NCBI GenBank assembly: GCA_004524535.1
Contig: SDNY01000024.1
Location: 1 to 37,695, forward strand
Origin: Promethearchaeota archaeon
GTDB lineage: Archaea; Asgardarchaeota; Lokiarchaeia; Sigyniarchaeales; SOKP01
Length of the DNA stretch: 37,695 nucleotides
Direction: 5' to 3'
The translations under genes and the position numbers were made by a program. Under the pieces are notes generated by a model. It was not told where the DNA came from. It did no database searches and was given only the letters and a program-made list of their open reading frames with translations. Of this stretch, positions 1 through 37,695 are shown one piece after another (position 1 is the first letter of the stretch; every line of letters starts with the position of its first letter).

Positions 1-248
1 GTAGTCTCTTCAATCCATTGACCAAGTTCATCATCAACTCTACAAAAAGTAACAATTTTATCTAAATCTTGAAGATTACTAAATGAGCATTCGATAATCA
101 GATCCCAACCACCATAGACTGGTGTAGAATATGTAACCATCCAATTTTGACCAGGTTCGGTGGATTTTAAATTTTTCAATTTTTCTACTACTTTCCATTC
201 AGTACCAATGATTTTAAGACGGACTAAAATATATCCTCGATAATAAAT
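1..248 (-). CDS. Lrp/AsnC-type ligand-binding (RAM) domain protein, partial
   Basis: Open frame read on the minus strand and running off the left edge of the window, so the C-terminus is missing. The visible 82 residues follow the RAM fold of Lrp/AsnC regulators: a first strand RGYILVRLKIIG, a helix ending in VVEKLKN, then PVYGGWDLIIECSFSNLQDLDKIV, which resembles the family's 'vyG-yDl-i-v ... el-~iv' core. No helix-turn-helix precedes it, so this looks like a stand-alone ligand-binding domain that may sense a small molecule such as an amino acid. No ATG, GTG or TTG exists in frame back to the upstream stop. The start is placed at ATT 248-246 because a GGTG core (259-256) lies exactly seven bases upstream. 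It is divergent from gltX. Family moderately sure, start inferred. Confidence 0.6.
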   Translation of the reverse strand, partial: MYYRGYILVRLKIIGTEWKVVEKLKNLKSTEPGQNWMVTYSTPVYGGWDLIIECSFSNLQDLDKIVTFCRVDDELGQWIEET

Positions 249-255
249 TTTAAAA

Positions 256-259
256 CACC
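256..259 (-). promoter_or_regulatory. Shine-Dalgarno GGTG before an ATT start
   Basis: On the minus strand GGTG is followed by TTTTAAA and then an in-frame ATT. The seven-base spacing equals that at two ATA starts elsewhere in the window (12824 and 21564). It decides the proposed start of the Lrp-type protein. Confidence 0.45.
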
Positions 260-410
260 TATTTTTATTATATCTTCTTTTATTATATTTGTGTTTTTTT
301 ATTCATATTTAAAAATTCTTAATAATTTTTTGATAGAAAATATTAATTATATAGTGTTTAAAATTTGGAAAATAATTTCATTAAAATATCTATAAAGATG
401 AGTAACATTC

Positions 411-2174
411 ATGGATGATGAAGAGATAAAAAAGATTCTTTGGATTAGCGGTTTAAAAAATGCCATAGAATTTAATGGAAAGCCTAACAAAAAGGCTATT
501 ATGGGAAAGTTAATGGCACAAAGAAAAGATTTAAGATCTCAAGCCAAAACTGTTATTCCTATCTTAGATCAAATTATTAAGGAGATTTCAAAATTAAGCA
601 TAGAAAAACAAAAAGGGAAATTATTACAATTAGACCCGAAAGCCTTAGAGAAAAAGGAAAAAATTGAAGAAAAAAAAGAGCTTCCTCCATTACCTAATGT
701 AGATAAATATGATAAAGTTATAATGCGTTTAGCTCCTTACCCTAGCGGGGCATTACATATTGGTAATGCAAGAATGATCGTGTTAAATAATGAATATGTT
801 AAAAGACATGGGGGCGAACTAATTCTATTCTATGACGATACTATCGGAAGTCCTAAATCATTAAGAGACAGTCCTAAGGCAAAATATGTACTTCCTGAAG
901 CTTATGATTTAATAAAAGAAGGATTAGAATGGCTTGGTGTTAAATATTCAAAAGTATATTATAAAAGCGATAGGATAGAAATCTTCTACGAATATACAAA
1001 GAAACTAATAAAAGATGATGTAGCATATGTTTGCTTCTGTTCTGCCAAAAAATTTAAAGAAAAATATAAAAATAAAAAAGAAAATTGCCCGCATAGAGAA
1101 CAAACGGTAGAAACTAATTTAAAAGAATGGAATAACATGCTTAATGGGAACTATCATGAACAAGATGCTGTTGTTAGATTAAAAACGGGAATGGATCAAA
1201 AAGATCCCGCATTAAGAGACCAAATTATTATGAGAATATCTGAGGCAGAACATCCAAAAGTTGGAAATAAATATACCGTGTGGCCCATGTTAGAGTTTTC
1301 CTGGGCAATCGATGACCATCTTATCGGAGTCACACACATTTTACGTGGAGCAGATTTAGTAAAGGAAGATTTTATAGAAGACTTTATTTGGGAACATTTT
1401 AAATGGAAAAAAGCGGAATTTCTTCATTATGGCAGAATTAATTTCCCAGACATAAAATTAAGCAAAACCTCAGCGAGAAATAATATCCAAAATGGTATAT
1501 ATAAGGGTTGGGATGATCCCAGAACATGGAGTTTACAATCTCTAAAAAAGCGGGGGATCAATCCTGAAGCTCTAAAAGAAGCATTAATAGACCTTGGCAT
1601 GTCGATGACAGGAATAACATTTTCAGTTAATTGGCTTTATTCAAAAAATAAGGATATAATTGATGAGATTTCAGATAGATATTTTTTCGTTGAAGATCCA
1701 ATTTTAATAGAGATCGATGAGGTCCCATTTGAGGAATATATAGCTGAACCCTTCCTATTACCCTCCAGTCCTGAAAAGGGAAAAAGAATAATTAAAGGAA
1801 AATCTAAGGATAAGCAATTAAAGATTTTTATTGCTTCATCAGATGCAAAGAAGTTAAAAGCGGGGAATATTATTCGTCTAAAAGACTGTGTTAATATTCA
1901 AATCCTCTCTATCGATTTAAAAAATAACAACATCAAAGCTTATTACCACAGCTTAGAATTAAATCGAGAGTATTCCATTATTCATTGGGTTCCCGAAGAT
2001 GAGAAAATAAATGTCCAAATTCTTAAACCGGATGGTACAATTTCTAATGGTTATGGTGAAATAAACTTACTTAAAATTCCAATGAATAAAACTATACAAC
2101 TGGAACGGTACGCATTTGTCAATCCAATCAGATTAGAGAATAAAGAATTATTTTGTTATTATACACACAAATAA
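411..2174 (+). CDS. gltX: Glutamyl-tRNA synthetase, archaeal type
   Basis: Class Ic aminoacyl-tRNA synthetase that charges tRNA with glutamate in the cytoplasm. Archaeal forms often also charge tRNA-Gln, which is then amidated; whether this one does cannot be read here. The 587 residues fit archaeal GluRS (about 550-580). A charged N-terminal extension of roughly 100 residues precedes the Rossmann fold. The ATP-binding HIGH motif appears as HIGN (residues 116-119) within a PSGALHIGN context, and the KMSKS motif as KLSKT (349-353). HILRGADL between them is typical of the GluRS catalytic domain. The C-terminal part after about residue 430 fits the archaeal/eukaryotic beta-barrel anticodon-binding region rather than the bacterial helical one. 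The ATG at 411 is the first in frame. The upstream region is shared with the divergent Lrp-type gene. Confidence 0.95.
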   Translation: MDDEEIKKILWISGLKNAIEFNGKPNKKAIMGKLMAQRKDLRSQAKTVIPILDQIIKEISKLSIEKQKGKLLQLDPKALEKKEKIEEKKELPPLPNVDKYDKVIMRLAPYPSGALHIGNARMIVLNNEYVKRHGGELILFYDDTIGSPKSLRDSPKAKYVLPEAYDLIKEGLEWLGVKYSKVYYKSDRIEIFYEYTKKLIKDDVAYVCFCSAKKFKEKYKNKKENCPHREQTVETNLKEWNNMLNGNYHEQDAVVRLKTGMDQKDPALRDQIIMRISEAEHPKVGNKYTVWPMLEFSWAIDDHLIGVTHILRGADLVKEDFIEDFIWEHFKWKKAEFLHYGRINFPDIKLSKTSARNNIQNGIYKGWDDPRTWSLQSLKKRGINPEALKEALIDLGMSMTGITFSVNWLYSKNKDIIDEISDRYFFVEDPILIEIDEVPFEEYIAEPFLLPSSPEKGKRIIKGKSKDKQLKIFIASSDAKKLKAGNIIRLKDCVNIQILSIDLKNNNIKAYYHSLELNREYSIIHWVPEDEKINVQILKPDGTISNGYGEINLLKIPMNKTIQLERYAFVNPIRLENKELFCYYTHK

Positions 2175-2271
2175 CGGTCTCCACTTTATTTTTTAAACAT
2201 TAAATATTGAATTATTTTATAATTTGAAAAGTAAACATATTTGTATTTTAATTTATTCTTTTAATTTAATA

Positions 2272-3396
2272 ATGACCGATAACGAAGAACAAAAAATTGA
2301 ATGGACATATTGTCCGGCATGTGGAAGTGCGATCCCAAGCATCGAAAGAATAAGATTTTGTATAAAATGTGGTGTAGACTTATATTATATAAAAGAGCAT
2401 AAGACCTTACCTTCACGTCAAGAAGAAAATACATACGCACAGCCTAGAGGATACCCTTCGCCTCCTGCTTATTACAAGCAAGATAAAGTTATGTCTAAAG
2501 ACGCCATTCTTGATAATAAAGACAACTCTCAGGGTCGTTATGATGGCCCATATGGACTCATCACAGATGATAAACTTCTTGATACCAAGGAAAGAAGATT
2601 ATGGAGCGGTTGGGCATCTATATCAATACCTCTTCTTGGTTTTCTTGCAATGCAGGGAGTTCTCTTTGGAATTATTATTTTAATTGTATTTATCGTTATG
2701 GATATAAATGCCATAATCAATATCGTTCTCAATCCCTTTTTTCTAGTTATCATAACTCTAGTAGAATTAGTCCTAATATTATTCCCTATTTGGTGGTCAG
2801 GTAGATATCTACAGAATCCTAATTTAAAAAATCGTTTAACTGTGTTGGGCTTCAGTACAAGAGGTTTTGATCGAAAAGGAATTATGAAAGAAGTAGGAAT
2901 CGGTATAGGATTTGCATTTATTGGATTGTTAGTAGTTATAGGATCTAGTTTACTTATTCAAATTATCCTAGAGTTATTTGGAGTCCGAATAATTCCTCAG
3001 GAGGATCCTTACGTAACTATTACAATATATGACCTCATTACTTTAATTCTTATGATTTTGATGATGATCTTAGTCGTTGGTCCGTGTGAAGAAATTGCAT
3101 TTAGAGGTTTTATGCAACGAGGGCTTTCAAGAGTTCTAAGTAAAAACTGGGGATTTATAATTACCGCATTAATTTTTGCGGGAATTCACCTGATTAACAT
3201 CTTTATTCTCTCAGAGAACCTCGGAGATTTATTTATATCATTTCTTTTAGTATTTCCCCCATATCTCGCCATAAGTCTTATGATTGGAGGGTTATATCGG
3301 TGGCGTGAAGAAAATCTGATTGCAGTATCAATCACGCATGGAGTTTATAATAGTTTAACTCTCATTATTGCTTTTTTATATATGATTTTTTATTAA
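2272..3396 (+). CDS. CPBP (CAAX/Abi) family intramembrane metalloprotease with N-terminal zinc ribbon
   Basis: A 374-residue membrane protein. The N-terminus holds a zinc ribbon with two CxxC knuckles (C14, C17, C30, C33), then a proline-rich linker of about 80 residues, then about eight hydrophobic helices. The CPBP/Rce1 signature is complete: EEIAFRG with E273, E274 and R278, a second-motif histidine near residue 306 (GIHL), and a third-motif histidine near 356 (THGVYNS). Known relatives cleave prenylated CAAX proteins (Rce1) or process small peptides; the substrate here is unknown. The ATG at 2272 is preferred to an in-frame TTG at 2224, because the intervening codons are low in complexity and the ATG lies right before the zinc ribbon. 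No Shine-Dalgarno is visible, so the mRNA may be leaderless. Confidence 0.88.
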   Translation: MTDNEEQKIEWTYCPACGSAIPSIERIRFCIKCGVDLYYIKEHKTLPSRQEENTYAQPRGYPSPPAYYKQDKVMSKDAILDNKDNSQGRYDGPYGLITDDKLLDTKERRLWSGWASISIPLLGFLAMQGVLFGIIILIVFIVMDINAIINIVLNPFFLVIITLVELVLILFPIWWSGRYLQNPNLKNRLTVLGFSTRGFDRKGIMKEVGIGIGFAFIGLLVVIGSSLLIQIILELFGVRIIPQEDPYVTITIYDLITLILMILMMILVVGPCEEIAFRGFMQRGLSRVLSKNWGFIITALIFAGIHLINIFILSENLGDLFISFLLVFPPYLAISLMIGGLYRWREENLIAVSITHGVYNSLTLIIAFLYMIFY

Positions 3397-3431
3397 TTAT
3401 ATTTAGACCATAAATAATTTTTTGATTTTTT

Positions 3432-4292
3432 ATGCCAATCCTGGAGATAATTAAATCAATAGCAAAAAATCATGAGGCTATTATTGGAATTTGTTTAGGA
3501 GATTTGGAAGATCATAATAAAAAGGTTTATGAGGCTTCTTTACAGTTTTTAAAAATGTATCAATCCATAATAGTTCTTTTTGGCAATGAAAAGGCAATTC
3601 AGGATATTAAACGTAGCAGTGTTTATGATATCCATAATAAAAGAATCGAATTCACAAAATCTAATGAACCAGAAGAGACTATTTTTAATTCTTTAAATAA
3701 GAACGGGATTCATGCAATCGTGAGAGGCAATATGAGCTCAAGTAAATTTTTAGCTAATTTAAAAAAGAAATTTAATATTTCTGAGATATTTCGATTAGCC
3801 TTAATGGAAACATATGATGGATTTCAGTTCTTTTATGGTCCAGTTGGAATAGATGAATGTAAGAATATTGAAAGTAAAGTATCATTTGTCAATAAAGCTA
3901 TTGAAGAATTAGAAGCGTTAAATATTATTCCTAAAATTAGTATCTTAAGTGGTGGTAGATTAGGAGATCTTGGACGAGATTCCCAAGTAGATAAATCAAT
4001 TAATAATGCTAAGGAAGTAGTTGATCTCCTCAAAAAACAACATCCAACCTTAGAAATAAACCACGATGAAATTCTAATTGAAAATGCTATTTATAATAAA
4101 TCAAATGTTATTATAGCTCCGGAGGGAATCTCTGGAAATCTAATATATCGCACCTTAGTTCATTTGGGGGGTGGTAAGGCTTACGGGGCAATTTATATGG
4201 GGTTAGATAAAGTAATAATAGATACATCCAGAGTAGGAAAACCAACAGAAATATATGGAGCATTAGTTTTAGCCTCTGCTTTAGGACATTAA
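3432..4292 (+). CDS. MtxX / methanogenesis marker protein 4 homologue (phosphotransacetylase-like fold)
   Basis: A 286-residue soluble protein. Several stretches match the MtxX/Mmp4 family as I know it: VRGNMSSSKFL (about residues 97-107), PVGIDE, ILSGGRLGDLGRD, and near the C-terminus APEGISGNLIYRTLVHLGGG. The family shares the phosphate acyl/butyryl-transferase fold but has no established reaction; it was named from its conservation in methanogens and its position near methyltransferase genes. No methyl-coenzyme M reductase or methyltransferase gene occurs in this window, so a role outside methanogenesis is likely here. It starts 35 bases after the CPBP protease gene and converges on the tRNA gene. 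Family fairly sure, function unknown. Confidence 0.78.
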   Translation: MPILEIIKSIAKNHEAIIGICLGDLEDHNKKVYEASLQFLKMYQSIIVLFGNEKAIQDIKRSSVYDIHNKRIEFTKSNEPEETIFNSLNKNGIHAIVRGNMSSSKFLANLKKKFNISEIFRLALMETYDGFQFFYGPVGIDECKNIESKVSFVNKAIEELEALNIIPKISILSGGRLGDLGRDSQVDKSINNAKEVVDLLKKQHPTLEINHDEILIENAIYNKSNVIIAPEGISGNLIYRTLVHLGGGKAYGAIYMGLDKVIIDTSRVGKPTEIYGALVLASALGH

Positions 4293-4387
4293 ATAACTCT
4301 TATATGAAAAAGATAGGATTCTTTATAAGTTTCCAACTCGATAATACTTTTTTTAATTCAAATGGGAGAGGGGGGATTCGAACCCCC

Positions 4388-4417
4388 GACCAATACCGGG
4401 CTTTTTTTTTATTAAAA
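4388..4417 (-). other. tRNA-Pro intron 2 (between variable loop and T-stem)
   Basis: A 30-base, A-rich insert. TGGTC occurs both just before it and at its 3' end, so the junction can slide by up to five bases. Its AAGCCC could pair with GGGCTT of intron 1, and its TTTTAA with TTAAAA of intron 1, so the two introns may fold together in the precursor. Confidence 0.55.
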
Positions 4418-4439
4418 GACCACTCGGCCCCCAGCCGAG

Positions 4440-4469
4440 TTTTAAGCAATAAGGTGGAAGCCCTTATAG
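4440..4469 (-). other. tRNA-Pro intron 1 (non-canonical position, before base 27)
   Basis: A 30-base insert between T26 and the anticodon stem. It contains its own hairpin, ATAAGG paired with CCTTAT around a seven-base loop, as expected for the helix inside an archaeal intron. The junction can slide by one base because C follows both ends. I could not settle a bulge-helix-bulge motif by eye. Confidence 0.6.
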
Positions 4470-4650
4470 AATCATACCAAGCTAGACCACCCTCCCATAT
4501 GAAGAGAGTTTGAAAGTTATTTAGGGTATTATTAAAAATCTTCGTCAAAATTTATTTTTAACCATCTTAATTTTTAAAACCAATAATTTTAAAATTTTTT
4601 AAAGGCTTAAACACTAAAATTTAAATTAGTGTGAATAGATTAATTATTGT

Positions 4651-5472
4651 ATGAGTGAACGATACAAAAAGGTAAATGTTACTTGTCCTATTTGTAAAAA
4701 ATCTAATAGTCTTGATATTCCAAGTATTGTGTTTTCTCAAAAGAAAATTGGGACCATTAAAATTCAAATACCTAAAGGAGTAGTGTGTCCTGATCATCAA
4801 TTCATAATTTTTTTTGACTCCGAGGGCAATGTTCGAGGTTACGAGAAAATTGACATTAGTATGGCAATGCCCAAGAAGAAAAAGGATGAAACAGAAATTA
4901 TGGAAGAATTAACTCTAAAAAAAATGATTAGCATATTTGGTACCTATGAATTCTATAGTTTAATACACGCAAAAATATTTAATTATCCTGTCTTTATTGT
5001 AATAGGCGAGGATTTTAAATATAGTTCTAATTTCTTAAATAAAATTGGCAATTCAATATTACCAGAGAGATATACGGGCGGGAGAACACTACATTTATAT
5101 AAAGAAAGCGATTATGATAGCATTGAGATTACTACAAAGGATGGATTATTATTAGATGTAAATAAACAGATTTTACAGATTCCGTGGGAACAGAAATTAA
5201 AATTCGAAGAGAATATCGTAAATAAAGCATTAGAAATCATTGATGATCAAGAACAATTATTTGTCTTTCAACAAATTGTCTCAGATTTTTGTAAAGAAGC
5301 TGAATGTGCTTTAGATATCCTTGAAAGCAGAAATGATATTTCCAAAAAAGACTTAATAAAAGAAATATCAAAGAGATTGTTTAAACCAAAAATAAATAGC
5401 TATCGTTTTAATCTAATAGTAGAGTTTATTAACCAGAGATTTTCCCCTAAATTCACAGAAAAGATTAGATAA
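4651..5472 (+). CDS. Unknown protein with N-terminal CxxC...CxxH zinc-type site
   Basis: A 273-residue soluble protein that I do not recognise as a named family. Residues 12-49 form a likely zinc site: C12-x2-C15 and C46-x2-H49, followed by the segment FIIFFDSEGNVRGYEKID. That segment resembles a module I associate with Asgard proteins of unknown function, but this is memory, not a search. The rest (about residues 75-273) is mixed alpha/beta with no membrane segment; LLDVNKQILQIPW and the C-terminal helices are the clearest structure. It lies alone between the tRNA and the AOR gene in the same direction as AOR, with about 60 AT-rich bases before AOR. No role can be assigned. Confidence 0.75.
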   Translation: MSERYKKVNVTCPICKKSNSLDIPSIVFSQKKIGTIKIQIPKGVVCPDHQFIIFFDSEGNVRGYEKIDISMAMPKKKKDETEIMEELTLKKMISIFGTYEFYSLIHAKIFNYPVFIVIGEDFKYSSNFLNKIGNSILPERYTGGRTLHLYKESDYDSIEITTKDGLLLDVNKQILQIPWEQKLKFEENIVNKALEIIDDQEQLFVFQQIVSDFCKEAECALDILESRNDISKKDLIKEISKRLFKPKINSYRFNLIVEFINQRFSPKFTEKIR

Positions 5473-5533
5473 TCAAAGAAAAATTAAAATTTTCGATATT
5501 ATAACATCTAATATTAAAAAAAAGATGAAATAA

Positions 5534-7351
5534 ATGCTTCAAGGGTATAAAGGAAAACTCTTACATATTGATCTTAGCCAACAAACGCATAAAACTATTC
5601 CTATTTCTGAGGAAATATTAACAAAGTATATCGGAGGGCGCGGTTTAGGGGCAAAACTCTATTGGGATCTTATTCCGTCAGAAACAGATCCTTTGGCTCC
5701 TGAAAATATCTTCATGGTCCTTACTGGTCCATTGGGGGGTACAATGGCACCAGGTTCTGGCAAACATCTAATTGTCACCAAATCTCCAGCAAGCGGAGGT
5801 TGGCTGGAATCTTATTCCAGTGGCAGAATGACTCCAGAGCTGAAATTTGCTGGATATGACGGACTAATAATTACTGGCAAAGCTAAATCTCCAAGTTCAC
5901 TGATTATTAAAGATGATAACGTGGAGTTCTTAGATGCTACTCATCTATGGGGGAAAGGTTCTTTTGAAACAGAAACTTATGTTAGGAAAAACTTCCATCC
6001 GGAATGTGGATGTCTTTCAATTGGTCCTGCTGGAGAGAATATTATCCCATTTGCTTGTGTTGGCAGTGATTTTTTTCGAAAAGCTGGTCGTGGTGGTGCT
6101 GGTGCGGTACTGGGCTCTAAGAACCTTAAATACATTGCCGTTAAAGGGACTGGAGGTATCAATTGTGCTGACATGGAAGGGCTCTATCAACTCATCTTTA
6201 AACATCAAAAGAGATGTAAGCATAAAATTATCACTCCAATGACTTTAAGCATTACTAACACAGCGGGCATGCTTCCTACTCGAAATTTTTCCAAAGGTCA
6301 ATTCAAGAAGGCTATTGGTAAAATCGATAGGGACGCTGTAATCGATGCCACAGTAAGGGATCGAGCATGTTATGCATGCTTCGCAGGATGTGCTAGTATA
6401 ACGCAAGTTAAGGAAGGTATTTTTAAAGGTCTTACGATTGAAGGACCAGAGTATGAGACTCTCGCTATGCAAGGTGCTAATCTAGAAATAGATTATTTAC
6501 CGGCAATTATGAAAGCAAATTATCTCTGCGATGACTTAGGTATGGACACAATATCTGCAGGGGTTGTAATTGGATTTGCTATGGAATGCTACGAACGAGG
6601 CATTTTGACCAAAGAAGATACAGGGGGTTTAGAACTAAAATTCGGCAATTATATGGCTGTAGTTGAATTACTGGAATTGATTGCTCGTAAAAAAGGTTTC
6701 GGTGCTTTATGTGCTAAGGGTGTGAAAGAAATGGCTCGATTACTAGAGCATAATACAGAAGAATTTGCTATACATTGCAAGGGTTTGGAATTTCCAGCCT
6801 ATGATCCCCGTGCAGGTTGGGGATCAACCATAACATATTCAGTGACACCTAGAGGCGCTTGTCATCGTAGGGCTTGGCCGCCCGCAGTAGAAATTGTAAG
6901 TGGTGTAAATCCTTTCATCATTGAAGGAAAAGCGGAACGAGTAAGAGCACTGATGACTGATAGGTGTATAATGCACTCTCTTTTAGTTTGTGACATGCCC
7001 GGAACAAGAATGCGACTCACTGCTAACGATTGGGCTAACTATCTTAATGTTGTAACTGGATCTAATTACTCTGGAAATGACCTAAAGAACCACGCAGAGA
7101 TTGTTGAGACTTTAATCAGACGTATTAATATTCGGGAGGGTTTTAACTATAAAGATGATATCTTGCCCAAACGGATATTAGAAGAAAGTCTTCCCGATGG
7201 TCCACCAGCTGGGAAAATTATTGGAAATGATAATTTTTTGAAAATGAGAACGGAATACTATTTATGCCGGGGATGGGACAGCGAAGGTATGCCAACTCAA
7301 GAAATAATCGATAAATATGAATTCAACACTGAACCAATCATGAGGATTTAA
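5534..7351 (+). CDS. aor: Tungsten-containing aldehyde ferredoxin oxidoreductase (AOR family)
   Basis: A 605-residue enzyme of the AOR family, which oxidises aldehydes to carboxylic acids with a tungsten bis-pterin cofactor and passes electrons to ferredoxin. The N-terminal domain begins MLQGYKGKLLHIDL and has the pterin-binding run KYIGGRGLGAKLYW followed by LTGPLGGTMAPGSGK, both typical. The [4Fe-4S] ligands are C279, C282 and C286 (CYACFAGC), with C486 as the likely fourth, the spacing of the Pyrococcus enzymes. Length matches the family. It is followed 68 bases later by a multi-cluster ferredoxin, the likely electron partner. Base composition of these two genes looks richer in G+C than the neighbours, possibly from transfer or higher expression (an impression, not computed). 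The aldehyde substrate is unknown. Confidence 0.95.
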   Translation: MLQGYKGKLLHIDLSQQTHKTIPISEEILTKYIGGRGLGAKLYWDLIPSETDPLAPENIFMVLTGPLGGTMAPGSGKHLIVTKSPASGGWLESYSSGRMTPELKFAGYDGLIITGKAKSPSSLIIKDDNVEFLDATHLWGKGSFETETYVRKNFHPECGCLSIGPAGENIIPFACVGSDFFRKAGRGGAGAVLGSKNLKYIAVKGTGGINCADMEGLYQLIFKHQKRCKHKIITPMTLSITNTAGMLPTRNFSKGQFKKAIGKIDRDAVIDATVRDRACYACFAGCASITQVKEGIFKGLTIEGPEYETLAMQGANLEIDYLPAIMKANYLCDDLGMDTISAGVVIGFAMECYERGILTKEDTGGLELKFGNYMAVVELLELIARKKGFGALCAKGVKEMARLLEHNTEEFAIHCKGLEFPAYDPRAGWGSTITYSVTPRGACHRRAWPPAVEIVSGVNPFIIEGKAERVRALMTDRCIMHSLLVCDMPGTRMRLTANDWANYLNVVTGSNYSGNDLKNHAEIVETLIRRINIREGFNYKDDILPKRILEESLPDGPPAGKIIGNDNFLKMRTEYYLCRGWDSEGMPTQEIIDKYEFNTEPIMRI

Positions 7352-7419
7352 AATATTTTTAAAGCAAAATTAAACATGATATTATAATTTTTATTAAAGG
7401 AGTTTAAAACAAGATAACT

Positions 7420-7998
7420 ATGGGCATTAGAGTATTGACTATTCAATCGGAAAAATGTACAGGATGCCATATGTGTGAATTGGCATGCTCTAGCGTCAAA
7501 GAAGGAGAGTTTATTCCCAGCCGTTCACGCATAAGGGTCGCTACCAATGGATTGGAAGGATGGTCTAGACCAAATGTCTGCTTACAATGTGAAGATGCAA
7601 TGTGTTTGGCTGCATGCCCGACGGGAGCTATTTTCAAGACCAAAACTCAACAAGGGGACCCACTTATTGCCGTGGACCAAAATAAGTGTACTGATTGCGG
7701 TGCTTGCGTTGATGCCTGCCCATTTGGAGCCCTTGATTTTATCAATGGACTGAAAGCGATCAAATGTGATTTATGTGGAGGTTCCCCAAAATGCGTCGAT
7801 TTTTGCTTCTATGGATGTCTTAATTTTATAGAACTTTCAGATGAGGCATATCAAACCCGAACCAAAAAAATTAAAGCCCTTGCACTCAAAGCAAGCAGGG
7901 AAATCAATAATCTCGACCCTTATCAACGTCGGATTGAATTCTTTCTGGAAGCATCTAAATTTACTACGGTCTCAAGCGATAGTAAAGGAAATAAATAA
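7420..7998 (+). CDS. Four-cluster ferredoxin-type electron-transfer subunit, AOR partner
   Basis: A 192-residue iron-sulfur protein of the HycB/DmsB/CooF type. Four cysteine groups are visible in order: CTGCHMCELAC, CLQCEDAMCLAACP, CTDCGACVDACP and CDLCGGSPKCVDFC, consistent with four [4Fe-4S] clusters. There is no signal peptide or membrane helix, so it acts in the cytoplasm. It has a GGAG Shine-Dalgarno at about 7400 and follows aor on the same strand, so the pair is probably one transcript. It most likely carries electrons from AOR to another carrier or complex. The last 45 residues are a charged helical tail without cysteines. Confidence 0.92.
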   Translation: MGIRVLTIQSEKCTGCHMCELACSSVKEGEFIPSRSRIRVATNGLEGWSRPNVCLQCEDAMCLAACPTGAIFKTKTQQGDPLIAVDQNKCTDCGACVDACPFGALDFINGLKAIKCDLCGGSPKCVDFCFYGCLNFIELSDEAYQTRTKKIKALALKASREINNLDPYQRRIEFFLEASKFTTVSSDSKGNK

Positions 7999-8085
7999 AA
8001 AATCTTATCTTTTTTCAGACTAATAATTTTTATATTTTTTAGAGAGTTTTTTATTTTAACAGAAAAAACATTAAAAAACGAGGAG

Positions 8086-8382
8086 ATAAAATTTCGAACA
8101 CGAAAACCATTTCTTATTTTTTGGCCTCAATACTTTGATGCAAAGCGAAGTAGAAGTGATGGAAGACGCCTTCCTACCAAACTTGCAATTGATAAAGTGA
8201 CTCATAAAGAAATCGCAACAGCAGCAAAAAGATTGGGATATCAAGTAGAAATAGAAGGAAATTATAGGTATCCTAAAACGTGGTGGGAAAATCCTGGAAG
8301 GGTTCTCATAAATACAAAAGGAAAGAAAAAATCTAAGGTAATTTTAGAAATAGCAAGAGAAATCAGAAAAATGCGAGGCTAA
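8086..8382 (+). CDS. srp19: Signal recognition particle 19 kDa protein (SRP19), no usual start codon
   Basis: SRP19 binds SRP RNA and helps SRP54 assemble on it. The frame contains the full family core: FLIFWPQYFDAKRSRSDGRR, then a helix KEIATAAKRLGY, then YPKTWWENPGRVLI and a basic tail, about 98 residues in all, the usual archaeal size. The first conventional start in this frame is a GTG at 8197, which would remove the conserved N-terminal half. From the ferredoxin stop at 7998 to 8197 there is no ATG, GTG or TTG in frame and no stop. The ATA at 8086 gives the natural N-terminus (M)KFRTRKPFLIFWP. GAGGAG precedes it but is very close, so the exact start is uncertain. It is followed after 12 bases by hypA. 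Confidence 0.9.
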   Translation: MKFRTRKPFLIFWPQYFDAKRSRSDGRRLPTKLAIDKVTHKEIATAAKRLGYQVEIEGNYRYPKTWWENPGRVLINTKGKKKSKVILEIAREIRKMRG

Positions 8383-8394
8383 TGATAACTATTC

Positions 8395-8766
8395 ATGCAT
8401 GAATTTGGTTTTGCGATGCAGATATTCAAAGTTGCTGAAGCTACAGCGATTAAATATAATGCCAAAAAGATTTCTGAAGTGTATTTAGAAATCGGGGAGC
8501 TGACATTAATTGTGCCTGAGTTACTTAAGCAATCATTTAAAATGGCTACACATGGCTCAATTGCTGAAGGAGCAGAGTTAATAATTGAGATTCTTCCCGG
8601 AAAAATTAAATGTCGAGAATGTGGTGAGATTTCAACTGTTAGCTTAAGCCAAGAATCCTATCTGACGGGTCTTCAATTGTTTCAATGTCAACATTGTGAA
8701 AGTAAAAATACAGAAATAATTGAAGGTAAAAAAGCAAATGTGAAAAATATTAAGATTCAAGAATAA
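8395..8766 (+). CDS. hypA: Hydrogenase nickel-incorporation protein HypA
   Basis: A 123-residue metallochaperone that delivers nickel to [NiFe] hydrogenase, usually with HypB. It starts MHEFGFA; the N-terminal Met-His2-Glu3 is the known nickel site of HypA. The zinc domain has C73-x2-C76 and C98-x2-C101, exactly the family layout. It begins 12 bases after the srp19 stop, and the two are probably cotranscribed. Its 3' end faces the longin-like gene with only five bases between them. No hydrogenase or other hyp gene is in the window, so the client enzyme is elsewhere. Confidence 0.93.
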   Translation: MHEFGFAMQIFKVAEATAIKYNAKKISEVYLEIGELTLIVPELLKQSFKMATHGSIAEGAELIIEILPGKIKCRECGEISTVSLSQESYLTGLQLFQCQHCESKNTEIIEGKKANVKNIKIQE

Positions 8767-8771
8767 TTTTT

Positions 8772-9200
8772 TCAGTGTTTTAACACTATTTCAAGTTCTG
8801 TGTTAAAATCTTCATACTGATCTACATATACCAAACTCTTTCTATTATATTTGTCTTTGAATTTTTTTAAGACATCATCTAGTATTGGTTTAATTTTCTT
8901 AGTAATGATTTTTTCAGTTTTCTTTCTATTTTTAATATTGAATATGGCGTATGCAATAAGATCCTCATAATATTCCTCTTCAATGGATTCGATCCGAGTT
9001 ATACTAAAGAATGTGATGTGGTTTGTCGCTTCAATATAGGATAATTCTTCTGAAAATAAACTTTTACTGAAAGAATTTATAGCAGAAAAAAAAGCACCTT
9101 TTTTAAAATCTTGTATTTCACTTATTTCTTCCTGAAAATTTTTTCTGTAAAGAACAAATCCTCGACAAACAATACCTATCTCTTCTATTAACAAAAACAC
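8772..9200 (-). CDS. Small protein with possible longin/roadblock-like fold
   Basis: A 142-residue soluble protein. The order of segments suggests a longin-type fold: a first strand (IGIVCRGFVLYR), a helix (KKGAFFSAINSFSKSLF), two strands (LSYIEATNHITFFSI), then YAIFNIKNRK and long C-terminal helices. Asgard archaea are known to carry many longin and roadblock proteins linked to small GTPases, so that is the best guess, but sequence alone is weak. A strong GGAGG (about 9210) precedes both GTG 9200 and TTG 9194; the seven-base gap favours TTG 9194, giving a protein two residues shorter. Two tandem TATA-like repeats lie upstream. Confidence 0.6.
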   Translation of the reverse strand: MFLLIEEIGIVCRGFVLYRKNFQEEISEIQDFKKGAFFSAINSFSKSLFSEELSYIEATNHITFFSITRIESIEEEYYEDLIAYAIFNIKNRKKTEKIITKKIKPILDDVLKKFKDKYNRKSLVYVDQYEDFNTELEIVLKH

Positions 9201-9253
9201 CCCTCCTCATTATTAGAAAAATATAAATCTTGAATAATAAGAAGTTACTTCGT

Positions 9254-9326
9254 TATATAAATCCATAAGGGAGGATTTTTGACTAGTTCATTGATATATA
9301 AATCCATAAGGAGTGATTTTTGACTA
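9254..9326. repeat. Tandem direct repeat, 2 x 32 bases, period 41
   Basis: The units 9254-9285 and 9295-9326 share TATATAAATCCATAAGG and GATTTTTGACTA, differing at about three positions between. On the minus strand each unit ends in TTTATATA, a good archaeal TATA box about 50-100 bases before the longin-like gene, so this may be a duplicated promoter. On the plus strand each unit reads TATA, then GGGAGG or GGAGTG, then TTG. Confidence 0.75.
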
Positions 9327-9387
9327 AAGTATTTTCAATCCCGTATGATATTGATATAGGTAAAATAAAAACTTCTTTAAGAAGGAT

Positions 9388-9765
9388 TTATATTAAAACT
9401 GCGTTTAAAACTCCGTGTTGACCTGGACGGCTAGTAATCTTGGCTTTACCAAGTTCAGTTTCAACTACAGCTCCCCGTGTAAGAATGTGTCTTCGATTCA
9501 AATCTAACGATGCCTCGTTGCTTTCAAATTTTAATATTTTCACTTTCGAAGTTTTATTGGTATTAAGGTCAGTCACATTTACAAAAACAGAAGAAAACAA
9601 CTTTAACTTACTATTTCCTCCCATTACTCGTTGCTCTTTCCTTCGCTCAGTCCCAATTTCAGTGTTGATTGGAGGCCTTTCTAATTCTCTTTTTCTTTTT
9701 TTACGGAAATGTTTATATTTCTTTCCAGTGTATCTTCTTTTACTTCTCCGCTGACTTCTTGCCAT
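9388..9765 (-). CDS. rps8e: Small ribosomal subunit protein S8e
   Basis: A 125-residue ribosomal protein of the archaeal/eukaryotic S8e family. The N-terminus MARSQRRSKRRYTGKKYKHFRKK is strongly basic, as expected for an rRNA-binding tail, followed by RKEQRVMGGNSKLKL, and the C-terminus RGAVVETELGKAKITSRPGQHG is the classic S8e ending. The length is normal for archaea. The ATG at 9765 is the first codon of the conserved sequence. It is monocistronic or leads into the longin-like gene on the same strand, 187 bases downstream. Confidence 0.96.
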   Translation of the reverse strand: MARSQRRSKRRYTGKKYKHFRKKRKRELERPPINTEIGTERRKEQRVMGGNSKLKLFSSVFVNVTDLNTNKTSKVKILKFESNEASLDLNRRHILTRGAVVETELGKAKITSRPGQHGVLNAVLI

Positions 9766-9961
9766 AAGAAAATAGACCGTTCTAATTCTAATTCAATATT
9801 ATTGCTAATAAACAATATCTTTAAAGTTTTTTCATATTCAATATTCAATAAATTAATTTTAAACCAAAAAAAATAATTTAAAAAGTTTTTAAATGTAATT
9901 ATAATAATGGTATAAAAATTAGACTTATAATGAAAACAACTAGATTTTTTTAATCTTTAAA

Positions 9962-12817
9962 ATGAAAAAGCAAGAAAAAGTAATTGTTAAAAAACTAATT
10001 ATCGTTGGATTTATTACTGGATTAACCTTCTCAGTTTTTTCCCTTCCAATAATTGAAATGCTTACTGGATCTCCTGTTGCTCCTCTTGGAAATATCCTTT
10101 TTCCGGGTAATGGTGTATGGAACGTCCCAGGAGAAGTTCCAGAACACGAAACATTATATATTGAGGATCTAAATGATGAAGTCACAGTCTATCGTGATGT
10201 CTGGGGCATACCTCACATTTACGGAAACGACGAAGAGGATTTAATGTTTGCGGCGGGGTATGTCCATGCCCAAGATAGATTATTTCAAATGGAAATGGTC
10301 AGAAGGCTTGTCAGAGGAAGATTATCTGAAATTGCTGGTGAGGAGTATATAGAATCCGATAAATACAATCTAGCATTAGGGATGGAATATTGGTCGAAAA
10401 AAACACTTCTAATGTTAGAGGAAAAAGAGGAAAGAGGGGAAATTGATCTTTTAGAACCATTTGAACGATATGTTGACGGAATTAATTATTATATAGATAC
10501 CCACCAAAATGAGCTCCCTATTGAGTTTGCAATATTGGGTTTTAAGCCAACTGAGTGGACAATGACAGATTCATTATGTTTTGCAAAGTATATGGGGTAT
10601 ATGCTTACCTGGGATTACGATGACTTGTATAGATTGATTAATTTTGAGGCATTAGGCAGTGAAAGATATAATGATTTATATAGTCAATATGCTCCTTATC
10701 AAATCCCTATTTGTCCAAATTACGGGTCTTATAACGATAGTGTTATGGCATTAACTCATTTAGAAAGTGAACCACAACCAAGTTCTTCGGCGTTAAATGC
10801 CATATCACGTTTTCTAACCAATGTTGAAAATATTGAATCAGAAAAGCAATTAATAAATATAAAAAAACAGAATATTTTGGGCTCTAATAATTGGGTAGTA
10901 GATGGAGTATTAAGTGATACAGGTAAGCCAATTTTATGTAATGATATGCATTTAGCGTGGGGCTTACCGGGAATATGGTATGAATCTCACATTTCCGCGC
11001 AAGATCCGGATTTAAATGTCTATGGATTCACACTTCCGGGAGTGCCGCTAGTTATTGTTGGACATAACGAACATATAGCTTGGGGATTTACTAATACAAA
11101 TTACGACGTTTTAGACTGGTACTATTACAACGAGATAGATTCTAATCATTATATTCATAATGGTAAGGTAAAAGAATATAAAACAAGAGATTATAAGATT
11201 CGTGTAAAAGGAAAAGATCCAGTGGAATTTAAAGTGAAAGAAACAGTGCATGGTCCTGTTTTAAACGATTTCTTAGATGATGCGGTTCCGGACTCCCTTG
11301 ATTACGAAAATATAGTTATTGCACCCCAATGGACTGCTAACGACATAACATACGAAGCTTTAGCATTTTATGAATTCTTTTTTGCGAAAAATAGGGCAGA
11401 ATTTAATGAATCTTCAAGATGGTTTGTCAATCCTGCTCAAAATATGATCTATGGGGATATACACGGTAATATCGGAATTAGACCAACTGGATTAGTGCCT
11501 ATAAGAGATGGAAACGAAAATGGAACGTTCCCATATGATGGATCGAGTGGCGAAGGCGAATGGATTGGATACATTCCTTTTGAAGAATTACCCCATACTG
11601 AAAATCCCGACCAGCATTATCTGGCTTCTGCAAACCAAATAGTTGCGGGTCCTAACTATAAAAAGTATTTCCTTCAACACCCCTATGCTGCAGGCTATCG
11701 AGCAAGACGAATTAACGAATTACTTAATAATTCTGAAGATGGGACTGTAAGCGTAGAAACGATGAAAGAAATCCAATTAGATATAAGATCCACTCCCGCA
11801 GAATACTTTACACCCTATTTAATCAATGTAATTGAAAAAGGTGGGTTTTCTGAGAAAGCTTCAGTGATAAATCAAATTTATTCACATCTTAAATCTTGGC
11901 AATTTGATATGGATAAAGATAAAGCAGCTCCCACGATATACCGCAAATGGCGCGATTTATATATGGAATATACATTTGAAGACGAATTTGATGCGTTAGA
12001 TGCTTATCAGTATGTTCAATTAAATGTTTTAGAGAAATTAACCAGGGAAGATCCAAATTCAACGTGGTTTGACGATATTTATACACCCATAGTTGAAAAG
12101 AGAGATGATATTATTCTAAGAGCATTTTTGGATACGGTTGATTGGCTTGAAGACTTCTACGATTCAGATGATGTCGATGATTGGGAGTGGGGTGATCTAC
12201 ATAAAGGGTATTTCGAGCATCTTTTAGAAATAGAAACTTTTAGTAAAGGTCCTTATGAATTGGATGGAGAGGGCTACACAGTAAATCCTTCTTGGGTAGA
12301 TATAAGCGATGGGGAAGGAAGAGCAGGTGGAGGAGCTTCAGAGAGAATGATTATCGACTTTAGCGATCTTCAAAATTGTTTAAGTGTAATCCCATCCGGA
12401 CAACGTGGATATTCAAACTCAAAACATTATGATGATCAATTAGAATTATTTTTAGACGGAGAATATCATCCTCAATATTTTTATGATGATATTGAGGATT
12501 TTCCTGAAAGTAAAATTGAATCCCAACTCCACTTTATTCCGGCTGAAAAAGTTATCGTGTGGATAGCTTTCACAACAATTTTCTTAATTATTGGGATTAT
12601 TAGCCTCATAGAAATTCGCTGGATAAGAAAGTATGATATAATTCCAAAAATTGAAGAAAAGAGAAATTTATTAGTTCAATGGATCAAAAAAAACGAGCTG
12701 ATTTCAAAAATTAAAGAAAAGAGAAATGTATTAATTCAATGGATCAAAAAGAACGGGAGAATTTCAAAAATTAAAGAGTGGAATCATTCTTTGGTTCAAT
12801 GGATCAAAAAAAGGTGA
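9962..12817 (+). CDS. Penicillin-acylase family N-terminal nucleophile hydrolase, membrane anchored, with C-terminal 20-residue repeats
   Basis: A 951-residue amidase of the penicillin acylase family, which hydrolyses amide bonds (penicillins, acyl-homoserine lactones, other N-acyl compounds) and matures by self-cleavage. A hydrophobic segment at residues 10-32 acts as signal or anchor. The alpha part shows VYRDVWGIPHIYG and AAGYVHAQDRLFQME. The beta chain would begin at S308 in GSNNWVV, the expected catalytic serine. The core faces outside the membrane. A second membrane helix (about 864-884) leads to a basic tail of three tandem 20-residue repeats (892-951), probably cytoplasmic. Family members are usually around 750-850 residues, so the C-terminal anchor and tail are extra. 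The stop codon is embedded in the Shine-Dalgarno of the next gene. Substrate unknown. Confidence 0.93.
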   Translation: MKKQEKVIVKKLIIVGFITGLTFSVFSLPIIEMLTGSPVAPLGNILFPGNGVWNVPGEVPEHETLYIEDLNDEVTVYRDVWGIPHIYGNDEEDLMFAAGYVHAQDRLFQMEMVRRLVRGRLSEIAGEEYIESDKYNLALGMEYWSKKTLLMLEEKEERGEIDLLEPFERYVDGINYYIDTHQNELPIEFAILGFKPTEWTMTDSLCFAKYMGYMLTWDYDDLYRLINFEALGSERYNDLYSQYAPYQIPICPNYGSYNDSVMALTHLESEPQPSSSALNAISRFLTNVENIESEKQLINIKKQNILGSNNWVVDGVLSDTGKPILCNDMHLAWGLPGIWYESHISAQDPDLNVYGFTLPGVPLVIVGHNEHIAWGFTNTNYDVLDWYYYNEIDSNHYIHNGKVKEYKTRDYKIRVKGKDPVEFKVKETVHGPVLNDFLDDAVPDSLDYENIVIAPQWTANDITYEALAFYEFFFAKNRAEFNESSRWFVNPAQNMIYGDIHGNIGIRPTGLVPIRDGNENGTFPYDGSSGEGEWIGYIPFEELPHTENPDQHYLASANQIVAGPNYKKYFLQHPYAAGYRARRINELLNNSEDGTVSVETMKEIQLDIRSTPAEYFTPYLINVIEKGGFSEKASVINQIYSHLKSWQFDMDKDKAAPTIYRKWRDLYMEYTFEDEFDALDAYQYVQLNVLEKLTREDPNSTWFDDIYTPIVEKRDDIILRAFLDTVDWLEDFYDSDDVDDWEWGDLHKGYFEHLLEIETFSKGPYELDGEGYTVNPSWVDISDGEGRAGGGASERMIIDFSDLQNCLSVIPSGQRGYSNSKHYDDQLELFLDGEYHPQYFYDDIEDFPESKIESQLHFIPAEKVIVWIAFTTIFLIIGIISLIEIRWIRKYDIIPKIEEKRNLLVQWIKKNELISKIKEKRNVLIQWIKKNGRISKIKEWNHSLVQWIKKR
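12635..12814 (+). repeat. Three tandem 60-base coding repeats
   Basis: Units 12635-12694, 12695-12754 and 12755-12814 each encode 20 residues with the pattern x-x-I-x-K-I-x-E-x-x-x-x-L-x-Q-W-I-K-K-x and end exactly at the stop codon. CAATGGATCAAAAA recurs in each. High base-level similarity suggests recent duplication. Confidence 0.92.
12813..12816 (+). promoter_or_regulatory. Shine-Dalgarno GGTG(AT) before an ATA start
   Basis: GGTGAT matches the anti-Shine-Dalgarno. Its TGA is also the stop codon of the acylase gene, and ATA follows GGTG after seven bases at 12824, implying coupled translation. Confidence 0.6.
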
Positions 12818-12823
12818 TCATAA

Positions 12824-13303
12824 ATAGCTCTCAAGAAAATAAGAAGAAAAATTAAGAATGGTTTTAAAAACAAAGAGATTAATCCAGAACTTAAACTAGC
12901 TCGAATAAATTTTTTAATCGGGACTCTTTTTGCGGTTATTATTACGTTTTTTCTTTTATTTGTAGAAATATGGCATTTAATTATAATTCCTGGTTTGGTT
13001 GCCGGAATATTTAATAAAAAGATGAAACGTGGAATATATAGTGGAGCTTTAGGAGTTACTTTAGTCTGGTTAATTTACATGACTTTAGCTATTCTTACTC
13101 GAAATGCTTATGCTAATTTAGATCAATTTGCGGGCTTAATTTTTGGTGAATTAGGGTACGGATGGATTCTTTTTATAATGATCTTGTTATTTGGAACATT
13201 ATTTGGAGCCCTGGGTGGAGCAATTGGAAGCGGCCTTGTGATCTTTATTGACCTTAAACAAATGGATCGAGTGGATAACGCTCAGACTCGAGAGGAGAGA
13301 TGA
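12824..13303 (+). CDS. Small four-helix membrane protein of unknown function, ATA start
   Basis: A 159-residue protein with a basic N-terminus (KKIRRKIKNG) and about four hydrophobic helices: LIGTLFAVIITFFLLF, a short one around LIIIPGLVAGIF, ALGVTLVWLIYMTLAIL, and WILFIMILLFGTLFGALGG. It ends in a charged tail. A conventional start exists only at TTG 12995, inside the second hydrophobic stretch, which would delete the first helix and the basic leader. The frame is open back to TAA at 12821. ATA 12824 lies seven bases after GGTG, so I take it as the start. Its Shine-Dalgarno overlaps the stop of the acylase gene, so the two proteins are probably made together, perhaps as partners. Resembles DUF5518-like small membrane proteins only in size and glycine-rich final helix. 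Confidence 0.7.
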   Translation: MALKKIRRKIKNGFKNKEINPELKLARINFLIGTLFAVIITFFLLFVEIWHLIIIPGLVAGIFNKKMKRGIYSGALGVTLVWLIYMTLAILTRNAYANLDQFAGLIFGELGYGWILFIMILLFGTLFGALGGAIGSGLVIFIDLKQMDRVDNAQTREER

Positions 13304-13372
13304 ATCAAAAATTTTACATTTAAAATATTAAAAGAAAAATATATTTAGTTCTATTCTTTTAAATAAAATGAT

Positions 13373-14017
13373 ATGATGGAAAATAATTTAAAAAAAAATT
13401 CTAGCAATTTAGATGAAGATAACTTAAAAAAAGTTCTATCAGGCACTACAACCGTAGGGTTAATTGTAAAAGAAGGGGTTGTAATTGGGACAGAGTCTCA
13501 AGCGACAGCTGGTTATACGGTTGCAACGAAGCAGGCGCAAAAATTATTTGAAATCAATAAGTATACTGCCGCTACTATATCTGGTGGTGTTGCCGATTGC
13601 CAATATGTAATTAATCAAATACAAGCATTATCCCGATTGAAACAAGTAGAGGAGGGGCAAAGTCCTGAACCTAAATATGTAGCAAATACAACAAGAAACA
13701 TACTCTTTTCAGGACGGTCTTATTTTCTCTCGCTGATGATTGTAGGCGGGTATTCTCTTGACGAGAAGAAGGGTGTGCTTTACGGAATAGATTTATTAGG
13801 CACTCTTTTTGAAGAAGATAAATATATCTCTTTTGGCTCCGGTTCTCCTTTTTCTTTGGGCGTATTAGAAGCAGATTGGAAGAAAGAAATGTCTCTATCT
13901 GAAGGGATAGATTTAATAAAGACCGCCATTTCGGCGTCAAGGGAACGCGATGCCGCCTCAGGATTTAAGATACAAATATGTACCATAGACAAAGATGGAT
14001 TTAAACAAATTCAATAA
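13373..14017 (+). CDS. psmB: Proteasome beta subunit (threonine peptidase)
   Basis: A 214-residue beta subunit of the 20S proteasome. The propeptide is residues 1-24, ending LSG, and cleavage before T25 exposes TTTVGLIV with the nucleophile Thr1. In mature numbering Lys33 (residue 57, KLFEI) and the GSGSPF and SRERDAASG elements (Ser129/Asp166 region) are present, so the subunit should be active. Residue 17, normally aspartate in ATDKRAT, is glutamate here (GTESQAT), and residue 19 is glutamine instead of arginine or lysine. This is unusual. A divergent second beta subunit alongside a standard one elsewhere is possible. Two ATG codons are adjacent at 13373 and 13376. It converges on the JAMM gene. 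Confidence 0.93.
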   Translation: MMENNLKKNSSNLDEDNLKKVLSGTTTVGLIVKEGVVIGTESQATAGYTVATKQAQKLFEINKYTAATISGGVADCQYVINQIQALSRLKQVEEGQSPEPKYVANTTRNILFSGRSYFLSLMIVGGYSLDEKKGVLYGIDLLGTLFEEDKYISFGSGSPFSLGVLEADWKKEMSLSEGIDLIKTAISASRERDAASGFKIQICTIDKDGFKQIQ

Positions 14018-14036
14018 ATAATTTGGATGAAAATTT

Positions 14037-14513
14037 CTACTCTTTCTTTATTTCTACGAGAATTTGGTAAAATTCTTTATTAAAGTAAATAAATCCGTTT
14101 AGATCGTAATTTCCAGCACTCATAATTGTCCAAATTAAGTTTTTAAAAAGCTTAAATTCATTTAAATGTTCCATGTTATCCGTATCTACACCACTTGGAT
14201 AGGAACCAGCTGGATGGGAATGAAAAATGCTAATTAGCCGTTTATTATATTTTTCCGCAGCCGTTTTATATATTTCATTCAATTCTTCTATATTATCTAT
14301 TAAAAACGCTACAGTGGACTTATTGGTAGATTCAATACATTCAAACTTTTGCCCTAAATAATGATATTGAAATCCATCTTCTACTTTTTTCTCATTAATT
14401 TCACCAAAAATTAGACCACAGGCTTCGTAAGGACTGGCATTTTTCACACATGTAGTTAATTTCTTAAAAATCTCATCATCTATGATGAATTTAATATCTT
14501 CCAATAATTTCAT
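14037..14513 (-). CDS. JAMM/MPN metallopeptidase (possible ubiquitin-like protein isopeptidase)
   Basis: A 158-residue single-domain JAMM protein. The zinc site is complete: E30 (YEACGLIFG), H98 and H100 (FHSHPAG), S107 and D110 (PSGVD). It is therefore likely an active metallopeptidase. Family members include Rpn11/CSN5, which remove ubiquitin, and archaeal JAMM1, which removes SAMP modifiers; some stand-alone JAMMs process sulfur-carrier proteins. The small size and absence of MPN insertions fit the prokaryotic type. Its gene follows the DUF4443 gene by 22 bases on the minus strand and meets the proteasome beta gene tail to tail (19 bases), which suggests but does not prove a protein-turnover link. 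Confidence 0.88.
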   Translation of the reverse strand: MKLLEDIKFIIDDEIFKKLTTCVKNASPYEACGLIFGEINEKKVEDGFQYHYLGQKFECIESTNKSTVAFLIDNIEELNEIYKTAAEKYNKRLISIFHSHPAGSYPSGVDTDNMEHLNEFKLFKNLIWTIMSAGNYDLNGFIYFNKEFYQILVEIKKE

Positions 14514-14535
14514 ATTATTCCCTAATTAACGTATA

Positions 14536-15216
14536 TTAAAATAATGTTAGTGCAGCATTAACTGCGGCTAACCTTGCCCTTTCAAAATTTTCCCCTAATC
14601 CAATAATTACTACATCGTTAGGTTCTAATTTTGAATCTAATTTATTGATTTCTCCTTTAAAATACTCATAAACCTTTTCGTTAACGATTGAATCTGCCCG
14701 TTTTGTATTGATATCATAACCAGATGGAAAAACTAATTGTTTCCCATCATAAACAAGACATGTTGCTCCAAGACCACCAACTTTTATAGCAGCATCTCTC
14801 TGCTCTATACCGTTAGTCAATTTATCACCATAGTTCTTGACTTGACAGAAGCATACTTTATTATTTTCCATATCGATAATCGTTTCTTGTAAAATTGAAA
14901 GATCACCCTCTTTGATAAAAGGGATTATTTGTTTTATCTTCTCCAAGAATATTAACCCTGCTTTAGTCAAAACGTGCCCCTTCCTTATATTTTCATCTAA
15001 AACCGAAATAAAATTAATAATTTTATTCAATCTTTTAATTAGGGATTTGGCGGTTCCCGAACCAATTAATAATTCCTTCTCAAGACGATATCTACCAATT
15101 CCATCTCGATTTTCTCCAAATATAAATATTGCTAAAATTGCGTGAACAATCTCAAAGGAAGGTTTTATAGTTTCACTTTTAAATAGCTCTTCTAGTTCTT
15201 CAAGGATTTTAGACAT
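14536..15216 (-). CDS. DUF4443-type archaeal protein with N-terminal winged helix
   Basis: A 226-residue cytoplasmic protein. Residues 1-105 read as a winged helix-turn-helix: IGRYRLEKELLIGSGTAKSLIKRL then a wing and GHVLTKAGLIFLEKI. The C-terminal domain has the conserved runs QRDAAIKVGGLGATCLVYDGK and LEPNDVVIIGLG, and ends ARLAAVNAALTL. From memory this combination matches the archaeal DUF4443/DUF2111-type family. The architecture suggests a regulator in which the C-terminal domain senses a ligand. It heads a probable two-gene operon with the JAMM peptidase. Function not established. Confidence 0.72.
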   Translation of the reverse strand: MSKILEELEELFKSETIKPSFEIVHAILAIFIFGENRDGIGRYRLEKELLIGSGTAKSLIKRLNKIINFISVLDENIRKGHVLTKAGLIFLEKIKQIIPFIKEGDLSILQETIIDMENNKVCFCQVKNYGDKLTNGIEQRDAAIKVGGLGATCLVYDGKQLVFPSGYDINTKRADSIVNEKVYEYFKGEINKLDSKLEPNDVVIIGLGENFERARLAAVNAALTLF

Positions 15217-15285
15217 TAATAACAGTATCGTTTTTCTTTATTCTAAGTAATATCAAACAAGGAAAATTAAAAAATGTAACAATTA

Positions 15286-16080
15286 TTATTTCTTTTTCAG
15301 AATTATCGCCTTATGTGGACATTTGGAAACGCAAATTCCGCACCCAAAACAATTATTAGAATTAAAACGCAATCTACCATTAACTATTTTTCTTGCTCCA
15401 AAATAACACCTTGGTTCGCATTCTCCACAACTTTTACATGTATTTAAATCCGTCTCCGCAATGAAATCGCTTTTAATCATCTGTGGAGATCCGCCCTTTA
15501 GAAAATTACTCATTGTCATACAACAACAAGGGCAGCAATTACAAATTACATAATAAAATTGAGGACTGGGGAAATAAATAAGTTGGTGGACTAACCCTCT
15601 ATCATCGCACTCATTCAACAATTTTATTATCTCTTCTTTAGAGATTCTTTTTAGGTTCTCTGATCTTCCAGGGATTTCGTATAAAGATTTGCCAAACCCT
15701 ATATGAAAACAAGTATAGAGGGGATGGTCGCAATTAGGAGCATTATATTTCCTCTGAACCGATCTACAATAACACCAACTTACACCAACTACTTTTGAAC
15801 GAAGAATTATTTCTAAGATTTCCTGCGTTGGTAGAAATCGAGTATCGACTGAAATATTCCGATTTAACGGAACCACTTTGCTACCCCACCTGCCTTTCAA
15901 AATAGACCTACTGAGCCAAGCAATTGAATATTTATTAAATTTCTTGCTAATTCTTCTAAGAAATTCTAGTATAGAAACCTCAAATAGACCAAATAAACTA
16001 GATAATAGCTTTCCAAATTGAGGAAATCTTTTAAAAATCTTGTCAATCTTGGATTTGAATTTATTAGGTGAAGGTTCCAT
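15286..16080 (-). CDS. Cysteine-rich Fe-S protein of the NCCPCCC type (paralogue 1)
   Basis: A 264-residue iron-sulfur protein. After a basic N-terminus with hydrophobic patches, a motif WCYCRSV with further cysteines (NCDHPLYTC) is followed at about residue 180 by ICNCCPCCC, a six-cysteine cluster, and then by two ferredoxin-type [4Fe-4S] motifs, CKSCGECEPRC and CFGCGICVSKCP. The same order occurs in the protein at 22378-23208, so they are paralogues. The dense cysteine run could hold an extra cluster. Proteins with this layout are known from anaerobes without a proven role; electron transfer is the safest inference. No membrane helix is certain. Confidence 0.82.
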   Translation of the reverse strand: MEPSPNKFKSKIDKIFKRFPQFGKLLSSLFGLFEVSILEFLRRISKKFNKYSIAWLSRSILKGRWGSKVVPLNRNISVDTRFLPTQEILEIILRSKVVGVSWCYCRSVQRKYNAPNCDHPLYTCFHIGFGKSLYEIPGRSENLKRISKEEIIKLLNECDDRGLVHQLIYFPSPQFYYVICNCCPCCCMTMSNFLKGGSPQMIKSDFIAETDLNTCKSCGECEPRCYFGARKIVNGRLRFNSNNCFGCGICVSKCPHKAIILKKK

Positions 16081-16552
16081 TATGAAAATCGAAGAATTTT
16101 ATTATATTTTATGAATTAATAAAAATATTTTAACCTATTATAAGGTAGCTTTTTATTATTTTATATTTTTTCTATAACAAAATGATTTTTATTAACTCAC
16201 AGATAATATAAAAATTCATAAATCAGCGTACCGGAATTTAATTTTTTTTGCTTTTTTTATTTCATTTTAAGCCAAATTGGTGAATTAATATCAAATCATC
16301 AAAAATCATAGTAATCTGGATTCATTTTTTCACAAATTTAAAAATTTGGCAGAGACTCACGAAATTACACCAGATTGATCATTGATATATCTTCCGACAA
16401 AATTTTTTAAACATTTTCATTTTTTTCTTCATAAATTTATCATAATATCAAAATCTTTAAATATATATTTGATCTTCATTTATGTAACAATTAAAATAAA
16501 AATTAATCCTAAAATAAAAATAAAAAATTAAAAAGTGGAGGAATGAATTAGT
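16081..16552. other. 472-base AT-rich intergenic region
   Basis: No open frame of note on either strand. It holds the divergent promoters of the Fe-S gene (-) and histone (+). GCCAAATT at 16271-16278 is complementary to AATTTGGC at 16343-16350, with TGAAT/ATTCA inside, giving a possible 80-base imperfect hairpin. The stretch 16350-16400 is less AT-biased than its surroundings and could be a small RNA, but nothing confirms it. Confidence 0.4.
16456..16467 (+). promoter_or_regulatory. Probable TATA box of the histone gene
   Basis: TTTAAATATATA lies about 86 bases before the ATG of the histone gene and fits the archaeal TATA consensus. The 5' leader would be about 60 bases and carries GGAGG at 16537-16541. 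Confidence 0.4.
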
Positions 16553-16768
16553 ATGGCAGGTAGAGATTATATCAGCTGGAGTCCAATTAGACGCCTTATG
16601 AAACACAATGGAGCCATTATTGTTGCTCGAGATGCAGTAGACGAATTAGTTGATTGGATGGGATCCTCAGCTGAGAAAATCACAAAAACAGCGTTGTCCT
16701 TAACAAAACATGCAAAAAGAAAGAAGGTAACGCGAGATGATATACTTTTAGCAATTAAATACTTCTAA
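16553..16768 (+). CDS. Archaeal histone
   Basis: A 71-residue single histone fold that dimerises and wraps DNA. The sequence follows the HMf/eukaryotic H3-H4-type fold: helix 1 WSPIRRLMKHNG, loop 1 with R residues (ARDAV), the long helix 2 VDELVDWMGSSAEKITKTALSLTKHA, loop 2 KRKKVTRDDI and helix 3 LLAIKYF. KVTRDD is the classic loop 2 / helix 3 junction. There are no tails. A GGAGG lies 11 bases before the ATG. A T-tract follows the gene, and it stands alone, as expected for a highly expressed monocistronic gene. Confidence 0.96.
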   Translation: MAGRDYISWSPIRRLMKHNGAIIVARDAVDELVDWMGSSAEKITKTALSLTKHAKRKKVTRDDILLAIKYF

Positions 16769-16818
16769 ACGTAATTTTGGTTAACTTGGTTAACGAAAAC
16801 ATAAAATAAAACAAAATA

Positions 16819-16833
16819 TTTTTTTTTTTTTTT
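16819..16833 (+). terminator. Poly-T terminator after histone
   Basis: An uninterrupted run of 15 T on the plus strand about 50 bases after the histone stop. Archaeal RNA polymerase terminates at such tracts. Confidence 0.6.
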
Positions 16834-17062
16834 CTTTAGAAAGAAATAGTTATTTATTACTTATTCAATAGATAAAAATAGATTTTTTTTAATAAGAATA
16901 ATTCAATTGTATACTTAGATTAATTAATAGATTAAATAATATATATTACTAAACAAATAGAAAAGTTGATTTACTATCAATAGTGCTAATTTCGAAAAAA
17001 AGCATACTCAAAAATTATGTAATGCTATATCTATTCTTTTAACTGTTTCATATTCTCTATTT

Positions 17063-17470
17063 ATGGCAGCCGCTGGACACGCACCAATTAAACATGAAGG
17101 ATATAATGAAGATAAATTCACTATCGAAATTGATATTTCTGATAGAGAATTATTAAAGAGAAACATTAATAATTTTTATTTAAAAGAATCAATGGAATTA
17201 GTTAGTGAACTTAATTTAAATAATAGAGATCATAAAAGAATCTTTAAAAAATTTAAGAAAATATTTGAAAACTCAGAATTAATGGAAAAGTTACACATAA
17301 TTAACTCCAAAATTGCGTTTAATGAAAAGTCTGAATTTAAAGAGATAATGTTAGAAATCGTAACTAAAATTGACATTGATGAATTAATTCCATTTTTAGA
17401 ATACATATTTAGAAAAGATGATTTGATTTATTTCATTCAAGATTTATTTAATGCCAAATACATGAAATAA
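17063..17470 (+). CDS. Unknown 135-residue acidic/helical protein
   Basis: A soluble protein with no recognised domain. The N-terminus MAAAGHAPIKHEGYNED is followed by helices rich in Lys, Glu and Ile (LLKRNINNFYLKESMELVSEL, HKRIFKKFKKIFE). No cysteines, signal peptide or membrane helix. The ATG at 17063 has no Shine-Dalgarno and a pyrimidine-rich upstream, so it may be leaderless. It stands alone between the histone and the seven-helix membrane protein. Codon use is like that of its neighbours. Confidence 0.6.
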   Translation: MAAAGHAPIKHEGYNEDKFTIEIDISDRELLKRNINNFYLKESMELVSELNLNNRDHKRIFKKFKKIFENSELMEKLHIINSKIAFNEKSEFKEIMLEIVTKIDIDELIPFLEYIFRKDDLIYFIQDLFNAKYMK

Positions 17471-17510
17471 ATGGCAGAAAGATTTTTGTGAACTAATTAC
17501 TTCTAAGCGT

Positions 17511-17560
17511 TTGATCTATAAGATCAAGCAAAATATATTATAATTTTCTTTTTTTTTTTT
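17511..17560 (+). terminator. Hairpin plus T-tract after the 135-residue gene
   Basis: TTGATC (17511-17516) pairs with GATCAA (17522-17527), followed by a 12-base T run at 17549-17560. Likely terminator; the T run is the functional part in archaea. Confidence 0.5.
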
Positions 17561-17615
17561 CTTATTCTTAATAATAGGATATCTTTCCCTAAAATCTCAG
17601 TAAAAATAGATTAAA
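17561..17615 (+). repeat. 3'-end repeat, copy 1
   Basis: CTTAATAATAGGATATCTTT and the following bases to AGTAAA resemble the segment at 18845-18881 after the next gene. The copies lie in the same orientation on either side of the seven-helix membrane protein gene. Confidence 0.5.
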
Positions 17616-17743
17616 TAAAGATTTAAATGTTAGAATATTCACTCTCATTACATTAAAGTAAAATTTCGTCTTAAAAAGAAAATCCGAACGATAAATCTAC
17701 TAACAAAGCATATGCTTGGATTAATGTTTTTGGTGTTTAATTT

Positions 17744-18826
17744 ATGATTTCACCTATTAGTTGGATAAATGGATTTAGCGCTTTAGCGCTAGTTTCCGCT
17801 TCTTTTATCTTTGCATTTTATTTCGTGTATATTTATTGGAAGACAAAAAATAATATTTTACTCAATGGTGCTATTTTAGGTATTGCTTGTGCATTTGGTT
17901 GGATGGGAATTACATTGTCATTTTTATCTGTTGTAATATATGGATATAATCTGCCTGGGCTCAAATTATCTGTAAATATACTTTCCTATTCTACAATGCC
18001 CATTGGGTCTATGGCAATCTTAAATATAGCATGGGAGATGTTATTGCCTCCTAAACATAAAAAAAAAGTATTGATGGCAATAGGGATATTTAGTATTTTC
18101 TATTATATAGTATTATTTATGACATTTAATAGCGCAGTAGTATGTCCTGATGTCCCACCTGGAGAAATCTACGATGATTGGCTTTCATCTGAGGAACTCC
18201 CTTATTATTTAATATATGTTTTGATTTCAGGTATTACAATAATCTTTGCAATCGGTATATTAAGATTTTTTAAAGTTGTAATAGGTGATTTGCGAAAGAG
18301 AGCAATTTGGATTATTATTGCTACTCCAATAATGGGTAGTTGCATCTTGCTTGACACGGTGATTATTACAGATGCCATGTTTCAAGATCTTTTATTTATT
18401 GTTCGATTCCTAATGATTGTATCACTTTTTTGTACATACAAAGGTTTTAAACCACCTGAAGAAAAAATCATCGATTCTATTAAAGAAGATCGCGTGGATG
18501 ATGTACGAAGATCAGCAATCGAGAGAATGTTTGCCTCTAGACCTGAGAAGATTACCGAAGAGGAAATAAAGTTTTATAAAGAAAAAACAATTTGTTTAGT
18601 ATGCAGGAAAGAGGAAACTGGTTTTATCAATCTATTTATATGCCCAGAATGTAAGGCACTTTACTGCGAAAAATGCGCTCGAGCGTTAATTAAATTAGAG
18701 AACGCATGTTGGGCGTGCAACGAGGCAATCGACAAGTCAAAACCAGTAAAACTGCCAGAGAAAGAGGAAGAGAAAGTTATAGTAGAAGAAAAGAAGACCA
18801 AAAAAAAACCCACAAAGATAAAATAA
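17744..18826 (+). CDS. Seven-helix membrane protein with C-terminal eight-cysteine zinc finger
   Basis: A 360-residue protein with seven predicted membrane helices in residues 1-245 (for example ALVSASFIFAFYFVYIYW first, LLFIVRFLMIVSLF last). A cytoplasmic linker leads to C284-x2-C287-x12-C300-x2-C303-x4-C308-x2-C311-x10-C322-x2-C325, an eight-cysteine finger able to bind two zinc ions, and then a lysine-rich tail. The spacing is close to RING or B-box fingers, but the x4 between the fourth and fifth ligands and the lack of histidine differ from a standard RING. GGTG lies eight bases before the ATG. It may be a sensor or a membrane scaffold; ubiquitin-ligase activity is only a possibility. 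Confidence 0.78.
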   Translation: MISPISWINGFSALALVSASFIFAFYFVYIYWKTKNNILLNGAILGIACAFGWMGITLSFLSVVIYGYNLPGLKLSVNILSYSTMPIGSMAILNIAWEMLLPPKHKKKVLMAIGIFSIFYYIVLFMTFNSAVVCPDVPPGEIYDDWLSSEELPYYLIYVLISGITIIFAIGILRFFKVVIGDLRKRAIWIIIATPIMGSCILLDTVIITDAMFQDLLFIVRFLMIVSLFCTYKGFKPPEEKIIDSIKEDRVDDVRRSAIERMFASRPEKITEEEIKFYKEKTICLVCRKEETGFINLFICPECKALYCEKCARALIKLENACWACNEAIDKSKPVKLPEKEEEKVIVEEKKTKKKPTKIK

Positions 18827-18830
18827 TTAC

Positions 18831-18845
18831 TTTTTTTTTCTTTTT
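18831..18845 (+). terminator. T-tract terminator between convergent genes
   Basis: A T run broken once by C, directly after the seven-helix membrane protein gene. Confidence 0.5.
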
Positions 18846-18881
18846 CTTAATAATAGTATCTTTCCCCGTAATCTAAGTAAA
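18845..18881 (+). repeat. 3'-end repeat, copy 2
   Basis: CTTAATAATAGTATCTTTCC and following bases resemble 17561-17615, in the same position relative to a T-tract downstream of a plus-strand gene. Confidence 0.5.
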
Positions 18882-18902
18882 GATTTCAATTTTTAGAAAA
18901 AG

Positions 18903-19277
18903 TTATGTTGGAATATCTTTTAATTTTCCCTTTTTTAATAATTCTATCAAATTTTTAATATCTTGTTTGGGCGATCCCTTCATTGGGCTCTCAATTGCCT
19001 CCTTTGTTTTCCGAGGATGAAAATGATGTGGTCGACTAGATACATTCCAACGATCATCATAATTATCAAATCTACATCTATCTAATTCTAGTTTTGAAAA
19101 TATAATTGAGTAGCTATATTCTTCATAATCATTATATACAATGTAAAGATGGATTCCATCATGAAAAATAATATGAAGTTGTTTATCATCTACATTTATA
19201 GAGATAGTTTTTATTTCATTTGATAAATTTTGCTCGAAAATATCTCTAGCGATGTTTAATTTCGCGATTGCTTTCAT
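18903..19277 (-). CDS. Probable TumE-type toxin (DUF6516-like)
   Basis: A 124-residue protein. The central part is a beta-sheet (TISINVDDKQLHIIFHDGIHLYIVYND) and the C-terminal part has RFDNYDDRWN, then PHHFHPRK, then a short helix NLIELLKKG. This order (RxDN, PHHxH, terminal helix) fits the DUF6516/TumE toxin family as I remember it. A possible start at TTG 19292 exists, but the ATG at 19277 is better: its A is shared with the TAA of the upstream gene (TAATG), giving translational coupling typical of antitoxin-toxin pairs. Mechanism of the toxin is not known to me. Family assignment is moderate. Confidence 0.6.
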   Translation of the reverse strand: MKAIAKLNIARDIFEQNLSNEIKTISINVDDKQLHIIFHDGIHLYIVYNDYEEYSYSIIFSKLELDRCRFDNYDDRWNVSSRPHHFHPRKTKEAIESPMKGSPKQDIKNLIELLKKGKLKDIPT

Positions 19278-19528
19278 TATTGGCTTAACCAAATAGCTTT
19301 TCGATGCTCTAATCTATCAATTTCATCTTCAAGATTTTTTAAAATTATTGCCTCCTCTTCTGCCTCAGAAATAGTTCCATTTTTAGCATCTTCTAAGAAC
19401 TTGTTAGAAGATGTGTATCCCCACTTTTTTAAGATTTTTTCAATTTTTTTTCTTAAATGATTTAATTTGAAATCTACTAATTGAGCCAAATATTCCTTTT
19501 CTATTTTTACTTGAGTCATATCCATCAT
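19277..19528 (-). CDS. Probable antitoxin of the pair (TumA-like)
   Basis: An 83-residue, almost entirely helical, acidic protein (FLEDAKNGTISEAEEEAIILKNLEDEIDRLEHRK) encoded directly upstream of the TumE-like gene. Two ATG codons stand at the N-terminus (MMDM). Its stop overlaps the next start by one base. Position, small size and helical charge pattern support an antitoxin; no DNA-binding fold is evident, so it may only neutralise by binding. Confidence 0.55.
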   Translation of the reverse strand: MMDMTQVKIEKEYLAQLVDFKLNHLRKKIEKILKKWGYTSSNKFLEDAKNGTISEAEEEAIILKNLEDEIDRLEHRKAIWLSQ

Positions 19529-19821
19529 TTTTTATAATATCATTATTAATATAAATATTTATCAATTGAATTATCAAATGAACTTAAGAAATTGGATTTG
19601 ATTTCTTTTCCAATTAAAATTAATTTCATTTAATATCCAAATACCTATGGACTTTACCTTTTATTTTTTTTATTATTTTAATAGGATATTAATTAACTTT
19701 TCTTTTAGAAAAATTATATTTAACTATTAGAACAGATATATTTATTATGAAAAAACCTAATAACTAATTTAAGATATAGATTAAAATAAAAGAAAATTAT
19801 TTCATTGATTGGATTTTATCT

Positions 19822-21525
19822 ATGAGTCGTAATAATCCTTATAAACCCGAAAAAATCAAACTTGCCCTCCACAAGAAAATAATTTGGTTAATTTCAATGA
19901 TCGGATGTGGTATTTACGCTATAATTGTGATTTTTATCTTATTATCCAATCAAATACCTGCATCTGTGAAATTAATTACGATCATTAGCTACATGATAAT
20001 CGGACCATTAACCATCTACATATTATGGATATTATTTTATATTTGGAAAACAAAAAAATATCCTCCAAGTGAAAAATTAGTCAGTGATCGTAAACAATAC
20101 TTAATAATGCTTTTCCTTATTGGGATTTGCGTAGTTAATTTCGCAGCATACTGGAATTCGGGAATCATGGATCTTTGGCTTCTTGCCGCAAATGGGGTTT
20201 ATTTCGTTACAGGAGATGAAATTTTGGCTTCAGTATACTATTACGTTGGAGCTTATGGAATTACACCCGCACTTGGGGAAGAGTTTTTGAAATCTCTTCC
20301 CAGTATCTTAGCATTTTTCATTGTATTGCAGAGGAACAGTAATTCTGAACAAAAAGGAAAGGGCATGCTTGGAAACGAATTAAATGGATTTTTGTTTGGT
20401 TTGATAATAGGAATAACATTTGAGATATTAGAACTCATATCTTATCTTGGATTTACAGTATTATATGGTGGAAATGCCTTTGATATTTATATTCAGGTAA
20501 CAATTAGAGATTGGGCTCCAATTCACATATTAGGTGGTTCAATTGGAGGATTTGCAGCAGGGAGAGCAGAAAGACTTCGATTTGAGCGAGGAGAAGAGAA
20601 TCACCCCATGGGAAGTCAATTTATAAAATTTTTAAAACGATTTACCCCTCTCTGGCTCATCCCCGTTTCTATACACTTTCTATGGAATAGTTCTTCAATC
20701 TGGATTTTACTTTACGTTTATACAATTAACGCTCAAGGCACAAACCTAGATCTAATCCTTCAAATTATTGTATTTGTAGTATTAGGTTCTTTGTCTTTTG
20801 CTTTATTGTTATTCTTTTTAAGGCGAGCAAATAAAATTGCTAAAAAAACTTTTCGTTGCCCTGAAACAGGTATTATTGTTGTTAATGAAGATATTGTATG
20901 TACTTCTTTCAATGATAGAATCCCTTCTGAAGATATCCAATTCTCACAAATAAAGCCTGCCAATTTTTGTACTAATTGTGGCGAGCCTGTTAAGATTAAT
21001 GCCCGCTTTTGTATTAAATGTGGATTTAATATAGAGCAATTCAATTCAACTCCAACTACTTTATCACCAAATCCTACAAAACTCTATGATGGGTTTACAA
21101 TAGCTCTCTTTATTATCTCTTTAATAGCGACTCTAATTTTTCTCGTATTTGAGATAATTTTGTTTTTTTCAAATCTATTAATATATGGACCTGAAATATT
21201 ATTTATCCTAATTTTTCAGATTAGTATCAGCTTATTAACTTTAGGATTAATGATATACGCTGTCATACGTCTTTTAATGTTAATAAATGATTATGATGGA
21301 AGAAAGAGTATCTTGTATTGGTTGATCTTAATTTTTAATGTAATCGGAATGTTTGGAATATTATTTATAATTGGTATAGTTTACTTGTTGTATGCACCAT
21401 TTTATTATTATAGTACATTAGGAATAGGTATTCCATTTTTAATAGGAGCGGTAATTCTTCTCATTTTTATGATATTCGTAATATTAAAGGGACAACAAAC
21501 ATTCCAATACCAACGATTCATTTAA
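19822..21525 (+). CDS. PrsW-type intramembrane metalloprotease with internal zinc ribbon
   Basis: A 567-residue membrane protein. The PrsW motifs are present: E153-E154-x2-K157 (GEEFLKS), E201 and E204 in the next helix (GITFEILE), H235 (PIHILGG) and H285 (SIHFLWN). This family cleaves membrane proteins such as anti-sigma factors in bacteria and shares ancestry with CPBP proteases. After the protease domain a cytoplasmic zinc ribbon has C383, C386, C397 and C400 (FCTNCG, FCIKCG), followed by a further set of about four membrane helices (430-560), giving an unusual protease-ribbon-membrane layout. It lies just upstream of the PAP2 gene (38 bases), probably one transcript. Confidence 0.85.
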   Translation: MSRNNPYKPEKIKLALHKKIIWLISMIGCGIYAIIVIFILLSNQIPASVKLITIISYMIIGPLTIYILWILFYIWKTKKYPPSEKLVSDRKQYLIMLFLIGICVVNFAAYWNSGIMDLWLLAANGVYFVTGDEILASVYYYVGAYGITPALGEEFLKSLPSILAFFIVLQRNSNSEQKGKGMLGNELNGFLFGLIIGITFEILELISYLGFTVLYGGNAFDIYIQVTIRDWAPIHILGGSIGGFAAGRAERLRFERGEENHPMGSQFIKFLKRFTPLWLIPVSIHFLWNSSSIWILLYVYTINAQGTNLDLILQIIVFVVLGSLSFALLLFFLRRANKIAKKTFRCPETGIIVVNEDIVCTSFNDRIPSEDIQFSQIKPANFCTNCGEPVKINARFCIKCGFNIEQFNSTPTTLSPNPTKLYDGFTIALFIISLIATLIFLVFEIILFFSNLLIYGPEILFILIFQISISLLTLGLMIYAVIRLLMLINDYDGRKSILYWLILIFNVIGMFGILFIIGIVYLLYAPFYYYSTLGIGIPFLIGAVILLIFMIFVILKGQQTFQYQRFI

Positions 21526-21552
21526 GAGTTTATGAGGAGATAAAAAATAAAA

Positions 21553-21556
21553 GGTG
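21553..21556 (+). promoter_or_regulatory. Shine-Dalgarno GGTG(AT) before an ATA start
   Basis: AGGTGATT precedes ATA 21564 with seven bases after GGTG. No ATG, GTG or TTG lies in frame until 21669. Confidence 0.6.
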
Positions 21557-21563
21557 ATTAACA

Positions 21564-22319
21564 ATAAAAATTCATGACAAATTTCAAAAGGGTGTAGAAA
21601 ACGTTTTTTTTAAGGGAGAATCTACAAAATGGAGCCGAAAACTTACCTTCATTTTTGGAAATTTATTTTTGATGGTTTTTTTATATGGAATTATCATAAT
21701 GCTTATTTTATACACTTGGACGGGTAGTTTATATCCTGAAGGTACAGGTTATAGATTAGATTTTCTTGGTGAAAATTTTATTCCATTTGTTCCAGAAATG
21801 GCCATTTTCTATATTTTTTTATTTTTTCCAATGTTAATTCTAACTTTAATCTATTTCGGTTTTCTTGATGAAGAGAAAGGTTACGGTTTAGGATGGTCTA
21901 TCGTGATAATGAATGCTATCGCAACTATTATCTATATCATTTTTCCCGTATCAACTTACTGGTGGAGACAAGAGCTTTTGGCTAATAAAATTGAAGGCAA
22001 TTTTTTCGCAGATTTAATGTACTTCTATTACACGCACGAGACAAGTTTCAATTGCTTACCAAGTATGCATGCTGGAATGTCGACTATTTGTTTCTTCACT
22101 TGGTATCAGTACTATAAAATAAATCCAACTTTTAAGAGAAAAATTATAGCAATTATTGCTTTAATCATAGCAGTTGGAGTTGTGCTATCAACATTATTTG
22201 TGAAACAGCACTACATAATTGATGAGATTGCTGGAGTTGCATTAGCTTTTGCTGTTGGAATGTTTGTTTTTAGACGATCTAGCGGTTGGAATCCCTCTGA
22301 AATAACAAATCAAACCTAA
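21564..22319 (+). CDS. PAP2-superfamily phosphatase/phosphotransferase, ATA start
   Basis: A 251-residue membrane protein of the PAP2 group, close to the PAP2_3/AUR1-like type that handles lipid phosphates. About six membrane helices are visible. Catalytic motifs are LPSMHAG with H169 and KQHYIIDE with H216 and D220. The charged first 35 residues (KIHDKFQKGVENVFFKGEST) would be lost if the first conventional start, TTG 21669 or ATG 21672 inside the first helix, were used. The frame is open back to TGA 21555, and ATA 21564 sits seven bases after GGTG. The substrate may be an isoprenoid or lipid phosphate. It follows the PrsW-type gene by 38 bases. Confidence 0.88.
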   Translation: MKIHDKFQKGVENVFFKGESTKWSRKLTFIFGNLFLMVFLYGIIIMLILYTWTGSLYPEGTGYRLDFLGENFIPFVPEMAIFYIFLFFPMLILTLIYFGFLDEEKGYGLGWSIVIMNAIATIIYIIFPVSTYWWRQELLANKIEGNFFADLMYFYYTHETSFNCLPSMHAGMSTICFFTWYQYYKINPTFKRKIIAIIALIIAVGVVLSTLFVKQHYIIDEIAGVALAFAVGMFVFRRSSGWNPSEITNQT

Positions 22320-22377
22320 TTTCTTGCTAATCCTAAAATAACATTTTAAGTACATAATAATAAAATATTGATTAAAA

Positions 22378-23208
22378 ATGGGAAAAAGTAAGAAAAAAAC
22401 TGGTAGATCTGTAAGATATGTAAATATGCTCAAAAGACTTTATCGCCATGCTGATTTTTTAGCAAAATTAACCAAACTATCATTTATCCAAAAGCGTATT
22501 GATAAATCAACAGTGAACGATGAGATGATTTATCTAACAAAAGATAAAGTAATCCCCATAAATCAAGAAGTTGAAAAACCAACAGATATGGTTTTACCTT
22601 CAGAAGTTGTTGAATATTTCGTTAATAAAACAAAATATCATTGGATAATGAATTTTTGTATTTGTAGAGATTCTTTGAAATGTGAAGATTATCCTAGACA
22701 ATTAGGGTGCCTATTTATGGGTGAACCTGTCGTAGGAATTAATCCTGCATTTGGGAGATTGGTTACTAAGGAAGAAGCTTTAGAGCATCTTAAAAAATGT
22801 CGTGAGGCTGGATTAGTACATGTAATAGGTCGAAATGAACTAGACGCAAAATGGCTCGGAATTGGACCAGGTAGTAAACTACTTACAATATGTAATTGTT
22901 GTCCTTGTTGCTGTATAACTAGATATGCCCCAAAGGTAAAATTTGTTGGTAATACTCTTAAAAAGATGTCAGGAGTAGAAATAAAAGTAACTGATAAATG
23001 TATAGGATGTGGTACTTGTACGAGAGGCGTTTGTTTCGCTAATGCAATTGAAATTATTGATAATAAAGCGGTTATTAATGAAGAATGCCGAGGATGTGGT
23101 CGATGTGTAGATATATGCCCTCAAAAAGCAATTGAACTAATAATAAATGACGATAATTTCATAAAAAATTCAATAAAAAGAATAGATGAATTAGTAGATC
23201 TTACTTAA
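22378..23208 (+). CDS. Cysteine-rich Fe-S protein of the NCCPCCC type (paralogue 2)
   Basis: A 276-residue iron-sulfur protein. N-terminal basic region, then FCICRDSLKC and a further cysteine (GCLFMG), then at about residue 175 ICNCCPCCC, then two ferredoxin motifs, CIGCGTCTRGVC and CRGCGRCVDICP. The same arrangement as 15286-16080, with closest identity in the NCCPCCC element. Segment KEEALEHLKKCREAGLVHV matches the partner's KEEIIKLLNECDDRGLVHQ. The second ferredoxin motif is preserved; the first has one extra residue before its fourth cysteine. The ATG has no Shine-Dalgarno. Electron transfer is the likely role. Confidence 0.82.
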   Translation: MGKSKKKTGRSVRYVNMLKRLYRHADFLAKLTKLSFIQKRIDKSTVNDEMIYLTKDKVIPINQEVEKPTDMVLPSEVVEYFVNKTKYHWIMNFCICRDSLKCEDYPRQLGCLFMGEPVVGINPAFGRLVTKEEALEHLKKCREAGLVHVIGRNELDAKWLGIGPGSKLLTICNCCPCCCITRYAPKVKFVGNTLKKMSGVEIKVTDKCIGCGTCTRGVCFANAIEIIDNKAVINEECRGCGRCVDICPQKAIELIINDDNFIKNSIKRIDELVDLT

Positions 23209-23412
23209 GTAATATTTCAATTCCATTTTATTTCCTTTCATTTCGAAAATTGTATAGTAAAATATGTGGAACGACGTAATTTAACTCAAAGACCATCTTT
23301 CTTAACCTAATAAATGATCGAGGATTTAATTTAATAAACTAAAATCTTTTAAATTTCAATTTTCATAATTTAATATAGATTTATAGTTTATTATTGAATA
23401 ATTAAAATTATA

Positions 23413-25497
23413 ATGATTCCAATGATTAATACTACTAATTCCGAGTTAAAAACTGCTAAAGAATGGACTAATAAAGGAGTTTCCTTTGCCGCAAAGGGGA
23501 TATATCATAAGGCAATTGATTGTTATGAAGAAGCGCTAAAGATTGATCCTAATCATTACATTGCGATTCTAAATTTAGGACATGCTTACGCTCATTTAAA
23601 AATTTTTGATTTAGCAAAAAAACACTATGAGAGGGCAGTTGAATTAGACAGTAATGATCCACATGCTTGGAGTTCTCTTGGGAATCTCTATGCCAGTAAA
23701 AATCATAATGCAAACGCAATTAAATATTTTGAAAAAGCTATCAGCTTAAATCCAAAAATTCCCGAGATATGGAACAATATGGGCAAAGTATATGGTTCCA
23801 AAACGAATGATAAAAAATCTTTTCGTAAAGCAATTAATTGCTTTCAAAAAGCACTAGAGATTGATCCAAACTCTAATGAAGCATGGAAAAATTTAGGATA
23901 TTTAGAAAAAAATAAGAAAAATTATGATGATGCCATTAAAAATTTTGAGAAAATAAAAGATTATGATAATATCATCAAATGTTATGCGGAAATACTTAAA
24001 TTAAAACCAACTGATATTAATTCCTGGAACAATTTGGCTGCTACACTTGCTGCCAAGAAAGAGTATAATAAAGCAATCGAATGCATTGAATTTATCTTAG
24101 AATTAGATCCAAATAATGACCTAGCAAGAAAGAATTTAGAAGACTTTCTCGAATTAAGAAAATCTACTTTAGAATCTCCAAGAGAATGGTGCGATATGGG
24201 AAATTATTATCAATCGAAGGAAGAATTTGATAAATCCATTGATTTCTATCAAAAAGCCATTGAATTGGATAAAAAAAATAAAGAACCTTGGATGCTTTTA
24301 GCTTCTATTTACGATGATCTAAAATTTTACTATAAATCAATTGTTTGTTATGAAAAAATAGTAGAATTAGATCCTTCTAATATTAAGGCATTAAATAACA
24401 TGGGCGCTGCGTATGTCGCCATTAATAATTTTGATAAAGCCATCGAATCTTATGATAAAGCCCTTGAACTCGAGAGCAGCGCACTCATTTTGACTCATAA
24501 GGGAAATGCATATGCTGCTAAAAATTCATATGATAAGGCGATTGAATGTTATAATAAAGCACTTACTCTAGACAAAAAGGAACCAATTGCGTGGAACAGT
24601 TTAGGAAATGCATTTATGGCTAAAGAAGACTATAGTAATGCAAATCAAGCTTATGATAAAGCTATAAAGCTAAATCCAAATTATGTTGATGCCTTAAATA
24701 ATAGGGGTTCTCTCTATCTTAAAAAGAAAAAATACGATAAAGCATTTTCCTATTTTGAAAGAGCTACCAATCTAAATCCTAATATTCCATCAATATGGGT
24801 CAACATGGGTAAAATACGGCAACATAAACATAAACTAGATGAAGCAATTATTTGCTTTGAAGAAGCGATAAATCTGGAACCGGAATATCAAGAAGCGTGG
24901 AACGGCTTAGGCGACACGTTTTTTTCTAAAAAAGAATACGAAAAAGCTATAAAATATTATGAAAAAACTCAAAATTATGCTAAAATAATTGAATGCTACG
25001 AAGAAATAATAAAAGTAAATGCAGATATAGTAGAGCCCTGGGTGGGGCTAGCTAATGCATATTCTAAAGAAAAACAATTCGAAAAAGCTATAGCTTTTCA
25101 CAATGCGGCACTGAAATTAGACCCCAAATGTATTGAAGCCATCAAAAATAAAGGGCAAATCTATTATATTCAAGAGAATTACGAAAAAGCTGCGAGGAAT
25201 TTTCAAAAAGTAATTGAATTATCTGTGGGAATTGAATTAGATCAAGAGGAGCAATGGCAAATGCCCATATTTGAGTGTTATGAAAAAATGTTAGAACAAA
25301 ACCCAAATGATGTTATCGCATTGATAAATATGGGAATAATGTATGGTTATAAAAAAGAAATCGATAAAGCTGTTGAATGCTTTGAAAAGGTTTTTGAAAA
25401 CGATCCCTATAACGCTTCTGCTCGACATAATCTAAATATAGTTCTTGGGAAGGGTAAGACTTACGATAGCTATGCATTTGCAAAGCGTGAAAAATAA
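23413..25497 (+). CDS. TPR-repeat protein, about 17 units
   Basis: A 694-residue soluble protein made almost wholly of tetratricopeptide repeats, each about 34 residues with the usual pattern W-x-x-x-G-x-x-Y ... Y-x-x-A-I-x-x-Y-x-x-A-x-x-x-x-P. I count about 17 units. Three (near residues 165-200, 510-550 and 600-640) have an extra inserted helix that breaks the register. TPR superhelices bind peptides or proteins, so this is a scaffold. The N-terminus MIPMINTTN is not a signal peptide. It is preceded by a 200-base AT-rich gap and followed by an MBL-fold enzyme 88 bases later. Partner unknown. Confidence 0.92.
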   Translation: MIPMINTTNSELKTAKEWTNKGVSFAAKGIYHKAIDCYEEALKIDPNHYIAILNLGHAYAHLKIFDLAKKHYERAVELDSNDPHAWSSLGNLYASKNHNANAIKYFEKAISLNPKIPEIWNNMGKVYGSKTNDKKSFRKAINCFQKALEIDPNSNEAWKNLGYLEKNKKNYDDAIKNFEKIKDYDNIIKCYAEILKLKPTDINSWNNLAATLAAKKEYNKAIECIEFILELDPNNDLARKNLEDFLELRKSTLESPREWCDMGNYYQSKEEFDKSIDFYQKAIELDKKNKEPWMLLASIYDDLKFYYKSIVCYEKIVELDPSNIKALNNMGAAYVAINNFDKAIESYDKALELESSALILTHKGNAYAAKNSYDKAIECYNKALTLDKKEPIAWNSLGNAFMAKEDYSNANQAYDKAIKLNPNYVDALNNRGSLYLKKKKYDKAFSYFERATNLNPNIPSIWVNMGKIRQHKHKLDEAIICFEEAINLEPEYQEAWNGLGDTFFSKKEYEKAIKYYEKTQNYAKIIECYEEIIKVNADIVEPWVGLANAYSKEKQFEKAIAFHNAALKLDPKCIEAIKNKGQIYYIQENYEKAARNFQKVIELSVGIELDQEEQWQMPIFECYEKMLEQNPNDVIALINMGIMYGYKKEIDKAVECFEKVFENDPYNASARHNLNIVLGKGKTYDSYAFAKREK

Positions 25498-25585
25498 ATT
25501 ACTTTTTATGAAATTTTTTTTAAAATATTACCTTTATTTAATATAATGAATATTTATTCAAAATCTAAAATGAGGAATAGATCAA

Positions 25586-26599
25586 ATGAGTATTAATATT
25601 TCGGAAGGGATAGAAAGTGGGAAGATTACAATAAAAGTTTTAACTACTAATGAAGTTAGTTTAACAGTTTTGACAGAAGATAAATTTAAAGGTAAAGTTA
25701 TTCAACCAGGGACGGCAGCTAGTAGATTTAAGGCAGAACATGGACTTGCAATGAGTATTGAAATAAAGGATGATGAATCAAGTCATCTTTTTTTATTAGA
25801 TACAGGGGGTTTACCACAAACTATAATAGATAATAGTAAGCATTTAAATATAAATTTAAATGATGTTGAAAAATTAATCCTAAGTCATGGGCATTTAGAT
25901 CATTTTGGTGGTTTAAATAAAGTAATTCCAGAATTGAAAGAAGGATGCGAAATGTATTTAAATCCAAATTGCTATTTGCAAAACTTTTGGGCTATAACTA
26001 ATTCAGGGGAGGAACTTCCACCTGAGGAGCTGTTAACTTCAGTAAAAGAATTAAAAAACGAAGGAAAAATTAAATTATCAGGAAAGATACCGCAGTTAAA
26101 TAAAACTTTAATTCACAATTTAGCAAACCAGCATAATATAAAAATAATTGAAACTAATGAACCCGTTAAATTGTACAATGGCATCGTGACGAGCGGAGAA
26201 ATTGAATTATTTGATAAAAACGAGGTAACAAAAGGATTTTACATCCAGAAAAGTAGAAAAGAGTTTGAAAAAAATTATTTTCGTGACGAAACTTCAATTT
26301 ACATTAATGTGAAAGATAAAGGTTTAGTTGTGATAACGGGCTGTGGACATACAGGCATTATAAATACTATTAAACATGGACAAAAATTAACTGGGACGGA
26401 TAAAGTTTACGCCGTAATAGGTGGATTCCACGAAGAATGGAACCCTATTGAGGTTATTGAGGAAAAAGTAAAATATTTTGAAAAACTAAATCCAGAAGTA
26501 ATATGTGGTATGCATTGTACGGGATTTGGATTTAATAAAGTCATGGGCTCTCATCCTTCTCACACATTAGGTTTTGTTGGGACAGAGTTTCATTTCTAA
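25586..26599 (+). CDS. Metallo-beta-lactamase-fold hydrolase, COG1237 type
   Basis: A 337-residue MBL-fold protein. The zinc motif is H101-x-H103-x-D105-H106 (LSHGHLDHFGG), with later ligands in TGCGHTG and the C-terminal CGMHCTG histidine. The N-terminus TTNEVSLTVLTEDKF and LLDTGG also fit. The closest group I know is COG1237, which includes the methanopterin-pathway enzyme beta-RFAP-related dihydropterin synthase; substrate here is unproven. A possible GAGG Shine-Dalgarno lies at about 25572. It is probably transcribed on its own. Confidence 0.85.
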   Translation: MSINISEGIESGKITIKVLTTNEVSLTVLTEDKFKGKVIQPGTAASRFKAEHGLAMSIEIKDDESSHLFLLDTGGLPQTIIDNSKHLNINLNDVEKLILSHGHLDHFGGLNKVIPELKEGCEMYLNPNCYLQNFWAITNSGEELPPEELLTSVKELKNEGKIKLSGKIPQLNKTLIHNLANQHNIKIIETNEPVKLYNGIVTSGEIELFDKNEVTKGFYIQKSRKEFEKNYFRDETSIYINVKDKGLVVITGCGHTGIINTIKHGQKLTGTDKVYAVIGGFHEEWNPIEVIEEKVKYFEKLNPEVICGMHCTGFGFNKVMGSHPSHTLGFVGTEFHF

Positions 26600-26762
26600 T
26601 TAAATTATTCAATCTCATAAAAAAATTGGTTTGTGAAGTCATAAATTTCCACATTTTTTCATAATTTTCACATTAAGGTTCTTTTTTTTTTATTCTCATT
26701 ATATTTCAAAAATTCGTAACTGTAGGGGGGTTTAAAAGTACTGAATAAGAATTAAAGTTAAG

Positions 26763-28913
26763 ATGCATACTGGTTTTCCCGAATATTTTAATGGTACTTT
26801 TTTAAAGCAGAATAAGATTTTTTACCGACATTATCAAAATAATATTTTTCATGCATGTAAGAACAAGAATTCGTTAGTAATTTTGCCTACAGGGTTAGGA
26901 AAAACGATAATTGGAATCCTGTTAGTGGCAAATACACTTAGAAGGTATTCTAAGGGAAAGGTGATAATACTTGCTCCGACTAGGCCTTTGGTTTCACAGC
27001 ATAAGAGCACTTGTAAGAAATTTTTAGCAATTAATGAAGAAGAAATAGTATCTTTAACTGGAAAAGTAAGCCCTGAAAAGCGTATCCTTCTATTTAAAGA
27101 ATCTCGAATCATCGTTTCAACACCTCAGATTATGAAGAATGACATAGAACGAGGAAGATATAATTTAAAAGAAATAGCATTGATAATCTTTGACGAGGCT
27201 CATCGTTGTAAAGGAAATTATGCATATAATTTTATTTCTGGTGAATATATTAATAGTTGCACTGATCCATTAATATTAGGATTAACCGCATCCCCTGGAA
27301 AGGATTATGAACATATTCAACTGATATGCGACAATTTATACATAGAAAATGTAGTCTTTAAGTATTATGAAGATAATGATGTGAAAGATTACATTCATGA
27401 GATCGATACTTTTTTAGAAAGAATAGAATTGCCCATCAAATTAATTGAATTAAGTAAGGTTTGGGATCACCTATTTAAGAAATGTCTAAGATTTTTTATA
27501 GAGCGCAACTTGATAAATCCATATAAGAAATATTATTCAAAATTAGATTTTTTGAGAATAAGCCATGATTTAACCTATTCGCTAAAATACGAGAATTATC
27601 GTGATTCTAAAATATATGATGATAATCTCTTAAAATATCTATATTATCATGATCCTAAAATAATAGATATTGTAAAAGAAAAAAAATTAAACATCCAATC
27701 AATATTTTCTTATTGCTCAAGTTGTATATCTATGCTTCACGCTAAAGATTTATTAGAGACTCAGGATATTTCGCTTTTTAAGTCTTTTTTGGAGAAACTG
27801 AAATATAAAGCAGATCAAGATATATTATCTGCTAAAAGAATTATAAATTCTGAGAATTATAAATTCATAAATTCCATTATTGAAAAAGCGGGGCAATCAA
27901 ATTTATCTCATCCTAAAATAAATAAATTGTTCTCAATTATTAGAGAGGAATTAGAGGAATTTCAAAATAAAAAAATCATTATCTTTACACAATATAGAGA
28001 AATGGCAGAGCTTCTAAAAAATAAATTGAGAGAGGAATATAAAAATCATCTTGTCATTGAGAAATTTATTGGTCAAACGACGAAAATAGACGATTGTGGC
28101 TTCCCTCAACTCAAACAAATCGAAATTTTACAAGAGTTTAGAGAAGATAAAATAAATATATTAATCGCAACGAGCGTTGCAGAAGAAGGATTAGATATTC
28201 CGAATGTTGACGCAATAATTTTTTACGAACCAGTCCCCTCAGAAATTAGATTAATTCAGAGACGTGGTAGAACCGGTAGATTTGCGGCGGGAAGGTGTTA
28301 TATCCTTTTAACAGAAAATACAGTTGACGTTCCGTTTCATATAGTCGCTAAGAGAAAAGAAAGTGAAATGAACTCGATCTTAATGGAGCCTAAACAATTA
28401 GAATTAAATAAAAACTTAAAGCGAGAAAAAATCAAGTTTTCTCCTAATGTTAGTAATTATTCAGAGTTAGATATTATCAATAATTTTAAAGAACGGCGAG
28501 AAAAGGAAAAGGAAATCTTGGCAGATCGTTCAATTGAAGAAATTATTATAGAGATTGATAACTTTGCAAAAAGCTCAGAATATAAGAAACTTAAAAATTA
28601 TGGATTATCCTTCATTGCAGATTTGATTAGAATAGATGAGTCAAAATTAAGAAAAAACGTTTTAAAGTTAAAAGGGAAAAAAATCATAACTTCAAGAGAA
28701 AGAAAACGTTATTTAAATAGGAATATAAAGACTTTAATTAATATTGTTAAATTAAATGAAAATGGGAAAATGAAATTTTCAGAGTTCCAAGATCTCGCTC
28801 GAGAGGAGGATATACAAGATAAAAAACTTCATACTCACTTAAATCAAGCCTGTCATTTAGGATATTTGAAGAAACTCCCTAAATATATTCAATTTATTAA
28901 AGACTACGATTGA
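26763..28913 (+). CDS. Hef/FANCM-type superfamily 2 helicase lacking the nuclease domain
   Basis: A 716-residue helicase of the Hef/Mph1/FANCM group, which remodels stalled forks and branched DNA. Motif I is PTGLGKT (42-48), motif II DEAH (144-147), motif III TASPG, motif V ATSVAEEGLDIP and motif VI QRRGRTGR (499-506). The insert between the two RecA domains (about 200-370) is helical, as in Hef. Archaeal Hef normally carries a C-terminal ERCC4 nuclease and helix-hairpin-helix; here the last 180 residues lack any ERCC4 signature (no GDY...ERK) and instead look like two small winged-helix or helical domains. It converges with the giant coiled-coil gene. Confidence 0.9.
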   Translation: MHTGFPEYFNGTFLKQNKIFYRHYQNNIFHACKNKNSLVILPTGLGKTIIGILLVANTLRRYSKGKVIILAPTRPLVSQHKSTCKKFLAINEEEIVSLTGKVSPEKRILLFKESRIIVSTPQIMKNDIERGRYNLKEIALIIFDEAHRCKGNYAYNFISGEYINSCTDPLILGLTASPGKDYEHIQLICDNLYIENVVFKYYEDNDVKDYIHEIDTFLERIELPIKLIELSKVWDHLFKKCLRFFIERNLINPYKKYYSKLDFLRISHDLTYSLKYENYRDSKIYDDNLLKYLYYHDPKIIDIVKEKKLNIQSIFSYCSSCISMLHAKDLLETQDISLFKSFLEKLKYKADQDILSAKRIINSENYKFINSIIEKAGQSNLSHPKINKLFSIIREELEEFQNKKIIIFTQYREMAELLKNKLREEYKNHLVIEKFIGQTTKIDDCGFPQLKQIEILQEFREDKINILIATSVAEEGLDIPNVDAIIFYEPVPSEIRLIQRRGRTGRFAAGRCYILLTENTVDVPFHIVAKRKESEMNSILMEPKQLELNKNLKREKIKFSPNVSNYSELDIINNFKERREKEKEILADRSIEEIIIEIDNFAKSSEYKKLKNYGLSFIADLIRIDESKLRKNVLKLKGKKIITSRERKRYLNRNIKTLINIVKLNENGKMKFSEFQDLAREEDIQDKKLHTHLNQACHLGYLKKLPKYIQFIKDYD

Positions 28914-28917
28914 TCCA

Positions 28918-31900
28918 TTAAATCTTAACTTTTTCTTCCTTGCCCTTTTTGAAAATGAAATAAAAAATGATTACTAAGACAAACAAAATGGGAATTGCAA
29001 AAGAGACTGGATTCCCACCAGAAAATATAAAAATATAATAAGTTATTGCTAATAAAGACGCAAAAAAACCAATAATTGGACCGTATAAACTAGTAAAGCT
29101 TTTAAATCGTTTCCAAAACATATAAACTCGGAAGTTCATCTTCTTAAAAACTTCTAACTCGTCCTCATCTAATTTATCTAAAACATCAGGATTTTCATAA
29201 TATAATCCTAAGCGTGGATCATATTTGCCTTTTAAATCGCCACTGCTTATAAGGTAAATCAAATGTTCTTGGAGATTTTGCTTTTTTATTTTGAGCTCAT
29301 TGGCTAAAAAACCAACAGTGAGGTACTCATTAGCCACAGCTTTTATGGCCATTGTTACATATGATTTAATTATTAATTGCTCTAAGCTTTTAATTTTTTC
29401 AGTTAATGTTTCATAAAAATTTTTGAGAAATCTGTCAAAGTCTTTTAAAAGATATTTACTTTTTGTTTTAAAATCTTTGGAATCTTTATTAAATTCCTTT
29501 GTCAAATTCTTTATGTTCTTTTTAATTAATTTTATATGAGTAGAAATATTACTTGCTCGGTCATTTATCTTATAGTAGGCCCTCTTAAATTCTTGTGCAT
29601 CTATGTCCTCTTCAATTTTTATCTGGAGTGTTCCTAGCATTTGGGTTATACGCATCTTTTGTTCATTAATAAAGTTGGTTAATTTTCCACGGAAAACTTC
29701 CTCTTTTAAAATAATTATTTCAGTGCTAATTTTTTCTTTTTTATTTTCATAATCTTTTAAAAACTCACTTTTTTTCTTCACAAAATATTCACTAAGTTCA
29801 AGTCCCATTTTATTTGAATCGTTAATATTGCTTAATGACGATTTTAAGTCTTCTTCAATTCTTTGCTGAGTTTGATTAAATTTATTTGCCAGTTTTCTCC
29901 ATTCATTCTCAAAACTTTCCTTTATTTTAATATACGATTCTCCATGTGATTTCTCAATATCTTTGGAAATTTTTGAATTTTTTGCCTTCAACTCTGTTTC
30001 TAAATTGTTAAATTCCTGAGTTATGAAATTTTGCTTATTAATGAACAATTCAAGGTTGATTCTTATTTTATTTATCGCTAATTTGTTATTTTCCAAAACA
30101 GATTCAAAATAGTTTTTAGTATCAATAAATTCCATTCGCGTTTGCTCGATTTGGAGTTCTTTGACTTTTTGTTTAAATTGCTCTCGGACAGTTTCTTCAA
30201 AATTCAACTCGTTTATTCGATTTTGAAGTTCTAATATATTTACGCTTAATGTTCTTTTTCTTATGCTGGAGTCATATAAGGCAAGTATTTTCCCTATTCT
30301 CTCTCGTACTAATTTTAATAATTTATTGTCAATATAATTCTTTAATTCCTTGTTTTTATAATAATGATCTGTATATAATAAGACACATTTTTCGGTATCA
30401 TAAAGTTTTGCATTTAATTTAGAAATCTCGATCATCTCTTTTATCCTAGACATTAGAACGTTACATTTTAAGCCAAGTTCCTTTTTTAATTCGATAACTT
30501 TTATTGTATTCGTTTTTCTCTCGTTTGATATAGAATTAATTTTTTCTGTAATAACATTATTTATATACTCCTCTTTCAATATATCAACTTCATGATTAAA
30601 ATATTCTTTAAAATTGTTCCATTGAATAATAGTAACATTGGATTTTTCTTCAAATTTTTCAATCAAATCATTACATTTTTTTAATTTTTTTAAATATAAT
30701 CTATCAACCTCATTAAACTGATTTCGAATATCATCAAATCTATTATTTATATCTTTAACTCCTAACTTATCACTTGGTTGATCCAGACCATCTTTATATT
30801 TTTTCAATAAATCCTTGAATTTAGAGATCTCTTGCGAAACAAAATCATCAAAATCCTCTATTTTTGCCCTGTTTCTTTCCTCTACTACTTTTTTTTTAAG
30901 AGATTTGACTTGTTGTGCTATTTCTGTAAGTAAATTTTCCTCTAAATCCTCTAACCCCTCATTTAATTGTTTATATAGCAAAGATAATCTTTGTTTGGAT
31001 TTTATTTCTTTATTGATGATCTCTTGAAGCTCTTTAATTTCATTTGTTTTAGTTTTTAATAAATTATTTGCTTCAATTTTAATGACCTCGAATGCTTCTT
31101 TAAATTGACTTTCTTTTGCTTTAATTTTGGCTTTTTCAGTTATAGTCTGAACTTCTTGAATAATTGTACTTTTCAGATTATTGATCTTTTTCACATTCTC
31201 CCTGAAGAAGGTAAAACCATTAGAATAATAATCAAAGATGTCATTAAATCCCTTTTTTACTTCAATCCAATGATTTATTACCTCATTTCGATTCTGAATA
31301 ATCTCCTTTTCTTCTGTAATTATTTTTCGAGAAATTTCATAAAATTTTTTATCAAATTCGTTTACATTCTTTCTAATCTTTTCAAAATCTTGAATAACAA
31401 CTGATAATCCTGTATCTGAATATTTTTCACTAACTTCTCTTAAATTATTTCTAAATTTATCTAAATCTCTATCTATCGATTCTCTAAATATGGTAATTTT
31501 ATTTTCTAAATTCTCAATTGTGTTATTGAACTTTCTTATATCTTCCTTTTCTGAAATTTTTTTCAACAGAAACAATTCTGTGTCCTTCAGTTCTTTACTT
31601 AAAATGGAATATAATTCGTTCCAGTGGGTAATTTCTGATTCAAAAACAGTTTGAATATTAGTATAGTATAAATCTTCATTAAATGAATTTTCAATATTTT
31701 CGTTTAAGAAATCGGCTTCCATTAATGCGTCTCTTAGAATGAATTTTAGCCGTTCTTTGGCGAGATCAATTTCATTTAGAATTAAATAGGATTCGATTTC
31801 TTCTTTTATTTGAGAGGATACATTCTTTAATTTTAAAATCATGTTAAAGATATTATTTTTAATTTCCTTTAATTTCTCTTTTTCAGAAAATAATCTATCA

Positions 31901-33345
31901 GGATTTATTTTAGTGTCAGAAACAATTATTTTTTCTAAAAGGAAATCTAATTCAAACCGATTTTTTGCGGTCTTACCCTTAAAAAAGTTCCTTTCGATCA
32001 TATTATTTATTAATGGAAAAATGTCTTCCTTTAATTTAAAAGATTCATTATGATATTTTGATTTAAATTTTTTAAGATTCTTTTTTTTGAAAGAAACTAT
32101 ACTATTTTTTTTGATTTTATCATAAAAGTCTAAGGCAAAATCTTTTAATCCGGGACTTAAATCACGAATATAATTATTAAATTCTAATTGATTATCCAAA
32201 ATACGTATATTAAAAGTGTAATATTCATTAATGTAAGAAATTACCTCTTCAATTCCATGTGTCAATCCAAATGATGTTTTAATTTGATTTGAATCAACAT
32301 ATTCTTCCTGCTCTAATTGTTTGAATAAGACTCTCTCAATGGTGTTAATGAATTTTTTCCAAATTATCGATAATATTATTATTAATTTTGAGAGTTCCAT
32401 CATTTTAATAAGGTTTCGATTGGAATCCTCACTTAATATTTCATTTAGTTTAGAGTTTATAAAAGAATAGATTCCAATAGGGTTATAATCTATTAGCCAA
32501 GAATATATATCGAGAACATAGACTAACCAAAATGTTGTATTTATTGTTCCATCAATTTTTTTAAAACTAAAACCGCCATTTTCTTTTTGAAATTGATGAA
32601 GATATTGAAGAGATTTATCATTAACATTAGAATCAAGATCTAAAAGCTTAAAACATAACAACTTGAAAACCAACGATGGATCTCGCTTTTTATCAGTTAA
32701 ATGGGACTGAAACGAGTCTTTACTTAATCTTGTATCTATTCCCAAAAGCCTTAAAATCTCCAATGCGAAATATAGTGTTCTTGCCGATGATGTCTTTTTG
32801 CAAATTTCGCAATCTTCAAAAAAACAGTGTAAAAATCTATCACCTTTATTGTGAGGGAGGACAAAGTTTTTAATTTCTCGGGCGATCTGTTTTTGTCCCT
32901 TTGAAGCAAGAAATTCCTTCAAAACCCCTAATAATTTCAAGCTTGCTAAAGCAAAATAAGTGGACCAAATATCCGGTTCTTTTTGATTTGAATAGGGAGA
33001 AAATTTAAATCCTAATTTATCACTCCCTTTTGTAAATTTACATTTCTTAATATAATCATATAATTCTTTCTTCTTTTCTTTCTTATGATCTTTCAAATAC
33101 TTTCTTAATAAGAGGAAATAGTAAACATTTTCCAGGTTGAGGGGTCCTTCATTTAGTATGTTTTCTTTAATATTTTGATAAAATTTTAAGACTTCATCAT
33201 AATTACTTATATAAAATGGTCCAATCTCCCTACTTTTCACTGAAAAAAAGGATTTAAACGGTTCTTTCTTAAATATCGTAAGATAAGGGTATAATGATTT
33301 TCCTTCAACCAAGTCTTCCTTAAAAATAAAACTCTCTTTTATCAC
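28918..33345 (-). CDS. Giant coiled-coil membrane protein with N-terminal prenyltransferase-like alpha/alpha domain
   Basis: A 1475-residue protein. Residues 1-330 have motifs of alpha/alpha toroid repeats of the prenyltransferase/terpene-cyclase type (WSTYFALASLKLLG; ENGGFSF near 257; TTFWLVYVLDIY), with a cysteine group HCFFEDCEIC near 175. Residues 330-480 are helical. About 480-1330 is dominated by long, charged, Lys/Glu-rich coiled coils. About 1330-1400 resembles a winged helix (TVGFLANELKIKK ... YLISSGDLKGKYD), similar to PCI-type endings. Two membrane helices near the C-terminus (about 1420-1468) anchor it, with a basic tail. The topology suggests a long cytoplasmic tether or sensor. 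No catalytic site is clear. It is alone in its transcript. Confidence 0.82.
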   Translation of the reverse strand: MIKESFIFKEDLVEGKSLYPYLTIFKKEPFKSFFSVKSREIGPFYISNYDEVLKFYQNIKENILNEGPLNLENVYYFLLLRKYLKDHKKEKKKELYDYIKKCKFTKGSDKLGFKFSPYSNQKEPDIWSTYFALASLKLLGVLKEFLASKGQKQIAREIKNFVLPHNKGDRFLHCFFEDCEICKKTSSARTLYFALEILRLLGIDTRLSKDSFQSHLTDKKRDPSLVFKLLCFKLLDLDSNVNDKSLQYLHQFQKENGGFSFKKIDGTINTTFWLVYVLDIYSWLIDYNPIGIYSFINSKLNEILSEDSNRNLIKMMELSKLIIILSIIWKKFINTIERVLFKQLEQEEYVDSNQIKTSFGLTHGIEEVISYINEYYTFNIRILDNQLEFNNYIRDLSPGLKDFALDFYDKIKKNSIVSFKKKNLKKFKSKYHNESFKLKEDIFPLINNMIERNFFKGKTAKNRFELDFLLEKIIVSDTKINPDRLFSEKEKLKEIKNNIFNMILKLKNVSSQIKEEIESYLILNEIDLAKERLKFILRDALMEADFLNENIENSFNEDLYYTNIQTVFESEITHWNELYSILSKELKDTELFLLKKISEKEDIRKFNNTIENLENKITIFRESIDRDLDKFRNNLREVSEKYSDTGLSVVIQDFEKIRKNVNEFDKKFYEISRKIITEEKEIIQNRNEVINHWIEVKKGFNDIFDYYSNGFTFFRENVKKINNLKSTIIQEVQTITEKAKIKAKESQFKEAFEVIKIEANNLLKTKTNEIKELQEIINKEIKSKQRLSLLYKQLNEGLEDLEENLLTEIAQQVKSLKKKVVEERNRAKIEDFDDFVSQEISKFKDLLKKYKDGLDQPSDKLGVKDINNRFDDIRNQFNEVDRLYLKKLKKCNDLIEKFEEKSNVTIIQWNNFKEYFNHEVDILKEEYINNVITEKINSISNERKTNTIKVIELKKELGLKCNVLMSRIKEMIEISKLNAKLYDTEKCVLLYTDHYYKNKELKNYIDNKLLKLVRERIGKILALYDSSIRKRTLSVNILELQNRINELNFEETVREQFKQKVKELQIEQTRMEFIDTKNYFESVLENNKLAINKIRINLELFINKQNFITQEFNNLETELKAKNSKISKDIEKSHGESYIKIKESFENEWRKLANKFNQTQQRIEEDLKSSLSNINDSNKMGLELSEYFVKKKSEFLKDYENKKEKISTEIIILKEEVFRGKLTNFINEQKMRITQMLGTLQIKIEEDIDAQEFKRAYYKINDRASNISTHIKLIKKNIKNLTKEFNKDSKDFKTKSKYLLKDFDRFLKNFYETLTEKIKSLEQLIIKSYVTMAIKAVANEYLTVGFLANELKIKKQNLQEHLIYLISSGDLKGKYDPRLGLYYENPDVLDKLDEDELEVFKKMNFRVYMFWKRFKSFTSLYGPIIGFFASLLAITYYIFIFSGGNPVSFAIPILFVLVIIFYFIFKKGKEEKVKI

Positions 33346-33466
33346 TTATCTAAAAAACCTCGTAAAAATTTTATAAATTCTTCTAAATATTAATGATGAT
33401 ACGCTCTTTTATTTTTATGTTTCCCCCACTTATTCTTATGTAAATAATAACATTATTTTAATACCA

Positions 33467-33507
33467 ATTACTTTACTGCAAAATAACAATTATTAAAATA
33501 AAGTAAT
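33467..33507. repeat. Inverted repeat in a divergent promoter
   Basis: ATTACTTTA (33467-33475) and TAAAGTAAT (33499-33507) are perfect inverse complements 23 bases apart, in the region between the giant gene and the aminotransferase. It could be an operator for a dimeric regulator, but chance is plausible in such AT-rich DNA. Confidence 0.4.
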
Positions 33508-33552
33508 AATTTCAGATTGTTATAAATTTTTATATTTTTCCAGTGAATTTGA

Positions 33553-34737
33553 ATGGTTTCAAGGAGAGTCACTGATTTAGAATATGCGATAAGGGATGTT
33601 GCCGTTGTTGCTAATGAAGTTGTAAAGAGTGGCAGAAAAGTCTACCACCTAAATATTGGGGATCCTGTAAAATACGATTTTAAAACACCTAAATATATCT
33701 CACAAGCATTAGCCAATGCGACTTTTAAGGGCCAAAATTTTTACGTTGATTCTTTGGGCGTATTCGAGCTTCGTGAAGAAATTAGCAAATATGAAAATCA
33801 TAAAAACAACATATCAATTACAGCTGATGATGTCTTAATTACTTCTGGTGTTACTGAGGGAATCTTTTTCGTTTTTGCAGGATTAATTGAGAAAAACAAA
33901 GAAATCTTAATTCCTGGACCATCATATCCAGTTTATATTAATTACGCTAAGTTTTTTGATGGCAACCCCGTTGAATATGAACTTGATGAAAGCAACGATT
34001 GGGATCCTAATATTGATGATTTAAGAAAGAAAGTAACGGATAAAACCCAAGCTATCGTATTAGCCTCCCCAAACAATCCAACTGGAGTAGTTTATAGCAG
34101 TAAAAAGATAAAAGAAATAATAGACATTGCCGGAGAATATGACCTGCCAGTTATATCAGATGAAATATACGATCAGATTATCTATGAAAAAGAATTTACA
34201 TGTCCCGCATCCCTTAGTAAAGATGTTCCCATAATAGGAATGAATGGCTTTTCAAAAGCTCATCTTGCTACTGGATGGAGAATCGGTTATCTTTATTATC
34301 ACGACCCCGAAGATAAACTTAATGAGTTGAAAGAAGGCTTACAAAAAATGGCGCGAGCAAGATTATGCGCAAATTCTATAGCACAATTCGCAGCCATAGA
34401 AGCTTTAAAAAATCCAGGACATCATACTGATGATATGGTCAAGAAATTAAAAGAAAGACGTGATTATTCCTATAAGAGACTACGACAAATCGAAGGCATT
34501 TCATGCATTAAGCCAGAAGGAGCTTTTTATTTATTTCCGAAAATTGATTTCAATGAATATACTCAATGGAAGAATGATAAGGAATTTGTTATAGATCTGG
34601 TTAGAAACACAGGAATCTGCGGAGTTTATGGGTCTGGTTTTGGCACTTATGGTAAAGGACATATAAGGCTCACATTTTTACCGAATTTGGAAATTTTGGA
34701 AACAGTCTACAATCTCCTTGAAGACTTTTTGAAATAA
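33553..34737 (+). CDS. PLP-dependent aminotransferase, class I (alanine/aspartate type)
   Basis: A 394-residue cytoplasmic enzyme of aminotransferase fold type I. It transfers an amino group between an amino acid and a 2-oxo acid. K235 in GFSKAHLATGWRIGY forms the Schiff base with PLP. Other signatures: NIGDPVKYDF near the N-terminus, SPNNPTGVVY, SDEIYDQIIY and the substrate-carboxylate arginine in GKGHIRLTFLPN. Length is normal. It resembles archaeal AlaT/AspC-type enzymes; substrate cannot be fixed from sequence. It faces the HdrD-like gene, with a 16-base palindrome (34758-34773) and A/T tracts between them. Confidence 0.93.
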   Translation: MVSRRVTDLEYAIRDVAVVANEVVKSGRKVYHLNIGDPVKYDFKTPKYISQALANATFKGQNFYVDSLGVFELREEISKYENHKNNISITADDVLITSGVTEGIFFVFAGLIEKNKEILIPGPSYPVYINYAKFFDGNPVEYELDESNDWDPNIDDLRKKVTDKTQAIVLASPNNPTGVVYSSKKIKEIIDIAGEYDLPVISDEIYDQIIYEKEFTCPASLSKDVPIIGMNGFSKAHLATGWRIGYLYYHDPEDKLNELKEGLQKMARARLCANSIAQFAAIEALKNPGHHTDDMVKKLKERRDYSYKRLRQIEGISCIKPEGAFYLFPKIDFNEYTQWKNDKEFVIDLVRNTGICGVYGSGFGTYGKGHIRLTFLPNLEILETVYNLLEDFLK

Positions 34738-34757
34738 TCTACTAGTCAAAAAAAACC

Positions 34758-34773
34758 TAAAGATATATCTTTA
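34758..34773. terminator. Palindrome and A/T tracts between convergent genes
   Basis: TAAAGATATATCTTTA is a perfect 16-base palindrome between the aminotransferase and HdrD-like stops, with A runs on both sides that read as T tracts on the minus strand. Plausible bidirectional terminator. Confidence 0.4.
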
Positions 34774-34815
34774 AAATTAATAAACAGTAAAAAAAAAAGA
34801 GAAATAAATTAATTT

Positions 34816-36225
34816 TTAAATTAGGGCTTCCTCAGTACTTAAAAAATCTTCATCTGTAGGTTGTTCAATTATATCCAAAAGATTATACTCACTAATCATT
34901 TGAAGAATTCCCATAACTACCATGCCATGACTGTAGAGCTCATTTGCGTCATAGAGATTCCTCCAACAGAAGGGACATTCAGTTAATAAGAAGTCTGCTT
35001 TAACAGCGTTAGCCTCATCACATCTTAAGCTCGCAGTCCTAAGAGAAAAATCCGGATACCCTGCTCTTACTCCACCACCGGCACCACAACACATGCTATT
35101 GAGCTTTATTCTATACATCTCTTTAAATACGAGTCCAACATCCTCTTCGAGCTTTCTTAGAATGACTCTTGGTTTTTCAAACCATCTATCGATTTCTTGT
35201 CCGATTTTTCTCATGTCAAACATGAGGTTTTTAGATTCCTCAATCATCCTTTGCTCATAATCCACAGCAAAATGTCTGCCTGTGTGGCAAGGATCATGGT
35301 AAGTAACTATTTTCCCTTTTAGCTCTTTGTTTGGTTTGAATTTTATTTTTTCTTTTGTAATTAATTCTTTGATAAGTTCGAATGCATGTTTTGTTTTAAA
35401 TGGAAGTTTCTCATCTTCTGCCATCCATTTTGGATAATCAATCGTAAGGGTTCTATAACAACCAGCACATGAGAAATAGAGTATTTCTACGTCTTTAAAC
35501 GCTTCAAGGTTTTTCCTCATTAGTTCTTGTGCGGTATCCACGGCACCTATTCTGAAGAAAGGGCTTCCACAGCAGACTTCGTCTTCAACTAGGGTAAAAT
35601 TAATACCTAATTGTTCAAAAAGCTTTGCTGTTGCAATAGCAACTTCTACTTGACGATAACTAGCAGTACAGCCAACATAATAGGCAACATTTGCATCTTT
35701 ATTGTTAATGAACTTTTCTAAACCTGCATCTTTTGCCCATTTAAACCGATCTCCTGCTTCACCACCATAAGGATTGTTCCTTTCTTTAACAATGTTATCT
35801 ACTAATTGGTGCTTATCAATCATTGGGACTCCGGCTTCTTTACACGCAGCACGCAGAGATTCAATAATATCCACAGTGCGAATTTTATTTTCACATTGTG
35901 CTTGACACTGTCCGCACGTAATACAAGGCATTATAACATCTCTTAAATCTTCAGAAAATTCTAAATCGTCAGTCAAAATAGAACGAGCAATCCAAATTTT
36001 TCCGGCATTCCAAAATGCCTCCCAACCATATTCAATACCTGCCGGGCATGAATCAACCATACCTTCGTAAAGAACAGATTTTTGTTTGCCTTTCCATTCG
36101 CCGATTCCTTTTCTGCTAGGCTCACCTGAGTAAGCGAAGCGACATGCTTTGCAGTGAATACATTTAAAGATATCTTTTTTTAGTTCTTCTAACCTTTGTT
36201 TACCAGTTTTAGCCATTTTTTTCAC
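34816..36225 (-). CDS. HdrD/GlcF-like Fe-S oxidoreductase with two CCG domains
   Basis: A 469-residue cytoplasmic protein. The N-terminal part has two [4Fe-4S] sets, CIHCKAC with a later C (SCPAG), and CITCGQCQAQC. Two CCG domains follow: the first with VGCTASYR, VCCGSPFF and FSCAGCYRT, the second with DPCHTG, MCCGAGGG and ECPFCW. These domains bind special Fe-S clusters in heterodisulfide reductase subunits (HdrB, HdrD) and in glycolate/lactate oxidase subunit GlcF. It likely works with an FAD-linked oxidase partner. The short gene upstream (eight bases away) encodes only a C-terminal piece of such a partner. GAGGTG precedes the ATG by six bases. Confidence 0.9.
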   Translation of the reverse strand: MKKMAKTGKQRLEELKKDIFKCIHCKACRFAYSGEPSRKGIGEWKGKQKSVLYEGMVDSCPAGIEYGWEAFWNAGKIWIARSILTDDLEFSEDLRDVIMPCITCGQCQAQCENKIRTVDIIESLRAACKEAGVPMIDKHQLVDNIVKERNNPYGGEAGDRFKWAKDAGLEKFINNKDANVAYYVGCTASYRQVEVAIATAKLFEQLGINFTLVEDEVCCGSPFFRIGAVDTAQELMRKNLEAFKDVEILYFSCAGCYRTLTIDYPKWMAEDEKLPFKTKHAFELIKELITKEKIKFKPNKELKGKIVTYHDPCHTGRHFAVDYEQRMIEESKNLMFDMRKIGQEIDRWFEKPRVILRKLEEDVGLVFKEMYRIKLNSMCCGAGGGVRAGYPDFSLRTASLRCDEANAVKADFLLTECPFCWRNLYDANELYSHGMVVMGILQMISEYNLLDIIEQPTDEDFLSTEEALI

Positions 36226-36233
36226 CTCTTTTT

Positions 36234-36452
36234 TTATGGAAGAGCGAGTCTTCCTGGATGCATTATCATATTAGGATCTACTAACTTTTTAAACGCTCTT
36301 AAATATTTCCAATACATTCCTGCTTGATAATACGCTTGAATGTGGATAAATGGATCAGGCCTATAATTTAACCATCCTCTCTTCAATGCATATTCCGTTG
36401 TAACAGCGTTTAAGTCTTGTACTTTTTCAAAATCTTTATCTTCATTTTTCAT
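36234..36452 (-). CDS. Detached C-terminal fragment of a GlcD-type FAD-linked oxidase
   Basis: A 72-residue frame with its own ATG. The last 45 residues (LKRGWLNYRPDPFIHIQAYYQ, then FKKLVDPNMIMHPGRLALP) match the end of FAD-linked oxidase C-terminal domains, where LDPNxIMNPGK is typical. The FAD-binding domain and most of the catalytic domain are absent; the 150 bases upstream are AT-rich and non-coding. It sits eight bases before the HdrD-like gene and probably shares its transcript. It could be a remnant of deletion or a genuine small subunit that still docks to the Fe-S protein. The first 25 residues are not similar to the family. Confidence 0.65.
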   Translation of the reverse strand: MKNEDKDFEKVQDLNAVTTEYALKRGWLNYRPDPFIHIQAYYQAGMYWKYLRAFKKLVDPNMIMHPGRLALP

Positions 36453-36605
36453 TTTTTTTTCGATTATTTCAATATTTTTATAATTAATAAATTAAAAAAA
36501 TAAATAATTTATGGATAAAAAAAATTATGATTTAAAATTATAAAAGTAAAAAAACAGATTTAAAAGGCTGTCTATTTAAGAAAATTTACTTTTTTTTTAA
36601 GAGTC

Positions 36606-37271
36606 CTAACACTTTATTTCAGAACTAAATTCTAGAAGAATCTCTCTCTCTTCTTTAGGGACTAGTTTTAAGGCTTTCTCAACAATTAATCCTACTTCTT
36701 TTTTAAAGCCAGCGTTATAACTTGTGCGAATCACATCTATAAAATCATTAATACCGATTTCAATAATGCCACTCCTTAGATATTCAGCATCTTGAGCATA
36801 TCTGAATGTTTCTTGATTTAAAACTTTAAATGTATTAGAAATTATTTTACAGAATGTGGAAAAATTGTTTTGAATTGTTTTGAAATCTCCGCCAGAATAA
36901 ATCGGAGAAATAACATCTTGTATTTTTTCGAATCTAAACGGTTTGTTTAAAGCATCATCTACTAATATTTGAAATCCGTCAATGGTTATCTTTTGCTTCC
37001 CAAAAATGATATCGTGTTCGGGGCGTGAATACCAATAGTAAAACTGATTTTCACCAAGTTTCTGGAATGCAATTCCATCCATAGCTAAAAGAACATGCGT
37101 AAGAAGAAATTGATTATCTTTGTTTTCCTTATAATCCGCACGACATATTAGACTGCATAAAATTGGATGGTCGTTTTTCACTATGATTTTATAAAGATCG
37201 GTTGCGTCAATGGGAACAAAATACCGAACCATTTTTTCACTTATATCATCAATTTCTTGATCGGTTAGAAT
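36606..37271 (-). CDS. Unknown 221-residue protein, possible ATT start
   Basis: A soluble protein without a recognised domain. It has mixed alpha/beta structure: MVRYFVPIDATDLYKII, then QFLLTHVLLAMDGIAFQKLG, then ENQFYYWYSRPE, and a helical C-terminal half ending KLVPKEEREILLEF. ATG 37232 is the first conventional start, but the frame is open upstream, and the 13 extra codons (LTDQEIDDISEK) look coding. AGGTGAT (37284-37278) lies eight bases before an in-frame ATT at 37271, and no such signal precedes ATG 37232 at proper distance. I prefer 37271, with 37232 the alternative. It may share the promoter region with the divergent gene at 37499. Confidence 0.6.
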   Translation of the reverse strand: MLTDQEIDDISEKMVRYFVPIDATDLYKIIVKNDHPILCSLICRADYKENKDNQFLLTHVLLAMDGIAFQKLGENQFYYWYSRPEHDIIFGKQKITIDGFQILVDDALNKPFRFEKIQDVISPIYSGGDFKTIQNNFSTFCKIISNTFKVLNQETFRYAQDAEYLRSGIIEIGINDFIDVIRTSYNAGFKKEVGLIVEKALKLVPKEEREILLEFSSEIKC

Positions 37272-37279
37272 GTGAATAT

Positions 37280-37283
37280 CACC
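37280..37283 (-). promoter_or_regulatory. Shine-Dalgarno GGTG before an ATT start
   Basis: On the minus strand GGTG is followed by ATATTCAC and ATT in frame with the 36606-37271 protein. This is the weakest of the four such sites, since ATG 37232 lies further downstream. Confidence 0.35.
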
Positions 37284-37498
37284 TAAATCTTTATATCTTT
37301 CATTGAAGTTATATTTTTGTGGTTTATATTTTTATTGTTTTTTAATCTTACCATAGATTGAATGTTCTTTTTAGTTTAACAATAATAATAGATTAGTAAA
37401 TTTCTGATTTTAGGATAAATGAAAAAAAAAAGAAAAAATATAAAATAGGATTAGATCAATCCGAATTGCCTTAAGGGGTTTTTCCAATCGCATCAAAT

Positions 37499-37695
37499 AT
37501 GAGAAACGATAGAGAAGTGATGATAATACAAAAAGACTATGATGGTGATGGCGAATTTGATAGAGAAATTATTTCAGAACAGGTATATATGTCGGCTGAA
37601 TATAAGTCAATTATATATGAAAAGACAGACGTGTACTGGAAGCGGGGAGCTGCAAATCTTTATTATTTATTTTCCGAGAAAATTTTAGAGGAAAA
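37499..37695 (+). CDS. Partial protein with EF-hand-like calcium loop
   Basis: A frame running off the right edge; 65 residues visible. It begins MRNDREVMIIQKDYDGDGEFD. DYDGDGEFD matches the acidic D-x-D-x-D-G loop of EF-hand or dockerin-like calcium sites. VYWKRGAANLYYLF near the end suggests a helical continuation. A stop lies in frame 24 bases before the ATG, so the start is well bounded. Nothing more can be said because the rest is missing. Confidence 0.5.
   Translation, partial: MRNDREVMIIQKDYDGDGEFDREIISEQVYMSAEYKSIIYEKTDVYWKRGAANLYYLFSEKILEE

Follow-up and report, generated by a model that had tools for sequence, protein, structure and literature searches.

Probable start codon of the membrane-protein gene

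Where does translation begin in a conserved reading frame that offers no ATG, GTG or TTG ahead of its hydrophobic core? The question arises in a 37,695-nucleotide stretch of DNA (hereafter the window), contig C73 in the 3.66-Mb genome of an archaeon; the named relatives of one window protein all come from Lokiarchaeota/Lokiarchaeia assemblies. On the forward strand, an acylase gene of the penicillin-amidase family (9962 to 12817; PF01804, 675 bits) is followed by a membrane-protein gene of 159 codons (12824 to 13303). The encoded membrane protein is DUF5518-like without being a member, scoring below the gathering cut-off of that family in a profile search (PF17647; 20.8 vs 27 bits). Positions 12810-12826 read AAAGGTGATCATAAATA and include a Shine-Dalgarno (SD) sequence, AGGTGATC (12812 to 12819), whose eight bases are complementary to the 16S rRNA 3' end.

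The initial annotation had proposed ATA 12824 as the start codon, seven bases after GGTG (12813-12816) and behind an SD that contains the TGA stop of the acylase gene (12815-12817), and this geometry is exact. An in-frame TAA (12821 to 12823) closes the frame directly 5' of the ATA (12824 to 12826), which is its first codon and from which all 159 codons are open. The accompanying claim that the frame holds no ATG, GTG or TTG before TTG 12995 is equally accurate; this TTG is codon 58 and lies in the conserved hydrophobic core. As a separate observation, the 3' end of the acylase gene (12640-12815) consists of about three degenerate tandem units of approximately 60 bases (LVQWIKKN.LISKIKEKRN...); the final unit extends into the SD, and G003 and G004 have the same ending.

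Both congeneric species, G003 and G004, whose membrane proteins are 97% and 88% identical to this one over their full length, retain GGTG-7-ATA GCT CTC AAG, and neither gene contains an ATG, GTG or TTG before the hydrophobic core. G004 has an extra ATA two codons upstream, the choice between the two being made by spacing. Relatives of the same family carry ATG (L004, L006-L008) or TTG (L013, L015) at the equivalent position behind the SD, and L009 apparently starts at ATT (GGAGGTGTCAAGAATT), with a GTG inside its SD. Orthologues starting at TTG 12995 would have spoken for that codon, and none does: every match that covers the N-terminus begins far upstream of it, and in the orthologue search all matches except a 43-residue fragment and some marginal ones begin within query residues 1-42. 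In G003 and G004 the 57 residues before TTG 12995, the other test proposed for the ATA start, are conserved, synonymous change per site exceeding non-synonymous change; the degree of conservation is moderate (dN/dS 0.15-0.60 for codons 2-57). Our best explanation of the whole, in which we place high confidence on the strength of these sequence comparisons, is that the membrane protein would be translated from AUA 12824 and that Lokiarchaeia of this family start a minority of their genes SD-dependently at AUA, AUU or AUC (AUH; ATH in DNA).

Two further genes of the window with the same geometry

The same spacing had been pointed out at two other sites of the window, and both hold up in detail and are kept in the two congeneric species. 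At 21553-21566 of the forward strand, GGTG (21553-21556) within the SD AGGTGAT (21552 to 21558) stands seven bases before ATA 21564. This ATA is in frame with a PAP2 phosphatase gene listed from TTG 21669, which we place from ATA 21564 to 22319; the protein passes the PAP2 superfamily gathering cut-off (PAP2_3, 52.9 vs 27 bits, profile search), and the ATA is present with its entire context in G003 and G004.

At the other site (246-259), on the minus strand, GGTG (259-256), part of the SD AGGTGT (260 to 255), precedes ATT 248-246, the start of a small conserved gene (YYRGYILVRLK...) that runs off the window (248 to 1). In Lokiarchaeia, 55 distinct loci place ATT (36), ATC (15) or ATG (4) before [Y/F]YRGY, that is, ATT or ATC in 51 of 55 copies that are related and do not give independent counts. 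No ATG, GTG or TTG lies in frame before this codon at 35 of the 55 loci, and many loci show a stop codon directly before it and conserved residues directly after it. In more distant families of this order, ATG occupies the column or a position close to it. ATA is absent from the column, despite making up 33% of Ile codons in these loci (a chance of 1e-9 if the loci were independent, which, being related, they are not), and the column is therefore not simply an internal Ile. This restriction to ATT or ATC (window 1-248; loci L151-L207) sets the family apart from other AUH-start genes, which use ATA freely. The YYRGY protein bears a weak resemblance to the Lrp/AsnC ligand-binding domain, below its gathering cut-off (12.6 vs 25 bits).

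Elsewhere in the window (8080-8095), a conserved protein gene (...RTRKPFLIFWPQYFD..., SRP19-like by eye) carries TTT 8092, with ATG in G004, G001, L170 and L178. It has no usual start nearby, and ATA 8086 lies two codons upstream of the TTT, directly after GAGGAG.

Spacing of ATH codons after the SD sequence

The pooled sample comprised 3.34 Mb, mostly Lokiarchaeial, with 2,570 coding-strand ORFs on contigs sampled from metagenome assemblies (G+C approximately 31%). We first took genes with a conserved N-terminus before the first usual start and a five-base SD match, excluding the YYRGY family. This left 35 genes, with some genes entered from more than one species, for which 47 codons were assigned at the appropriate spacing, including ATA 16, ATT 9 and ATC 1; among the control codons listed, 12 bases further on, ATH numbered 8.

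A second test used distance from GGTG. ATG peaks at GGTG+7 (1,562 ORFs from six family members). At spacing 7 the codon shares the frame of the TGA in GGTGA, which raises the random background at spacings 1, 4, 7, 10 and so on; the comparison was therefore restricted to distances of the same phase. When ORFs with a usual start ahead of the codon or in the eight codons following it were set aside, GGTG+7 held 19 ATH codons and three other non-NNG sense codons (19/22), against 28 ATH and 96 others (28/124) at spacings 1, 4, 10, 13, 16 and 19 (Fisher p = 1.6e-8, for related loci whose counts are not independent). The excess appears when only the first ten codons are taken, with distance resolved and phase controlled; a looser SD-to-codon tally over 40 codons gave no ATH excess, because internal Ile codons swamp the signal.

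The coupling to an upstream stop codon suggested for the ATA start fits the acylase/membrane-protein junction and fails as a general rule. Among the 19 GGTG-7-ATH genes, an upstream stop falls within the SD/start region in only 3, and in a single case (1/19) the preceding stop terminates a gene in the same frame; thus coupling is not general, and nor is readthrough. Individual genomes yielded 1-7 qualifying SD+ATH genes per 116-339 sampled, next to 5-27 SD-led usual starts, which puts the AUH-start share at roughly 1-3% of genes, an estimate that includes some chance hits. The outgroups G042 and G056 contained no GGTG-7-ATH among 233 genes, a sample too small to prove absence.

ATH is also found where other protein families begin. 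UspA genes of G004, G033 and G035 read AGGTGA nnn nnn followed by ATT, ATT and ATC, respectively, and then YKKILxGxDxS, and from the ATT residue 2 aligns with Pfam position 2. Flavodoxin starts at ATT in G004 and a Gtr/Rag GTPase at ATA in G035; carB of CP070831.1 (L185) has ATA AAA ATT CCT TTA GAT at the site of its relatives' ATG. The spacing test, together with orthologue start columns in which ATG, ATT, ATC and TTG interchange, bears out the suggestion that several genes start at AUA or AUU: very probably, this Lokiarchaeon and its relatives start a minority of their genes at AUA, AUU or AUC rather than at AUG.

Start codon of the aIF1 gene

The initiation factor aIF1 destabilises initiation complexes on non-AUG codons (PMC6237735). 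Its gene in this genome (SUI1, PF01253; contig C174, L280) lies outside the window, and the protein passes the SUI1 gathering cut-off (62.9 vs 25.5 bits). It matches the solved chain 4mo0, named aIF1 in the PDB, with E = 4.9e-25, and 4mo0 begins at most about two residues from the start column. After a TGA the frame reads AAA GAG ACA ATC AAA GAC GAA GAC ATT TGT; the N-terminal region holds no usual start codon, and the start codon is ATC.

In family f1, the start column contains ATT in 32 and ATC in one of 33 distinct leaders from related loci, with variable codons upstream and conserved codons downstream. The start is preceded by a conserved AAGGTTGTGA, in which the AGG and GTGA of an SD flank a TT mismatch, and the spacing is 10 bases from GTG, compared with the usual 7. 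Genus g6 has GTG instead of ATT. Elsewhere in the phylum, where loci were located by tblastn and read by coordinates with some ambiguous start assignments, aIF1 starts at ATA in Asgard families f12 and f18, at GTG in f13 and most of f23, at TTG in f20 and at a mixture of TTG, GTG and ATA in f2; ATG is found in f4, f9, f11, f22, f27, f28 and one member of f23. The f16 gene (L374) has no ATG, GTG or TTG and shows AGGTG-7-CTG, the same geometry, so that a CUG start is possible from its sequence. By comparison, aIF1A of this genome (G000, the only one read for that factor) starts at ATG.

Within AAGGTTGTGA (L280, 1405-1428; loci L301-L346), most members contain an in-frame TTG TGA start-stop pair, which may be merely an SD with two mismatches; L330 has TCG TGA. 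Second aIF1-like copies (L340, L342-L344, L350) have GAGGTG about nine bases before ATT, and a GTG lies in frame inside this SD.

Proposed decoding of AUH codons and alternative explanations

The 16S rRNA 3' end, GGATCACCTCCT (L262), carries an ordinary anti-SD, which makes the full SD GGAGGTGATCC. A search with an initiator-stem pattern found one initiator tRNA, with anticodon CAU. Two matches on C183 to a GAU-anticodon initiator candidate (GGGCTGATAACCC) both proved to be coding sequence and were discarded. With a single CAU initiator, the simplest solution would be that Met-tRNAi reads AUH codons despite a mismatch at the third position. At the membrane-protein gene, the strong SD AGGUGAUC, overlapping the acylase stop, would hold the 30S subunit and thereby bring AUA to the P site. 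There the ordinary Met-tRNAi (CAU) would accept the codon, pairing correctly with its first two bases and tolerating a mismatch at the third; the first residue would then probably be Met.

The same observations bear on other ways of accounting for these frames. Translation might begin elsewhere in frame, at TTG 12995 or another near-cognate codon, the leading codons being untranslated; TTG 12995 is after all the first usual start codon of the membrane-protein frame, and the frame holds a further ATA (12839) and an ATT close by. We consider this improbable, given that TTG 12995 falls within the conserved hydrophobic core of every orthologue while orthologues start far upstream, that a stop often stands directly before the ATT of YYRGY loci with conserved residues directly after, and that 19 of 22 codons at GGTG+7 are ATH. 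Readthrough joining the membrane protein to the upstream gene would need no new start, and the two genes do share a frame, with a single TGA between them in G004; two stops separate them here (TGA TCA TAA), no same-frame upstream partner exists for aIF1 or PAP2, and as a general explanation readthrough is ruled out by the lone same-frame case noted above, which leaves it a minimal chance. Sequencing errors or gene decay are just as hard to credit as the cause of the missing start codons: all sequences do come from metagenome assemblies, yet independent assemblies from different species show the identical non-AUG codon, purifying selection acts on the frames, which are intact, and an essential role is expected for aIF1.

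A more specific alternative makes AUH cognate, through a dedicated initiator tRNA whose anticodon is altered or through mRNA editing. A GAU-anticodon initiator would explain why AUA never occurs at the start of aIF1 and YYRGY, which both use AUY. The initiator-stem pattern, which being exact could miss variant stems or introns, returned only the CAU tRNA, and AUU and AUC are beyond the reach of A-to-I editing; we therefore regard this solution as very unlikely. Far more serious is the possibility that AUH initiation is real while AUU on aIF1 only keeps expression low, with no aIF1 feedback. Genes unrelated to aIF1 (membrane proteins, UspA, PAP2) carry weak codons too, and several Asgard families have ATG on aIF1; this reading has a substantial chance of being right. 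Selection for feedback is nevertheless a better fit than weak expression alone to a near-invariant AUU with AAGGTTGTGA on the gene of the fidelity factor itself, and likewise to non-AUG aIF1 starts in several distant Asgard families.

Discussion

Factors that guard start-codon choice offer two precedents for such feedback. Work by Butler in 1987, which appears in the reference list of PMC9845219, is said to have dealt with the AUU start of E. coli infC (IF3) and its autocontrol. As there, the gene of a start-codon fidelity factor in Lokiarchaeia starts at AUU behind an SD; the present case differs in being archaeal, in that feedback is proposed by analogy and in that AUH starts occur on many other genes too. 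The factors themselves are not homologous, aIF1 having the SUI1 fold. Closer in descent is eIF1/SUI1, which, according to the passage in PMC6237735 that cites Ivanov 2010, autoregulates through a poor-context AUG. The factor is homologous and its own mRNA has a poor start; eukaryotes, however, scan, keep AUG and weaken its context, whereas in aIF1 the codon itself is weak and is positioned by an SD. Because AUU is near-invariant on the fidelity-factor gene, as on infC and in parallel with the poor-context AUG of eIF1, negative autoregulation of aIF1 appears rather probable by analogy: aIF1, by rejecting poor start codons, would limit its own synthesis through its AUU/AUC start.

The level of aIF1 would in turn set the translation efficiency of the other AUH genes, which, speculatively, may respond to it. 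We tentatively propose, as a possibility and not as an expectation, that Lokiarchaeia have a regulatory layer built on start-codon fidelity, in which aIF1 senses its own level through AUU and the AUH genes, including the AUU/AUC-fixed YYRGY gene, form the regulon.

Near-cognate AUU, AUA and CUG starts are known as rarities in annotated prokaryotes, and a survey of 61,358 starts in 36 prokaryote groups contained one AUG-to-AUU switch (PMC5622118). While such starts are almost absent there, in Lokiarchaeia they are recurrent, have a defined SD geometry and are fixed in some genes. The proposed mode otherwise resembles SD-led archaeal initiation as outlined in the relevant part of PMC7531240, with SD pairing and selection of Met-tRNAi by aIF1, aIF1A and aIF2. 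In their passages on archaeal SD initiation, two reviews (PMC7531240, PMC12993045) describe SDs as rare in Lokiarchaea, as judged from annotated starts, and those passages do not mention AUH starts. A search of the full-text literature, subscription papers and preprints excluded, returned no earlier report of AUA, AUU or AUC starts as an Asgard feature, or of AUU on an archaeal aIF1.

Standard gene finders would truncate or miss AUH-start proteins. Asgard gene calls would thus be wrong at the 5' end for a few percent of genes, with short genes missed and membrane helices and N-terminal domains cut. Asgard archaea are the closest known relatives of eukaryotes, and AUU on the factor that enforces AUG bears on the origin of weak-start feedback, which may have arisen independently in bacteria, archaea and eukaryotes or be old in the archaeal-eukaryotic line. 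If the regulatory layer is real, non-AUG aIF1 starts across several Asgard families would be the archaeal counterpart of the IF3 and eIF1 feedback loops.
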